Assembly: GCA_021298155.1 (NCBI GenBank)
Contig: JAJTEN010000008.1
Coordinates: forward strand, 1-61,593
From: Sphingobacteriales bacterium
Lineage (GTDB): Bacteria > Bacteroidota > Bacteroidia > UKL13-3
Reading direction: 5' to 3'
DNA length: 61,593 nucleotides
Shown here: positions 1 to 61,593 of the stretch, piece by piece
How the letters are laid out: every line of letters starts with the position of its first letter
Numbering within the stretch: position 1 is the first letter of the stretch
Translations under genes and position numbers: made by a program
The notes under the pieces: model-generated
Told to the model about the DNA's origin: nothing
Databases searched by the model: none
Seen by the model: the letters and a program-made list of their open reading frames with translations, nothing else

Positions 1-654
1 GCATATTCTATATTGTATGGTATAGTTACCGGCAGGTGTAAATGGCGCAACAGAAACCAAGCCATTGGAGATATTTAAGGTAACACCCGCATGAGAAGCG
101 TTGGTAACAATGCTCAGTACTGCTTGCCCGATACTTGCTGTTGCTGTATTTAAACTATCGTTGCTCAATACATTTATTACATTAGAGGCACCTGCAAACG
201 ATGGTGCACTAACTGCATCTCCATTGGCAATGATGGCTGGCGCGCTAACAAAAATAATTACATTTGTGCTAGTTTGATTAGTGGTATCAAACGGATCTTT
301 TAATGTATATGAAACAGAATAAGTCCCCGCTGTTAGCAATGGCGAAACACTCACTATTCCTGTTGCGGTATCAAGGCTAATTTTTGCATTGCTTGAAGAA
401 TAAGTTACAATAACCGTTGATGCTGTTAATGGAGCATTATTGAACGAATCATTGGCAAAAATTTGCAATAAATTGCTGTTACCAATGTATCCATTAACAT
501 AAGCTGTGTCTGCGGTTGCAACTAGCTGAGTAGGCGGAGGAGCGCTTGCAAATGCCAACTGAAATCCACTGAGGGAAATGAGCATAACAACAAAGAGTAA
601 CCGCAATTTTGGTAAAGTAAAAATTCGATATTCCATATCCGTTTTTGTATTCAT
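1..654 (-). CDS. Secreted Ig-like repeat protein, 5' part only (runs off window)
   Basis: An open minus-strand frame starts at ATG 654 (alternatives at 636 and 585) and continues through base 1, giving the first 218 residues. Residues from about 16 form a hydrophobic signal peptide ending in AFA. After it come at least two repeats of about 80 residues with the pattern NDSxN...VxVxPxxTAGxYxxxY, as in the tandem Ig-like/cadherin-like modules of large Bacteroidota surface proteins. No catalytic motif is visible. Such proteins usually end in a T9SS sorting domain, but that end lies outside the window, so the secretion route is inferred. It is divergent from the M1 peptidase. Confidence 0.75.
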   Translation of the reverse strand, partial: MNTKTDMEYRIFTLPKLRLLFVVMLISLSGFQLAFASAPPPTQLVATADTAYVNGYIGNSNLLQIFANDSFNNAPLTASTVIVTYSSSNAKISLDTATGIVSVSPLLTAGTYSVSYTLKDPFDTTNQTSTNVIIFVSAPAIIANGDAVSAPSFAGASNVINVLSNDSLNTATASIGQAVLSIVTNASHAGVTLNISNGLVSVAPFTPAGNYTIQYRIC

Positions 655-1274
655 GTTTAATGAGGACACTTGTATTTCAAGGGGTAAAGATAGTTGCTAT
701 CTTCATAAAGGAGAAAAAACAGCACCTATAAAACAGCATCTTGCTCAAAGTTGTTGTGAATAACTTTTATAGGCGACATTTAAATAATATATAACATGTG
801 TACAGGTGTGATTTTTTCTATATGCCTTGATTTTTAAGGGAAAAGAGCAATATTTATTTCTATAATTATGCAGCTTGTGTGTATGTGATAGGTAAATGAA
901 CGAGCATGGCGAATTACACCTGGCAAGCATAATTAGACTGTTAATTGGAAAGATTATTTTAACAAATATGCGCTAGGGTTTAAAATTTGATTAAATGAAA
1001 GCCATATGGATTGGTTGCCTATTTTATATAGGTGCTTCAGCATTTCTATAATAAAAATGTCGCATTTAATTTTACAACTTATTACCTTTCAATTGGTAAG
1101 GTAAAATTAAAAGTGTAAACTTTTGAGGATAATAAACACATAATCTTAGCGTGTATCGAAAAATTTTGTTAATTTATTTTTGATAAGACAGGTACATTCT
1201 TCAAAATTGGTTCGAAAATTTTGGAATATGAATTATTTTTTATTGGCTTTAAAAATGTACATTGCTAGCCATTT
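655..1274. other. Divergent intergenic region, about 620 bp
   Basis: No convincing gene is present; the short frames here look like chance. It must hold promoters for the two divergent genes. A -7 type element TATTTTTG lies at 1175-1182 on the plus strand, matching TAnnTTTG, but no clear -33 TTTG partner is seen. An imperfect inverted repeat (AATTTTAC at 1068-1075, GTAAAATT at 1101-1108) could be a hairpin or protein-binding site. Nothing else is recognised. Confidence 0.5.
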
Positions 1275-3236
1275 ATGAAAAAGCACTTTATTTTTTTGGC
1301 ATTGGTTTTCGGACTAAACTTAAACTACATACAGGCACAACACAGCTGTGCCATTCATAAACAAGCGTCATTTGAAAAACAATTGCAAAAACGCAATGCT
1401 TTTTTAATTGAGATGGAAAGAATGGAGCAGTATGATGTAGTTTTTCATCATTTAAATCTTCAATTATCGCGTAGTAATACTCAAATTTCTGGAAATGTAA
1501 TAACCCATGCCCTTTCAAGGGTTAATTCGCTCGACACCTTTCTTTTTCAGTTACATGGTAATTTTACGATAGATTCTGTGTTGGATGATGCGGGTATTAA
1601 ACTTAGTTTTCAACGCTTAGATCATTTGGCAGCGGTAAAATTAAACACAGGAGTTGGATTGAACCAACTTATAAAACTCCAAATCTTTTATAGGGGTATT
1701 GCCCCAAATTCTGGTGGTGCTGCCATTGGCAATGGCTTTAGCAATAGGGCTTCGCCTACATATGGTAATCAAATTACTTGGAGCTTAAGTGAGCCTTATA
1801 GTGCTTATGAATGGTGGCCTTGTAAACAATCTTTAAAAGATAAAATTGATTCTTGTTTTATTTCTGTTACCACAGATACGAGTAATAAAGTTGGTTCAAA
1901 CGGTTTATTGGTTTTGGTTGAACCGAAGACTGATGGGAAGCATACCTACCATTGGCAAACCCGTTACCCAATGAATTATTATTTGGTAGCAGTTACTGTG
2001 GGGCAATACCGTGAATACATTAGTTATGCAAAACCCAAACAAATTGCTGATAGTGTACTTATTCAAAATTATATTTACAACACAACTGCCTATAATAATA
2101 ACAAAGCTAGTATTGATATTACGGCAAGGCAATTAGAGTTGTTCTCAAATTTGTTTGGATTGTATCCCTACTATAAAGAGAAATATGGCCATATGATGGC
2201 TCCATTTAGTGGTGGGATGGAGCACCAAACCATGAGTTCTATGGGTATTTTTAATTTTGGTATTGTGGCACATGAGTTGGGTCACCAATGGTTTGGTAAT
2301 CATGTTACTTGTGCAACATGGAGTGATATTTGGCTGAATGAAGGATTTGCGAGTTATACCGAATATTTAGCTGCTAAGTATTTAAATTCACCTGCAAATG
2401 CGTTAAGTGTGTTGAACGGCATGCATAGCGCTGCAAAGTCTGGAATTGGTTCCGTATATGTGTATGATACAACAGATGTAAATCGAATTTTTTCAAGTGC
2501 TTTAACTTACGAAAAGGGTGGTTCTGCTGTTCGGGTTTTACATTACTTATTGGGAGATAGTCTGTTTTTTTCGCTGTGTAAAACATATTTTAATAGGTTT
2601 GGAAATGGCAATGCTACTACGGCAGATTTGGCAAAATTATGCACTGAACTAAGCGGTAAAAACATGGATTACTTTTTTAATCAATGGATTTATGGTGTTG
2701 GCTTTCCAACGTATCAGGTTAAATGGAATTATCTAAGTGGCAAGTTGTTTGTTAGATTGGCGCAAAGCAATACGCAAAATCTGACTAATGTTTTTACGTT
2801 ACCCATGCCAATTTTGATAAAACGATTGGGTGCATCTGATACACTTGTATATGCAACTAATTCTCAAGCAGCACAGCTTTTTGAATTTAATTTAACTGAT
2901 TCTGTTACCTCTATCTTGCTTGATCCAGAGAATTGGGTCCTAAAAAATGCTCAAGTACAATATGATGCAACTATCAATAATTTGAATCCTTTAGAAGAAT
3001 CAAATGAACTAGTGGTATATCCTAATCCAAGCTATGATTATGTAAACTTTTTAATTCCAAATGCCGCTCATTTTTCTATAAAAATTTATGATACTTTAGG
3101 CAAACTTTGTGCTGAGAATACTGACAAAAACGCAACGCAAATAGATATTAGTATGCTAGAAGAGGGCGTTTATGTTTATGAAGTAAACGCTGCTAATAAA
3201 GTAAGCGTGGGCAAGTTGATTATTAAAATGAGATAA
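1275..3236 (+). CDS. Secreted M1-family zinc metallopeptidase with T9SS sorting domain
   Basis: A 653-residue aminopeptidase N-like enzyme that would remove N-terminal residues from peptides outside the cell. A signal peptide ends near AQ (residue 22). The zinc site is HELGH at 333-337 with E356, exactly the HExxH-x18-E spacing of M1. The exopeptidase loop is GGMEH (313-317, a GAMEN variant), and Tyr412 in LTYEKGG fits the transition-state tyrosine. From about residue 577 a type A T9SS domain begins (LVVYPNPS) and runs to the C-terminus, so export to the cell surface or medium is expected. The glycosyltransferase gene follows 47 bases downstream. All key residues are intact. Confidence 0.93.
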   Translation: MKKHFIFLALVFGLNLNYIQAQHSCAIHKQASFEKQLQKRNAFLIEMERMEQYDVVFHHLNLQLSRSNTQISGNVITHALSRVNSLDTFLFQLHGNFTIDSVLDDAGIKLSFQRLDHLAAVKLNTGVGLNQLIKLQIFYRGIAPNSGGAAIGNGFSNRASPTYGNQITWSLSEPYSAYEWWPCKQSLKDKIDSCFISVTTDTSNKVGSNGLLVLVEPKTDGKHTYHWQTRYPMNYYLVAVTVGQYREYISYAKPKQIADSVLIQNYIYNTTAYNNNKASIDITARQLELFSNLFGLYPYYKEKYGHMMAPFSGGMEHQTMSSMGIFNFGIVAHELGHQWFGNHVTCATWSDIWLNEGFASYTEYLAAKYLNSPANALSVLNGMHSAAKSGIGSVYVYDTTDVNRIFSSALTYEKGGSAVRVLHYLLGDSLFFSLCKTYFNRFGNGNATTADLAKLCTELSGKNMDYFFNQWIYGVGFPTYQVKWNYLSGKLFVRLAQSNTQNLTNVFTLPMPILIKRLGASDTLVYATNSQAAQLFEFNLTDSVTSILLDPENWVLKNAQVQYDATINNLNPLEESNELVVYPNPSYDYVNFLIPNAAHFSIKIYDTLGKLCAENTDKNATQIDISMLEEGVYVYEVNAANKVSVGKLIIKMR

Positions 3237-3283
3237 AAGATTTATTTTGATTAATTATTTTTATTTCTCATATTAGCACCTTT

Positions 3284-4516
3284 ATGGAAAGCAGCTACGA
3301 CATCATACTCATTGGTTTAAGTAGGTTAGATAATATACTCAATTCATCTGCCTTTAACATTGCCTCAGAGTGGGCCAAAACCAACCGGGTATTTTATATT
3401 AACCGACCGTATTCCCTCAAAGATTATTTTTTGGTAGGCGAAGCGGGTGCAGAATGGCGGAATAAAAAGGGCATATTTGGGAAAAATACATTTGAATCAG
3501 TTCTTATCAATAATGAAGAAATTATTGCAGTAACACCTGCATTAAGCTTGCCGATTAATTTTTTGCAAGATGGGGCATTATATGATTTTTTGCATGCCTA
3601 TAATGAGCGGGTAGTGGCTGATGCTGTGTCAGAATTGATTAAGAAATACCATATTAAGAACTATGTATTTTTTAACAATTTTATTCCAGAATATTTTGAT
3701 GTGATCCCAGATCATATAACCCAACCTTTGTTAAAAGTGTATCGTTCTAGCGATGATATTAGTCAGGAACCCTACATTGCCAAACACGGTGTTAGAAAGG
3801 AGCAGATAGCCGTAAAAGAGGCAGATTTGGTACTTGTATCTTCTTTTGGCTTGCAGCAAAAACTATCTGATTTACGTGATCCGGTATACAGAATTCCAAA
3901 CGCTGCAGATTTTGAATTGTTTAACGACTTTAGTGAGTTAACTAAACCAGAGGACTTACATGCTTTTGAAGGTAAAAAGTTAATTTTTTTATCGGGTAAT
4001 ATATCTAAGTTACGAATTGATTATCAGTTGTTATCAGACATTGCCCTGCGTTTTGCAGATTGTCAATTGCTAATTGCGGGTCCGGTGAAAGACACTGAGC
4101 TCTCTGATTTCCAGTTGAATAAATTTGAAAATATTACTTGGTTAGGTGCAATGAGCTTAGCCAATTTAGCCAGGTATTTGGCATATTCAGATTGTGCAAT
4201 TATTCCATTTTTAAAGAATACCCTAACGGCTGGAATATACCCATTGAAGATTAATGAGTATTTGGCAGCTGGTAAGCCTGTGGTTTCTACAAATTTTTCA
4301 GAAGATATTGCTGGATTTTCAGATTGTATTTATTTAGCCAACAGCAATGAAGAATTTATTGCGCAAATAGAACGTGCATTGAATGAGTCTGGAGATATAG
4401 ACCTAATACAGCAGCGTGTAACAGTAGCAAAGAGTAATAATTGGGCGCATAGAATGGCTGAGATTAAGCATTTGGTAAATCTTCATATCGCTGAGAAGCA
4501 AGCCCGTTTATCTTAA
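3284..4516 (+). CDS. GT-B fold glycosyltransferase (family 4-like)
   Basis: A 410-residue cytoplasmic protein without a signal peptide. The C-terminal half has the Rossmann features of GT-B transferases: a strand rich in LIAGP near residue 266, WLGAMS, then IPFLKNTLTAGIYPLKINEY, whose final Glu matches the nucleotide-sugar-binding acidic residue, and AAGKPVVST. The N-terminal half resembles TuaH-like transferases (ASEWAKTNRVFYINRP). The donor and acceptor cannot be read from the sequence. It follows the M1 peptidase closely but is functionally unrelated to it. It may contribute to surface polysaccharide synthesis. Confidence 0.8.
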   Translation: MESSYDIILIGLSRLDNILNSSAFNIASEWAKTNRVFYINRPYSLKDYFLVGEAGAEWRNKKGIFGKNTFESVLINNEEIIAVTPALSLPINFLQDGALYDFLHAYNERVVADAVSELIKKYHIKNYVFFNNFIPEYFDVIPDHITQPLLKVYRSSDDISQEPYIAKHGVRKEQIAVKEADLVLVSSFGLQQKLSDLRDPVYRIPNAADFELFNDFSELTKPEDLHAFEGKKLIFLSGNISKLRIDYQLLSDIALRFADCQLLIAGPVKDTELSDFQLNKFENITWLGAMSLANLARYLAYSDCAIIPFLKNTLTAGIYPLKINEYLAAGKPVVSTNFSEDIAGFSDCIYLANSNEEFIAQIERALNESGDIDLIQQRVTVAKSNNWAHRMAEIKHLVNLHIAEKQARLS

Positions 4517-4576
4517 ACAACAGATTGATTTCCTAAAACGTATTTTTTCCATAGATTTGCAAGACCTAAAAGGTAT

Positions 4577-4619
4577 GGTCTCGTAGTTCAATGGATAGAA
4601 TAGATGTTTCCTAAACATT
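4577..4619 (+). tRNA. 5' half of a tRNA-Arg(CCU)-like gene; 3' half missing
   Basis: The sequence folds as the 5' part of a tRNA: acceptor strand GGTCTCG (4577-4583), TA, D-arm GTTC/GAAT (4586-4601), A26, anticodon stem GATGT/ACATT and the seven-base loop TTCCTAA (4608-4614) with anticodon CCT at 4610-4612. After 4619 there is no T-arm with TTCRA and no CGAGACC to close the acceptor stem. A terminator hairpin follows instead. It is therefore a remnant, or the front of a tRNA-derived small RNA, not a functional tRNA. Arginine identity is inferred from the anticodon. Confidence 0.65.
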
Positions 4620-4638
4620 TGATAAATAGAATTGGTAT

Positions 4639-4671
4639 AAAAAAGTGAAGGTTAAAATCTTCACTTTTTTT
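4639..4671 (+). terminator. Strong intrinsic terminator after the tRNA remnant
   Basis: The 12-base arms AAAAAAGTGAAG (4639-4650) and CTTCACTTTTTT (4659-4670) flank the loop GTTAAAAT, and a T-run follows. This is a classic rho-independent terminator located 19 bases past the anticodon arm of the tRNA-like sequence. The A/T-symmetric stem could also work in the opposite direction. Confidence 0.8.
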
Positions 4672-4858
4672 GTTTTGGGTGGTAAGGTCATAAAAGCCAT
4701 AAATACTGTAGAAGTACATTTTTACAGCTAGAATTTTCATTTTTAAACCTTTAGTTTAAAATTTAGTAGCCGAAAACCTTACCTTAGGCATAAAACTGCG
4801 TGCTGTTTTACAGCCATGTTTTGCGTAACCTTGCAAAAAGAATAGAATTGAGAATACT

Positions 4859-5431
4859 ATGAAGATTAAACGTATTGCTGTTTATTGCGGTTCGTCTGTT
4901 GGCGATGAAGAAATATTTATAACCCAATCATTGGAACTCATTAATGAGATGTACAAGCGTGGTTATGGTTTGGTTTATGGTGGGGGTAATGTAGGTATAA
5001 TGGGCGTTATTGCTGATGAAATGCTGCGATTAGGCGGCGAAGTAATTGGTGTTATCCCTAAGCGTTTAATGGATAAAGAAGTTGGACATACCAAACTTAC
5101 CCAACAAATAGTGGTTGATAGCATGCATGAGCGTAAAGCTAAAATGTTTGAACTCTGTGATGCATGCATTGCTTTACCCGGCGGAATTGGCACAATGGAA
5201 GAGTTGTTTGAAGCCTTTACCTGGAGTCAACTTGGTTTTCATTATAAACCTTGTGGGGTATTAAATATAAATGGATTTTACCAACCTTTAGATAATTTGT
5301 TACAACACATGGTTGATCATGCATTTTTAAAACAAGATTTTAAAGATATGCTCTTATTTAATGACCATGTAGATACCATGTTAAATGATTTAGAGGCTTT
5401 TGAGTTCCCTAAATCACTGAAGTGGAGTTGA
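4859..5431 (+). CDS. LOG-family cytokinin riboside 5'-monophosphate phosphoribohydrolase-like protein
   Basis: A 190-residue protein of the TIGR00730/LOG family, which hydrolyses nucleoside 5'-monophosphates to free base and ribose 5-phosphate. The signature PGGxGTxxE is present as PGGIGTMEE (107-115), preceded by MHERK, and a nucleotide-binding GGGNVGIMG lies near residues 41-49. Length is typical. The physiological substrate in Bacteroidota is unclear; AMP or a modified adenosine monophosphate is possible. A weak promoter match, TTTG (4820-4823) then 19 bases then TAGAATTG (4843-4850), lies just upstream. Confidence 0.9.
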   Translation: MKIKRIAVYCGSSVGDEEIFITQSLELINEMYKRGYGLVYGGGNVGIMGVIADEMLRLGGEVIGVIPKRLMDKEVGHTKLTQQIVVDSMHERKAKMFELCDACIALPGGIGTMEELFEAFTWSQLGFHYKPCGVLNINGFYQPLDNLLQHMVDHAFLKQDFKDMLLFNDHVDTMLNDLEAFEFPKSLKWS

Positions 5432-5504
5432 TTCATTAATTTCATGATTGTAGCGCGAGCCATTACCTTTGCCAATTTCCTTGCTGTGGCTGAAACTACT
5501 TTTC

Positions 5505-6158
5505 TTAGTTCGTATAGCAATATCCACACTCTTTTTTGTTTATTCTTATTGCTTCTATTATATCAATTGTTTTAATGCCTTTGGCGCATTTAGAGAGTCC
5601 ACTGCACATGCTTTTGTGATAGGTTTTTGAGCCTTTGCTAGCACAAATATATACTTGTCCTGATTGTAAACTATTGAGAGGCACTAATGTTCCTCGCTTT
5701 CGGTAAATCCATGGAGGCATGGGCTTGTTTACACTCCAAATATTTATGCTTTTTGATCTGGCTTCCTGTTCCAATTTTGCTAGATTTTGATCTTGGCTAT
5801 ATTTGGTGTAATGCCATGCCAAACCCTGAGCAAGCAGTGCCTGATTTAAACTTATTCCATTTACAGTTACATTGGCAATGTTACGGCCATATTTATCTTT
5901 ACTTAATAATTCTGCTACTACAATCTGCTGCGCACAAAAGCGATAGGTAAAGTCTTTGGCTTTCTTTCCAAAATCTTGTCCTTTTTCTGGGCAATCAATG
6001 CCGTTTAACCTAATTTTATAATGGGTTTTATTTTCGCTTAACAGTGTAAATGTATCTCCATCTCCTATGCCAATTAGCTTCCCTTTTATTATTTGGGTTT
6101 GGCTATATACAGTGAGTGGTATGCATACGTAAATTAGTTTTAAAAGCTGTTTTAACAT
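5505..6158 (-). CDS. Secreted thermonuclease (SNase) family nuclease with C-terminal Cys/His module
   Basis: A 217-residue protein counted from ATG 6158; a longer frame from 6191 would overlap the upstream gene. A signal peptide ends near YSQ (20). The staphylococcal nuclease fold is clear: GDGDT (Asp33, Asp35, calcium), KIRLNGIDCPE with Arg50 and Glu58, and KYGRN with Arg92, so the catalytic Arg-Glu-Arg set is kept. Residues about 165-217 add a module with Cys172, His181, Cys185, Cys191, Cys211 and Cys214, probably metal-binding or disulfide-bonded. It likely degrades DNA/RNA in the periplasm or outside the cell. The membrane-protein gene is 10 bases upstream on the same strand. Confidence 0.85.
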   Translation of the reverse strand: MLKQLLKLIYVCIPLTVYSQTQIIKGKLIGIGDGDTFTLLSENKTHYKIRLNGIDCPEKGQDFGKKAKDFTYRFCAQQIVVAELLSKDKYGRNIANVTVNGISLNQALLAQGLAWHYTKYSQDQNLAKLEQEARSKSINIWSVNKPMPPWIYRKRGTLVPLNSLQSGQVYICASKGSKTYHKSMCSGLSKCAKGIKTIDIIEAIRINKKECGYCYTN

Positions 6159-6168
6159 TTTTACATAC

Positions 6169-6717
6169 CTATAAATACAATTCGTGTTCAACTTCCTTAC
6201 CCATTAATTTTTGTTGTTCTTTATACCTGCTTAGAATATGATAAGATGCACACCTTTCTTTGTTCCATACTAAGTTCCAATCATCCATTTTATCCCCATG
6301 TCCGAACCTATTCCAACGGTATAATAAGCTAATAAACCAAGCAGTTGCGCCAATGCTTATCATAACTAATATTTCATTGTGAAAGATATAATATAATATT
6401 AATATTATTAGTAGACCGATTATTCGCAATCCAATTACAAAAGTGGAATATTTTTTGGCTTTGGTTTTTAATAATTCATCATAAGCCTCAATATCATTAA
6501 ATCCTTTAGTTTTTAAAAATTCTTTTAAAAAAACGCGATTGATTTTATCTATCTCAGATTTTTCAATCTCTATTTTTTTATGGTATGCTTCACTTTCATG
6601 GTCGTAGAAACCACAATTTTCGCAACTATAACATGTTTGTTCGCAACTATAACATGTTTGACTTCGTTTAATGCCACAATTTTTGCAAACATATATTTTT
6701 GTTTTAGTAATATCCAT
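6169..6717 (-). CDS. Cys-rich N-terminus plus two-TM membrane protein, unknown function
   Basis: A 182-residue protein I do not recognise. The N-terminus has paired cysteines (Cys11/14, 22/25, 29/32, 35) in the style of a zinc ribbon or rubredoxin-like knuckle. The second and third pairs arise from a 21-base tandem duplication. Residues about 90-135 form two hydrophobic segments separated by a short loop, followed by a polar tail. It probably sits in the inner membrane with the Cys domain in the cytoplasm. It is likely co-transcribed with the thermonuclease just downstream; no functional link is known. Confidence 0.6.
   Translation of the reverse strand: MDITKTKIYVCKNCGIKRSQTCYSCEQTCYSCENCGFYDHESEAYHKKIEIEKSEIDKINRVFLKEFLKTKGFNDIEAYDELLKTKAKKYSTFVIGLRIIGLLIILILYYIFHNEILVMISIGATAWFISLLYRWNRFGHGDKMDDWNLVWNKERCASYHILSRYKEQQKLMGKEVEHELYL
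6620..6660 (-). repeat. Exact 20-bp tandem duplication (period 21) inside a CDS
   Basis: Two identical 20-base copies (6620-6639 and 6641-6660) separated by one base duplicate the codons for TCYSCE in the membrane protein. The period is a multiple of three, so the frame is kept and an extra CxxC pair is added. Confidence 0.9.
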
Positions 6718-6956
6718 GCCTTGATTTAATTTGAATCTGTGTTATTAAAAATATTGAATGTGAGATAGATATGTATTTTATAAAATTCAATTGATTATTC
6801 TTAAACATACTGAGGAATATATTTTTTACATATTAAATGCCCCCTCTAGCTTAATTCTTAGCAAATAAAATAAAACAAATATCATTTTAATAATTATTTT
6901 ATCTTAAAGTAAATAAATGTATCTTAGCGATAGCTTTTTAAATCCTAATCTTGTTT

Positions 6957-7322
6957 ATGCATATAGGCTTACGCATAAAGATAGCTCGAATAAGTAAAGG
7001 ACTTAAACAAGAGGAGTTGGCTGACAAGATAAATAAGACCCGGCCACTCATTTCTAGTATAGAACAAACGGGGAAAGTTAGCCATTATACCTTAAAAAAA
7101 ATTTGTGAAGTATTAGGATTGCAAATCCATGAAATTGAGTCTTCTATGGTTGCAGAATCTAAAGAATCCTATGGAGATCAATTTCAAGAATTGCTGAGTT
7201 TAAAGAATAGGATCAAAGAAATTCAAGAAGATAATGCCCAATTACGGTTATTTATCACGGCGCAATCTGAACTCATAAAGAAGCAGAAAGAATTTATTAA
7301 TAAGCTCAGCAAAAGTTCTTGA
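6957..7322 (+). CDS. XRE-family helix-turn-helix regulator with coiled-coil tail
   Basis: A 121-residue protein starting at ATG 6957; a TTG two codons earlier is less likely. Residues 4-58 are a Cro/CI-type HTH (LRIKIARISKGLKQEELA, then a recognition helix around RPLISSIEQ). Residues 70-118 are charged with regular leucine/isoleucine spacing, as in a short coiled coil for dimerisation. The target genes are not evident. It is convergent with the GH13 gene, so it is not obviously part of the glucan locus. Confidence 0.85.
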   Translation: MHIGLRIKIARISKGLKQEELADKINKTRPLISSIEQTGKVSHYTLKKICEVLGLQIHEIESSMVAESKESYGDQFQELLSLKNRIKEIQEDNAQLRLFITAQSELIKKQKEFINKLSKSS

Positions 7323-7342
7323 TTGGAAGAAACTTTACTGTA

Positions 7343-9196
7343 TCACTTCAATAGTTCAATAATTTGAATACTATTGGGTGCTAGTGCGATTTGAGATAGG
7401 CTTTCAATTTTTTGGTTAGCTACATGGTTAAAACCTTTTGTGAATCCATGAAGGCGCTCTTCCATGCGTTTGGTGTCTAGTTGAACCATATTATCGCTTG
7501 TATTTACAGCAACCATATATGATTCTTGCTCTGTATACCTAAAATATACGTAGGTACTCCCTTCTGGAGTAAATTGCATGAGTTTACCTTGGCTAAAGGC
7601 AGCACTTTTTTTGCGCAACTGTGCCAATTTTTTGATGTAATTAAAAGCTTCGTTTTCTTGAGCAGTTCTTCCAGCTGCAGTAAATTTATTGATACTATCT
7701 GTTGGCCAAGCTCCCGGAAAATCTTGCCTAATTTGTCCGTCACTGGTTCTGGGTATTGGACTGGTTAATAAAATTTCTGTACCATAATAAATACTGGGAA
7801 CACCTCTTAATGTGAGTAATAAGCCAATACCAATTTTCCATTTTGCAAAATCTTGTTTTACCTCAGTAAAAAACCGGTTTAAATCGTGGTTATCTAGAAA
7901 GGTAAGATTTAAGTTGGGGTTTTGGTATAAACCATCGTGGCAAAGGGTATAATAAATTTTTGCTAATCCTTTATCCCATTCTGCTTTTTGGTTCAGGCCA
8001 TCCATGATTGCCCAAAATAGACTGAAGTCTTTGGCGCTTGTTAAATGACTAGATTGTGGCGATTTTTTATAGCTATTGTTTTGTGTAAAATAGGCAATAT
8101 TTAGCACCCCTGCTTGTTCCCAAATTTCGCCAGTGGCATAAAAATTTGGGTATTCATTTTGAATATAAGCCATGCATTTATCCATAAACTCATAATCGTT
8201 GTAGCTATAGGTGTCTATTCTGAAAGCATCAATTCCCGCGAAATTAATCCACCATAAATAACTTTGCATAAGGTAGGTAGCTACCCAGGGTGTGCGTTGG
8301 TTTACATCGGGCATTTGTGTGTCGAACCAACCATCAACCATGCGCTTTTTATCGTACTCGCTAGCGTAGGGATCTACGTGGGTGGTGGCTCTGTAATTGG
8401 TTCTAGTAAATTCAGGCCATTGGTTAACAAATGATTTATCGGGCATATCTAGCATCATCCAATGTTTTGAACCAATATGATTTGGTACCAAATCCATCAT
8501 GAGTTTCATCTTTCGTTTGTGTAGCGCTTTGGCTAGATACTGATAGCTTTCATTCGTGCCCAATCTCGGGTCTGTTAAGTAATGATCTGTTAAGGCATAT
8601 CCATGGTAACTATACGCGTTTTGATCGTTTATTAAAGTTGGGTTCAGCCAAAGGCATGAGACGCCTAAATCTTGAAGATAATCTAAGTGATTGATTATAC
8701 CTTGAATATCTCCACCATGGCGGCCACCCAGTGAATCTCTGCTGCACCAAGGTTCACGCATGGTTTTAATGGCATCATTTTTAGTATCTCCATTGCTAAA
8801 CCTGTCGGGAAAAACCAAATAAACCAAGTCTGATGGATCTATTTGATGCGTTTCTTTTTGGAGTGTTTTAAGCGTATAGGAAATCGTTTTGTTGCTACCT
8901 GCAGCTTGAAAGTTTAATTTTAAATCACTTCCATGGTAATTTTCTAGGTTTACATATACCAGCAAATAATTTGGGTTTTCTAGTGTTTTTACCTGTGTAA
9001 TACTTACACCTGGTGTTAGCAGTTTTACTTTAAATTGAGCGGTATTGGTTCCATAAACCAGCAATTGTAGCTCGCGAGTTTCTAGGTTGTGCCACCAGAA
9101 TTGCGGATCAATTCTCTTTATTTCTGGTTTTTGCGCAAAAGAAATTTTAACAAATAAAGTTAAACAAAGTAGAAGTATTTGACCAAACTTTAGCAT
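7343..9196 (-). CDS. Periplasmic GH13 neopullulanase/cyclomaltodextrinase (SusA-like)
   Basis: A 617-residue alpha-glucan hydrolase with a signal peptide ending at FAQ (22). Residues about 25-120 match the cyclomaltodextrinase N-terminal domain (DPQFWWHNL, LQLLVYG). The (beta/alpha)8 domain carries the four GH13 regions: DLVPNH from 235, FRID with nucleophile Asp328, GEIWE with acid/base Glu357, and FLDNHD with stabiliser Asp438. A beta-sandwich closes the C-terminus (about 535-617). It lacks a T9SS domain, so it probably acts on imported maltooligosaccharides in the periplasm. It lies 7 bases after the GH31 gene in one operon, downstream of the palindrome at 11726-11746. Confidence 0.92.
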   Translation of the reverse strand: MLKFGQILLLCLTLFVKISFAQKPEIKRIDPQFWWHNLETRELQLLVYGTNTAQFKVKLLTPGVSITQVKTLENPNYLLVYVNLENYHGSDLKLNFQAAGSNKTISYTLKTLQKETHQIDPSDLVYLVFPDRFSNGDTKNDAIKTMREPWCSRDSLGGRHGGDIQGIINHLDYLQDLGVSCLWLNPTLINDQNAYSYHGYALTDHYLTDPRLGTNESYQYLAKALHKRKMKLMMDLVPNHIGSKHWMMLDMPDKSFVNQWPEFTRTNYRATTHVDPYASEYDKKRMVDGWFDTQMPDVNQRTPWVATYLMQSYLWWINFAGIDAFRIDTYSYNDYEFMDKCMAYIQNEYPNFYATGEIWEQAGVLNIAYFTQNNSYKKSPQSSHLTSAKDFSLFWAIMDGLNQKAEWDKGLAKIYYTLCHDGLYQNPNLNLTFLDNHDLNRFFTEVKQDFAKWKIGIGLLLTLRGVPSIYYGTEILLTSPIPRTSDGQIRQDFPGAWPTDSINKFTAAGRTAQENEAFNYIKKLAQLRKKSAAFSQGKLMQFTPEGSTYVYFRYTEQESYMVAVNTSDNMVQLDTKRMEERLHGFTKGFNHVANQKIESLSQIALAPNSIQIIELLK

Positions 9197-9203
9197 AATA
9201 GAA

Positions 9204-11654
9204 TTACCAACTTACGTTAAATTTAGCCTGATTATTTTTAATGCATAGGGTTTTAACCGTTGATTTTTTGCCATCAATGCTTTTGCCAATAGGGTCAAAT
9301 TGTGAAACGCCAGGAATTAACTCGATGGTTTCTTGCTTCAGGCTCATCTTATTATTTCCAGACTTTACTGAGGTTTGCGCATCAAAGCCATGTAAAATCA
9401 ATTTAATATTTGTAAACTTAGAAGGGAGATTGCCTTGTACCTCCTCAAATAAAAGTTGCTTCTTTTTAGCGTCAAAAGCTATTTGTCTCTTATAGAATTT
9501 TCCCTCTTCAAAAGCATAGCCTTCACCGGCATCTTCATAATATGTATATGAGTTATTGCCACTACCCATGTATACATGCAAATACATGGTATCATGTGGC
9601 ATTTCTTGTGCACTTTGAACAACAGATTGCATAGGAATGATTGCGCTACCTTTCACATACAAAGGCAATGTTTCCATTGGAGTTTCTACATATAATTCTT
9701 GCTTACCTGTATATTTACGTTCTGTATTTAAATCGTACCATTCCCCCTCTGGCAAGTATACTTTATTTATCTCTTTATTACTCACAACTGGCGCTACCAT
9801 AATAGATTGGCCAAATAAGTATTGATTTTGGTATTTCCAGTCATAAATCATTGGGTCGTGCGTGTAATTTATGGATAAGCTTCTGGCAACTGGCATACCA
9901 TTTTGGGTAGCTTCATAGAAAGTTGAATAAAGGTATGGCATAAGCTTGTATCTAAAAGAAATATAGTTGCGTACAATTTCCTCTACCTTTTCTCCATAGC
10001 TCCATGGTTCACTGTCTTTAGCATCAATCATTTTGTGGCTTCTGAAGAAGGGACAAAAAGCGCCAATTTGCATCCATCTGCTAAATAATTCCTTACTGGC
10101 TTCACCAGCAAATCCACCCACATCATAACCAGCATTGGCCACACCACTTAAACCAAGGCTATTCACTAATCGAACACCAGCCATCATATGGTCGTCTTCA
10201 GGACGATTGTCTCCTGTCCATATCGCAGAATAACGTTGTATTCCACTGTAGGCAGCTCTAGTGAGAATAAATGGTCTTTTGCCCGACATCAATTTTTTGG
10301 TTCCTTCAAAAGTGCTTCTAGCCATTTGCATTCCGTAAACGTTGTGCCATTCTCTGTGCGACGTTTTTTGTCCATCAAAATTTGCCTCAACTAAATCCGG
10401 AAAACGTTGACCCCAAGTTGCAGGTTCGTTCATATCATTCCAAAAACCATCTATTCCATCGTTTACATATCCTTTAAAGGAGGCACCCCACCAGTCTCTT
10501 GTTTTGGGATTGGTGAAATCTGGGAAGTGACACCATCCCGGCCATACTTGTCCGGTATAATTTGAGCCATCAGGATATTTCAAAAATAAATCGCGCGATA
10601 AGCCCTCTTCGTAGGCTTTATAGTCTTTTTCAACTTTTATTCCTGGGTCTACAATAACTACATTTTTAAAGCCCATACCTTCTAGTTCATCTAGCATTTT
10701 TTTGGGCTGAGGGAAACGATTAGTATCCCAAGTAAATATTTTGTAATTGTCCATGTAATGGATATCAAAATAAATTACATCTGCTGGAATTTTCTTTTCT
10801 CTAAAAGTTTTGGCTAATGAAATTACTTCCTTATCTGGATAATAGCTGTACCTGCATTGTTGGAAGCCAATGCTCCAAAGCGAAGGCATTTCCATTTTAC
10901 CGGTTAAATCTGTGTAAGATGTAATAATGCCAGCTACAGTTGAGTTGGCAATGAGGTAATAATTCATCTCACCTAGTTCGGCCGTAAAGCTTGAAAAACG
11001 GTTGTTTGAAGCGCCGAAATTAAAATGTGATTTATGGGTATTGTCTAAAAAGATGCCATATACTTTATCATGATGTATCCCAATGAAAAACGGAATAGTA
11101 GCGTACAATGGGTCTCCATTACTTGGGTAAGCAAAGAAGTCTGTATTCCAATTGGTATATCCTTCGCCTCTTCTATTAAGGTTTCCAGTTTTTTCACCTA
11201 ATCCAATAAATTTTTCATTCTCTTGCATTTTTTTGTAGGTGGTAACTTCTTCCCCTATCCAGCTGGTACCAAAGTCTTTTTCATCTTCATTTAAAACATT
11301 TCCGGCTTTATCTTTTAAAATGAAGCGTAAAGGATTTTTACTAATTTCTAGGATACAAGAATCTGTATGGATTATAAGTTTGCTCTCTTCTTTTTGCAGT
11401 TTAAAAATCCCTTTACTAGGGTTTGCTATTACGGCATAGCTGGATGTATTAAATGAATTTTCTTTGCTAGCTTGAATGCGAATTACGGTTGGAGAGTATA
11501 CCTGAACTTTTACATTTCCATGCGCCGTATTAAGGATAACTCCTTCCGCTATTTCTGTGATAGAAGTGACAGTAGACAAACTTTTGTTTAAAGATTGCCC
11601 TTGCATAGCAAGAGAAAGAAGCGCAAAAACAGATAAAAATGTAAATTTTTTCAT
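9204..11654 (-). CDS. GH31 alpha-glucosidase
   Basis: An 816-residue protein from ATG 11654 (a TTG at 11663 precedes it) with a signal peptide ending near MQGQ. GH31 hallmarks are DIHYMDNYKIFTWD, the nucleophile in FWNDMNEP (Asp407), the acid/base in TGDN (Asp482), and the RWMQIGAFCPFFRSH segment. An N-terminal beta-sandwich and C-terminal beta domains of the usual kind flank the barrel. It would release glucose from the non-reducing ends of maltooligosaccharides. In the classical sus system this role is held by a GH97 enzyme, which is absent here. It is the first gene of the GH31-GH13 operon and is divergent from the Nudix-type regulator. Confidence 0.93.
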   Translation of the reverse strand: MKKFTFLSVFALLSLAMQGQSLNKSLSTVTSITEIAEGVILNTAHGNVKVQVYSPTVIRIQASKENSFNTSSYAVIANPSKGIFKLQKEESKLIIHTDSCILEISKNPLRFILKDKAGNVLNEDEKDFGTSWIGEEVTTYKKMQENEKFIGLGEKTGNLNRRGEGYTNWNTDFFAYPSNGDPLYATIPFFIGIHHDKVYGIFLDNTHKSHFNFGASNNRFSSFTAELGEMNYYLIANSTVAGIITSYTDLTGKMEMPSLWSIGFQQCRYSYYPDKEVISLAKTFREKKIPADVIYFDIHYMDNYKIFTWDTNRFPQPKKMLDELEGMGFKNVVIVDPGIKVEKDYKAYEEGLSRDLFLKYPDGSNYTGQVWPGWCHFPDFTNPKTRDWWGASFKGYVNDGIDGFWNDMNEPATWGQRFPDLVEANFDGQKTSHREWHNVYGMQMARSTFEGTKKLMSGKRPFILTRAAYSGIQRYSAIWTGDNRPEDDHMMAGVRLVNSLGLSGVANAGYDVGGFAGEASKELFSRWMQIGAFCPFFRSHKMIDAKDSEPWSYGEKVEEIVRNYISFRYKLMPYLYSTFYEATQNGMPVARSLSINYTHDPMIYDWKYQNQYLFGQSIMVAPVVSNKEINKVYLPEGEWYDLNTERKYTGKQELYVETPMETLPLYVKGSAIIPMQSVVQSAQEMPHDTMYLHVYMGSGNNSYTYYEDAGEGYAFEEGKFYKRQIAFDAKKKQLLFEEVQGNLPSKFTNIKLILHGFDAQTSVKSGNNKMSLKQETIELIPGVSQFDPIGKSIDGKKSTVKTLCIKNNQAKFNVSW

Positions 11655-11677
11655 GGTATTCAAAAATGAAATTTTTG

Positions 11678-11710
11678 TAAATATATATGGTTTATGGTTT
11701 GATTTCCAAA
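11678..11710 (-). promoter_or_regulatory. Putative promoter of the GH31-GH13 operon
   Basis: Read on the minus strand: TTTG (11710-11707), 21 bases, TATATTTA (11685-11678), one mismatch from TAnnTTTG. It would start transcription about 20 bases before ATG 11654. The palindrome at 11726-11746 lies 15 bases upstream of its -33 element. Confidence 0.5.
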
Positions 11711-11725
11711 TAAAAAAGCGATATA

Positions 11726-11746
11726 AAAGTGTTTGGAGTACACTTT
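11726..11746. promoter_or_regulatory. Candidate operator, copy 1: AAAGTGT-N7-ACACTTT
   Basis: A perfect inverted repeat with 7-base arms (11726-11732, 11740-11746) and a 7-base spacer, placed between the GH31 gene and the Nudix-type regulator and upstream of both predicted promoters. A second copy with the same spacing occurs at 14336-14355. Its position upstream of the -33 elements suits an activator. That the Nudix-type protein binds it is inference. Confidence 0.6.
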
Positions 11747-11755
11747 ATGTATTTT

Positions 11756-11786
11756 TTTGACAAACTCACATAAAATTCTATATTTG
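11756..11786 (+). promoter_or_regulatory. Putative promoter of the Nudix-type regulator gene
   Basis: TTTG at 11756-11759, then 19 bases, then TATATTTG at 11779-11786. This is an exact match to the Bacteroidota -33/-7 consensus and would start transcription about 10 bases before ATG 11801. Confidence 0.6.
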
Positions 11787-11800
11787 AAGAGGGCATAATC

Positions 11801-12508
11801 ATGAAAAAAAATACTTTCAGAAATCACATATCTGTAGACTGCGTTATATTTGGGTATGATGAGCAGTTTAACAAATTGGAGGTACTTTTAATTGAGCAAA
11901 AGAAGCCAAATTTAACGGGTAATAAATCTTTTGTAGCGCAATTTGCCTTACCTGGCGACTTAGTGAATGATGAGGAAGATTTGAATGATGCTGCCAAAAG
12001 GGTTTTAGATGAATTAACCCATGTATCTGGTTTAGATTTAAGGCAATCTGGTTGTTTTGGCGACCCAATGCGTGTGAAGCAGCCAAAAGATAAGGAGTGG
12101 TTACATTTATATAGGCAGGATCCGGATGCGCGCGTGATTACAGTAACCTATTATACTTTGGTGAGAAAAGAGATGATTAGGCCTGTGCCTGGGTCATTTG
12201 CTCAAAATGTAGTATGGAAGAATGCAAAGCGTGTTCCTTCTTTGGCTTTTGATCACAATTTAATTGTGAAGCAAGCATACAACAATTTAAGACGTGATTT
12301 TGAAGAAGAAATGTTTGCAAAAGCCTTGCTCCCGCAAAAGTTTACACTGAAGCATTTGCAAAATTTATATGAAGTAATTTTCAATACCAATTTAGATAAA
12401 AGAAATTTTATTAAACGGATTAAGAAGGAAGATAACTTAACAGAGTTAAGTGAAAAACAAAAGGGAACGATGTTTAAACCTTCTAAACTGTATACTTTTA
12501 AAGCGTAA
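11801..12508 (+). CDS. Nudix-fold transcriptional regulator (NrtR/AraR type) with winged-helix C-terminus
   Basis: A 235-residue protein. Residues about 8-150 have a Nudix fold, but the Nudix box is degenerate: Gly52 and Glu58 are kept, while the RExxEE part reads K66-R-V-L-D-E71, losing the key Arg-Glu pair. Pyrophosphohydrolase activity is therefore unlikely. Residues about 155-235 match the winged-helix tail of NrtR/AraR proteins (LLPQKFTLKHLQNLYE, LDKRNF, FKPSKLYTF). Known members, such as Bacteroides AraR, sense sugars or ADP-ribose derivatives. Its place between the glucosidase operon and the SusCD/amylase genes suggests that it controls alpha-glucan use through the nearby palindromes. 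Confidence 0.85.
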   Translation: MKKNTFRNHISVDCVIFGYDEQFNKLEVLLIEQKKPNLTGNKSFVAQFALPGDLVNDEEDLNDAAKRVLDELTHVSGLDLRQSGCFGDPMRVKQPKDKEWLHLYRQDPDARVITVTYYTLVRKEMIRPVPGSFAQNVVWKNAKRVPSLAFDHNLIVKQAYNNLRRDFEEEMFAKALLPQKFTLKHLQNLYEVIFNTNLDKRNFIKRIKKEDNLTELSEKQKGTMFKPSKLYTFKA

Positions 12509-12526
12509 TTTTTCTAAAGAAAATGA

Positions 12527-12561
12527 CATAAAAAAAGCCCGATTATCGGGCTTTTTTTATG
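12527..12561. terminator. Bidirectional intrinsic terminator
   Basis: A perfect inverted repeat with 17-base arms and a single central base. The GCCCGAT/ATCGGGC core is flanked by seven A and seven T. It lies between the convergent regulator and starch-binding protein genes and can terminate both. Confidence 0.9.
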
Positions 12562-12581
12562 TTTGGTAGTTTGTTTGTAAA

Positions 12582-14279
12582 TTACTGAACAATCAATTTC
12601 AAGGTTTTAGCCTCTCCGCGGTTGTTTGTAATTTGAACAAAATGAACACCTTTAGACAATTCTTTGCTGTTAATTACTAAGCTATTGTCTGCAATTTGGT
12701 TGTAAGTTGCAATGGTTTTACCAGCAATATCCATAATGGTTACATCGTGTGATTGAGCAAAATCATTGAATTCGATGGTAACATAACTGTTGCTTGGGTT
12801 AGGATATAATTTAACATTTCCGATTAAATTATTTTTCTCTACTAAACCAGTAGTAGTGGTATCAGCAAGTGTACAAGTATTAAATACGTATGCAAGTACA
12901 ATAGGGTTTGCAGTTGTACGTGTATGGATACGGTTAAATCCACCAACACCGTTTGGCTCTACACAAGCACGTTGAGTAGTATCTTTGAAGCTTTCTTCAG
13001 AAGCATTAACTGAAGAATCTCCGTTTACAAATTTGTAAGCAAATGAACCAGGGCAAATGTTTACTTTGGTTGCATAAAAACCTGGTTTGCCAGCAACCGG
13101 ACTTAAACGGATTGCTCCATTTTGCCAGTTTGGAGTAGTAAAGTTACCCATTACGTATACTCTACCTTGTCCATCAGGAGTTTCATTGCTAAGGTCTACC
13201 ATAAATGTAATATCAGAAGGAGCAGGCTTAGGAATACAACCACCTGGTGTGTTAGAGTTAAAACAAGTTAGTCCTAATGTATCATTTTTAGTTAACATCC
13301 ATTTGCGGTTTCCTATACCTTCCCAATTGGTATTGCCATTTTTATGGAAACGGAATTTAAATTCAAATTCGCCAGAGTCCATTGTTAAAGTTACACCGTA
13401 AATGCTGGTATTTCCAATTTTATTTAATTTTACACCACTTCCCCAGTTGGTAATTTCTGTTCTTCCACCAGCTACTGAAACTGAATCAAATCCACCATCA
13501 CAGTCGTTGTTTAACATATCTACAACAAAAGTTGCAGTGAAAGTAGGAATTGGAGCAGTAGGACATGGAGCACACAAAGCAAAACATACTTTTGAAGAAG
13601 TTGAAGCATTTACGATAATCTCGCGATTTTTGTCGTTTCCAACGCCACAAGCACTTGGTACACTCTCTGCACCACCCCAAGTGTTACCATTGATAAACTT
13701 GTATTGGTATGAACCTGAATCTAGGTAGGCAATCCACTCATATACTTTATTGCTGCTGAATAAATTTGCCATGCTAGTTTTGGTTTCATTCCATCCTTGT
13801 AGGCTTCCAGCGATGCGAACACCATTCGCATTTACAGTTTGTAATTGCATATCTACTGCAAAACGAACTGCATATTTACCTGCAGGGGCACTTCCACCAA
13901 ATAAGATAGCCGGAATAACAGAAGTGTCGTTGGCGATTGAATCAACATAGAACCAACGGTTATCGTTTTGACCGCCATTTGTTTGGAAGCCTACTTGGTT
14001 TAATGAAGGTACACCCTCACTTTTATCCCAAATTTTTCCGTTAATAAATTTGAATTGCATAACTTGATTTGCTGGTGCATCTACGAAAGTAGAATAGATG
14101 TTGCCAGATTCTAAAGTTAATTGGGTTGATCCTGGATTCCAGCCTTGGAAGTTACCAGCAACGTGAACGCCACTTGTATCTACCGTTTTGCCGGTCATGT
14201 CAACTGAAATCTTAACTTTTTTTGCATAAACTCCTGAAATCATTACAAGAGCTGCACTAAGTAGTAAAATTTTTTTCAT
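12582..14279 (-). CDS. T9SS-exported protein with four starch-binding-like beta-sandwich repeats
   Basis: A 565-residue protein with a signal peptide (about residue 19). Four related domains follow (about 22-115, 135-235, 250-345, 355-455). Each starts with a strand of the form xVxVDMxxxxxxxxGVxVAG and has a xxGWNxG/xNWxxG turn and a YxFKFxxG strand. These are features of CBM20/CBM48/E-set starch-binding modules and of SusE/SusF-like proteins. A type A T9SS domain (LYPNPSNSYVTIEF) occupies about 488-565. No catalytic motif is seen, so it probably binds starch at the cell surface. It is divergent from the exported amylase and shares that control region. Confidence 0.8.
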   Translation of the reverse strand: MKKILLLSAALVMISGVYAKKVKISVDMTGKTVDTSGVHVAGNFQGWNPGSTQLTLESGNIYSTFVDAPANQVMQFKFINGKIWDKSEGVPSLNQVGFQTNGGQNDNRWFYVDSIANDTSVIPAILFGGSAPAGKYAVRFAVDMQLQTVNANGVRIAGSLQGWNETKTSMANLFSSNKVYEWIAYLDSGSYQYKFINGNTWGGAESVPSACGVGNDKNREIIVNASTSSKVCFALCAPCPTAPIPTFTATFVVDMLNNDCDGGFDSVSVAGGRTEITNWGSGVKLNKIGNTSIYGVTLTMDSGEFEFKFRFHKNGNTNWEGIGNRKWMLTKNDTLGLTCFNSNTPGGCIPKPAPSDITFMVDLSNETPDGQGRVYVMGNFTTPNWQNGAIRLSPVAGKPGFYATKVNICPGSFAYKFVNGDSSVNASEESFKDTTQRACVEPNGVGGFNRIHTRTTANPIVLAYVFNTCTLADTTTTGLVEKNNLIGNVKLYPNPSNSYVTIEFNDFAQSHDVTIMDIAGKTIATYNQIADNSLVINSKELSKGVHFVQITNNRGEAKTLKLIVQ

Positions 14280-14302
14280 GTGTAATTGTAAAATTTGTTG
14301 AA

Positions 14303-14332
14303 CGAAAATAAAGAAATTGTAAATAAAACAAA
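14303..14332 (-). promoter_or_regulatory. Putative promoter of the starch-binding protein gene
   Basis: Read on the minus strand: TTTG (14332-14329), 18 bases, TATTTTCG (14310-14303), one mismatch from TAnnTTTG. Transcription would start about 20 bases before ATG 14279. The palindrome at 14336-14355 lies 3 bases upstream of the -33 element. Confidence 0.45.
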
Positions 14333-14335
14333 AAA

Positions 14336-14355
14336 AAAGTGTCGGAAATACACTT
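14336..14355. promoter_or_regulatory. Candidate operator, copy 2: AAGTGT-N7-ACACTT
   Basis: Arms AAGTGT (14337-14342) and ACACTT (14350-14355) with a 7-base spacer repeat the architecture of 11726-11746; the outermost base pair is A/A here instead of A/T. The spacers differ (cggaaat versus ttggagt), so the arms are conserved apart from the spacer, as expected for a protein-binding site. It sits between the divergent starch-binding protein and the amylase-SusCD operon. Confidence 0.6.
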
Positions 14356-14392
14356 ATTTTTTTTTTATTCGCATGAGCATCGGATAAATTTC

Positions 14393-17200
14393 ATGAAAAT
14401 AAATAAAACAATTACCCCAATTTTACTCTTGATTTTTTGTATACAGTATGTTGTAAAGGCTCAAGTTGTGTCATTAACTCCTGTATTCCCAACACAATCT
14501 CAAGATGTGGTAATTACATATGATGCAACAAAGGGGAATGGGGCTTTAATTGGCCAAAGTGTAGTTTACGCCCATACTGGAGTAATTACCAATTTAAGCA
14601 ATTCTCCAACAGATTGGAGATATGTTCAAGGAAATTGGGGTACAGACGACTCGCGGGTAAAGATGACGTCTTTGGGAAATAATAAATTTCAGCTTTCATT
14701 TAATATAGCCAGTTTTTATGGTGTGCCAAGTGCTGAACGTGTTCAAAAATTATCCTTTGTGTTTAGAAATGCAGATGGCAGTAAAGTTGGCAGAAATACA
14801 GATGGTTCAGACATTTTTGTTTCTATTAGTGATGGAAGTTTTCGCTACAATATTATAAGTACACCTTTTGGCAATCCTCAAATTTTATACGCAACAGATA
14901 CCATAAAATACTTGGTTCAAAGCTCAAGCCCTTCTGCTATTTCATTGAATATCAATGGCATTAATGTTTTATCGAAATCTGCTGTTCAACAGGTAGATAC
15001 TTTTTTTACCGGAGCTCATCTAGGATTTGGGAAACATTGGATAAAAACTACCCTTGTGCATAATGGAAATACCTATGCAGATTCTACCTTACTCATTGTG
15101 CGCAGTATGTTTAGTTCATTTGTTGGGGTTCCTCCACAAGGCATGGTAGACGGTATAAATTATTTGAGCGATACATCTGTATTTCTTCAGTTTTTGGCTC
15201 CTCAGAAGAGTTTTGTGTATGTTATTGGCGATTTTAATAATTGGGCCTTAGATCCGAATTACGAAATGACCAGAACCCCAGATGGTACAAGGTATTGGAT
15301 AAGGATAAATGGTTTAGTTCCCGGTCAAGAATATGCCTTTCAATATGCTATAGACAAACAGCAATTACGCGTGGCTGATCCGTTTGCAGACAAATATTTA
15401 GATGGGAATAACGATGCCTTTATAGAAGAAGAAACCTATCCCAATTTAAAGGCCTACCCAAGTGGAAAAACCACACATTATGTGTCGGTATTTCAAACCA
15501 ATCAGAAGGCCTATAATTGGCAGGTGACTAATTTTAAGCGCCCAGCAGCAAATAACTTAATTGTTTATGAATTACTGATTAGAGATTTTGTGGGCAAACA
15601 CAATTATCAAGCCTTAATAGATACCATTGCATACCTTAAACGACTTGGGATTAATGCCGTTGAACTGATGCCTTTTAATGAATTTGAAGGAAATGAAAGT
15701 TGGGGGTATAATACTGCATTTTATTTTGCACCAGACAAATATTATGGGACCAAAGACAAGTTAAAAGAATTTATTGATGTGTGTCACCAAAATGGCATTG
15801 CGGTAATTATGGACATGGTTTTAAATCACTCATTTGGGCAAAGTAGTATGGTGCGGATGTATTTTAATAATAGTACAGGTAAGCCCGAAAATAATCCTTG
15901 GTTTAATGATGATGCCAAACACCCATTTAATGTGGGTTACGATTTTAATCATGAAAGTATTTATACGCAGAATTTTGTTGATACTGTGGTAAAATACTGG
16001 ATTAAGGAGTATAAGATAGATGGCTATAGGTTTGATTTATCTAAAGGTTTTACGCAGCGCAATACCCCAACTGATGTTGCCGCATGGAGTTCATATGATC
16101 AAAGTAGAATAAATTTGTGGAAGCGAATTGCCGATAAGCTTAGACCCAGTTGCCAAGATTGTTATTTAATTTTAGAGCATTTTGCAGACAATAACGAAGA
16201 AAAAGTTCTTTCTGATTATGGGTTTATGTTTTGGGGCAATATCAATCATGCCTTTAATGAAGCTACTATGGGTTACACGTCTGATTTACGACCAGCTTTG
16301 TGGCAACATAGGGGTTGGTTGGCTCCTAATTTAATTCGTTATGCTGAAAGTCACGATGAAGAAAGATTAATGTATAAAAATGTAAATTTTGGATTTACAT
16401 CACCTGCCTACAATGTTAGAGACACTTCAACTGCCTTAGCGCGTTGTGAGGCAGCAGCAGTTATATTAGCTGCCATGCCAGGTCCTTATATGTTATGGCA
16501 ATTTGGCGAACTTGGCTATCCGTATAGCATTAATACCTGTAAAAATGGAACGGTAAATAACAACTGTAGGTTAGATAACAAACCCATTCGATGGGATTAT
16601 TTAAAGCAGGCACCTAGGAAAAGATTATATGATGTATATGCTGCAATGAATGCCTTGAAAACAACATATTCAGTTTTTGCAACCGGCACGCTTACACACA
16701 ATTTAACATCACCAATAAAAACCATGTTTTTAGCTGATAGTTCACTTAGTGTTTATGTAGCTGCTAATTTTGGCACAAGCAGTGCTTCATTGGTAAGAAA
16801 AGTAAGTCGCGTTGGTTGGTGGTACAATTATTTTGATGGGGATTCGGTTTATTTTAACAATACATCAGATACGGTTCAACTTATGCCAGGCAAATATGTA
16901 TTGTTAACCAACCTGCGTTTAGAAAAGCCTGAAATTGGGATAGTAAGTAGTTTTGAAGAAATTAATGAGATGTCTGACCTAAGGATATTCCCAAATCCTA
17001 CCACAGGTATTTTGCATATCACATCTGCTATGCCAATAACTCACTACGAAATAACAGATATAATGGGAAGAACAATGGGCAGTGGTGATTCAATTCAGGA
17101 TAATTCTATTTCCATCGTTAATTTATTGCCAGGTACTTATTATTTAAGACTAGGTTCGGCAAAGGGAACAATTACAAAAAAAATAATGTTATATAATTAA
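14393..17200 (+). CDS. T9SS-exported multidomain GH13 alpha-amylase
   Basis: A 935-residue enzyme from ATG 14393; a GTG at 14339 falls inside the palindrome and is rejected. A signal peptide ends near KAQ. Residues about 25-150 form a domain of unclear family, about 250-340 are a CBM48-like E-set (YVIGDFNNW), and about 370-800 are the GH13 barrel. Catalytic residues are Asp548 (GYRFDLSKG), Glu595 (LILEH) and Asp655 (ESHDEER), with DMVLNH as region I. A type A T9SS domain (LRIFPNPTTGILHI) ends the protein. It should cut starch at the surface and supply SusCD. It lies 3 bases before susC and probably heads the operon to 23085. Confidence 0.92.
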   Translation: MKINKTITPILLLIFCIQYVVKAQVVSLTPVFPTQSQDVVITYDATKGNGALIGQSVVYAHTGVITNLSNSPTDWRYVQGNWGTDDSRVKMTSLGNNKFQLSFNIASFYGVPSAERVQKLSFVFRNADGSKVGRNTDGSDIFVSISDGSFRYNIISTPFGNPQILYATDTIKYLVQSSSPSAISLNINGINVLSKSAVQQVDTFFTGAHLGFGKHWIKTTLVHNGNTYADSTLLIVRSMFSSFVGVPPQGMVDGINYLSDTSVFLQFLAPQKSFVYVIGDFNNWALDPNYEMTRTPDGTRYWIRINGLVPGQEYAFQYAIDKQQLRVADPFADKYLDGNNDAFIEEETYPNLKAYPSGKTTHYVSVFQTNQKAYNWQVTNFKRPAANNLIVYELLIRDFVGKHNYQALIDTIAYLKRLGINAVELMPFNEFEGNESWGYNTAFYFAPDKYYGTKDKLKEFIDVCHQNGIAVIMDMVLNHSFGQSSMVRMYFNNSTGKPENNPWFNDDAKHPFNVGYDFNHESIYTQNFVDTVVKYWIKEYKIDGYRFDLSKGFTQRNTPTDVAAWSSYDQSRINLWKRIADKLRPSCQDCYLILEHFADNNEEKVLSDYGFMFWGNINHAFNEATMGYTSDLRPALWQHRGWLAPNLIRYAESHDEERLMYKNVNFGFTSPAYNVRDTSTALARCEAAAVILAAMPGPYMLWQFGELGYPYSINTCKNGTVNNNCRLDNKPIRWDYLKQAPRKRLYDVYAAMNALKTTYSVFATGTLTHNLTSPIKTMFLADSSLSVYVAANFGTSSASLVRKVSRVGWWYNYFDGDSVYFNNTSDTVQLMPGKYVLLTNLRLEKPEIGIVSSFEEINEMSDLRIFPNPTTGILHITSAMPITHYEITDIMGRTMGSGDSIQDNSISIVNLLPGTYYLRLGSAKGTITKKIMLYN

Positions 17201-17203
17201 AAT

Positions 17204-20200
17204 ATGAGAACAATTCTACTTTCTATTTTCGGTTTATTTATGGTAATGGGTGTTCAAGCTCAGAGCATAAGAGGAAAATTAACCGATAGTAAATCAGAGC
17301 CATTGATAGGCGCAACGATAATAGTTGAAGGTACTAAAAGTGGAGCACAATCAGATCTAAATGGTGATTTCGTAATCAACGGATTGAATCCTGGTAAATA
17401 TCGCCTGCGTTTTCAATATGTAGGGATGAAAAACGAATTCAAAAATGTTGAATTAGCAGCGGGTCAGAATTTGGTATTGAATCTTACATTAAAAATAGAC
17501 GAGAATCAATTAGATGAGGCCGTTGTAGTAGGTTATGGAACCCAAACAAAAAGAGAAATTACCACAGCTATTTCTAAAATTGGGCAAAAAGAGTTAAATG
17601 ATTTACCTGTTCAAAGTTTTGAGCAAGCCTTGCAAGGTAAATTGGCTGGTGTTGCCGTTACACAGGGTAGTGGTTTAGCAGGATCTCCGAGTATTATTCG
17701 TATTAGGGGTATATCTTCTATCTCTGCTGGTGGTGATCCACTTTATGTGGTTGATGGTATACCAATGACCCAAGATTACAGTACTTTTGGTAATGCAGGA
17801 GGGGCAAACTTTAATCCTTTAGCAACGATTAATCCGAATGATATTGAGAGTATAGAAGTATTAAAAGATGCAGCTGCAACATCAATATATGGTTCAAGGG
17901 GTGCCAATGGCGTAATATTAATAACAACAAAAAGAGCCGGTAAAGGGAAGACCCGTGTAACATACACGGCACAAATGGGTTTTTCAACGCCTTCAGCAAA
18001 ACCAAGATTAGTTGGCCGCGATGAATTGCTTAATTTAATGGAGGAGGCATGGATTAATGATGGGAATACAGGCAAGCCAGATTTTAGTAAATTTGGTATC
18101 AATAATATGACTTGGGATGAAGCCAGAAATCACAATACAGACTGGTATAATGAGTTAACCCAAGTTGGTGTAAAAAATCAACACGATTTAACTCTTTCAA
18201 AAGGTTGGGATAAAGTATCATTATATTCTAGTTTATCATACAATAAAAATGAAACTTTTATTAGAGGTAATTCGTACGATAAAGTTTCAGGTAGAATAAA
18301 TTTAGACTACCAAATTTCGAAAAAATTGAAAATGCAGGTAGGAACATCCTTCACTAACGCTGATAACAATCGCGTATACAGCGGATGGAGTGGTGGATAC
18401 GGTTTGTTGATGTCTTCTGCTTTGCCATTCTATCCGGTACGTAACCCGGATGGCAGTTATTTTTTGTTTAATAACTCTGATGCAGGTTTTAGAACCAATC
18501 CAATCATGATGATGGAGCAATTTAAATGGGTAACCAATGAACAAAGAACGATTGGAAACATCGCATTTGATTATGATATTACAAATAATTTAAAAGCAAG
18601 AGTTCAGGCAAATTACGACTATCAGCATATTTCAGATGATCAGTTTGCTCCTCAAGAACTAACTCGGGCAACTGGTTCAGATACCACTTCAATTGGTACT
18701 AAGAATTTCCGCTATACCAATAATTTCAATTATTTAGCACAACTGTCTTACAAATATGAAATTAACAAATTAAATAAATTAGATATTGTTGGCGGTTTTG
18801 AGCGTCAGCAATCAATTACACAAGGATTTAACATTGTGGAGCGCAATGCTACCGGATTTGTAGCTGATGGCAGAAAAACAGATAATAATTTAAAGAACTA
18901 TATTGTGCCAAGCGAGTGGAAATTTGAGCGATTCTTCGGTAGAATTAATTTCAATAGCAAATACAAATACTTTTTAAATTTTGCATTTAGTTACGATGGT
19001 TCTTCGAGATTTGGAGATAACCAAAGATATGGTTTTTTCCCTTCAGTATCTGGAGGTTGGTTGTTAAATGAAGAAAGATTTTTAGAGGATTTTAAAAAAC
19101 TATCTTTACTCAAATTGCGTGCGTCATATGGTAGGTCTGGTAATTCAGATTTTGATCCGAATGCGCGATATGGATTTTTTCAGGCAAATTCTGCCATCTC
19201 TTACAATGGCAATCCAACCTTGTACCCAACCCAATTGGAAAATCCAAATTTAAGATGGGAGACCTCATGGACCTTCAATACGGGATTGGACTTTGCTTTT
19301 TTCAATAACAAAATCTCAGGAACATTGGATTTTTATGATAAACGTACAACAGATGTGATCATGAATCTAAACCTTGATCCATCTGTAGGATTTGGCAATT
19401 ATTACGATAATGTGGGTGCTATTAGAAACTACGGAGCTGAATTTAGTTTGAGGGCAAATTTAGTTAGAAACTCGAAGTTTACTTGGAGTGTAATGGCTAA
19501 TATAGCTAGAAACTTTAATGAAATAACTAGTACAGGTGCTTATACTGAGGAAGCAGTAAGTGGTGGAACAAATGATACAAGGGTTGTATTGGGCATGCCT
19601 GTTGGAACCTATTATTTGGTGAGGTTTTCTCATGTAGACCCAGCCACTGGACGTCCGGTATACCTCGATAAAGACGGCAATCAAACCCTTACTTGGAGTG
19701 CGAACAACAGGGTGCCTGTAGGTAGTATTCTTCCAAAAGCAGTGGGTGGTTTTACCAATAATTTTAAGTATAAAAATTGGGATTTAAGCTTATTATTTGT
19801 GTATCAAATTGGAGGTAATATTTATGATGCCTCAGCTAAGCGTCAGTTAGGCGTTATGAGTTTCTGGAACTCTCGTCCTGAGATTGGAGATAGATGGAGA
19901 GAGCCCGGCGATGTTGCCGCATTTCCGCGTCTTACTTTAGATGCTTCAACATATGGTTTACCAGATTATTGGCAATATAATACACCAATGTGGTTGTATG
20001 ATGCGAGCTTCTTACGATTAAGGAATGTAACCGTAGGATATAATTTACCAGAAAAATGGGCGAAAAAAGCAAAGATGTCGAGTACAAGAATTGCCATTAT
20101 TTGCACGAACCTATTTGTATTTACAAACTATCCAGGTTTAGATCCAGAAATTGCTAGAGATGGTGAAGGGAATATCAATACCTCGAGAAATATGCAATCT

Positions 20201-20269
20201 CAAGGAACCTATTACCTCAATGCACCGCAAGAACGCACTTATAATTTTCAATTAACGGCTACTTTCTAA
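17204..20269 (+). CDS. SusC/RagA-family TonB-dependent outer-membrane transporter
   Basis: A 1021-residue protein with a signal peptide (to AQ, residue 20), a carboxypeptidase-regulatory-like domain (about 21-98), a TonB box region VVVGYGTQ (107-114), a plug (LQGKLAGV, IRIRGISS, YVVDGIP at 181-187) and a 22-strand type barrel ending in an aromatic residue (TATF). It would import alpha-glucan oligosaccharides across the outer membrane using TonB energy. It is followed 10 bases later by SusD, its lid partner. The substrate is inferred from the adjacent GH13/GH31 genes. Confidence 0.95.
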   Translation: MRTILLSIFGLFMVMGVQAQSIRGKLTDSKSEPLIGATIIVEGTKSGAQSDLNGDFVINGLNPGKYRLRFQYVGMKNEFKNVELAAGQNLVLNLTLKIDENQLDEAVVVGYGTQTKREITTAISKIGQKELNDLPVQSFEQALQGKLAGVAVTQGSGLAGSPSIIRIRGISSISAGGDPLYVVDGIPMTQDYSTFGNAGGANFNPLATINPNDIESIEVLKDAAATSIYGSRGANGVILITTKRAGKGKTRVTYTAQMGFSTPSAKPRLVGRDELLNLMEEAWINDGNTGKPDFSKFGINNMTWDEARNHNTDWYNELTQVGVKNQHDLTLSKGWDKVSLYSSLSYNKNETFIRGNSYDKVSGRINLDYQISKKLKMQVGTSFTNADNNRVYSGWSGGYGLLMSSALPFYPVRNPDGSYFLFNNSDAGFRTNPIMMMEQFKWVTNEQRTIGNIAFDYDITNNLKARVQANYDYQHISDDQFAPQELTRATGSDTTSIGTKNFRYTNNFNYLAQLSYKYEINKLNKLDIVGGFERQQSITQGFNIVERNATGFVADGRKTDNNLKNYIVPSEWKFERFFGRINFNSKYKYFLNFAFSYDGSSRFGDNQRYGFFPSVSGGWLLNEERFLEDFKKLSLLKLRASYGRSGNSDFDPNARYGFFQANSAISYNGNPTLYPTQLENPNLRWETSWTFNTGLDFAFFNNKISGTLDFYDKRTTDVIMNLNLDPSVGFGNYYDNVGAIRNYGAEFSLRANLVRNSKFTWSVMANIARNFNEITSTGAYTEEAVSGGTNDTRVVLGMPVGTYYLVRFSHVDPATGRPVYLDKDGNQTLTWSANNRVPVGSILPKAVGGFTNNFKYKNWDLSLLFVYQIGGNIYDASAKRQLGVMSFWNSRPEIGDRWREPGDVAAFPRLTLDASTYGLPDYWQYNTPMWLYDASFLRLRNVTVGYNLPEKWAKKAKMSSTRIAIICTNLFVFTNYPGLDPEIARDGEGNINTSRNMQSQGTYYLNAPQERTYNFQLTATF

Positions 20270-20279
20270 TCGAATTAAA

Positions 20280-21689
20280 ATGAAAAAATTAATCCATAAA
20301 ATTTTAATAGGTACGATTGGTTTAATGATCGTTGCCTCATTTTCGGCTTGTGAAAAAAGCCTTGATGTAGAACCAGATCCATCTTTTGGTCTGGATCCAG
20401 CTGAAGCTATTAAGTCTTCAGAAGATATGCAAAAGCTATTAAACTCTTGTTATGATGCCTGTGCCAATATGATGGGAGGTCAATTTCAAGTTATATCAGA
20501 TTTATTGGGAGATGATGTTGCCAGACCACTTAATAATGATGGAAATACCACAGCTATTTTTAATAGGAGTGTTGCACAATTCAATGGCACATCAAATTCT
20601 GCTTATTCTCAGCCATACTTTACAATTTACAGGGTAAATGTGATGGATTTATATTACGATCAGGTAAACTTTTTGCCAGGTGAAAAAGAGCGTTTGCAAG
20701 GGGAGGCTGCCTTTTTGAGGGCTTTATGTCATTTTGAAACAGTAAAACTATGGGCGCAACCTGCCGGTTTTACCGCCGACAATAGTCATCTAGGCATTAT
20801 TGAGCGAACCAGAGCAAAAAATGAAGTAGTTTTAAGAACAAGTGTAGCCAGCAACTATGCATTAATTATTTCAGACCTGCAAAAAGCCATATCCCTTTTA
20901 CCGGTAAGCAATGGGGTTTATGCCAATAAAAATGCGGCAAAAGCCTTGCTTGCAAAAGTTTATTTTACTATGGGTAATTATGAAGCTGCATTACCTTTAT
21001 TAAATGAGGTAATTGGTTCAGGCTACAGTTTGAGTGATAGTTTAAATAGATTTTTAAGATCAGAAGTAGAAAGTGAGATTATCTTTGGTTTTGTTACAAC
21101 TAGTTCTGCCTATGATATTAATGCAAGAGGTGCAGGTTTTAAAGGAAGCTATAGAAACGACCTTAATCTGCCAACCATCGCTTTATCAAACGAGTTATAC
21201 AACTTATTGTCGGCCGATACGAGTGATAGAAGAAGAAAGTTTACTACGTTAATTAATCCTGGTCAAGCCAATGAGATAAAGGCCTCTACTAAGTTTAATC
21301 ACAATAATTTTGCAACACCTTATTTAACACTAACAGATATGTTGTTAATGCGTGCAGAGATATATGCTTTGCAGTCTAATGCGGCTTCAGCTATTCTTGA
21401 TCTTGGACTTATCGTTAAAAGAGCATATGGTGTTGCTAGCACGCGGTATATATCGCTTTCTGGTTTAAGCGGACAAGCTTTGATTGATGAAGTAAGGTTA
21501 CAAAGAAGACTAGAGATGCACCTCGAAGGTGATCGTACAATTCAATTGAAAAGAATTGGTGCTTTTCATGCACCATCATCAACCATTAGAAATGCGCCAT
21601 GGAAATGTCCGGGAATGGTACTTCAATTTCCATCATCAGCCGGAACGGTTCAAGGCTTTATATTTAATCCTGAGGGAGGATGTAACTAA
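20280..21689 (+). CDS. SusD/RagB-family glycan-binding lipoprotein
   Basis: A 469-residue outer-membrane lipoprotein with lipobox FSAC (Cys24) followed by EKSLDVEPD, typical of SusD. TPR-like helices (AEAAFLRAL-type segment, NKNAAKALLAKVYFTMGNY) and a C-terminal LQRRLEMHLEGDR segment fit the family. It forms the hinged lid over SusC and binds the imported glycan. Cotranscription with SusC is clear from spacing. Confidence 0.93.
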   Translation: MKKLIHKILIGTIGLMIVASFSACEKSLDVEPDPSFGLDPAEAIKSSEDMQKLLNSCYDACANMMGGQFQVISDLLGDDVARPLNNDGNTTAIFNRSVAQFNGTSNSAYSQPYFTIYRVNVMDLYYDQVNFLPGEKERLQGEAAFLRALCHFETVKLWAQPAGFTADNSHLGIIERTRAKNEVVLRTSVASNYALIISDLQKAISLLPVSNGVYANKNAAKALLAKVYFTMGNYEAALPLLNEVIGSGYSLSDSLNRFLRSEVESEIIFGFVTTSSAYDINARGAGFKGSYRNDLNLPTIALSNELYNLLSADTSDRRRKFTTLINPGQANEIKASTKFNHNNFATPYLTLTDMLLMRAEIYALQSNAASAILDLGLIVKRAYGVASTRYISLSGLSGQALIDEVRLQRRLEMHLEGDRTIQLKRIGAFHAPSSTIRNAPWKCPGMVLQFPSSAGTVQGFIFNPEGGCN

Positions 21690-21700
21690 AATAACTGAAT

Positions 21701-22219
21701 ATGAAAAAAATAAATTTATTTGGATTAATAATCCTAGTTATTGGAATTATCAGCATTGGCTGTAAAAAGCCTTACGACGACAGTAAAGAAGTTGCTACAC
21801 CTATTTCTTCGCCTGAGAAGATTGCGGCGGCATTGAGTGGCAGTTGGACAATGAACACGGCTATTCAAGTTGATGAAAAATCATTGGTAAAAGAATCCAT
21901 GAATATTGCCGATTTCCTTACCTCAGAATCAGGTCAGGTGCCAAATATTAGTTTCAATACTGTAGATAGTACATTTACAGTTGATACTGCAAGTTTGGTG
22001 CTTAATCTGTTTGTATTAAGTAATGGAAAATGGAGTTTTGATGACAATAGATATCCTTCTAAAATCATTTTAAAAGACTTAAATGGAAATGTGGCAAGTG
22101 AAGTATCAATTGGCAAAAACCTTCTTTCTCCGGCCCCCCAGCTAAATTTTGTGAACGCTGTGAGCTGTGGTGCTGAAAAAGCGATGTCGTATAGTATATC
22201 ATTCCTTAAAAATAACTAA
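21701..22219 (+). CDS. Accessory lipoprotein of the glucan locus, possibly lipocalin-like
   Basis: A 172-residue lipoprotein (Cys21 in SIGC). After a short linker it begins with IAAALSGSWTMNTA and continues with strands such as LSNGKWSFDD and YPSKIILKDL, a pattern seen in small beta-barrel (DUF5004/lipocalin-like) lipoproteins near SusCD pairs. The match is by pattern only. It lies 11 bases after SusD and 2 bases before the next gene, so it belongs to the operon. A surface glycan-binding or scaffolding role is inferred. Confidence 0.65.
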   Translation: MKKINLFGLIILVIGIISIGCKKPYDDSKEVATPISSPEKIAAALSGSWTMNTAIQVDEKSLVKESMNIADFLTSESGQVPNISFNTVDSTFTVDTASLVLNLFVLSNGKWSFDDNRYPSKIILKDLNGNVASEVSIGKNLLSPAPQLNFVNAVSCGAEKAMSYSISFLKNN

Positions 22220-22221
22220 TT

Positions 22222-23085
22222 ATGAAAAGTATATTAGCAACACTATTTATTTTATTTGCTTCTTATACAGGATTTGCTCAGGTTGCCTGGGTTGAACCTA
22301 AGAAGCCAGATGTTACTAAACCAGTTCGCATTTATTGTGATATTAGCAAGGCTACTGCCGCTACAGCTGATGCGATGAAATCTAACCCAGATGGGCCATA
22401 TTATATTTGGACATGGAAACCGGTAGAAGCTAGGGTTGATTCGTTGGTGAATGGAACGGGTGATAAGCCATGGAAAAGCAGTAATGAACGCTTAAAAATG
22501 ACCAAAGATGAGTCGAAAGGGGCTAATGTTTGGTACTACGAAATGGTTCCTACAGAATTTTATGGAGTAGACCCTGCGGTTGTTTATGCTCAGGGAATTA
22601 GCTTTTTAGTGAAGCCTAAAGATGGCGGTGGTTATGGCGATCCAGATGTAAAAACGGAAGACTTAAATTTAACCATTGATCCACCTTCAGTTGAAAGAGG
22701 CATATTGTATTCTATACCCAAAACCATGTTTGGCGATCAGATTACTACACTTATTTACGATAATCCAAATGAGCCAAAAGCTACTATGAAAAGTTTGAAT
22801 GATGGAGATGTGTATATGCATATTGTAGCCACAGCAAAGGATAGCTTGGGCACAACCATAGCACTTGAACCTAATAAGTTTTTTAAAGTAACGGATAATA
22901 CTAAACTTAAAATGAAACGCTTGTCTGATGGTCGTTTTAAAATCACGATGATTCCAAATCAGTTTTTGTCTGTGCCTGCAGGCTATACTTTATTTGATAT
23001 AGAGATCACTGTTAGAAAGAAAAACTATTCATCTGTTGCTGATCAAACCGACAAGAAAACCAAACTATTGTTTGGTTGTCAGTAA
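22222..23085 (+). CDS. Secreted beta-sandwich protein of the glucan locus
   Basis: A 287-residue protein with a signal peptide ending at FAQ and no lipobox or T9SS domain. It starts with AWVEPKKPDVTKPVRIYCD and has an LKMTKDESKGANVWYYEMVPTEFYGV segment followed by FLVKPKDGGGYGD. This layout (opening strand, N-terminal D, LKMT, xxFYGVP, FVFRxxDGS) is the same as in the N-terminal domain of the exported amylase at 14393. I infer an E-set-like binding domain, possibly for starch. The last part (about 160-287) is a second domain of unknown type. It is the last gene of the operon and is followed by a terminator. Confidence 0.65.
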   Translation: MKSILATLFILFASYTGFAQVAWVEPKKPDVTKPVRIYCDISKATAATADAMKSNPDGPYYIWTWKPVEARVDSLVNGTGDKPWKSSNERLKMTKDESKGANVWYYEMVPTEFYGVDPAVVYAQGISFLVKPKDGGGYGDPDVKTEDLNLTIDPPSVERGILYSIPKTMFGDQITTLIYDNPNEPKATMKSLNDGDVYMHIVATAKDSLGTTIALEPNKFFKVTDNTKLKMKRLSDGRFKITMIPNQFLSVPAGYTLFDIEITVRKKNYSSVADQTDKKTKLLFGCQ

Positions 23086-23106
23086 TCAGTGCAATTATTC
23101 TTTAGG

Positions 23107-23142
23107 AATCCCAACTTGTTGTAAAGCAAGTTGGGATTTTTT
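23107..23142 (+). terminator. Intrinsic terminator of the SusCD operon
   Basis: Arms AATCCCAACTTG (23107-23118) and CAAGTTGGGATT (23127-23138) with an 8-base loop and a following T-run. It lies 21 bases after the last stop codon and also faces the end of the convergent glycan operon. Confidence 0.9.
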
Positions 23143-23155
23143 ATTTACGTATAGG

Positions 23156-25747
23156 TTATTCGCTTTTTAACTCCCTTTGATCCGATAATTTCTGTTCTAT
23201 ATCTTTTAAAAGGGGCAATAAATTAGCACCAGATGGGAAGTATATTAATCCTCTTTTGGCATATTTTTCGGCTTTTTCGTATTGTTTGTCGGTAAAAAGG
23301 ATGTAGGCTAAAATCTCATGAATATTTTCATTTTGGGGCACATACGAAATAAATTGATTGGCATATTTCTCTGTTTCTTGTACTTGGTTTAGTTCAAAAC
23401 AAACTTTGCTGAGTGATTCAAGTACAAATAAATTAGCTGTATCTAAGGCGAGTGCATCTGTTAGTTTTTGTTTTGCTTTCACCCAATTAGATTCATTAAT
23501 ATATACCTTGGCTAGTTCGTAGTGTGTATTAAAAAAATAGGGATAAATGGCAATAGATTTTTCTAAATGCAACTTTGCTTTTTCTGTATACGCTAATGAT
23601 GTCTGCGGGCTGTTACTTTTTCCTGCGGTGTACAACAGATTTAATGCAAGTAAATGATTTGCTTGAGCCGAATTTTCTAAGTGTTTACTATCGCTCTGCA
23701 TAAGCGTTATAGGATCTTTCCATTCAAAATTTCTTGCTATACTTTTTGATCCAAAAACAAACACGATTACAATTACAATGTATTCTGTAAAAGTTGGCTT
23801 TTTAAAGTTTAATTGGGGTTTAATAGAAATAAATAATGCTGCAAAAAAAACGCAGAAACCCGCAGATGCAGTAAATGCTAATCGCTCACCAACCATACCA
23901 GCAACTAATTCAATATAATTACTAAACAAGAAAATACACGTTAAGTACCATAATAAACCAATATATATTGCCTTCTGTTTATGTCCAAATTTTACTAATA
24001 AAACCAATAGAAGAATATGGAGCAGAACGGCTATCCAGACCGATAGATCATTTATATGTGCGGTTTGTATCTTCGCATATCCATAATAAAAGGAAAGCTC
24101 ATAGGGGAAAATCATAAGCTTAAGATATTCACCTAAAGTAACGAGCCCAGTAGCAATTTTTTCTATGGTTGTATGCTCAGCAACTAAAGTATTTTCTATA
24201 TAGTTTAGTGCTCTACCTTCTTTAATTTTTGTAGGTTTGTTATTTTCAGTTATTGTGGTCTTTGCTGAATTAATTTCTGTAGGTTCAAAGGCGGAAATTG
24301 TGCTATGTATTATTGATGAGTTAGTTTTTTGGTTAAAGCTGCTAATTAGCAAGGGTGAAAGTGCAAAAAGCACCACTGTAATATGGTTGAAAAAATGAGG
24401 TCTTAGCTTATTTAGATAAGATTGTGCTAAGTATAAAATGGAAATTAGGAGCAGAATTACTTGGTAAATGGGTATGCTAAAAAAGAAGAAACTTACACTA
24501 ATTGACAGGATAGCAATTAGTAATCCAAATATTGGTTTTTTATGTGTAACGATATAAAAAATTAAGATTTGAAATAAAATTAGTATTTCAACAAGTTTTT
24601 CACTCAGTAGGAAGAATGATAGTAGTGCAATTGTTATTGAAATTATGATTTTCCAATCTTTAGTTTTCGCTGTGTAAAGCTGAAATCCAAGGTATCCTGC
24701 ATAAATGAGTGTTACTGATGAAGCTTCATCATCTAAAAAATAACAAGATAATATCGCATTGAATAACAGTAATAAATAAGAAACACTACATTTCTGTTGG
24801 ATGCTAAATAAGATTATACATAAAAGTGAAATATAAAGTAATACAACTTCATTTAAATAGATTCCACAAAGAAAAAGAAGTATAGCTGATATATGAAGCG
24901 TTGTTCTTGATTTTAAAATTATCAACAAGCGATTTAGGTGTTCGGGGTGTTTAAATAAATACAAAATAACATAGATGCCAAAGAAAGTGATATTTGTTAG
25001 GCTAAAAATAATGATCCACTGGGATAAGATAAAATCAGCAACAATAAAAGAAGCGGGTATAGTTAAACCAATACATGCAATTATACTATTTTTAACACGC
25101 GAAGGATTTACAAGGTATGTAACCAGTGGGAATACAATAACAAGTGGGTAAACAGACTTTTTTGCAAGGAGTGCTATTGGAAAAAAAACAAGAAATAATG
25201 CAAGCTGTTTCCAGCTTGTATGCTTACTAAAGGAATATAATCCAATACCGCTAATCATAGCAAATAGAAAAGCCAATATTTCATCTCTATTTTTTATGCT
25301 AGCAACAACTTCTGTGTGAATTGGATGTACAGCAAAGATAGAAGCTGCAATGATAGGTATCCAATAATGGTCTGATCCAAACCAGCTTAGCAATAGGTGA
25401 AAAAATAAACAGACACTAATTAAATAGAGTATTAAATTAATGAAGTGACTAATAAATGGGCGCTCCCCAAATAATTGATGTTCTATGGCAAAGGTGATGT
25501 GTGTGATTGGCCGGTAGCCAAAAATAATATCACTGTTATTACTATAGTAACTATTAGTTATGATGTCTTTAATTCCCGCAAATCCTTTGGATGTATATTT
25601 GTGATTTTGCGTAACTAGGTCATCATCCATATTGTATTCATTTTGCAAGGTGTTGCCAAATGCAAAAAGTACAAGCAGAGATAAAACAATATATATTGTC
25701 TTTAATCTGGGAGCCGAACTATTTATAGGATAATTTAATTGAGTCAT
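23156..25747 (-). CDS. TMTC-like polytopic GT-C membrane protein with C-terminal TPR repeats
   Basis: An 863-residue inner-membrane protein. The N-terminal part shows the TMTC/PMT-type pattern: Asp-rich loop NMDDD (39-43), YRPIT (79-83), and HPIHTEVVAS followed by NRDEILAF (141-160). Many TM segments follow, with an unusually long hydrophobic stretch at about 200-470. From about 690 there are TPR-like repeats (LYTAGKSN, AKVYINESNWVKAKQKLTDA, YILFTDKQYEKAEKYA). Eukaryotic TMTCs transfer mannose from a lipid carrier to proteins; bacterial relatives are mostly uncharacterised. As the last gene of the glycan operon it may transfer a lipid-linked sugar to glycan or protein. Confidence 0.75.
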   Translation of the reverse strand: MTQLNYPINSSAPRLKTIYIVLSLLVLFAFGNTLQNEYNMDDDLVTQNHKYTSKGFAGIKDIITNSYYSNNSDIIFGYRPITHITFAIEHQLFGERPFISHFINLILYLISVCLFFHLLLSWFGSDHYWIPIIAASIFAVHPIHTEVVASIKNRDEILAFLFAMISGIGLYSFSKHTSWKQLALFLVFFPIALLAKKSVYPLVIVFPLVTYLVNPSRVKNSIIACIGLTIPASFIVADFILSQWIIIFSLTNITFFGIYVILYLFKHPEHLNRLLIILKSRTTLHISAILLFLCGIYLNEVVLLYISLLCIILFSIQQKCSVSYLLLLFNAILSCYFLDDEASSVTLIYAGYLGFQLYTAKTKDWKIIISITIALLSFFLLSEKLVEILILFQILIFYIVTHKKPIFGLLIAILSISVSFFFFSIPIYQVILLLISILYLAQSYLNKLRPHFFNHITVVLFALSPLLISSFNQKTNSSIIHSTISAFEPTEINSAKTTITENNKPTKIKEGRALNYIENTLVAEHTTIEKIATGLVTLGEYLKLMIFPYELSFYYGYAKIQTAHINDLSVWIAVLLHILLLVLLVKFGHKQKAIYIGLLWYLTCIFLFSNYIELVAGMVGERLAFTASAGFCVFFAALFISIKPQLNFKKPTFTEYIVIVIVFVFGSKSIARNFEWKDPITLMQSDSKHLENSAQANHLLALNLLYTAGKSNSPQTSLAYTEKAKLHLEKSIAIYPYFFNTHYELAKVYINESNWVKAKQKLTDALALDTANLFVLESLSKVCFELNQVQETEKYANQFISYVPQNENIHEILAYILFTDKQYEKAEKYAKRGLIYFPSGANLLPLLKDIEQKLSDQRELKSE

Positions 25748-25766
25748 GCATTATATTGTTTAAAAA

Positions 25767-26666
25767 TCAATCAAATAACCTTTTAACTTTCCACAATAGA
25801 AAATCAAAATAACTTGATAGTTGATACCACGTTACATCTGTTTTTTTGAAGGCATAATCATGTTTGTATTTGCGCAATTCGTTGATATAAAACAGGTAGT
25901 ATGGATGAAAGATAGAGTTAGTTTTTGAAAATTCGCGTAGGCTTAAATTTGCGAAGTGAATGAATACGATGGGATATTTGCCATTTATAACTAGGTTCAT
26001 TTTATCTCCTTTTAATTCATAATTCATGCTATTCCATCCTGCTAGGTTGCAACCTTTGTGTTTAATAACAAGAATGTTTTCAAACTTTATTGGTAGTAGG
26101 TCGAGGTACTTTTGGTCATCAAACATACCCCTTGATGTACTTTTGGTTATTTTATATAAACAGCATTTAGACCACCAGTGAAGGATCTCATTCGCTTGCT
26201 TGTTGGCTCCCAAAAATCCGGCATTATATAAACCCACTTTAAAATTTGCTTCAAGCCAATTTTGATTATTATTAGGTTCAGCAGGATAAAAATGTGGACT
26301 TAGTAAAATCTTGTAATTGTTTAATGCATCAAATAAAAAGCTCGGATCAGTATAAAAGAAAGTATCATTATCTACATAAATTACTTTTTCATATTTATGT
26401 AGCAGTTGAATTAACCAAATAGGCTTTAAAGCCCATCTAAGCTTATCTTTGTTTCTATGATATTTGTTAATTATAGCCAGACCATTACTATCCGTAATCG
26501 CAGTTAAATTAGAAATCAAAACATCTTTTTTATTAGTATATATTGAACAATCTAATTCATCTACAATCAAAATAGCTAGTTGATATCCAAATTTATTTAA
26601 ACTATCTGCCAATGCAAATGATTTAAATAAATGAGAGCGGGTTGATATGGTGCAGAATATTGACAA
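25767..26666 (-). CDS. GT-A type glycosyltransferase (DxD motif)
   Basis: A 299-residue cytoplasmic protein with a TTG start; an in-frame stop lies two codons upstream and no ATG is available. It has an N-terminal nucleotide-binding strand (FCTISTRSHLFKSFALADSL) and a VIYVDNDTFFYTDPS segment whose DND is the metal/nucleotide-sugar motif, as in GT8-like transferases. NAGFLGANK and MFDDQKYLD fit acceptor-side motifs of the same fold. The sugar is unknown. It lies 21 bases after the upstream transferase gene. Confidence 0.75.
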   Translation of the reverse strand: MSIFCTISTRSHLFKSFALADSLNKFGYQLAILIVDELDCSIYTNKKDVLISNLTAITDSNGLAIINKYHRNKDKLRWALKPIWLIQLLHKYEKVIYVDNDTFFYTDPSFLFDALNNYKILLSPHFYPAEPNNNQNWLEANFKVGLYNAGFLGANKQANEILHWWSKCCLYKITKSTSRGMFDDQKYLDLLPIKFENILVIKHKGCNLAGWNSMNYELKGDKMNLVINGKYPIVFIHFANLSLREFSKTNSIFHPYYLFYINELRKYKHDYAFKKTDVTWYQLSSYFDFLLWKVKRLFD

Positions 26667-26687
26667 AGCTCAAAAAATAGTAAATTA

Positions 26688-27857
26688 TTATTTTGTTTCA
26701 ATCCATTGCCAAATTGCCCAATTTTTATCCATCCAATGATGGTAAACATGAACTAAGCAGGGCTTATGGGAAGTTGCAAAACCATCATCACTTATTTGAT
26801 TTGTGATTGGGTTGATTTGTACCCCAGGGTTATTATAATCAGCTATAAAATTATAATTCTTAGTTAATGTGGTATGTTTTGAAAGTCCAAATTCCCAGGC
26901 TGTGGCAATGAGTGTTCCTTGATCACGGGTTTTCCAATTTGTATTTGAAAAAATATCCATTGTCTTTTGGTGCCAAGCTTCTAAAAAATCATAACTATTC
27001 TCATTAAACACAAATACACCGCCATTCCAATGTTGCCAGTTTTTATCTTTTACTTCAATGCCGAATGTATGATTTATATATTCAATTAAGTGATTACATT
27101 CATCAAACCATATATCCTCACCTAGCTTATTTAACCAACGCTGCGTCCATTTATTATAATGAAGTCCGGTTGCTTTTTGCATCCGGCTTATATTCATTTC
27201 ATACATGATAACTTCTCCCTCATTGCTGTGCCAAGTTCGTGTTTTTTTATTGAAGTAAAAATCTTTATTAAACTTAAAAATTGGATAGCTAGTAAAATAG
27301 CGCAATGCAGTAAGAGCTTTTTTTACAATAGACTTTTTTAGCTGATCAAATTGGTTTTGTAAAATTTTTGATTTAGCGATAAGCCGCTCTTCTGTGATTG
27401 TGTTTTCTTGAACTGACTGCACAAAATCTGTAAACTTTTTTCTGTCTATTTCCCGATTTTTAAGGCAATTACAATTAACGGCATACGAGCTAAATTTCCT
27501 GATTTTACAATGATCGGGGGCAAAAATGATTGGACTTACAAATTGATCAAAAATTGTATCACAATCTTCTGAAACTGCAATTATATCTGTATCTAGGTAA
27601 CAATAGGTGTTTCCTTTGGGTAAAAATTTATGAATCCCTGTTTTTAAATAAATACTGGCCTGATGATGATTGAGGTATTCTGGTGTTTTAATATTGATTA
27701 CTGTGTCGTGAAAAATTGCTTCTTCATTTCTGCTGCTGTCTGTGAGCACCCAAATTTCTTTTTTGCTATATTTTTTTAGGTATTTCAGCGACAGTTTTAA
27801 AGTATCCGTATGCTCTTTAGCACCACAAACTACAAAAATAAAAATAGACTCACTCAT
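26688..27857 (-). CDS. Putative GT-A nucleotide-sugar transferase
   Basis: A 389-residue protein beginning with IFIFVVCGAKEHTDTLKL and containing YCYLDTDIIAVS (DTD as the DxD motif) and a GGVFVFN segment near the C-terminal third, all consistent with a GT-A fold. There is no signal peptide. It overlaps the epimerase gene by 8 bases, showing translational coupling. The family is not certain; the role in surface-glycan assembly is inferred from the neighbours. Confidence 0.65.
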   Translation of the reverse strand: MSESIFIFVVCGAKEHTDTLKLSLKYLKKYSKKEIWVLTDSSRNEEAIFHDTVINIKTPEYLNHHQASIYLKTGIHKFLPKGNTYCYLDTDIIAVSEDCDTIFDQFVSPIIFAPDHCKIRKFSSYAVNCNCLKNREIDRKKFTDFVQSVQENTITEERLIAKSKILQNQFDQLKKSIVKKALTALRYFTSYPIFKFNKDFYFNKKTRTWHSNEGEVIMYEMNISRMQKATGLHYNKWTQRWLNKLGEDIWFDECNHLIEYINHTFGIEVKDKNWQHWNGGVFVFNENSYDFLEAWHQKTMDIFSNTNWKTRDQGTLIATAWEFGLSKHTTLTKNYNFIADYNNPGVQINPITNQISDDGFATSHKPCLVHVYHHWMDKNWAIWQWIETK

Positions 27858-28785
27858 ACCTTGTAACTTTGAACCAATCTGTCATTTCTTTTACGCCAAT
27901 CTGGAGCGGAATAATTGGTTTGTATCCAATAAAATTGTGTAATTTATCTGAATTGCTGTGCGTACTTGTAAGTTCATTGTTGGGTAGTTGTTTGAATTCG
28001 AAAGTTATTTCTCTTTCAAGCATTTCAGCTATTGATTCTGCATAATTCTTTACCGATATTGGTTTACCAAAACCAATATTAAATAATTGGTGTGTTCCTG
28101 GTGTTTGGGTCTGTATTTTCTCAGCTAAAAGGTCAATAGCATGAACAACATCGCTTACATGCGTGAAGTCTCGCATCACCATACCCTCATTGTACAGCGT
28201 AATTTTTTTATTTTGACTGATGGCTTGCATAAATTTGTAGGCTGCCATATCTGGACGAGTGTATGATCCATACACTGTAAAAAATCTTAAGCCTATTGCC
28301 GTAATATCAAATTGAGCACAGTAATTTTCTATCATCACTTCGCTCATTTTTTTACTTGTTCCGTAAAATGAAAGCTGTTTAGAGGTTTCTGAATTTTCGT
28401 GCATCACCGATTGGTTGGGCGAATATACACTTGAACTACTTGCATAAATAAGGTGTTTTACACCATTTTTCCTGCATTGCTCTAAAACATTAAAGGTACC
28501 TACAACATTGGTATGTAGATATTTATTTGGAGCATGAATAGATCCAGAGATTCCTGTTTCTGCGGCTAAATGAACAAGAAGATCTGGTTTTTTGGGTAAG
28601 TTGTCTATAAAGTTATCATGAATACTAGCGTGATTAATATTTTTTATTTTTTTGGAACGCAATGCAACTGCCAAAGTAGCTTGTTCGAGTAAATCAATAC
28701 CTTGCACTAAATATTTATCTTGCCAAAGTTGTTGCAAATGGTAACCGATAAATCCGGCAGCACCTGTGATTAATATGGAAGGCAT
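27850..28785 (-). CDS. NAD-dependent sugar epimerase, UDP-glucuronate 4-epimerase-like
   Basis: A 311-residue short-chain dehydrogenase/epimerase from ATG 28785; a longer frame to 28836 would overlap asnB. The Rossmann motif TGAAGFIG (7-14), the Ser of ASSSS and Tyr141/Lys145 (YGTSK) form the catalytic set. GLRFFTVYGSYTRPDMA and MVMRDFTHVSDVV closely follow the pattern of UDP-glucuronate 4-epimerases. It would make a uronic acid donor, which fits the amidotransferase gene beside it. Confidence 0.85.
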   Translation of the reverse strand: MPSILITGAAGFIGYHLQQLWQDKYLVQGIDLLEQATLAVALRSKKIKNINHASIHDNFIDNLPKKPDLLVHLAAETGISGSIHAPNKYLHTNVVGTFNVLEQCRKNGVKHLIYASSSSVYSPNQSVMHENSETSKQLSFYGTSKKMSEVMIENYCAQFDITAIGLRFFTVYGSYTRPDMAAYKFMQAISQNKKITLYNEGMVMRDFTHVSDVVHAIDLLAEKIQTQTPGTHQLFNIGFGKPISVKNYAESIAEMLEREITFEFKQLPNNELTSTHSNSDKLHNFIGYKPIIPLQIGVKEMTDWFKVTRYE

Positions 28786-28817
28786 GGAGATAAGTTTATT
28801 CAGTTGCAATATATAGT

Positions 28818-30587
28818 TTATTGCTCGTCTATCCAATGCTTAAACCATTTTTCCATGATCAAAATCTTCCAAAGTTTCCAATTATACGTTTCTTTCAGGA
28901 GTTGATCTATATATTCTTGCTTAATGATATCGTACTTAACTAAACAAGAGTTTGTTAGTTCTTTTTTATAAAAATCTAGGTTCATGTAATAATTATCTGG
29001 GCCTACAAATCCTTGTTTTTTGCGATTTAATATGCTTTTTGGAAGATAATTTTTTATGTTTTCAAACAATAGAAATTTTGTTTGTGTTGGCTTAAAATAA
29101 TTGGATTCAGCTAATGAAAAGACTTTTTCAAACAATGTATGATCCAAGAATGGAACCCTTACCTCTAGCGAATTTGCCATACTTGCTCTATCTATTTTAG
29201 TTAATACAAGTTCACCCATAAAGCATTTTAAATCGAGATATTGAATAGATTTTAGTTTACTTAAATTGGGCAAGAAATGTTTGCGATAAAACCAATGCAC
29301 ATCTTTTTCTATGTATTTATGTATTCGCGGATGCAGCATGAGCTTGAGTTCATTGGCATCAAACCATCCCATTGCCATGGCTTGGGCATAGAATGAAACA
29401 GTTTCTGTTTTTCTCCCCAATAACCTATTTAACCAATTTTGTGTTGGATTCTCCATAAAATCATGTTGCCAAGTATATCCTGCAAAGATTTCATCGGCCC
29501 CTTCACCGCTTAAAACTGCCTTTACTTTGGTTCGGGCCAATTTACTAACCATATAAGTTGGGATAATTGAAATATCTGCAATAGGCTCATCATAAACTTC
29601 TGCCATTTTATCTATCCAATTCAGACTCTTTTCATCGGCACAGATGGCAGTATTATTAACATTTAAATGCTTGGCTACTATTTCGGCAAATTGATCTTCA
29701 CTTTTCTCCCAATTTTCAAACCCAATAGAAAATGTTTCCGGAATCTGCCCTAGCTTTTTCATGTAATTTACAAGGGCGCTACTATCATAACCACCGCTCA
29801 AAAAAGATCCAATAGGTACATCAGCTCTGGTGTGTTCTTTTACTGCGGTTTGGAGTATTTGATCTATTTCCTGAATTAACAGATCATTTGAAACTGAAAA
29901 ATTTGCTTGATTTATTGTCCAGTATTCACGCTCTTTTTGTTTTAGCGTTTGGGCATTAATTTCAATAAATGTAGCAGGCGCTACTTTGTTTATTTCTTGC
30001 CAAATTGTTTTTGGTGAAGGAATGTACCTGTATACAAAATAATCTGCAAAGGCCGAATAATTTATATTTTTAACAATCTTTCCAGAAGCCAATATGGCCT
30101 TTAATTCGGAAGCAAAAATAAGTTCATTTCCATTATTGTAATAGTACAGTGGTTTAATTCCAAAGCGGTCTCTTACTAAAAATACTTTTTGTAATTGAAC
30201 ATCATATAAGCCAAACGCAAACATGCCTTTCAGCTTAGATAAGCTATCTATTCCCCATACTTTATATGCTGCAATAATAACCTCTGTATCTGTATTTGTT
30301 TGAAATGCATAACGAGATTCCAGTTCATTTTTTAGCTCTAGGTAATTATATATTTCTCCATTAAAGGTAAGCCATATTTGCTTATCAGAATCGCACATGG
30401 GTTGTGTTCCAGAATCACTTAAATCTATAAATGAAAGTCGGGTATGTCCAAAAGCCAGTTGTTTATTTTCACTCAGCTTTATGCCTGCATGATCGGGCCC
30501 CCGGTGCGACAAGCTAAGCAGCATGTTAGTAAAAATGCTTTCATCTATTTTATCTGATAGTTGAATTTGTCCGAGTATCCCGCACAT
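28818..30587 (-). CDS. asnB: Glutamine-hydrolysing asparagine synthase-type amidotransferase
   Basis: A 589-residue class II glutamine amidotransferase. Cys2 (MCGILG) is the glutaminase nucleophile. The synthetase half has the PP-loop SGGYDSS (264-270) for ATP binding and SGEGADEIFAGY later. Length is normal for AsnB. AsnB-like enzymes are common in O-antigen/capsule loci, where they may amidate uronic acids. With the adjacent glucuronate epimerase that role is plausible here, but ordinary asparagine synthesis cannot be excluded. Confidence 0.85.
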   Translation of the reverse strand: MCGILGQIQLSDKIDESIFTNMLLSLSHRGPDHAGIKLSENKQLAFGHTRLSFIDLSDSGTQPMCDSDKQIWLTFNGEIYNYLELKNELESRYAFQTNTDTEVIIAAYKVWGIDSLSKLKGMFAFGLYDVQLQKVFLVRDRFGIKPLYYYNNGNELIFASELKAILASGKIVKNINYSAFADYFVYRYIPSPKTIWQEINKVAPATFIEINAQTLKQKEREYWTINQANFSVSNDLLIQEIDQILQTAVKEHTRADVPIGSFLSGGYDSSALVNYMKKLGQIPETFSIGFENWEKSEDQFAEIVAKHLNVNNTAICADEKSLNWIDKMAEVYDEPIADISIIPTYMVSKLARTKVKAVLSGEGADEIFAGYTWQHDFMENPTQNWLNRLLGRKTETVSFYAQAMAMGWFDANELKLMLHPRIHKYIEKDVHWFYRKHFLPNLSKLKSIQYLDLKCFMGELVLTKIDRASMANSLEVRVPFLDHTLFEKVFSLAESNYFKPTQTKFLLFENIKNYLPKSILNRKKQGFVGPDNYYMNLDFYKKELTNSCLVKYDIIKQEYIDQLLKETYNWKLWKILIMEKWFKHWIDEQ

Positions 30588-30618
30588 AATGGATTGTGTT
30601 TAGAATTACAAAATGATA

Positions 30619-31608
30619 TTATTTTGTTGCTATACCAAAATAAATTCTATAAAAATTAAATGAGTGGTTTTTTAGCGAATAAATTGGCCTATCAGACAGG
30701 ATTACATATGGGTTACTAGTATTAGTAGTTGCTTTTATTGTTCCAAAAAACGGATATTTTCGATTAGTAATAACTAAATTTGTAGGCATTAAATTCTTGC
30801 TTTCTGTATTTAGGTAGTTGCAAACTAAAGTGCTCACATTCGACTTGTTATCTTGAAATTTAATTCTTACATCTTCAATAAATCTTTTAGAAATAAATTC
30901 TGCAAACTTCGCAAAACGCGGTTTTACATCATATATACATATGTTATGGAATTGACTATTTCTTAAATCTTGATAATCTAATATTTTATTTGAAGTAATA
31001 TCTCTCGCAATAAATAGATCTGAAGGATCAAAAATATAATATTTTTCATCGATATTTACTATTGGGTATGTGTGAATATTTTGTATAGAGATTGATTCAG
31101 ATTTTAGATGAAGAAAACTATCAATTAATGAAATAAAAAAGCTTGTTCTATCACCACACCATACAGGGACTTTATTTTCATTTCCTTTTTGATATCTTTC
31201 TGCTAAACTGAGGTTTGACCAATTTGGTATAGCTATGTAATCATTCGATTTGCCAATTTTACTTCCTAAAAATTGTTTACAGAATAGTGTTTGTGTGAAA
31301 TTAGCTATAGTAAGGCAATGTAAAAACTTTTTTGTATGTTGATTTATATTTGTTTTATCAATTGAGTCTATATTCTGCTGAATCCTGCGCATTGCCTCTT
31401 GGTAACTATATGGCATATTTTTGATAAACGTATCATTACTAAAAGTGAAACTATTTACATATGTTTTATTGGTAGCTTGATTTGAAATATCGTCTATGAT
31501 TAGATGTTTTACATCTTCAAATTCAACTGAATTATTGATTTTTTTGCAGCCAATAAAAATGATGATGAATGCGACAAATAGTATTTTATTGAAAATTAAA
31601 TATTTCAC
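30619..31608 (-). CDS. Lipoprotein with transglutaminase-like Cys-His-Asp triad
   Basis: A 329-residue lipoprotein with a GTG start and lipobox IFIGC (Cys21). The middle contains PVWCGDRTSFF (Cys151), an IHTYPIVNI strand (His179) and YYIFDPSD (Asp194). The order and spacing of Cys, then His about 28 later and Asp about 15 further match the transglutaminase-like fold. Such proteins act as cysteine peptidases, amidases or structural relatives. The flanking domains are unrecognised. It abuts the UbiA-like gene directly. Its role in the glycan operon is unknown; processing of an envelope protein or amide bond is one possibility. Confidence 0.55.
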   Translation of the reverse strand: MKYLIFNKILFVAFIIIFIGCKKINNSVEFEDVKHLIIDDISNQATNKTYVNSFTFSNDTFIKNMPYSYQEAMRRIQQNIDSIDKTNINQHTKKFLHCLTIANFTQTLFCKQFLGSKIGKSNDYIAIPNWSNLSLAERYQKGNENKVPVWCGDRTSFFISLIDSFLHLKSESISIQNIHTYPIVNIDEKYYIFDPSDLFIARDITSNKILDYQDLRNSQFHNICIYDVKPRFAKFAEFISKRFIEDVRIKFQDNKSNVSTLVCNYLNTESKNLMPTNLVITNRKYPFFGTIKATTNTSNPYVILSDRPIYSLKNHSFNFYRIYFGIATK

Positions 31609-32781
31609 TTAAATTATTTTATTTTTTATGTATTCCCAAGCTGATTTTTTTTCTTTGATTAAATTTACCCCACAAATCAAAAATGCATAGTAGATCGAAT
31701 AGTTTACTATGGAACTAATAAGCTGTTTTAGGTCTATTCTTAATCGAATTAAATGAATTCTTAATCTTACTAACCAGCTTAATATTGGGGTATAAATACT
31801 AATTGGAATGAAAAGAGATATATGTATAAGTAGTAAAAACAACCAACTAGGTTTAGTATAAATTAGGACACTTAAAAAGAGTAGCGGAAAAAAGAACTGA
31901 TACAAGCGATCTGTAGCATGTCTGTTTGAATTGTGAACAATTAGTTTGTTTCTTAATAATTTTACTCGCTTATAAAATTTTGTTGCAATCCAACTGGTAA
32001 CTAATAAACCAAGAGTAAATATAAAATGATGAAAAGCTAATATGCCAAATGTTAGTGCACACAAAGCAATTTCGATAATAATTGTGCTAATTAAAAAAAT
32101 GTTTGTTTTGTAAACACCTATGTATCTCGGTAGCGTTATTTTACCTATAAATTTATCGTAAAATATGTCATTAATATTGTGAATAGTAATATTTCTAATT
32201 CCAGCAAGAAATAATGCAAAAATATACGCTAGTAAAACAAAATAAATATACGTATTATATGAATCTTGGGATTTGAATAAAAAATAGGTATATGCAGATA
32301 GAATGAATGGAATAACATAAGCATAGGTTGCATCAATTAGGGTTGCCAATAACCAATGTTCTTTCAATCTGATAGGAGGAGAAGAGTATATTAGAAATAG
32401 GGAAATCTCGCAAATAATTAAAAAATAGGATGTATTATTTGCAGGTAAAAATATCCATGGAATAAAGGTTCCACATAGAATAATTAGAAGTAAAAATAGG
32501 ATTGAAAATGTGTTAAGTTCAGATAGCTTATTATTTTTCCCTGCTTTAATATCATCTTTTCTATCAAATAACTCATTGATAAAATATCCGAATGCAGCAA
32601 ATCCAAATGAGGTAAATAATGATCCAACAAGGAGTAACAGCGACAATTTATTTACATCTATATTAAAAAGGTATAGCCATAGATAAATATTTCCAAAAAT
32701 ATTTGGAATAAAACTATATCTCCAATCAGTGGATCTTGTTGCTAAAATAAGCTTATTGCTAAAATTAAAAAATGCCTTCAT
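31609..32781 (-). CDS. UbiA-family integral-membrane prenyltransferase
   Basis: A 390-residue polytopic protein with about 8-9 TM segments. It carries both Asp motifs of the UbiA superfamily: NELFDRKDD (69-77) and NDIFYDKFIGKITLP (Asp205, Asp209). These bind the Mg-diphosphate of a prenyl donor. Family members attach prenyl chains to aromatic rings, haem or lipids, or make polyprenyl-phosphate pentose (DPPR synthase). Its start overlaps the methyltransferase stop (ATGA). Here it could make a prenylated product or a lipid-linked pentose for the glycan; the sequence does not decide. Confidence 0.8.
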   Translation of the reverse strand: MKAFFNFSNKLILATRSTDWRYSFIPNIFGNIYLWLYLFNIDVNKLSLLLLVGSLFTSFGFAAFGYFINELFDRKDDIKAGKNNKLSELNTFSILFLLLIILCGTFIPWIFLPANNTSYFLIICEISLFLIYSSPPIRLKEHWLLATLIDATYAYVIPFILSAYTYFLFKSQDSYNTYIYFVLLAYIFALFLAGIRNITIHNINDIFYDKFIGKITLPRYIGVYKTNIFLISTIIIEIALCALTFGILAFHHFIFTLGLLVTSWIATKFYKRVKLLRNKLIVHNSNRHATDRLYQFFFPLLFLSVLIYTKPSWLFLLLIHISLFIPISIYTPILSWLVRLRIHLIRLRIDLKQLISSIVNYSIYYAFLICGVNLIKEKKSAWEYIKNKII

Positions 32782-33608
32782 GGTTTATTTAGCGAATAAA
32801 GATGCATGTTTTTTGGCTTCAAATCTTTAGGTTTAGTTAATATCAACTCATAGAAATCAATCGGAAAAATATATTCATCCCATCCATTAATTTTACCGAT
32901 GTTAAACAGGTTCTGAAAGGTATTAGAAATCGTTAACTTTTCAAATTGATCGATTTCAATTTCAGGAACTTTGACTGTTCTTAATTCAAGACCTACTGAT
33001 CGTAATATGTTTAGAGTTGATGAAAGATCGGGAATATCATATTCATATGCAGTATTTATTTCTGTGCATATTTCATCAATTCTAAGTTGTTCCCAATCAT
33101 CGTTACTTATTCTTTTAAATAAGTCTTTTATATAAAGCTTTCCCCCTGGTTTCAATACCTTCCAACACGCATCAATTAATTCCATTTTACTTGTTGAATG
33201 TCCAAAAGATTCTAAAAAGTAAATCATATCAAACGCTTCATTACCGAACCTGCTGGCTATAGTATGGTAATCTAATAAGTGTGGTGTAATGCTATTACCT
33301 AGATCTTTATCGGCAATATTCTTTTTTGCCATATTGAACTGCACATCAGAAATAGTGCACGCATCAATTTGTATATCTAATATATTTTCTGCAAAATAAA
33401 TGGCTGGCCCACAAACACCACAGCCAGCATCAAGCACTTTCATGCCCGGTAAAATTCCAGCAGATTTTATAGTATAAGATAAGTAATCAGTAATATTTAG
33501 AGTTCTAAAAGCTTGAATAATGTCTCCGTATACAGCTAAAAATTTTTCTGTATTTTCATTATAAAACTCTTGAACTCTTTCTGAATTGTTGTTATTTATT
33601 GCTTTCAA
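32778..33608 (-). CDS. SAM-dependent class I methyltransferase, isoprenoid/sterol C-methyltransferase-like
   Basis: A 276-residue protein with a TTG start 14 bases after the PhyH gene. Motif I is VLDAGCGVCGP, followed by an acidic-loop equivalent DACTISDVQF, then DMIYFLESFGH and WKVLKPGGKLYIKD. The ISDVQ and FLESFGH segments resemble the SMT/geranyl-diphosphate C-methyltransferase branch, but this is a pattern comparison. Coupling to a UbiA-type gene by a 4-base overlap supports an isoprenoid or aromatic substrate; methylation of a sugar terminus is the alternative. Confidence 0.75.
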   Translation of the reverse strand: MKAINNNNSERVQEFYNENTEKFLAVYGDIIQAFRTLNITDYLSYTIKSAGILPGMKVLDAGCGVCGPAIYFAENILDIQIDACTISDVQFNMAKKNIADKDLGNSITPHLLDYHTIASRFGNEAFDMIYFLESFGHSTSKMELIDACWKVLKPGGKLYIKDLFKRISNDDWEQLRIDEICTEINTAYEYDIPDLSSTLNILRSVGLELRTVKVPEIEIDQFEKLTISNTFQNLFNIGKINGWDEYIFPIDFYELILTKPKDLKPKNMHLYSLNKP

Positions 33609-33622
33609 TTTTTTTTTAATAA

Positions 33623-34459
33623 TTATCTAAACAATCTTTTAAACCAACTTTGTTTTTCGATACTATTTTGTTGCAAATAATTTGGAATTGATTTTGAAAT
33701 CTCGTTACGAAATGGCAACTCACTTAGTTTCGTTAAAACTTCTGCGCCTCTGTTAATATCACTACCTAAAAAGAAGGCTTCATTACTTTCATATACATTT
33801 ACTTTATTATCTCCTACAGTATAATGTAACATTGGAATTCCATTTGGTATAGCTCCAAAAACAGTTGCTAATCTGTATTCATTTGTGGTATTTGGATATG
33901 ATGCATGAAAAAGCCTAGCATCATAAATAACACCCTCTCCCGCTTTTAAATTCATGGTTTTCATGTTTTGCCAAATGACTTCTTGTTGACCAGGAAATGA
34001 ATCTGGTAATTGTGGTCCTCTATAATTTTTTACCCATAAATGACTACCAGGAGAAATCCTGAACGCGCCATTACTTTCATTAACATCTACCAATGGCACC
34101 CAAATATTGAAAGCCCTATATTTATCCTCATCTATAAATCCCCAATCTTGATGTGGATGAAGTCTTTCTTTCTCCTCATTAGTTTTCACAATAAATATTC
34201 CGCCAATCATTTTGTGGTCTATGAATATTTCTTTGATAATTGGTTCAAATATTAATTTAATATTTTTGGTAATCTCTTGCCTTTTAGGAACATCATCTGA
34301 AAATACACTGGCATAAAATCCAGGAATAGGCTTAGTATGATGAAATCTGTATAAGCTTTTAAGTGTTTCGATTTCTTCATTATTAATGAATTGTACAACC
34401 GCATACCCTTCTTTTTTTAGTTGCTCATCAAGATCATTATTGTTTAGTACCTTGGTCAT
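33623..34459 (-). CDS. PhyH-family Fe(II)/2-oxoglutarate oxygenase, third of a tandem trio
   Basis: A 278-residue double-stranded beta-helix oxygenase. The iron triad is His103-x-Asp105 (HPHQDW) and His185 (RLFHAS), with Arg196 for 2-oxoglutarate. GAFRISPGSH and the paired IWVPLVDV strand are typical of phytanoyl-CoA dioxygenase relatives. The Asp in HxD makes it a hydroxylase or related oxidase rather than a halogenase. The substrate is unknown. It follows the second oxygenase by 3 bases. Confidence 0.85.
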   Translation of the reverse strand: MTKVLNNNDLDEQLKKEGYAVVQFINNEEIETLKSLYRFHHTKPIPGFYASVFSDDVPKRQEITKNIKLIFEPIIKEIFIDHKMIGGIFIVKTNEEKERLHPHQDWGFIDEDKYRAFNIWVPLVDVNESNGAFRISPGSHLWVKNYRGPQLPDSFPGQQEVIWQNMKTMNLKAGEGVIYDARLFHASYPNTTNEYRLATVFGAIPNGIPMLHYTVGDNKVNVYESNEAFFLGSDINRGAEVLTKLSELPFRNEISKSIPNYLQQNSIEKQSWFKRLFR

Positions 34460-34462
34460 TTT

Positions 34463-35530
34463 TTAATATTTTCCAGTTAATCTGTATTTTGATTCTTTAT
34501 AAATATTATACGGCGTATAAATTTTTGAAAATTGAATTAATTTCTTGCTGTATTCTTTGTAATAATTCTTTTTTTCTTTTTTTACCTTGATTTCTTCATA
34601 ATTTAAATTTTCTTGCTCAGGTTGAATTGGTCTTTTTATTTGATATTTACCTTTTGATACTCCGTTTTTATCGAGTAATTCTGTTATTTCATTTTGGGTA
34701 AACCTTACATTTTCATATTCAAATTCACTAATTACTTGACAATTATTTGGAATTTTTCCTTGTTCATATTCTTCTATTAAATCGTCATTCATATGTGTTA
34801 AAAAGAAGTTTTCGGGTACTTCTAATTGGAGCACTTTATTTTTAGTTCCTGGTTTTAAAAAATAGTGTGTTAATTTGGAATCTATTGGTGTTATTCCAAT
34901 ACCTACAATTATTCTATCTCCGCCTAAAATATTTGGGTTAGCACCATGTACACATTTGTTGTTAAAGACAAATGCATCACCAGCATTTATTTCTGGAAAT
35001 GTTAAGTAATTAAACAGTAAATCCTCATGTCCCTGTGTTGCATTAATAAAATAGGAGGATGGCGATCCAATTATTCCATCAAATATTTGATGACTTCCTG
35101 GGATAAATCCCAGTGAACCTGAATTTGGGGTAAGATCATCCATACTGATCCAAATTGTTGCTGAAAAAGAATCTGTTTCATTGTGTGGTGAAAAAATCCA
35201 ATCCTGATGTGGATATGTGTAAGAGTAATCATCTGATTGTTTTATGATGAAACCACCAAGATGAACCTTATAATCTTTGAGGTATTTATCTAATTTTGGT
35301 TTAACAAGACTTTGAATGAAATGCATAGTATCTGTTTTAAGTTTTAGATTTTTATCATCTAAGCTTACGTAAATACCATACACAGAGTTTTTTATAGATA
35401 GATTTTCTGTAAGATTCGAATAAAAATTTCGTATTTTATGGATTTCATCTTTATCTAGAATGCTTAATTTAACATATCCGTTTTCAACAAAAGAATTATG
35501 GTGGTTAGTATCTCTAAAGACAGTTTTCAT
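34463..35530 (-). CDS. PhyH-family Fe(II)/2-oxoglutarate oxygenase, second of the trio
   Basis: A 355-residue paralogue with His108-x-Asp110 (YPHQDW), His195 (KCVHGAN) and Arg206. SLGFIPGSHQ and ATIWISMDDL align with the neighbours. It has a C-terminal extension of about 100 charged residues (from about 255) that the third copy lacks. Start and stop overlap the first oxygenase by 4 bases, so translation is coupled. Substrate unknown. Confidence 0.85.
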   Translation of the reverse strand: MKTVFRDTNHHNSFVENGYVKLSILDKDEIHKIRNFYSNLTENLSIKNSVYGIYVSLDDKNLKLKTDTMHFIQSLVKPKLDKYLKDYKVHLGGFIIKQSDDYSYTYPHQDWIFSPHNETDSFSATIWISMDDLTPNSGSLGFIPGSHQIFDGIIGSPSSYFINATQGHEDLLFNYLTFPEINAGDAFVFNNKCVHGANPNILGGDRIIVGIGITPIDSKLTHYFLKPGTKNKVLQLEVPENFFLTHMNDDLIEEYEQGKIPNNCQVISEFEYENVRFTQNEITELLDKNGVSKGKYQIKRPIQPEQENLNYEEIKVKKEKKNYYKEYSKKLIQFSKIYTPYNIYKESKYRLTGKY

Positions 35531-36537
35531 ATTCTGGTAATGGCTTTGTTTAGCAACTTAATAAATTTAAAAATACGTTTTAATAATGAGATTTGCTGTG
35601 TGTTAACTTTCTCCCTTTTTAAGTTATTATCAGATGGATTTAGGTATGTATTTCTGTATACTAATCCTTTATTTGTTAGGTAGTTATAAATGTATTCCCA
35701 ACTTAATTTTGGTAAGTTGTAGTCTTTTTCAAGAATCTTCTCATACGTGAAGTTGTAATCCTTACCATTAATATATGCCTCAGCAATTTCAGGATGTGGA
35801 TTATCTACAAGGAAATAGGAATCAACTTTATATTTTATAATTGATTGGCCGGCATTTTTTGGGTTTAAACAATAAATATGAAGGGGCTCATTTTTAGGTG
35901 CTATGCTTAAACCAATTGCCAATCTATTTTCATTGGTTGTATTTGGGAAAGACCCGTGTGCTGTTTTATGGTTCAAAAAAACCATTTGTCCGGCCTGCAT
36001 TGGCTCTGCTTTCATAAAACCAAGTAGTTTTTTTTCGTTTTGTTCAACAGGGTTTTTATTAAATGGAAATGGAAAAGCTCTTGTATAATTAAATAATTGA
36101 TTTGAATATGGGACAAAGCTCATACATCCATTTGTTAAATCAACATCAATAAGTGGAATCCAACACATAACAGAATCAAATTTTTCTTCCTCTGTAAATG
36201 TCCAATCTTGATGTGCTGGCAATAGATGGCTACTTTGGGGTAACTTGTTCATGAATGTTGCTGTAAATACACATTTATAATTTAATGCTTGTGTTACTTC
36301 AGATTCAATAATTTCTTTAATGCCATCTTGCATTGCCTTGCGAATCGAGTGATCATTGGTATTTAGTCCCACATTAAAACCAAAACCATATGAATCAGGA
36401 ATACTTAATGTATTGAACAAATCAATTAATTGTATTATGCCATCATTAGAAATTTTGCCATCAATTAGATATCCCTGATTCTCAAATTTCTTATCTTTAT
36501 CTTTATCAATAAAAAAAGGCTCTCTTACAGCATTCAT
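35527..36537 (-). CDS. PhyH-family Fe(II)/2-oxoglutarate oxygenase, first of the trio
   Basis: A 336-residue paralogue with His109-x-Asp111 (PAHQDW), His194 (KTAHGSF) and Arg205 (NENRLAIG). It lies 6 bases after the Wzt-like ATPase gene. All three copies keep the full metal and co-substrate residues, so none looks inactive. The divergence between them suggests different steps or positions on one substrate. Confidence 0.85.
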   Translation of the reverse strand: MNAVREPFFIDKDKDKKFENQGYLIDGKISNDGIIQLIDLFNTLSIPDSYGFGFNVGLNTNDHSIRKAMQDGIKEIIESEVTQALNYKCVFTATFMNKLPQSSHLLPAHQDWTFTEEEKFDSVMCWIPLIDVDLTNGCMSFVPYSNQLFNYTRAFPFPFNKNPVEQNEKKLLGFMKAEPMQAGQMVFLNHKTAHGSFPNTTNENRLAIGLSIAPKNEPLHIYCLNPKNAGQSIIKYKVDSYFLVDNPHPEIAEAYINGKDYNFTYEKILEKDYNLPKLSWEYIYNYLTNKGLVYRNTYLNPSDNNLKREKVNTQQISLLKRIFKFIKLLNKAITRI

Positions 36538-36543
36538 TTCCAG

Positions 36544-37638
36544 TTAATTAATTGTATTTGGATAAAAAATCGGGCCACAAAGAACACATTCTTCACCTTC
36601 TATTTGTTGATTAAAATCAAGTTTAAAATAATACTTTTTTTTCGGCTTAATATTAATGTATTCGCCATTATATGCTAAGTAAAAAGCGAATGAATAATTT
36701 CCATGTCTAAACAGCTTTTTATTTAATATAAAGGTTTGCTCAGAAATAAATTCATTCAAGTATCTAGTTTCTTTATCTTTATGTCCAATACAGGCGGTAA
36801 TTGTATTTTCAAGATTATCTTTTAGGTGTATTGCCCAGCTTTTTTTAGATTGGTGAGGAAGCTCAAACTCGGTTTTAAACGTAAAATACCAATAATTAAT
36901 ATCTTCTTCTTTATTAATGGTTATTAGGCCTCCATCAAATTGGAGTTCATTATTAGCATAATCAGCTGATTCATTGAAATAGGAAAAGTCTTCAGTCGAA
37001 TCAATTTTCCCAGCTTTGAGTGTGATTAATCTATTTGTATTATTTACTATTTCATTGTGATTATGTGACACCAGAATCATTGTTTTTTTTGTCGACAAGA
37101 AAGAAGTTATTTTTGATCTAAATGCGTTATCACCTACACTTAATACCTCGTCAAAAAGCAATACATCAAAATTTAGGTGGGCGATAATACTAAAAGCAAG
37201 TTTAAGGTACATGCCATTTGAATAGTATTTCACTGGTTCATGAATAAAGTTACCTATCTCACTGAATGCTACAATATCATCATATTTGGTTTTTATTTCT
37301 TTTTTACTGAATCCAAGCAATTGGCCATTCAAGAAAATATTCTCTTTACCACTTAGCTCTTGGTTAAATCCTGCACCAATATCAAGTATACTTCCAACTT
37401 TACCTCTAATAATTATCTCGCCTGAGCTAGGTTTGGTGATTCCAGAAAGTAATTTTAGTAGCGTGCTTTTTCCACTTCCATTTGGCCCAATTATACCTAA
37501 TGAATCTCCTTCATATACATTGAAGGATACATCCTTTAGTGCCCATAAATCTACCGAAGTTTTCTTTCCTTCTTCTTCGGCATTATGTAACTCATACTTT
37601 TTGGAAAGATTATTTACTTCAATTATTTTATTGCTCAT
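36544..37638 (-). CDS. ABC exporter ATPase with Wzt-type C-terminal domain
   Basis: A 364-residue protein from ATG 37638. Nucleotide-binding domain: Walker A GPNGSGKST (51-59), signature YSNGM (139-143), Walker B VLLFDE (159-164) and the switch His in VSHN. It belongs to the polysaccharide/teichoic acid exporter group (Wzt/TagH). Residues about 235-364 form a beta-rich extension like the Wzt carbohydrate-binding domain that recognises the finished end of an O-antigen chain. It pairs with the Wzm-like permease 156 bases upstream. Confidence 0.9.
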   Translation of the reverse strand: MSNKIIEVNNLSKKYELHNAEEEGKKTSVDLWALKDVSFNVYEGDSLGIIGPNGSGKSTLLKLLSGITKPSSGEIIIRGKVGSILDIGAGFNQELSGKENIFLNGQLLGFSKKEIKTKYDDIVAFSEIGNFIHEPVKYYSNGMYLKLAFSIIAHLNFDVLLFDEVLSVGDNAFRSKITSFLSTKKTMILVSHNHNEIVNNTNRLITLKAGKIDSTEDFSYFNESADYANNELQFDGGLITINKEEDINYWYFTFKTEFELPHQSKKSWAIHLKDNLENTITACIGHKDKETRYLNEFISEQTFILNKKLFRHGNYSFAFYLAYNGEYINIKPKKKYYFKLDFNQQIEGEECVLCGPIFYPNTIN

Positions 37639-37794
37639 GAAAAGCATATTTACATAAACAAAAATAATAATTATATTAACATAAATGTATCTTTAAATCT
37701 TTTACCACCTAATAATGAAATTTATTTTTTTTTGAATTTATTACTTCCAAATTGTAAGTTGATTTTCTTATTTTTACACTTACAATTTAATAAT

Positions 37795-38622
37795 TTAAAT
37801 GAAATCACTGAAATTATCTTCATTTTTATTATAAATATACATCCCTGTAATACAAGTAATAGAAACAATAAAAAGATTAATTAGCCATATCTTATTAAAG
37901 GAACCGAAGCCAAATAGCATCCAACGCCACATTTCAATCACATTTGCTATAGGATTAAGATCAATGATAATTTTTAGCTTATTGGGAAAAATATTGGAAG
38001 AAAAAAAAACTGGAGTGAGCCAAATTCCAAAAGTTATGAAATAAGGAAGTAGATGAAGTAAATCACGCTTCTTATATGCAAAGATTGCAATCCAAAATAC
38101 GGGTGTTAAAGCACAAAGCATATTGAATAGAATAACAATAGGCAACCATATTATATTCCATGAAAGGTTTATATTATAATAGATAATTAGAGGTATTAAA
38201 ATGAGTGTGCTTATCAATAGTTCAATTAAGGCTACTATAACTTTGGAAAAAGGAAGTATGCTTTTGGGGAAATAAATTTTTTTAATGGTTTGGCTAGAAT
38301 CTTGAATACTACTAGATCCTTGATAAATAATATAAGTAAAAAAATTCCAACCTATCAATCCACTTAAAACATATAATGAAAATGGGAGTTCGTCTGTTTC
38401 CCATTTTAGTATATATCCAAAGAAAAAAGAATACATAATTAATCCAGTTAAAGGTTGAATTATGCTCCAAGATATACCTAAAAGCGTTTGTGCATATTTT
38501 ACTTTTAGATCTCTCAATGCAAAAACCCAAATTAAAGATTTATAGTCCCATATTTTTTTGAAATAGGTTATAAAATTATCAGGCTCTGAACTAATCGTTT
38601 TTATTTTTTTTTCAAGCATCAT
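37795..38622 (-). CDS. ABC-2 type polysaccharide exporter permease (Wzm-like)
   Basis: About 275 residues from ATG 38622; the longer frame begins with TTG at 38640. It starts with an amphipathic region (YFKKIWDYKSLIWVFALRDLKVKYAQTLLG, the usual conserved N-terminal segment, roughly 20-50), then about six TM helices. It forms the channel for an undecaprenyl-linked glycan with the Wzt-like ATPase. It appears to be the first gene of the minus-strand operon that runs to 23156. Confidence 0.88.
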   Translation of the reverse strand: MMLEKKIKTISSEPDNFITYFKKIWDYKSLIWVFALRDLKVKYAQTLLGISWSIIQPLTGLIMYSFFFGYILKWETDELPFSLYVLSGLIGWNFFTYIIYQGSSSIQDSSQTIKKIYFPKSILPFSKVIVALIELLISTLILIPLIIYYNINLSWNIIWLPIVILFNMLCALTPVFWIAIFAYKKRDLLHLLPYFITFGIWLTPVFFSSNIFPNKLKIIIDLNPIANVIEMWRWMLFGFGSFNKIWLINLFIVSITCITGMYIYNKNEDNFSDFI

Positions 38623-38838
38623 TAAAATTAGTTCATTCAAAGGTAGTGATTGAATAGGATAGTTTATATACCTAGATTATAGATTTTTATTAAAGAATAC
38701 TACAGCAAATTGATTTGTGTTTTTGATAAAAAAGCTATTTACGAAAAATTTAGAATTTGATTATAAGTTAGTTAAAGCGATTGCATTATTTTTGGATTTA
38801 GCTTACGCAATTTGGAGTTTAGTTTTTTACTTTTGAAT

Positions 38839-39495
38839 ATGTCTGATAAATTTTTTCTGAAGTTTGCTTTGGCAAGTAATTTTAGCATTATCATATATTT
38901 GATTTTATATTTTATTTTTCCTAATGCGTCTTTAATTTTAGAGTTTCTTTCGCCTAAAGAAAATAGAGAGCTCGGGTATATAGAATCTTTGCAAAATGTT
39001 ATTTTATTATTGTGTCTATTTCGGATTGCAGGTTTTATTAAAAATTTTAATACATTATATGCTTTTAAATATTTGTTTCTTTTTCTTTTTTTTCTTTTTA
39101 TTTTTATGGAAGAAGTTGATTATTTAACTAATTATTTAGAAGTAATTTTTGGAGTTAAGTCTTATTCATTCAATTTATCTGGTTTTAGAAATATACATAA
39201 TCAAGCTTCTTTCACTGTAATTCGTAAATCAGCCTATTGGATTCTAGCTTTTTTAACCTTATTATTTTTTCTAAAAGAAATAAAAGGCAAAAAAGATTTT
39301 CTGATATTTAACGGTCTCTTATTTATATCTATTCAAATTGTGTTAACTATATTTTATGCAGTAACATTTGGTGCTGAAGACTATCGTCAGATTATAAGTG
39401 AGACTTTGGAATTGAACCTATTTATATCTTGGTTGTATCTTATTCCTAAAGCTGAATATAAAATTCAAGCTACTGTATTAACAAAAAAAGAATGA
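38839..39495 (+). CDS. Polytopic membrane protein, unknown function
   Basis: A 218-residue protein from ATG 38839; a TTG at 38812 is an alternative. About six TM segments. Conserved-looking polar spots are ELGYIESLQN after TM1, MEEVDYLTNY in the third membrane region and NIHNQ. A similar layout (acidic IE, EExxW/Y, NxHN) occurs in uncharacterised membrane proteins near glycan genes, by my recollection. It is divergent from the exporter operon and precedes a probable transferase gene. Confidence 0.6.
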   Translation: MSDKFFLKFALASNFSIIIYLILYFIFPNASLILEFLSPKENRELGYIESLQNVILLLCLFRIAGFIKNFNTLYAFKYLFLFLFFLFIFMEEVDYLTNYLEVIFGVKSYSFNLSGFRNIHNQASFTVIRKSAYWILAFLTLLFFLKEIKGKKDFLIFNGLLFISIQIVLTIFYAVTFGAEDYRQIISETLELNLFISWLYLIPKAEYKIQATVLTKKE

Positions 39496-39549
39496 ATACT
39501 ATTTAAAAAGATTGCTAATTATTTTTTGATTACAATAAAAGCGATATAA

Positions 39550-40470
39550 TTGACTAATATTTTACCCTTGATTAAGCTTGCACATATCATCAATCCGGTT
39601 AAGGCGAAGATGGGTTCTGATCTTTTTTATTGCCAACCAATTACTTTCGCAAGTATGGCAAATGCCAAGTCTTTTGCCACTTCTAATATAGATATTCAAT
39701 TTTATGCCACCTGTTTTCCAGATGAAGTGGTATTGGTTCCCGATTATTTTACATTATTAAGTCCGCTTGAACAAAGCATTCAATCAGCTTTTTCAGATTA
39801 TAGTTTGCCGCAATTGCCTTTTATAGCAGATATTTTGGGTAAAATGAAAGAGGTAGAAGCTGATTTTATTATTTATTCTAATGCAGATATTGCCTTGATG
39901 CCTTATTTTTACGACACAATTGCGTGGCATATTTCAAAAGGGCATGATGCCATAAGTATTAATAGGCGAAGATTATCGCATGCATATTTTAATGAACGTG
40001 CCCTTCCAACATTATACTCAGATATTGGTTTATCTCATCCTGGATTTGATTGTTTTATTTTTAAAAAAGAACTCTTGAACCAATTTTTATTGGATCGATT
40101 ATGTATTGGAATTCCCTTTGTTGAAGTTGCATTATTACATAATATGGCTGCCTTTTCGTCTAATCCTTTGTACCTAACTAAAGAGCACCTCACTTTTCAC
40201 ATTGGTGCGGAAGTAATGCCAATGCGAAACAAATCGCTATATAAATATAATAGAAACCTATTTTTCAAATCTATATATCCAGTACTCAAACCTTTATTAA
40301 GTTTAAATAAATTACCCTATTATGCTTTGCCCGTTCATAAACGTGCCATTAAATGGGCGCTAAATCCAAGCTTATTTACGCTCAATTATTTACGTTTAGA
40401 GGGACTTAATATGTTTCAGAAGTTAAAATACGTATTGGATGAATTACGTTGGCGAATATTGGAATCCTAA
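39550..40470 (+). CDS. Probable glycosyltransferase-like protein (NAD in place of DxD)
   Basis: A 306-residue soluble protein that most likely starts at TTG 39550: the codon directly before is TAA, and the next ATG (39610) would remove the conserved-looking LPLIKLAHIINP segment. Residues about 100-115 read ADFIIYSNADIAL, the place of a DxD strand in GT-A folds, followed by HPGFDCFIFKK and FVEVALLHN. This resembles transferases that synthesise surface glycans, but the family is uncertain. It is convergent with the GNAT gene. Confidence 0.55.
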   Translation: MTNILPLIKLAHIINPVKAKMGSDLFYCQPITFASMANAKSFATSNIDIQFYATCFPDEVVLVPDYFTLLSPLEQSIQSAFSDYSLPQLPFIADILGKMKEVEADFIIYSNADIALMPYFYDTIAWHISKGHDAISINRRRLSHAYFNERALPTLYSDIGLSHPGFDCFIFKKELLNQFLLDRLCIGIPFVEVALLHNMAAFSSNPLYLTKEHLTFHIGAEVMPMRNKSLYKYNRNLFFKSIYPVLKPLLSLNKLPYYALPVHKRAIKWALNPSLFTLNYLRLEGLNMFQKLKYVLDELRWRILES

Positions 40471-40478
40471 GCTTTTGC

Positions 40479-40997
40479 TTAAATATAAAAACTTAATTCT
40501 TGAAGTTGCGCTCTTACAGAGGAATATGTTTCTGCTGTAAGTATATATTTATTAAATTGACTGTTTAATGATTGATTGAGTGTAAACCCTAATTGATGAT
40601 TATAGGCTATGGCTGCTGAGTTGGTATTTTTAACCTTTGCCGTAAGGTACTGCAGTTCAAGTTTAAAGAAGGCTAAGTCTAATAATTGTATGGAAGCGGC
40701 TAAACTAATACCTAGTCCTGTGTACTCTTTTTGTGCAATAAATAACCCACAATTTGCATGTTTATTTACCCAATCAATTTGATTAATTTGCGTTAATCCA
40801 ATATGTGTGTTATTACACTGTATAACGAAGTAAAAATTGGTTTCTGGGTTTAGAGATTGATACCAGTTTAGTTGCTCTTGCGAAGATATTAATGCAGTAT
40901 ATTCCATTTGTTGTCTTATTTCATCTGCATTTCTCCAAATTCGAACCATTTCAAGATGCTTTTCATTAAGTGGAATTAATTGTACCTTAGTTGTCAT
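40479..40997 (-). CDS. GNAT-family N-acyltransferase
   Basis: A 172-residue protein from ATG 40997. Features are VRIWRNADEIRQQM near the N-terminus, FVIQCNNTHIGLTQI (central beta strands), YTGLGISLAASIQLL as the acyl-CoA pyrophosphate loop region, and NTNSAAIAYNHQLGF near the end. It resembles sugar-amine acetyltransferases of the PseH/RimJ type. Its start overlaps the GT2 stop by 11 bases, so it belongs to the ACP-KASIII-GT2-GNAT cassette and may acylate an aminosugar or an amino group of the product. Confidence 0.78.
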   Translation of the reverse strand: MTTKVQLIPLNEKHLEMVRIWRNADEIRQQMEYTALISSQEQLNWYQSLNPETNFYFVIQCNNTHIGLTQINQIDWVNKHANCGLFIAQKEYTGLGISLAASIQLLDLAFFKLELQYLTAKVKNTNSAAIAYNHQLGFTLNQSLNSQFNKYILTAETYSSVRAQLQELSFYI

Positions 40998-41916
40998 TGC
41001 TAATTTCTTTTTCAATGATTACCCCATCTAAACGTTGAAGGTGCTCCCACATGCGTCTGATATATTCACCAATAATTCCCAAAGAGAATAGGATAAGTCC
41101 GGTACTAAAAAAGATTGAAACGATGATAGATGTAAACCCTAATACCGCATCGTACATTAATTTTTTATAAATATAATAGCTTCCTACGAAGAAGAATATA
41201 ATGGAAATAAATAACCCGGCTCTACTTATTAATCGTAATGGAAAGGATGAATGTAGCAGAATAATACTTAATGCCATATTTATAAGCTTGAACCAAGAAT
41301 ATCCTGATTTCCCAATTTTTCTTTCCTTATGATTTACCGCAATTGTGTCAACCCTATTGGCAGACATAAGCAGCATATCATCTAAAAAAAATACCTTTTG
41401 TGCCTGATTAGGAAGTAATTGTAGCACCTGCCTTTTCATTATTCTGAGAGAAGTTACCATTGAAAAACTTCTCCCTTCTCTTCTGAGTATCCATTGAAGG
41501 AGGAGTGTTCCAATATTTCGCAATTTAGCATGCTTTTTAACTCCATAACTCCCATAAACCAAATCGGAATTAGTTTGAAGGATGTGTTTATACAACAAAC
41601 CAATATCTTCTGGATCATGCTGTAAATCATCATCTATTGTTGCTACATAGTCTCCCTTGCTGTATTTCATTCCAATAGCTGTTGCTGTGTGTTGACCATA
41701 GTTTTTTGCTAATGAAATATACTGATAAGGAATGTGTAACGAATCCAATGAACTTAATATGATTTTCTCTGATTGATCTGGACTATTATCATTTACCAAA
41801 ACAAGTTCTACTTTGTAATTTAGTTCCTTTATCCAAGAGTTTAACTGTTGAATAAGTTCCGGAATTGTAGCCTCGGAACGATAAATTGGTATAATAATAC
41901 TTAGCGTTATTCCCAT
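40987..41916 (-). CDS. GT2 polyprenyl-phosphate glycosyltransferase (ArnC/GtrB/DPM-like)
   Basis: A 309-residue protein from ATG 41916; the longer frame uses TTG. The GT-A core has LSIIIPIYRSE, ELVLVNDNSPD and the DDD/QHDPED metal motif (95-103), and two C-terminal TM helices (about 228-250, 263-285) anchor it. Such enzymes load one sugar on a polyprenyl phosphate at the inner face of the membrane. It overlaps the KAS III gene by 10 bases. Confidence 0.88.
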   Translation of the reverse strand: MGITLSIIIPIYRSEATIPELIQQLNSWIKELNYKVELVLVNDNSPDQSEKIILSSLDSLHIPYQYISLAKNYGQHTATAIGMKYSKGDYVATIDDDLQHDPEDIGLLYKHILQTNSDLVYGSYGVKKHAKLRNIGTLLLQWILRREGRSFSMVTSLRIMKRQVLQLLPNQAQKVFFLDDMLLMSANRVDTIAVNHKERKIGKSGYSWFKLINMALSIILLHSSFPLRLISRAGLFISIIFFFVGSYYIYKKLMYDAVLGFTSIIVSIFFSTGLILFSLGIIGEYIRRMWEHLQRLDGVIIEKEISNDN

Positions 41917-42902
41917 TCTTCGGTGCAAGTATATAAATTATTTTCTATTGTTAACAAGGCAGACGCAATAGAAAATCCAACGCCAAATCCGCATAAAATG
42001 ATATTTTTGGGTTCCGTATGGACCTCTAGGAGAAATTTATCTATTGTAATTGGAATGCTGGCTGAGGAGGTATTTCCATATAAACTGAGCGTCTCAGGAG
42101 CTTTTTCCTGCGGTATTTGTAATTGTTTATATAGTGTATTGTTAATCAATTTATTGGCTTGATGAAAAATAAATGCATCAATGGATTCAATTTTAGTTTC
42201 GGCAAATTGAAGTAATTCTCTAATTTGAGTGGGTACATAGTTTACAGAATAATGAAATACATCGATGCCATTTAACTTCATATAAACATTTCCTTCTTGC
42301 GCTTCGGTAAATATTGCGTTTTTCCCATCTCCGTGTGTAGAAGTGTTGAAGAATATATTCGAGGGCTTATCAGTGGTATGAATGGCTGTAACTGAGATTC
42401 CATCCGAAAAGATGGGTTGGGTTGTTTTATCGTCTGGAGCAATTAGTAAACTTGATAAATCTCCACAACATAAAATTGCTCTTGCATTTGGTTTGGTAAT
42501 GGATTGAAGTAGCGCGATAGCTGTTTGCAAACCATATACATACCCTGAACAACCTAAGTTAATATCAAAACATAAGGTTTCTGTGCTCAATGTATGTTTC
42601 GATTGCAATACACAGGCTATTGCAGGAATTGAAGGGGAGGCAGTTTGAGTTACACATAATAATACATCTATACTGTCTGGATTCCAAGCTAATTGTGTTA
42701 ACAGTTTATCTAGTCCAAAACTGAAATATTTCTCTATTTGCTGGTGTTTTGCCTTTCTTCGTTCATTAATACCCGTAACCTCTATTAATTGAGCAAGTTG
42801 ATTAGGATCAATATAAGTAGCATTTTCATTAAAAACCTTTTGTTTGGGAACAACATTAACAATTCCGGCAATGGCATATCCATCGAATTTACTAAACGCC
42901 AT
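41907..42902 (-). CDS. 3-oxoacyl-ACP synthase III-like ketosynthase
   Basis: A 331-residue thiolase-fold enzyme with the FabH triad Cys118 (INLGCSGYVYG), His247 (IFHQAN) and Asn277 (LYGNTSSAS). This is a Claisen-condensing or acyl-transferring type III ketosynthase. It overlaps the carrier protein gene by 11 bases, so its acyl chain is probably held on that protein rather than on the housekeeping ACP. In glycan loci such enzymes can prepare or transfer unusual acyl groups. Confidence 0.87.
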   Translation of the reverse strand: MAFSKFDGYAIAGIVNVVPKQKVFNENATYIDPNQLAQLIEVTGINERRKAKHQQIEKYFSFGLDKLLTQLAWNPDSIDVLLCVTQTASPSIPAIACVLQSKHTLSTETLCFDINLGCSGYVYGLQTAIALLQSITKPNARAILCCGDLSSLLIAPDDKTTQPIFSDGISVTAIHTTDKPSNIFFNTSTHGDGKNAIFTEAQEGNVYMKLNGIDVFHYSVNYVPTQIRELLQFAETKIESIDAFIFHQANKLINNTLYKQLQIPQEKAPETLSLYGNTSSASIPITIDKFLLEVHTEPKNIILCGFGVGFSIASALLTIENNLYTCTEEWE

Positions 42903-43137
42903 GTTGTTTTGAAATTATTTGATCAAATAAATCACGCAGGGTATTTAACTCAGATAATTCTGTTGAAGACAATAATACACCCGTTTCGTTATGTATTCGG
43001 GCAAGGTATAAGAGGGCATTAAGAGAACTCCAGGTTGGAATATTTTTAAACGTTATTTGCTCATGTAGATTTTGTATTGGCACATTTAGCTCTTGAGCGG
43101 TAAAGTTCAAAAATGTATTTATGGTGAGTTGCGTCAT
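42892..43137 (-). CDS. Dedicated acyl carrier protein
   Basis: An 81-residue four-helix carrier. The attachment site reads WSSLNALLYL with Ser38 in the place of the DSL serine that takes 4'-phosphopantetheine; Asp is replaced by Ser37. Helix III region TELSELNTLRDLFDQI fits ACPs. It is the first gene of the cassette and overlaps KAS III. A holo form requires a phosphopantetheinyl transferase from elsewhere. Confidence 0.75.
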   Translation of the reverse strand: MTQLTINTFLNFTAQELNVPIQNLHEQITFKNIPTWSSLNALLYLARIHNETGVLLSSTELSELNTLRDLFDQIISKQHGV

Positions 43138-43271
43138 GAAGATTGTTAAACTGTTTACAAGCCAATCAAAAACTTTTTTAATATAAAATTAATATTTGTT
43201 ATGTATTGCAATAATAAAATAAATAAGTATGTTTACATAATATTTCTCTCGGTCAAGTTAACATAAATATT

Positions 43272-46200
43272 ATGATTCCACTTAGAAAGTTTAGCATACT
43301 TAAGCGCATTGCTTTGGTCTTTATTTTCCTTATTTTGTTCATTGTATCTTCAAAAGGGCAAGGTTTCATACCCCTTACACATGTAAGTGCATTTTACATG
43401 AATGCAGAATGTGGTGGTAGAATGAAAATTAAGTTCATGTATATGGACCGAGGTATAAGTCCGAAAAGCGACTTGAATTATATAACATTTTACTATAAAA
43501 ATTCGAGTAACAACTTTATTCCATTTGCAGAAATGGTGAGGGATCACTCAAAAACGCACCATTGGACTGAGAGTTGGTATGGAGCTACTCGAAATTATTC
43601 AATAGGTTCAGTTGGAACTGCCTCAATTACATTTGGAAACAAAAATAATCCTAGTTCTACTACTTCATATATTGATTTTATTTGGAATAACATTCCTGCC
43701 GATGCCTACTCTGCAAATGGATTTATTACCATATCTTCTCAAGGTAGTTTTGGGGCATTTCCACCATGGGGTCAAAATGAAAGTAGTTCACAAATTATCG
43801 TTCCTTTGCCCGTATTAAATTCTCCCAGTAATTTTGCTGTTACCAATGCAGTTCATTGTAACAAAGTAGCTTTATCTTGGACTTCTCCGGGTAGTTTTCC
43901 GTGTTCATACAAGCAAGAAATTTATAGAAACAATGTTTACTTAACAGAGGTTGATTCATCTGCTAAATCTTATGATGATTTGAGCGCACCGCAAGGAAGT
44001 CATACCTATTACATTAAGGCAGTTCATAAAACAACTTCTACCAATGGAATAATTCAAAGTTTTCCATCCAATACAGCACTTGGATCAAAAAATTCTTCCT
44101 CTTCTCCACCAAGTGGAATTAGCGCAACTACCACAAGTTGTGATGGTGAAATAAGGGTTAATTGGACCTTTAATGACGCTGATCCAACAAATTTTAAAGT
44201 ATATCGCTCAACAAATGCAAGTACAGGTTTTACTCTGGTTGCTACTTTAGCAGGATCTGAGCGGTCTTACATAGATGCAACTATTACCAAAAATACAAAT
44301 TATTACTACAAAGTTGCTACGGTAGGAACATGTGGTGAAACGCTATCTCCAGCAAGTTATTTTGGTTTTGCTCCGGATATTCCTGCAAAGGCAACTGGCT
44401 TAACTGTTGTTCCAAATGCAGCGAATAATGCCTTTACTATCAACTGGACAGACAATTCAAACAATGAAACTGGATTTATTGTTGAACGTTCAATTCAAGG
44501 TCAAGCTGGAGTAACCAATTTTAATGTTGCCGCTAACATTACAACTTTTACTGATAATTCAGTCTTAACCTGTGTAAATTACTTTTATACCATTCGTGCA
44601 AAAAATAATTGTGATCCAGCTGGTAATCCATCTGTTGCCAGTAATCCTGTTCGTTTATTTCCAGACTTAAGTACCTCTTTTAATACAACAAATCACAAGT
44701 TGATTGCTAGCAAGGGATATTTCACAAACATGGTTCAATTGAGCTGGAGCACTGCCAATGTAGATGTTCTAACCCAGTATAGAATATTTAGAAAGCAATT
44801 TGGCACCTCAAATGATTCAATATTAATTGGAACAGCTGGCATGGGCGAGGGTAATTTTTTAGATAATTCTTCTATATCCGGTGTTTTGTATAAATATACC
44901 ATCATAGGTGTTTTGAATTGTGCTGGATTTACAAGATATTCTAATTTCACAGAGGATATAGGTTTCAGGACCGCCTTTGGAACAATTAGTGGAGCAATAA
45001 CATATAGCGGAGGAATTGCTGTTCAAAATGCTAGAATTCAAGCTACCCCATCGGCAACTACCTTTATTGGCTCTTCTATTAGTTTTGCAAATACAACGGG
45101 ACATTTAAATGTTCCTGCCTCATCCAAGCTTTCATTTAATACTGGATCAACTTTTGAATGTTGGTTTAGAACACCTAATACAACAGGAACAAAAGAGTTA
45201 ATTAGGGTAAATGCTGGATCAAAAAGCATTATTCTAAGGTTGGTTGGAAATAAATTATCATTGTTGGTAAATAATGGTAGTTCTACTCATAATGTTAGCA
45301 CTGTCAATGGGTTTTTATCCAATAATTACAATCAAGCTACCGGCGTAGTAAGTTCAGATTCTTTAATAGTCTATTTGAACGGAATCAGAGGTGCTGCTTT
45401 GGCTTTAGGATCATATTCTCTTTTTCCTTTAACCAATTCATCCATAACAATGGGTACTGCTTTTGTTGGAAATTTAGATGAAGTAAGGATTTATGCGAGA
45501 GCAAAACTAGGCGCTGAGGTGAGCGAAGATTATAGTAGAAGAGTTAATCCCGATGATTTAGAGTTGAAAGCCTATTATACTTTTGATGAAAATATGGCTG
45601 GGTATAATGGTTTTTTTGATTATTCAAAAGTGGGTCAAATATTCAATGAGCTTCATGGAACAATGACCAATGCATCTTATAACAGCACCATACCAAGTAG
45701 CTCCCAATTGGCTTATGCCAGTTTTACAGATGCTTCAGGTACTTACGTGATTACAAATATTGGATATGCAGGTACTGGACAACCATTCATAATTACACCA
45801 AGTTTTGAGACGCATAGTTTTTCACCAATAACAAGAAATGTTTTTATTGGTGAAGGCTCCGTTAGTCATAGCCAACAAGATTTTATTGATATTTCTTCTT
45901 TCCCTGTAAGCGGATTTGTGAATTATGTACCTATTGGAGGTGCAACGCTAGGTTGTCCGGCAGAGGGCATTACCTTTAAAATAGACGAAGTAACCGTTAT
46001 GCGAAATGGTGATCCTGTTGCAACAGATGTTGATGGTAAATTTGATTTTCAAGTGCCAATTGGCAATCATATAATTACTGCATTTAAAGATGGTCATATT
46101 TTTAGTCAAGGACGTTTCCCATCAACTGGCGTTTATAATTTTCAAAATGCAGTTGCAGGAATAACATTTGTTGATTCAACATTAATTAAAGTTGTAGGTA

Positions 46201-49200
46201 GAGCTGTAGGAGGTTCCATTGAGGCAGCCAAAAAGCCGGGTATGGGTAAATCAATCAATAACATTGGTAAAACTAGAATACATTTAAAGTCGCAATTGCG
46301 AAATGGATGTAGCAGAGTTACAATTGTTACGAACGATTCTTCTGGAGAATTTACTGCTTTCTTACCTCCATTAATTTATACGGTCGATACGGTAAAAATA
46401 CAATCAAATAATGATCCTAATTTAAATTTTGGAATTCAACAGGTATTAGATTTAACTAATGCAACTTCAGTATTTAGGGTCTATGATACCATTCGGGTTG
46501 GAAATACAATCGTTCGCATTGATTCTGCAAATTTTAATGCTAAGAGAGATTTTATTTGTTTTGCTCCGCCACAATTATATTTATCGCGCACAACGGGAAG
46601 AACTTCTACTGACTCTGCTTTTGTGGGAGAATTAAAATTATTTACAGATTCAGTAAATTTTATCTCTTTGGTACCAAGTAATCCATTTGGTTGGCCAGTA
46701 TTTACGCAATCTAAAACTTATTCTGCACACATTTGGGCCTATGATACATACAAAAACTTTGATTTTACGCCTGCTAAAGAGTTTAAAGTACCAATAGATG
46801 GAACAGTCTCTATTCAGAATGGCCTGGCCTCTGGAGATGGATCAGCTTTGTTGTTGGATGTAGTAAATGGTTATGCTTTATACACCTTTAGAGGTGGTTT
46901 GCCAAATTTAAATGCAGATTTACCTGCATCAAATAGTTATACAAAAACTATGTCAGTTACATTATTTGCCCCAGGCAATAATGGATCAAGATTTACTCAA
47001 TGGTTGCCAAACCCGGGCAATACACCATTCAGGGGATATGTTTTTGGGGGGAAAACACGTGCCGGAACAAGTTTCACTACGAGCGGCCCACAAAAAGTAG
47101 AATTAATTTTACGTGATCCTCCAGGTTCAGGAAGTTCAACAACCTGGGCTAGAAATACTTCCTATAATAGTATTAAGCGGTATTCTAATTTAAATAATAC
47201 TGGAGGCAGTTTTATGGGAACTGCTCATCTTGGTGCAAAATGGGAAGTTTCAGTAGGTTTAGTATTCGAAGTTTCAACTGAAAATGAGGTAGGTGGATCA
47301 GCTGGTTTTGGGGTAACAAAAGAAACCACCTCTGGTGAAAATGGGGAGTTAGTAACCTCTCTTAGCTCATCATTAAGTATTTCAACAGGTTCTAATCCAG
47401 AGCAAGTAGGTTCAAATGCAGATATATTCTTTGGACAAGCAACTAATTATACTTTTGGATTAGCTGATAATCTATTATTGGTAAAATCTTCAGATTGCAT
47501 AATTCCTGGCGTTTCATGTGCACCCGGAGCAGTTAATGGTTACCAAATTGGCATTCGCCAAAACCTTGCGGTTGATCCAAATGGGATCATTACCTCTTTT
47601 GCCTACACTACAGGCGAAATTGAAAATGTTGTTATTCCTAATTTAGTTAAGTCAAGAAATTTATTGCTTCAAAATGCTAAAAAAAGAAATGGCCAGCAGC
47701 GATACAATATTGTTTATAGGGATTCATTAGATGAAGATTATGTGCAGAAATTCGGTACGAATAATGATGATTTAATTTGGGGCAGTTTGCGTATAAACAC
47801 AGACCCAAGGGTTTTAAATATGCAAGACAGAACAGGCCCTAGCTACACCTTCTTTCCGGATAGTTTATATGAAACAGATTCTGTTAGAATGTATAATGAT
47901 CAGATTCGATTGTGGAAAGAGGCACTTGCCAGAAATGAAAAGGAAAAATACGATGCATTCACTTTAAATATTGGAAATGTGCTCCAATCTGCAAGCAATA
48001 CTAGTATCGGACAAGCTTCGCTAACACGTGAGTTCGCAGTTTCTAAATCTAAGGAAGTTACCACTTATGAAGAAATATATTTAGGACATGATGAAGCATA
48101 CGGATTTTCTGCCTTATTTGGTGGTTCCGGAATTGAATTGGCAGGTAGTTTAACTCTTGGGGAAACAACTACCACGGATGATGGAACGTCAACAGATACA
48201 ACAACAACCATTAGTTACACATTAACAGATGGTGATGATGGTGATTTGATTTCAGTTGATGTGGTTGACCCAGGAACAGGAAACGGACATTTATTTAAGT
48301 TGCGAGGTGGACAAACATCTTGTCCATACGAAGGGCCAGAATATGCGCATTACTATAAGCCTCGTGATACGGTAATGGCAAGTACTTATTATGAAGATGG
48401 AGAAAGTGAATTATTAAGCGACGGTACATTTCAGCGTCATGTTCCAACTATCCAAGTACCCGAACCTGTTAGATATAATGTACCAGCTGCTCAAGCAGCC
48501 ACATTTAACATAAAGTTAGGTAATCAGAGCGAATCAGAAGATGATCAAACCTATGATTTACGTGTAGTTGAATCTACTAATCCAAATGGTGCAATTCTCA
48601 CCATAGATGGATTAGACCCAAATAGGTCATTTACCGTGCCTTTCAGAACTACTTTGAATAAGACTTTAAGCATTAAAAGAGGACCTATTTTTTACGACTA
48701 TGATAGTATTTTAATAATTCTTAAATCTCCTTGTGATGATGATATCGTAGATTCTGTATATGTTTCTGCTAAATTTATTCCAACATGTACCAAGCCTACG
48801 ATTTATTCGCCAGCAGATAAGTGGACATTAAATAGGTCTTTCCAAGATACCATGCCGGTAATTATTTATGATTATGATTATAATTTTGGCGGATTAAAAG
48901 ATATAACCTTCCAATACAAACCAGCATCTAGCTCACAATGGAATATTCTAGAAACTTTTCATAAAGTTTCCAATGATACGGATGACCTGCTTATTCCTTC
49001 AGATCGTTCATTTATTGAGTATAAATGGAATATGAAACAATTGGTAGATGGGCCATACGACATTAGAGCGGTAAGCACATGTGCTGCGCCAGGTTATGCA
49101 GATGCTAAAGTTGAGTCTGATGTGAATAGAGGTTTGGCAGATAGGGTAAATCCTGCCCCTTTTGGTAATCCAAGTCCGGCTGATGGTATACTCTCACCTA

Positions 49201-52200
49201 ATGATGAAATTAGTATACAGTTTAATGAACCTATTGACCCTGCTTCATTAAGTTATGGAAATTTTGATATCCGTGGGGTATTAAATGGCAGTAAGTTACA
49301 GAATACAGCAAGTATTTATTTTGATGGGAATAATGATTTTGTGGAGGTGCCAACTGGATTAAATCTGGTGAAGAAAAACTTTTCATTAGAGTTCTGGGCA
49401 AAACGCAGCGCACTTGGAGCTCAAGTTATTTTTTCTCAGGGTGTTGATGCCGAGCAAAATATTCAAATTGGTTTTGATGCCTCAAATAAATTGTATTTTC
49501 AAATTGGAAATGATTCTGTTACTTCTAATTCACCGATAACCGATACTGTTACCTTTTTTCATTATACAGCATCATATAATTTCGATTCATCATCATGCGA
49601 ATTATTTCAGAACGGGGTTGTAATAAATACTGGAAATACACGAATTTATAATCAATATGAGGGTGGAGGAAAAACTATTTTTGGAAAAGCTTCCAACAAT
49701 ATTGGTCCAGATTTTAAAGGTAATTTGAGAGATTTTAGATTATGGAGTAAAACTAGAAAGTCAAACGAAATACTTTCTTCTATTAATTTATCTTTACGAG
49801 GAACTGAATCGGGTATATTGGCGAATTGGAGATTTGATGAGGCTACAGGCACAACTGTTAAAGATTATGTTCGTTCACGTCACGCATTAATTAACAATGC
49901 TGTATGGGAAATCAACCCGAAAGGAAGATCATATCGAATTAATGCTGAACCATTAGCTGTTGCTTCAAGTGATATTGTTTTTATTGAAGAAAATGATTTT
50001 ACAATAGAATTTTGGTTTAAAGGCGCCAATGATGGAATTGTAACTACCTTATTCAGCAATGGGCGAGGAGATTCTAGTGACAATAGTCCTTCCCTTCGTT
50101 GGAATATAGAAAAAGATGCTCAAGGCAAAATTCTTATTAAACATAAGGGCAATACTTTTGAGGCAGTTAGTACTAGTTTCTTTGATAATAATTGGCATCA
50201 TTTTGCTTTGGTGTTACAGCGAGCAACTAGTTTAAGTGCCTATATTGATGGTAATCAGCAGAATTCTATTTCATCTAATGGAATATCTCAATTCGCAGGT
50301 AATAAATTTTGGATAGGCGCTCGCGGGTATCAACCCTTTGGACCTGAAATAGTAGATCGGGCATTTAATGGTTGGATAGATGAGTTTAGGATATGGAATT
50401 CGGCGCGATCACAACTGCAGATAGATAGAGACCGAATCAACAGACTAACTGGTTCTGAAACAGATTTGGCATGTTATATTCCATTTGAAGAATATACTTT
50501 AAATATGGGTGTTCCAATCTTAACACCAGCATTAGTTGATATTAAAACACCTAGCCGCTCAATTACAGGTACAACAATTTTTGGCAGTGGATTAAATGAA
50601 CAAACGCCTACCATTAAATTACAAAGACCAATCGAAGCAATTAATTTTACCTATGCATTAAACGGAGATAAAATTATTTTAACGCCAAATACCTTGCCTG
50701 CATTAATTGAAAATGTTACGCTAGATATTACAGTTAAAGATGTACTTGATTTAAATGGTAATAAAATGCAGTCCCCAAAAACTTGGATTGCCTTTGTTGA
50801 TAAAAACCAAGTAAAATGGCAAGATCATGAGTTTAATCTTATTAAAAAACGCAATGAGCCTTTATCATTTTCATCTACCATTGTAAATTCAGGTGGATCT
50901 ATTAAATCATATACTATATCTAATCTTCCTGAATGGTTAAGTACTACTTCAACTTCAGGTACTATTAATCCAAATAGCACGCGTACTATCCATTTTACAG
51001 TAGATCCAAATGTGAATATTGGAACCTATGAACAGGAAATTCAAAAAATAACCGACTCTGGGTTTCCTGAAGGATTATTGGTTAAGTTGAAGGTATATGC
51101 AGATTTACCTTCAAGTTGGAAAGTTGAACCTTCTAGCTTTGAAAATGCCATGAATATAGTAGGTCAAATACGTATCAATAATGTTATTTCTACCAATCCA
51201 GATGATAAACTTGCTGCATTTGTGGATGGTAAATGTCGTGGTATAGCAACACTTCAATATTTCCCTCAAATTGATAGATATTATGCCTATCTTACTGTAT
51301 ATAGTAATGTATCATCTGGTGAATCAATTGAATTTAGAATTTGGAACGCTGCTGCTGGATTGGTGCATTCAGATGTACTTCCTAGCTTAACTTTCATTAC
51401 TAATGGATTGGTTGGCACAATTAATAATCCACAAATATTTAATGCAACAGACAAACTGTCAAGTTCAATTCCATTGGTAAATGGTTGGAATTGGGTTTCA
51501 TTTAATTTGATGATGTCAGATTCGAATGATTTAAACAAATTATTGCACAATATTGTGCTGGGTAATGGGGATTTAATTCGTGATCAAACTAGGTTTGCAG
51601 ATTACAATACCACTGGTGGTTGGGCAGGTTCTTTGGCTAGTCCGCTTGCTGGCATTAAACCAGAGCAATCATACCGATTAAGAATTTCTAATAGGGATAC
51701 TTTAGAAATTAGTGGAATTGAAGTTGATCCGGCAAAACGTCCGATTTCACTAAATACGGGTTGGAATTGGATCGGATTTGGATCACAAAGAAACCTTAGT
51801 GTAACAGAGGCCTTTTCATCGCTTAATTCGACTAACGGGGATTTGGTTAAGAGTCAGAGTCAATTTGCCTTATACGATCCGGTAGTTGGATGGGTGGGTA
51901 ATTTAACCACTTTGATGCCGGGTAAAGGGTATATGTATAAATCTGCAGTGAATACTAGTTTTATGTATCCAAGATCAGCGATGTTTGGAAAAAACCAAGC
52001 ACTTCCAAATACCTATCAAAGTAATTTCTTTAAGTATAATCCGCATCTTTATGAGCAGAATATGAGTGTCGTAATAGATGCAGGAATTTGTAAGGAAGCT
52101 GCGCTATCTGGACGGTTAAGTTTAGGTGCATACGTTGGCAATGAGTTGCGTGGAGTTACACGAATCACTCCAACAGGAAATAGAGGTTTATACTTTATAA

Positions 52201-52658
52201 CTGTTAATGCAAATGAAGCCGGAGAGGCAATTCAGTTTAAATTACTTGATGAACAAACAGGCAATGCGATAGCAATGTATGGAGAGATAAAGTTTGCTGC
52301 AAATGAACATTTAGGTAGTTTAATTAAACCATTTGAAATTAAGCCTTCAGCTAATTTTTCTTGTGAAACCTTTGCAACAAATTTAGAAGCAGCGCTAGCG
52401 CTTACTGTTTTCCCAAATCCTTTTGGAAATCAGATTTCACTTTTTGTTCAAAATGTAAATACGCCAATATTAAATGTAGTTGTGTATGATATTACTGGTA
52501 AAAAAGTTGATGAGTTTAGCTATGAAGCGCTAAATAATTCAACTGCAAATATTATTTGGGAGCCAGAACAAAGAGCAGTGTCTATTAAGCCAGGCTTCTA
52601 TTTTGTGGAAATTAATTCAGGAAATCAGCAAATTAGAGCAAAAATCATTAAAAAATAA
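43272..52658 (+). CDS. Giant (3128 aa) T9SS-secreted protein with FN3-like, LamG-like and carboxypeptidase-regulatory domains
   Basis: A signal peptide (to about residue 29) leads to an N-terminal beta domain, FN3-like repeats (about 180-565), a LamG/concanavalin-like domain (about 600-790), two carboxypeptidase-regulatory-like segments (about 815-860 and 900-960), a long middle region with no recognised family (about 990-1990, with TTTTDDGTSTDTTTT-type low complexity), two more LamG-like domains (about 2010-2205, 2216-2412), a domain shared with the next protein (about 2610-2720, AFVDGKCRG), two WNWVSFN/WNWIGFG repeats (about 2735-2900), and a type A T9SS domain (VFPNPFGNQISLF, about 3040-3128). 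It is probably a surface or released adhesin or matrix protein; no catalytic residues are evident. The reading frame is intact for 9.4 kb. Confidence 0.85.
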   Translation: MIPLRKFSILKRIALVFIFLILFIVSSKGQGFIPLTHVSAFYMNAECGGRMKIKFMYMDRGISPKSDLNYITFYYKNSSNNFIPFAEMVRDHSKTHHWTESWYGATRNYSIGSVGTASITFGNKNNPSSTTSYIDFIWNNIPADAYSANGFITISSQGSFGAFPPWGQNESSSQIIVPLPVLNSPSNFAVTNAVHCNKVALSWTSPGSFPCSYKQEIYRNNVYLTEVDSSAKSYDDLSAPQGSHTYYIKAVHKTTSTNGIIQSFPSNTALGSKNSSSSPPSGISATTTSCDGEIRVNWTFNDADPTNFKVYRSTNASTGFTLVATLAGSERSYIDATITKNTNYYYKVATVGTCGETLSPASYFGFAPDIPAKATGLTVVPNAANNAFTINWTDNSNNETGFIVERSIQGQAGVTNFNVAANITTFTDNSVLTCVNYFYTIRAKNNCDPAGNPSVASNPVRLFPDLSTSFNTTNHKLIASKGYFTNMVQLSWSTANVDVLTQYRIFRKQFGTSNDSILIGTAGMGEGNFLDNSSISGVLYKYTIIGVLNCAGFTRYSNFTEDIGFRTAFGTISGAITYSGGIAVQNARIQATPSATTFIGSSISFANTTGHLNVPASSKLSFNTGSTFECWFRTPNTTGTKELIRVNAGSKSIILRLVGNKLSLLVNNGSSTHNVSTVNGFLSNNYNQATGVVSSDSLIVYLNGIRGAALALGSYSLFPLTNSSITMGTAFVGNLDEVRIYARAKLGAEVSEDYSRRVNPDDLELKAYYTFDENMAGYNGFFDYSKVGQIFNELHGTMTNASYNSTIPSSSQLAYASFTDASGTYVITNIGYAGTGQPFIITPSFETHSFSPITRNVFIGEGSVSHSQQDFIDISSFPVSGFVNYVPIGGATLGCPAEGITFKIDEVTVMRNGDPVATDVDGKFDFQVPIGNHIITAFKDGHIFSQGRFPSTGVYNFQNAVAGITFVDSTLIKVVGRAVGGSIEAAKKPGMGKSINNIGKTRIHLKSQLRNGCSRVTIVTNDSSGEFTAFLPPLIYTVDTVKIQSNNDPNLNFGIQQVLDLTNATSVFRVYDTIRVGNTIVRIDSANFNAKRDFICFAPPQLYLSRTTGRTSTDSAFVGELKLFTDSVNFISLVPSNPFGWPVFTQSKTYSAHIWAYDTYKNFDFTPAKEFKVPIDGTVSIQNGLASGDGSALLLDVVNGYALYTFRGGLPNLNADLPASNSYTKTMSVTLFAPGNNGSRFTQWLPNPGNTPFRGYVFGGKTRAGTSFTTSGPQKVELILRDPPGSGSSTTWARNTSYNSIKRYSNLNNTGGSFMGTAHLGAKWEVSVGLVFEVSTENEVGGSAGFGVTKETTSGENGELVTSLSSSLSISTGSNPEQVGSNADIFFGQATNYTFGLADNLLLVKSSDCIIPGVSCAPGAVNGYQIGIRQNLAVDPNGIITSFAYTTGEIENVVIPNLVKSRNLLLQNAKKRNGQQRYNIVYRDSLDEDYVQKFGTNNDDLIWGSLRINTDPRVLNMQDRTGPSYTFFPDSLYETDSVRMYNDQIRLWKEALARNEKEKYDAFTLNIGNVLQSASNTSIGQASLTREFAVSKSKEVTTYEEIYLGHDEAYGFSALFGGSGIELAGSLTLGETTTTDDGTSTDTTTTISYTLTDGDDGDLISVDVVDPGTGNGHLFKLRGGQTSCPYEGPEYAHYYKPRDTVMASTYYEDGESELLSDGTFQRHVPTIQVPEPVRYNVPAAQAATFNIKLGNQSESEDDQTYDLRVVESTNPNGAILTIDGLDPNRSFTVPFRTTLNKTLSIKRGPIFYDYDSILIILKSPCDDDIVDSVYVSAKFIPTCTKPTIYSPADKWTLNRSFQDTMPVIIYDYDYNFGGLKDITFQYKPASSSQWNILETFHKVSNDTDDLLIPSDRSFIEYKWNMKQLVDGPYDIRAVSTCAAPGYADAKVESDVNRGLADRVNPAPFGNPSPADGILSPNDEISIQFNEPIDPASLSYGNFDIRGVLNGSKLQNTASIYFDGNNDFVEVPTGLNLVKKNFSLEFWAKRSALGAQVIFSQGVDAEQNIQIGFDASNKLYFQIGNDSVTSNSPITDTVTFFHYTASYNFDSSSCELFQNGVVINTGNTRIYNQYEGGGKTIFGKASNNIGPDFKGNLRDFRLWSKTRKSNEILSSINLSLRGTESGILANWRFDEATGTTVKDYVRSRHALINNAVWEINPKGRSYRINAEPLAVASSDIVFIEENDFTIEFWFKGANDGIVTTLFSNGRGDSSDNSPSLRWNIEKDAQGKILIKHKGNTFEAVSTSFFDNNWHHFALVLQRATSLSAYIDGNQQNSISSNGISQFAGNKFWIGARGYQPFGPEIVDRAFNGWIDEFRIWNSARSQLQIDRDRINRLTGSETDLACYIPFEEYTLNMGVPILTPALVDIKTPSRSITGTTIFGSGLNEQTPTIKLQRPIEAINFTYALNGDKIILTPNTLPALIENVTLDITVKDVLDLNGNKMQSPKTWIAFVDKNQVKWQDHEFNLIKKRNEPLSFSSTIVNSGGSIKSYTISNLPEWLSTTSTSGTINPNSTRTIHFTVDPNVNIGTYEQEIQKITDSGFPEGLLVKLKVYADLPSSWKVEPSSFENAMNIVGQIRINNVISTNPDDKLAAFVDGKCRGIATLQYFPQIDRYYAYLTVYSNVSSGESIEFRIWNAAAGLVHSDVLPSLTFITNGLVGTINNPQIFNATDKLSSSIPLVNGWNWVSFNLMMSDSNDLNKLLHNIVLGNGDLIRDQTRFADYNTTGGWAGSLASPLAGIKPEQSYRLRISNRDTLEISGIEVDPAKRPISLNTGWNWIGFGSQRNLSVTEAFSSLNSTNGDLVKSQSQFALYDPVVGWVGNLTTLMPGKGYMYKSAVNTSFMYPRSAMFGKNQALPNTYQSNFFKYNPHLYEQNMSVVIDAGICKEAALSGRLSLGAYVGNELRGVTRITPTGNRGLYFITVNANEAGEAIQFKLLDEQTGNAIAMYGEIKFAANEHLGSLIKPFEIKPSANFSCETFATNLEAALALTVFPNPFGNQISLFVQNVNTPILNVVVYDITGKKVDEFSYEALNNSTANIIWEPEQRAVSIKPGFYFVEINSGNQQIRAKIIKK

Positions 52659-52725
52659 TACATAATAGTGCTGGTTAAAAGCCAGTGCTGTTGCAATTAA
52701 ACAAGAAAAAAAAATTGAAATAGAA

Positions 52726-55700
52726 ATGAAAAAATACAAATTATTAGTTGTTTTAACCCTGCTGCTTACCTTTAGATCGGCTATGGCGGCTCCTCCTCCC
52801 ACGTGGACGGTAAACCCAGCTGCTTATCAATATTCTATGACTATTACTGCGGTAGCTAATGTTAATTGTGTAGAGTTGTTGAGTCCGAGTAACAGAATAG
52901 GTGCATTTGTTGGCGATACCTGCAGAGGTACGGTTTTAACAAGTAATGTGATTAACGGACGATATATAGCCTCAATGGTTGTATATAGTAATGTACCTTT
53001 AGGAGAAACTGTTACTTTTAAAATTTATAATGCTGCCAATGATATTGTTTATGATGCGAAAGTTACGGCTGCTTTTCAAGATAATGCCTCATATGGCGCT
53101 ACAGTAAGTCCCTTTGTTGTACGTAACAATAATCAACCTACCGCACTTGCATTAAGCGCCAACACAATACAAGAAGGATTGCCAGCTAATAGTGTAATTG
53201 GCTTGTTATCGAGCACGGATCCAGATGCTGGTGAAACATTTACCTATTCGCTGGTAGCAGGGCCAGGAAGCACTGATAATACAAATTTTAATGTATTAGG
53301 AAATCAATTAAGGAGCAATGCTGCATTTAATTTTAACCTAAAATCTTCGCATTCAATTCGGGTAAGAACCACGGATGCAAATGGCTGTAGCTTTGAGCAA
53401 GTATTTACTATTTCTGTTCAAGATGTTAATACCACGCCAACGAATATTTTTCTATCAGATACAAGTGTAAACGAAAACTTATCTTCTTTAGCCACTGTGG
53501 GTAGCTTATCAGCATTGGATGTTGATTTAGGTGAAAGTCATACCTATAGTTTAGTAACCGGAGCTGGCAGCGGAGATAATGCAAGTTTCAATATAATTGG
53601 TTCTGTGCTTCGCACCTCAGCTTCTTTTAATTTTGAAACCAAGTCGTCTTACTCAATTCGTGTTCGAGTTAATGATATCGCTAACAATGCCTTTGAAAAG
53701 ATTTTTACAATTGCCATAAAAGATCAAAATGATCAACCTACTAATATTCAATTAGGCGGTAATAATGTTGGGGTTAATTTTGCTGAAAACAGACCATTGG
53801 GAAGTTTTGTTGCAAACCTTTCTACCATAGATGAAGATGCAGGGAATTCCTTTATTTATAGTTTTGTAAATGTGCAAGGGAATGATAATGCCCAATTTGC
53901 TATCGTTGGGAGTCAGCTCAGAACCAATGCACTTTTCGATTTTGAATCGAGGCAAAATTATGTAATTTTTGTTCAAACAAATGATGGAAATGGCGGCTTG
54001 TATAGCAAACAATTTAGCTTAACTGTTACAGACAGTAACGATGCACCAACCGATATTGCCCTTACCAATACAGCAATTGGTGAAAATTTAATGGCCAATA
54101 CATTTATTGGGAAATTATCTGCTATAGATCCAGATTTGAGTGGAAATTATGTTTACTCACTTGTTAATGGAGCAGGGAGTGGAGGCAATAATAATGTAAG
54201 AATTAGCAATGATAGTTTGTATACAAATGCCATGTATGATTTTGAACAAACAGCTTCATTTAGTGTGCGTATTTTAGTGAATGATGGCAGTATGGGTACT
54301 TTCCAAAGAACTTTTACTATTACTGTGATTGATAACAACGATTTACCCACTAATATTTTATTGACTTCAAATCAGGTTGCAGAAAACTTAAATGCCAATT
54401 CAATCATCGGTCAGTTGAGTTCTTTAGATCAGGATCCAACGAATACTTTTTCTTATTCTTTGGTAACAGGAGCAGGTTCAACGGATAATAGCAGTTTTAA
54501 TATATCTGGCAATCATTTACGCACTGCTCTGCCATTTGATTTTGAGACTAAAAATGTATATTCTATTAGGGTGCGAACTACAGATAATGCCGGAGCTTTT
54601 TTCGAAAAGATATTTACTATTGATGTAACTAATGTTGTAGATGTACCAACCAATATTTTGTTAACAAATTTTTCGATAAATGAGAACTCTGCAGTAAATT
54701 CATTGATTGGAAATTTATCTAGTGTTTGCCAAGATACAGGAATAAGCTTCGTATATTCATTTAATAATAGCATTGGCAGTAATGACAATAGCGCCTTTCT
54801 TATATTGGGAAATCAGTTAAGAACAAATGCAGTTTTTAATTTCGAAGCGAAGAGCTTATACAATATATATGTTACTACAACTAGTGGAAATGTAAGTTAT
54901 ACCAAGCTGCTTCAAATTAACGTAACAGATGTAAATGATGCACCAACGGATATTGCTTTGAGTATTTCAAATATTAATGAAAATAGACCTGCCGGAAGTT
55001 TTATTGGTGTGTTTAGTAGTACTGATCCAGATCAAGCCAACACATTTAATTACAGTTTGGTTGCCGGAATGGGCGCAAGCAATAACAATAAATTTTCGGT
55101 GCGTAACGATAGTTTATTTACCTCTGCAATTCTTGATTTTGAAACAATTTCTACTTTTAGTATTAGGGTAGCAACTACCGACAATGGTGCTTTAAGTTTT
55201 CAGAAAATTTTTACTATTACCGTAAATGATAGTAATGATGCCCCAACTGCAGTAAATTTAAGTGCGAGCGCTGTAAATGAAAATGCTGTTTTGGGAACAG
55301 TGGTTGGCTCGTTATCTTCTGTAGATGCCGACGCGGGTCAAACCTTTACCTATTCACTAGTGTCTGGAGTTGGTTCAGCCAACAATAATCTATTTAGCAT
55401 TGTAGGTAATCAAATTAGGACTAATGCAGTATTTAATTTTGAAGCACAATCTTCTTTACTAATTCGTGTTCAAACCAACGATGGAAATGGTGGAACCTTT
55501 GCGGATACGTTTCGCATTAGCATATTAGATGTAAATGATATTCCTACAAATATTAATTTATCAAATACCAATATTGCAGAAAACAGGCCTATTGGTAGTG
55601 TTGTAGGCACCTTAAGTACAGTAGATCAAGATGCAAGTGATGCTTTTACCTATTCGCTTACAAGTGGTGGAAATACAGACAACCTATTTTTTGTGATTAG

Positions 55701-57903
55701 TGGGAATGAACTTAAAATGAATACTGTGGCCGATTTTGAGTCGAAGAAATTATATATTCTTCAAATTCAAACCAGCGACGGAAAAGGAGGTAATTTTACT
55801 AAGCAATTTGTGGTAAACATTACAGATAGTAATGATGCTCCAGTTAATGTTACCCTCATCACAAATTCGATTGAGGAAAATAAACCCACCCGTTCACCAA
55901 TTGGCGTTTTTTATACCAATGATGCCGATCAAAATGATGTTTTTACTTATGCTTTTGTAAGTGGAATGGGTGCCATTGATAATGGATCGTTTTGGATACA
56001 GAATGATACCTTGTATTCTAATTCGGTTTTCAATTATGAAACAAAGAATATATATAGTATTCGCGTGAGGGTAAGTGATGCTGGTGGCTTAAGTTTTATC
56101 CGTCAATTAGATATTACGGTAAGTGATGCCAATGATGCACCTACTAATATTGAATTGTCTACAAATGAGATAACTGAAAAGAAAGCTAATCGTTCTGTTG
56201 TGGCCAGACTAACCAGTACTGATGAAGATATTAATAACTTCACTTATTCTTTGGTGGGTGGACTCGGTTCAACACACAACGATGCATTTGTGATTCAAGG
56301 AACCGAATTGCGTGCCAATAGGGTATTTAATTTTGAGCAGCAAAAAGTATTTTCAATTCGCATCTCAACCAATGATGGCAGAGGTGGTAGCTTTGAAAAA
56401 GCATTTACTATTAATATTTTAGATAGCAGTGATGCACCTACTAATATTGTTTTAAGTAAAAGTAATTTACCAGAAAATGCTCCAATTGCAACTGCAGTAT
56501 GTACTATTAACACCATTGATGAAGACACATTGGATGCCTTTACTTATGCTTTTGCTAATGTTAATGGAAATAATAATGACAAGTTTTTTATTGTTGGTAA
56601 TGAATTAAGAACATCACAAGTTTTTGATTTTGAAACCAAGAATTTTTATATGGTATTCATCCAAACAACCGATGCTGCAGGTAATGCATTTACCCGTCCG
56701 TTTGTTATTAATATTACAGACACCAATGATGCGCCAACTTCACTAAATATTAGTAACCTTAACGTGAATGAAAATTTACCGATTGGCACTTATATTGGAT
56801 CGTTTACTTCTGCCGATGCAGATCAAACATCTGGCTTTGTATATACCTTAGTAGGTGGTGCTGGAGCAAATGATAATATTCGTTTTAGCATACAAAATGA
56901 TTCATTGTATACCAACCAAAGCTTTAATTTTGAATCTAAGCAAAGCTATGGTATTAGGGTGCGAACAACTGATGCTACCGGCGAAATTTTTGAACGTGCA
57001 TTTGTGGTAACTATCAACGATGCCAACGACGCCCCTACGGCTTTAATGCTCTCAAATGATATACTAAACGAAAATGCTTCCAAGCAAACGCTTATTGGGT
57101 TGTTCTCAACTTCAGATATTGATGCGGTGGATGCTCATAGCTATTCGTTTACTTCGGGAGTTGGTGATGCAGATAATGCAGCATTTATCATTGATCAAAA
57201 TAAATTACTGGCAAATTTTTCAGCAAATTTTGAACTTAAATCTAGTTATACTGTGCGTGTAAAATCGAAAGATTCGGGTAATGATACCATTGAACGCGCT
57301 TTTGCTATTACCATTGCTGATTTAAGCGAGGCGCCAAGTATAAATAACCAAAAGTTTGAAATTAGTGAAAAAGCAAGCCTCACAGATGTTGTTGGCATTG
57401 TAACTTCAAATTCTCCAGATGCAGGGGCTAACTTAAAATATTTACTTGTAGATGCCGGCTCAGTTCCATTTTCACTGAATGAAACCAGCGGACAACTTAC
57501 TGTTAAATCTGTGCTTGATTACGAAAAGATTCAAGAATACCAGTTAAGCATAATTGTGAAGGATGAACAACAAATACCTTTATATGATACTGCAACAATA
57601 ACGGTTCAAGTAAAAGATGAAATTGAACAAAATTTAGACATTCCAGCAAATAACTTTATTTCTCCTAATGGGGATGGATTGAATGATGTTTTTGCCATTC
57701 AAAATGTTGAATTGTATGCAAAATATAGTTTGGTAATTTATAATGAATCTGGCCTAGAGCTTTACAGAGTTATTAATAATTACAAGAATGATTGGGATGC
57801 AACATATAATGGTGAAAGACTTCCAACGGGCGTATACTATTTCTTATTTAGAAACTCAGAAACTGGAGACGAATTTAAAGGCGCCATTAATATCGTTAAA
57901 TAA
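52726..57903 (+). CDS. Adhesin with 15 cadherin-like repeats and type B T9SS domain (CHU_C)
   Basis: A 1725-residue protein. After a signal peptide (to AMAA) comes the AFVGDTCRG domain (about 22-133), shared with the giant protein upstream. Residues about 135-1635 hold fifteen repeats of about 100 residues; fourteen follow PTNIxLSxxxIxEN...DxDxxxxFxYSLVxGxGSxDN...FNFExKxxYSIRVxTxD...FTIxVxDxNDA, with calcium-type DxND linkers, and the fifteenth is divergent. The end (about 1640-1725; FISPNGDGLNDVFAIQN to FKGAINIVK) is a gliding-motility C-terminal domain, i.e. a type B T9SS signal. It is expected to be attached at the surface. PorP/SprF follows 23 bases downstream. Confidence 0.92.
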   Translation: MKKYKLLVVLTLLLTFRSAMAAPPPTWTVNPAAYQYSMTITAVANVNCVELLSPSNRIGAFVGDTCRGTVLTSNVINGRYIASMVVYSNVPLGETVTFKIYNAANDIVYDAKVTAAFQDNASYGATVSPFVVRNNNQPTALALSANTIQEGLPANSVIGLLSSTDPDAGETFTYSLVAGPGSTDNTNFNVLGNQLRSNAAFNFNLKSSHSIRVRTTDANGCSFEQVFTISVQDVNTTPTNIFLSDTSVNENLSSLATVGSLSALDVDLGESHTYSLVTGAGSGDNASFNIIGSVLRTSASFNFETKSSYSIRVRVNDIANNAFEKIFTIAIKDQNDQPTNIQLGGNNVGVNFAENRPLGSFVANLSTIDEDAGNSFIYSFVNVQGNDNAQFAIVGSQLRTNALFDFESRQNYVIFVQTNDGNGGLYSKQFSLTVTDSNDAPTDIALTNTAIGENLMANTFIGKLSAIDPDLSGNYVYSLVNGAGSGGNNNVRISNDSLYTNAMYDFEQTASFSVRILVNDGSMGTFQRTFTITVIDNNDLPTNILLTSNQVAENLNANSIIGQLSSLDQDPTNTFSYSLVTGAGSTDNSSFNISGNHLRTALPFDFETKNVYSIRVRTTDNAGAFFEKIFTIDVTNVVDVPTNILLTNFSINENSAVNSLIGNLSSVCQDTGISFVYSFNNSIGSNDNSAFLILGNQLRTNAVFNFEAKSLYNIYVTTTSGNVSYTKLLQINVTDVNDAPTDIALSISNINENRPAGSFIGVFSSTDPDQANTFNYSLVAGMGASNNNKFSVRNDSLFTSAILDFETISTFSIRVATTDNGALSFQKIFTITVNDSNDAPTAVNLSASAVNENAVLGTVVGSLSSVDADAGQTFTYSLVSGVGSANNNLFSIVGNQIRTNAVFNFEAQSSLLIRVQTNDGNGGTFADTFRISILDVNDIPTNINLSNTNIAENRPIGSVVGTLSTVDQDASDAFTYSLTSGGNTDNLFFVISGNELKMNTVADFESKKLYILQIQTSDGKGGNFTKQFVVNITDSNDAPVNVTLITNSIEENKPTRSPIGVFYTNDADQNDVFTYAFVSGMGAIDNGSFWIQNDTLYSNSVFNYETKNIYSIRVRVSDAGGLSFIRQLDITVSDANDAPTNIELSTNEITEKKANRSVVARLTSTDEDINNFTYSLVGGLGSTHNDAFVIQGTELRANRVFNFEQQKVFSIRISTNDGRGGSFEKAFTINILDSSDAPTNIVLSKSNLPENAPIATAVCTINTIDEDTLDAFTYAFANVNGNNNDKFFIVGNELRTSQVFDFETKNFYMVFIQTTDAAGNAFTRPFVINITDTNDAPTSLNISNLNVNENLPIGTYIGSFTSADADQTSGFVYTLVGGAGANDNIRFSIQNDSLYTNQSFNFESKQSYGIRVRTTDATGEIFERAFVVTINDANDAPTALMLSNDILNENASKQTLIGLFSTSDIDAVDAHSYSFTSGVGDADNAAFIIDQNKLLANFSANFELKSSYTVRVKSKDSGNDTIERAFAITIADLSEAPSINNQKFEISEKASLTDVVGIVTSNSPDAGANLKYLLVDAGSVPFSLNETSGQLTVKSVLDYEKIQEYQLSIIVKDEQQIPLYDTATITVQVKDEIEQNLDIPANNFISPNGDGLNDVFAIQNVELYAKYSLVIYNESGLELYRVINNYKNDWDATYNGERLPTGVYYFLFRNSETGDEFKGAINIVK

Positions 57904-57926
57904 TCACTCTATTTAAAAATAAGAAC

Positions 57927-59054
57927 ATGAAAAAGTATATTTTATTCATAGCATTTGCAGTAAATTTTTATTTAGTTAATGCACAAGATAGGTCTAGTTT
58001 CTATACCAATTTATTTAATCCTTTTTTAGCTAATCCAGCAATGGCTGGTTGCTATGATAACTTGCATACCATCTTAAATGCAAGAACAATGGTTGGTGGA
58101 ATTGAGTCTGCACCTAGAACTATTAATTTTGCAATGCACTCGCCATTTGCCAATAATACAGGTTTAGGATTAAAGGTAATCAATCACTGGAATGGGGCAT
58201 TTCGTACCATAAATACAGAAGGGGCCTATTCAAAAGTGGTTAAATTGAAAGATAATCACAACCTAACTTTTGGTTTAAGCGTAGGTTTTATGCAAACCAA
58301 TTTGAATTTGGATTTAATTAATAGTTCAGTTGACCTTAGTGATCCAAGTTTAAATTTGCCCGATTTAAATAGGGTAAACTTTACTTCGGGCGCAGGATTG
58401 GTGTATCGATATAAATCGCATTTTGAATTTTATGCATCCTCTCCAATGATGGTAACAGGTGCTCAATCTTTGAACGGTTTTTTTCTAATGGGAACCAATT
58501 ACAAATTTTATCTCGACCACAATAAGGCTTATTCTTTAAAACCAACAGTTAATTATTATAATTTTACTCAAGCCCCAAAATTGATGGATTTATTGGTAAC
58601 GGGTGCATGGAACGATGTGTTGCAATTAACAGGAGGTTATCGTAGTAATGGCTCACTAATCGCTGGTTTTGGCTTTAACTTTAAAAATGTTGTGGTGGGT
58701 TATAATTATTATCATCACACAAGTGAGTTAACCAGATTAGCTCCTGCCCAAAATGAAATTGCAATTGCTTTTAACTTTAAAAAGCCTGAGAAAGGTGCGC
58801 CTAAGAAGCAAGAGGTGGTAGATAAAGCGATTATTGAAGATCAAATTGAAAAAATCAACCTACGAATCAATGGGTTAATTAGTTTAGAGAAATCAAACCC
58901 TGGCTTGGTAAATGTTAAAAATGAATTGTCTAAAATTAACCGTGATTTAGAAAAAATCTTATCTAAGTACAAAATAGAGAGTATTGAGCAACTTAAACGA
59001 ATCAAAGAATTGCAAACATCTATTGAATTATTAATTGCAAAATACAATGACTAA
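57927..59054 (+). CDS. PorP/SprF-family T9SS outer-membrane protein
   Basis: A 375-residue protein with a signal peptide ending in NAQ. Residues about 20-290 match PorP/SprF (FYTNLFNPFLANPAMAG; HNLTFGLSVGFMQ; GAWNDVLQLTGGYR; IAFNFKKP), a beta-barrel family whose members are needed for secretion or anchoring of type B T9SS substrates. Residues about 300-375 form a coiled coil (many Leu/Ile in charged heptads). Position directly after the type B adhesin strongly suggests that it serves it. Confidence 0.9.
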   Translation: MKKYILFIAFAVNFYLVNAQDRSSFYTNLFNPFLANPAMAGCYDNLHTILNARTMVGGIESAPRTINFAMHSPFANNTGLGLKVINHWNGAFRTINTEGAYSKVVKLKDNHNLTFGLSVGFMQTNLNLDLINSSVDLSDPSLNLPDLNRVNFTSGAGLVYRYKSHFEFYASSPMMVTGAQSLNGFFLMGTNYKFYLDHNKAYSLKPTVNYYNFTQAPKLMDLLVTGAWNDVLQLTGGYRSNGSLIAGFGFNFKNVVVGYNYYHHTSELTRLAPAQNEIAIAFNFKKPEKGAPKKQEVVDKAIIEDQIEKINLRINGLISLEKSNPGLVNVKNELSKINRDLEKILSKYKIESIEQLKRIKELQTSIELLIAKYND

Positions 59055-59727
59055 ATGTTTTCGAATTTTAGTAGCTGCCTCTTTTCTCTTGTTTTCTAAT
59101 CAGGCTTTTTCACAAAAAAAAGATGCTGATAACCAGCAAATACAGCGTGAAGCGGTTGAAATGCGCAATAAGGTTAACAAGTATATGTCTGAAAAGTTGA
59201 TTCTGAATGATGTTCCAGCTAATGCTATAGACTCTTCTTCTCAAACCTTGATTAACCAACGAGTAGAAATTGATTATTTGAAAGAGCGATTGCAAAAGTT
59301 GGAAGAATTAGTTAAAGTACAACTTATAAAAAATAATATAAAGATCGACGCCTTTCATTACAGTGAGGATGCAACCGTAGATGATTTAACCGATATTGTG
59401 CCAGGTACCTATGTACATATAGGAGAAAAAAAGCTCCTATTGTTTTATGCTTTTGATTCGCATAAGCTTAACAAGCAACAAATTGGCGCAATCAAAGTGT
59501 TTTTGCATAACAAAAACACTACTAATATTCAGGTTAATGCCTTTACAGATATTTTTGGCTCTGATAGTTACAATAATAAGTTAGCAGATAAACGCTGCAA
59601 AGCCGTGATTAAACAGTTGCCTGATAAAAAGGCAAACACCAATATTTCTCCTGAAGCAGGTTGTGGTCAGTTGAATAGAATTGACTCTAGAAAATGTCGT
59701 AGGGTAGAGATTATCATTGGGAGCTAG
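59047..59727 (+). CDS. OmpA-like peptidoglycan-associated protein
   Basis: A 226-residue secreted protein from ATG 59047, overlapping the PorP/SprF gene by 8 bases. A signal peptide ends at FSQ, a charged coiled-coil region follows (about 25-95), and the last 100 residues are OmpA-like: LLLFYAFDSHKLNKQQI, NIQVNAFTDIFGSDSYNNKLADKR and RKCRRVEIII. This domain binds peptidoglycan. It probably ties the PorP/SprF-adhesin assembly to the cell wall. Confidence 0.85.
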   Translation: MTKCFRILVAASFLLFSNQAFSQKKDADNQQIQREAVEMRNKVNKYMSEKLILNDVPANAIDSSSQTLINQRVEIDYLKERLQKLEELVKVQLIKNNIKIDAFHYSEDATVDDLTDIVPGTYVHIGEKKLLLFYAFDSHKLNKQQIGAIKVFLHNKNTTNIQVNAFTDIFGSDSYNNKLADKRCKAVIKQLPDKKANTNISPEAGCGQLNRIDSRKCRRVEIIIGS

Positions 59728-59738
59728 TCTATAAAAAT

Positions 59739-60650
59739 TTAGGCCGGAATTCTATTATCTATCAACTTAAACCAAAGTGGTGGTATTGCCGCCACAAAGA
59801 ATAAACCTGCATATCCGCTCGGTAATTCCGGACTCTTTGCATGGCTATCCAAGGTGTGAAATGGTTTAGCAGCATAGTAATGGTGGTCTGCATGCCTGCT
59901 TAAATCTACCAGTAGAAATCTACTTACAATTGAATCGCTCTGCCAACTATGCATTTCATTTACCCGCTCGTTTTCTCTTCTTGTTAATCCGTAATGTTCA
60001 ATGTAATTTACATATTCTAACAAGAAATTTGCTACCACACAATGTAGAACAAACGCAACAAGCGCAATGGGTCCGAACCAAAAAACGATAACGCAATCAA
60101 ATAGTATATGAAGTATAATTTGTCTAATTACATAGTGATTTAAACTCCAAATAGATTTATTTTTTCCGTGTAATCTTTCTGATTCAAGTTTCCAAGCACT
60201 TTTAATCTGACCCAAGCCACTGCGCAGAAAAAAGGCATATAAATTTTCACCTTTTTGTGCTGAAGCAGTATCCTTACTTGTACCTACCCATTTATGATGA
60301 ACTCTAAGGTGTTCAACAAAAAAGTAAAAATTGCCCGCAGTAAACAATAACCACTTGCCTAAAAATTGCTGCCAGGCAGCTTTGCGGTGGATGAATTCAT
60401 GCGCTACAACTATTGCTGCAGATCCAGTATTTATGCCCATACTCACAGCTGCCACCCATATCCAAAAATCCTGTAATGCACCTGTTTTAATTCCATAAAA
60501 AAAGCTCATTAAACAGAGTATTTGTGCAGGAATATGTAAGAGTAAAATTAGTTTAGGCAACTTACTGTTTGCTGCACTGGCTTGATTATTTTTAATGGGT
60601 TGTAATAGCCATTCAATAGCCGCTAGGAAGCCCATAGATTCCCGATACAC
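59739..60650 (-). CDS. AlkB-family integral-membrane di-iron monooxygenase, N-terminus frameshifted
   Basis: The main frame (303 residues from GTG 60650; ATG 60635 also possible) keeps the histidine boxes HEFIHR (His84, His88), EHLRVHHKW (His114, 118, 119), NYIEHYGL and SRHADHH, plus the LPSGYAGL...IPPLW tail of alkane 1-monooxygenases. Such enzymes hydroxylate alkanes or fatty acyl chains at the membrane. The first TM segment is missing from this frame but is present in another frame at 60623-60709, so the gene is broken or has a one-base sequencing error. If the protein starts at 60650 it may still hold the metal site. Confidence 0.75.
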   Translation of the reverse strand: MYRESMGFLAAIEWLLQPIKNNQASAANSKLPKLILLLHIPAQILCLMSFFYGIKTGALQDFWIWVAAVSMGINTGSAAIVVAHEFIHRKAAWQQFLGKWLLFTAGNFYFFVEHLRVHHKWVGTSKDTASAQKGENLYAFFLRSGLGQIKSAWKLESERLHGKNKSIWSLNHYVIRQIILHILFDCVIVFWFGPIALVAFVLHCVVANFLLEYVNYIEHYGLTRRENERVNEMHSWQSDSIVSRFLLVDLSRHADHHYYAAKPFHTLDSHAKSPELPSGYAGLFFVAAIPPLWFKLIDNRIPA

Positions 60651-60709
60651 ACCGCTACTGCAGGTGTAAGGCTAAATATGTATGCAATATTTCTAAATGA
60701 TACTTTCAT
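60623..60709 (-). pseudogene. Detached N-terminus of the AlkB-like gene
   Basis: ATG 60709 opens 28 codons (a TM-like stretch with AYIFSLTPAVAV and GNLWAS) before TAG. An AlkB-type protein should begin with such a segment. Adding one G at the GGG run (plus-strand CCC at 60631-60633) would join it to the main frame as LWGFLAAIEWLL. This supports a one-base frameshift. The joined N-terminus would still be somewhat short for the family. Confidence 0.5.
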
Positions 60710-61094
60710 ATATCTATCAAAATTAAGCTTAGTTATTACAAAAGCAAATCTTCGTGTATGTCATTTTATTTTGCTTTTTATCCCATTTTGAACCAAAGTG
60801 GCTTATGCCCTAAGTATTTACTAATTGCATATAAATAGTAGCTTAATGTGCTTACAATCAAGTAAATCTATATATCCTAAGCAAAGGTCATGTAAAAAAC
60901 CGGCTTGATTTACATCCAATAGGTATAATTTATTACAGATTTTACCAAATATAGCCTATCAATTTCCATTTTTGGGACAAATCGATAAACGTTAATAGGT
61001 GTACATTAATGAATAATTAACTGATTGTTAGCATATTGAAACACATGTTACTTGTCTGGCATTATTTTCAATAAACATAAGTAAATATTATATA
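60710..61094. other. Intergenic region, about 385 bp
   Basis: AT-rich sequence between divergent genes. I see no coding frame, RNA or clear inverted repeat and no strong TTTG-N19-TAnnTTTG promoter, although promoters for both flanking genes must lie here. Confidence 0.45.
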
Positions 61095-61487
61095 ATGAAT
61101 AAATTAAAATGTATGTTTTTGTTATTGTTGGTGTGGCAATTAACCACAACCAGCTGCAAAAAGGCAGATGTAGACAAGAATGAACAAGATGTTTCAGCAG
61201 CTCCGAAAAAATTCACTGAAATGAAAGTAAACCAAAATTTTACCTGGTCTACCACTAAAGTAATCCAATTAAATTTTAAATCTATCCCAAACGACCCTAG
61301 AAATGCCGTTTTAAGAGTGGTTGACGCCGATGGTGTTGTTTATTTTAAAAAATTGCAAAGCGCTAATCAAAAATTTAATGGAAGTATTGTGGTTCCCAGT
61401 CACATTACTAAACTAAAGTACATTTATGGTAGCATACAGCAAGAGTTTAATGCAAATGCAGGTGTAGTAAATATTGATGTAAAATAA
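61095..61487 (+). CDS. Small lipoprotein, unknown function
   Basis: A 130-residue protein with lipobox TTSC (Cys21) followed by KK. The mature part has the FTWSTTKVIQLNF segment and strands such as VLRVVDADG and GSIVVPSHITKLKY, suggesting a small beta-sandwich. It resembles short lipoproteins preceding larger secreted beta-rich proteins in Bacteroidota, by general impression only. A further secreted-protein gene starts 18 bases downstream, so an operon is likely. Confidence 0.7.
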   Translation: MNKLKCMFLLLLVWQLTTTSCKKADVDKNEQDVSAAPKKFTEMKVNQNFTWSTTKVIQLNFKSIPNDPRNAVLRVVDADGVVYFKKLQSANQKFNGSIVVPSHITKLKYIYGSIQQEFNANAGVVNIDVK

Positions 61488-61505
61488 AATTTAGCGATCA
61501 TAAAC

Positions 61506-61593
61506 ATGAAAAAATTAATCTTATTTAGCTTGCTTATTGTATTAGCAAGTTTAAAATCCATTGCACAACCTATTATATCTATCTCCAGCATAA
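61506..61593 (+). CDS. Start of a secreted protein (truncated by window end)
   Basis: ATG 61506 opens a frame through the window end: 29 codons that begin MKKLILFSLLIVL and end the signal peptide near IAQ. Only the signal peptide and a few mature residues are visible, so the function is unknown. Confidence 0.65.
   Translation, partial: MKKLILFSLLIVLASLKSIAQPIISISSI

Follow-up and report, generated by a model that had tools for sequence, protein, structure and literature searches.

The starch locus of the window (the whole stretch of DNA analysed, 61,593 nucleotides) carries two copies of the inverted repeat AAGTGT-N7-ACACTT. The gene between them encodes a regulator, a predicted sugar-sensing NrtR-family protein from an AraR-like branch, for which the two copies very probably serve as operators. 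In our model, a regulator dimer would contact each GTGT half-site through one of its winged helices, and the two operators would govern four divergent units: the GH31 and GH13 genes, the regulator gene, a secreted starch-binding protein and an amylase-susCD operon. Most likely, the regulator would be bound to DNA when ligand free and would be released once a cytoplasmic alpha-glucan product (candidates are maltose, glucose and phosphorylated forms) filled its degenerate Nudix pocket, by analogy with L-arabinose in BtAraR. From the sequences, we infer binding to the palindromes with strong confidence and repression with moderate confidence, and we tentatively suggest an alpha-glucan breakdown product as the effector.

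The palindromes, their locus and the regulator

Neither palindrome has a strand. Operator 1 (11727-11745, spacer TTGGAGT) lies in the divergent gap between the GH31 and regulator genes, and operator 2 (14337-14355, spacer CGGAAAT) lies in that between the CBM48-protein gene and the amylase-susCD operon. The initial annotation had described one inverted repeat with 7-base spacing in both divergent gaps and the regulator gene (11801..12508) between the copies. Both statements were confirmed, with the ends of the repeats corrected by one base.

We scanned the whole 2.5-Mb genome for the exact motif. This analysis returned two copies, both at the starch locus, and none of a reversed control motif, which speaks against occurrence at chance frequency. 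At the order-wide control rate, 2.5 Mb should contain about 0.08 exact copies, giving P(≥2) of about 0.003, a value that leaves out the placement of both copies in two control gaps of one locus. When two mismatches were allowed, the motif gave 109 matches versus 135 for the control. Since this is chance frequency, only the full exact motif is informative, and the relaxed motif was dropped as a source of further sites. The AGTGT-N7-ACACT core had one additional match (C33:30516), which was rejected as a regulon site because it sits within an ORF.

By domain search, the predicted target of operator 1 on the minus strand is a GH31 alpha-glucosidase gene (9204..11654), behind which lies a GH13 cyclomaltodextrinase/neopullulanase-like gene (7343..9196, minus strand). 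The predicted minus-strand target of operator 2 (12582..14279) encodes a secreted starch-binding protein with AMPK1_CBM/CBM48/CBM20-like domains and a T9SS sorting tail; a terminator-like hairpin (12526..12562, minus strand) separates it from the converging regulator gene. On the plus strand, the operon that operator 2 would drive begins with a secreted GH13 amylase-like enzyme with a T9SS tail (14393..17200) and continues with a SusC-type TonB-dependent transporter (17204..20269; TIGR04056, 804 bits), a SusD-like lipoprotein (20280..21689; domain search) and two outer-membrane accessory proteins, DUF5004 and DUF4961-like (21701..23085). The hexokinase-like kinase homologue of this genome is encoded on a different contig from the starch locus (G000:C56:719-1567, L168).

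The regulator (235 amino acids, plus strand) combines a degenerate Nudix-like domain (PF00293, above cut-off) at the N terminus with an NrtR-type winged helix at the C terminus (PF21906, 72 bits against a cut-off of 27, residues 175-233). It is the sole NrtR_WHD protein of the genome, and its best PDB sequence match is BtAraR (5bs6, E 3e-26). Its Nudix box, GX5EX7REUXEEXGU, is broken: RVLDELTHV replaces the REUXEEXGU required for activity, and the domain is therefore probably a sensor and not a hydrolase, as has been argued for AraR. An AlphaFold model built with 54 homologues reached a pLDDT of 89 and contained the Nudix fold; its best solved fold matches were AraR, followed by Shewanella NrtR. 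It superseded a poor first model from 13 close sequences (pLDDT 61). The features of NrtR-family membership, namely, the winged helix, the degenerate Nudix domain and a conserved palindrome near target genes, were all present. Judged by sequence and predicted structure, the regulator is a new, previously undescribed relative of AraR within the NrtR family.

Occurrence of the operator in the order and across Bacteroidia

Orthologues of the regulator (66 to 97% identity) were found in 12 other genomes of the order; several of the relatives are fragmented metagenome assemblies. The exact motif was present in 12 of the 13 regulator-bearing genomes and in 8 of the 51 others (Fisher P of 4e-7 for presence), with 26 and 10 sites, respectively, and 17 of the 26 fall in the starch locus. 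The matches in regulator-free genomes were taken as chance, since they lie mostly within ORFs (L066, L067, L069, L071-L074 and L078). Operator 2 was exact in all 12 aligned orthologous gaps, and the position of operator 1 was kept, mostly with 0 to 2 mismatches; the palindromes thus stay in place across diverged genomes though their flanks change. Moreover, a GTGT-N7-ACAC core occurred within 350 bases upstream of the secreted amylase homologue in 9/9 genomes with the regulator and in 0/20 without it (P of 1e-7). In three of those nine genomes (G048, G049 and G057; loci L076, L077 and L083), the amylase gene is unlinked to the regulator gene and the core is nonetheless present, which indicates that the site tracks the regulator itself rather than its neighbourhood alone. 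The concentration of the motif in regulator-bearing relatives and at starch genes, and its conservation upstream of orthologues, were therefore as the initial annotation had anticipated.

The one regulator-bearing genome lacking an exact site was G062, the complete genome UKL13-3. Here, the regulator is kept (L063, L095), but most of the locus is gone: the genes for SusC and the amylase are missing, together with the operator gap and the 5′ portion of the CBM48 gene. A match on G044:C3 (AAGTGTATTTCCTACACTT) has the sequence of the most frequent operator 2 variant, but it overlaps an 86-amino-acid ORF with unrelated neighbours and was not accepted as a regulon member.

Among 395 Bacteroidia genomes, about 50 carry a protein of the same long type, with an extra loop; outside the order, such proteins scored about 190 to 290 bits, versus about 135 to 180 bits for a short-type group. 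A hexokinase-like kinase neighbours the long-type regulator at 35 of 53 loci. Other neighbours include GH13, amylase, GH65 maltose phosphorylase, beta-phosphoglucomutase, MFS, sugar symporter, GH31 and SusCD genes. Family f5 adds phosphofructokinase and GAPDH genes, as well as a G6PD-Edd-Eda operon preceded by an operator of its own. At L125, L129, L131 and L136, the operator also precedes GAPDH and a G6PD-Edd-Eda operon, a link between the regulator and genes of the Entner-Doudoroff and glycolytic pathways. At L139, L140 and L141, two tandem NrtR-type genes stand beside hexokinase, GH31 and GH13 genes, the branch of the second being very long (2.65 changes per column).

The core palindrome was found upstream of the regulator at 31 of 43 loci in the class and was missing at 12. 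With a 7-base spacer we counted 33 sites, compared to 3 in total across seven other spacers, and the class consensus is longer, CTwAGTGT-N7-ACACTwAG. From summed counts, WAGTGT-N7-ACACTW averaged 3.6 sites per genome in the 50 long-type bearers, versus 0.8 for the control. One genome (G345, locus L133) has 16 such sites in 4.1 Mb, which suggests a larger regulon. The operator format is not exclusive to the long-type clade: G131, G255, G389 (genus g74), G091 and G175 have 7 to 48 sites and no long-type regulator. These genomes may encode a different protein that reads the format, or the sites may belong to a family of repeats.

The "local alpha-glucan regulon" of the initial annotation thus holds in this genome, but "local" does not hold elsewhere, as in relatives some sites are unlinked and others lie at genes of central glucose metabolism. 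A wider reading, which we regard as possible but doubtful, is that of a Bacteroidia-wide glucose/alpha-glucan regulator linking starch loci to cytoplasmic glucose metabolism through one operator format. It would couple the hexokinase-like kinase, phosphofructokinase, GAPDH and the Entner-Doudoroff operon. Its mode would also have changed: repression at the core promoter, as in most families, would have given way in the window's order to an operator placed upstream, which may activate.

Promoter placement and mode of action

A scan for E. coli-type promoters gave 9 matches versus 9.9 by chance and was replaced by a search for Bacteroidetes -33/-7 boxes; all boxes, like the gene starts, are predicted mechanically. 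The predicted regulator promoter (11757..11786, plus strand; -33 TTG at 11757-11759, -7 TATATTTG at 11779-11786) is kept in orthologues and places the operator centre at about -56. On the minus strand, the predicted GH31 promoter (11678..11709; TTG at 11709-11707, TATATTTA at 11685-11678) and the predicted CBM48-protein promoter (14303..14331; TTG at 14331-14329, TATTTTCG at 14310-14303) place it at about -64 and -49. As the initial annotation had noted, copy 1 lies upstream of a predicted promoter on each side, and copy 2 abuts the minus-strand -33. For the amylase-susCD operon, a putative -7-like box (TTTATTCG, 14364..14371, plus strand), a weak match to TAnnTTTG, lies 18 nt from the operator centre, a distance that equals the class-wide peak of target -7 boxes.

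Of 52 target promoters across the class, 20 have a -7 box (TAnnTT[TC]G) that starts 8 to 19 nt from the centre of the operator, compared to a mean of 1.2 in shuffles. In the window's order, the -7 box lies 30 to 48 nt from the operator centre, with the operator just upstream of -33, at 8/8 regulator promoters and at 7 of 17 GH31/CBM48 promoters. Within the window, the operator is upstream of -33 at three of four promoters, and the amylase-susCD side alone fits the class-wide placement. Since the class-wide operator covers the core promoter, and since AraR is freed from DNA by its sugar, repression is favoured, and we consider it fairly likely that the regulator acts in this manner. On the same two grounds, the claim of the initial annotation for activation rather than repression was unsupported.

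A contrary view keeps the same operators and regulator and makes the protein an activator or a dual regulator that would recruit RNA polymerase when bound upstream of -33. The operator centres just upstream of -33 at the three window promoters agree with it, as do the upstream operator in all eight order members at the regulator promoter and the lack of a good -33/-7 pair on the amylase-susC side in most order members. Overlap of the operator with target core promoters class-wide argues the other way; furthermore, apo BtAraR binds DNA and L-arabinose releases it, and characterised NrtR proteins are repressors. We judge activation or dual control unlikely. It is far less probable that the palindromes are read by another regulator (SusR, a Crp-like protein, an ECF/anti-sigma system or a paralogue) with the Nudix protein as a bystander. 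The many sites in G131, G255 and G389, which lack this regulator, imply that other proteins may read the format, but the genome has a single NrtR_WHD protein, the sites track the Nudix-type regulator at the amylase promoters, and the geometry of the palindrome equals that of the solved AraR operator. Least credible of all, to the point of being negligible, are chance or nonregulatory palindromes such as terminators or repeats: the two-mismatch motif does occur at chance frequency, but the exact motif is confined to this locus in the genome, is kept in place as flanks change and depends on the presence of the regulator.

The reading of the repeats as paired operators of the adjacent Nudix-type regulator, in an alpha-glucan regulon, is thus supported by their uniqueness and conservation, the co-occurrence at amylase genes and the match to the BtAraR operator and its contacts. 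Against this reading stand the upstream -7 spacing in the window's order, a placement usual for activators; the 12 class loci without a core; G062 without an exact site; and two substitutions relative to AraR, K204 (a residue of the wing) to F and R183 to I.

Comparison with AraR and other known systems

The operator crystallised with AraR (5DDG) contains AAGTGTTACTTTTACACC, and the BT0365 promoter fragment tested by electrophoretic mobility shift assay contains AAGTGTAAAAAAGACACTT (Chang et al. 2015, PMC4666351). The latter is an exact AAGTGT-N7-ACACTT, and both have the GTGT-N7-ACAC geometry of the window operators. AraR residues D178, K179, R180, N181 and K184 touch the GTGT half-sites (PMC4666351), and the window regulator retains all five. 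Within the long-type subfamily, D178, R180 and N181 occur in 55/55 proteins and K179 in 53/55, and position 184 is K or R. Of two further AraR DNA-contact residues, K204 is F in the window regulator and H in most relatives, and R205 is K. Among the short-type paralogues of the order, 10/15 have S at position 180 and 1/15 has a GTGT-N7-ACAC core upstream.

BtAraR (BT0354 of Bacteroides thetaiotaomicron; 5BS6, 5DD4, 5DDG and, with L-arabinose, 5DEQ) resembles the window regulator in its degenerate Nudix and winged-helix domains, its palindrome core, the recognition-helix DKRNFxK and the regulation of hydrolase and SusCD genes, which are also the predicted targets here. The two proteins are only about 30% identical, and the window regulator has an extra loop after FGDPxR. 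The AraR sugar contacts R86 and H131 are invariant (the alignment is uncertain in the inserted loop), but other arabinose-pocket residues are altered, R34 to Q, G48 to D and F49 to L. The gene context of BtAraR is arabinose; for the long-type regulator, we found alpha-glucan and glucose genes in most of the clade and not the arabinose-catabolism genes of AraR orthologues. The pocket changes and gene context together suggest maltose, glucose or a derivative as candidate effectors. In the tree, the long group of 55 rows forms one side of a branch (support 75/90, 78% of bootstraps), and AraR falls outside it with two short-type rows. The window regulator would accordingly not be an AraR orthologue, although the placement of AraR is unsure because it sits on a long branch.

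Other relatives differ in what they govern. BtXylR (BT0791), a predicted NrtR-family xylose regulator of Bacteroidetes, is alike by description as a sugar regulator but has a xylose gene context. Shewanella oneidensis NrtR (3GZ5, 3GZ6 and 3GZ8) shares the family fold (Foldseek E 1e-14) and the use of the Nudix domain as a sensor, but it governs NAD metabolism and senses ADP-ribose. A literature search found no NrtR-type alpha-glucan regulator; subscription journals were thinly covered, and this absence is not proof.

Most of what is known about starch control in Bacteroidota comes from SusR of gut Bacteroides. SusR has the same job as that proposed here, control of a starch susCD locus, but it is a membrane protein that senses maltose in the periplasm, activates and uses direct-repeat motifs. 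The 235-amino-acid Nudix-winged-helix protein of the window, with its inverted-repeat site, is unrelated to it by family or site. A soluble AraR-type switch appears to take the job of SusR in an uncultured lineage, and across Bacteroidia its orthologues have the same operator beside genes for maltose phosphorylase, hexokinase and glycolytic enzymes. Both the site and the contacts predicted between protein and DNA are sufficiently specific for a direct test, and they would yield regulon predictions for many environmental genomes without expression data.
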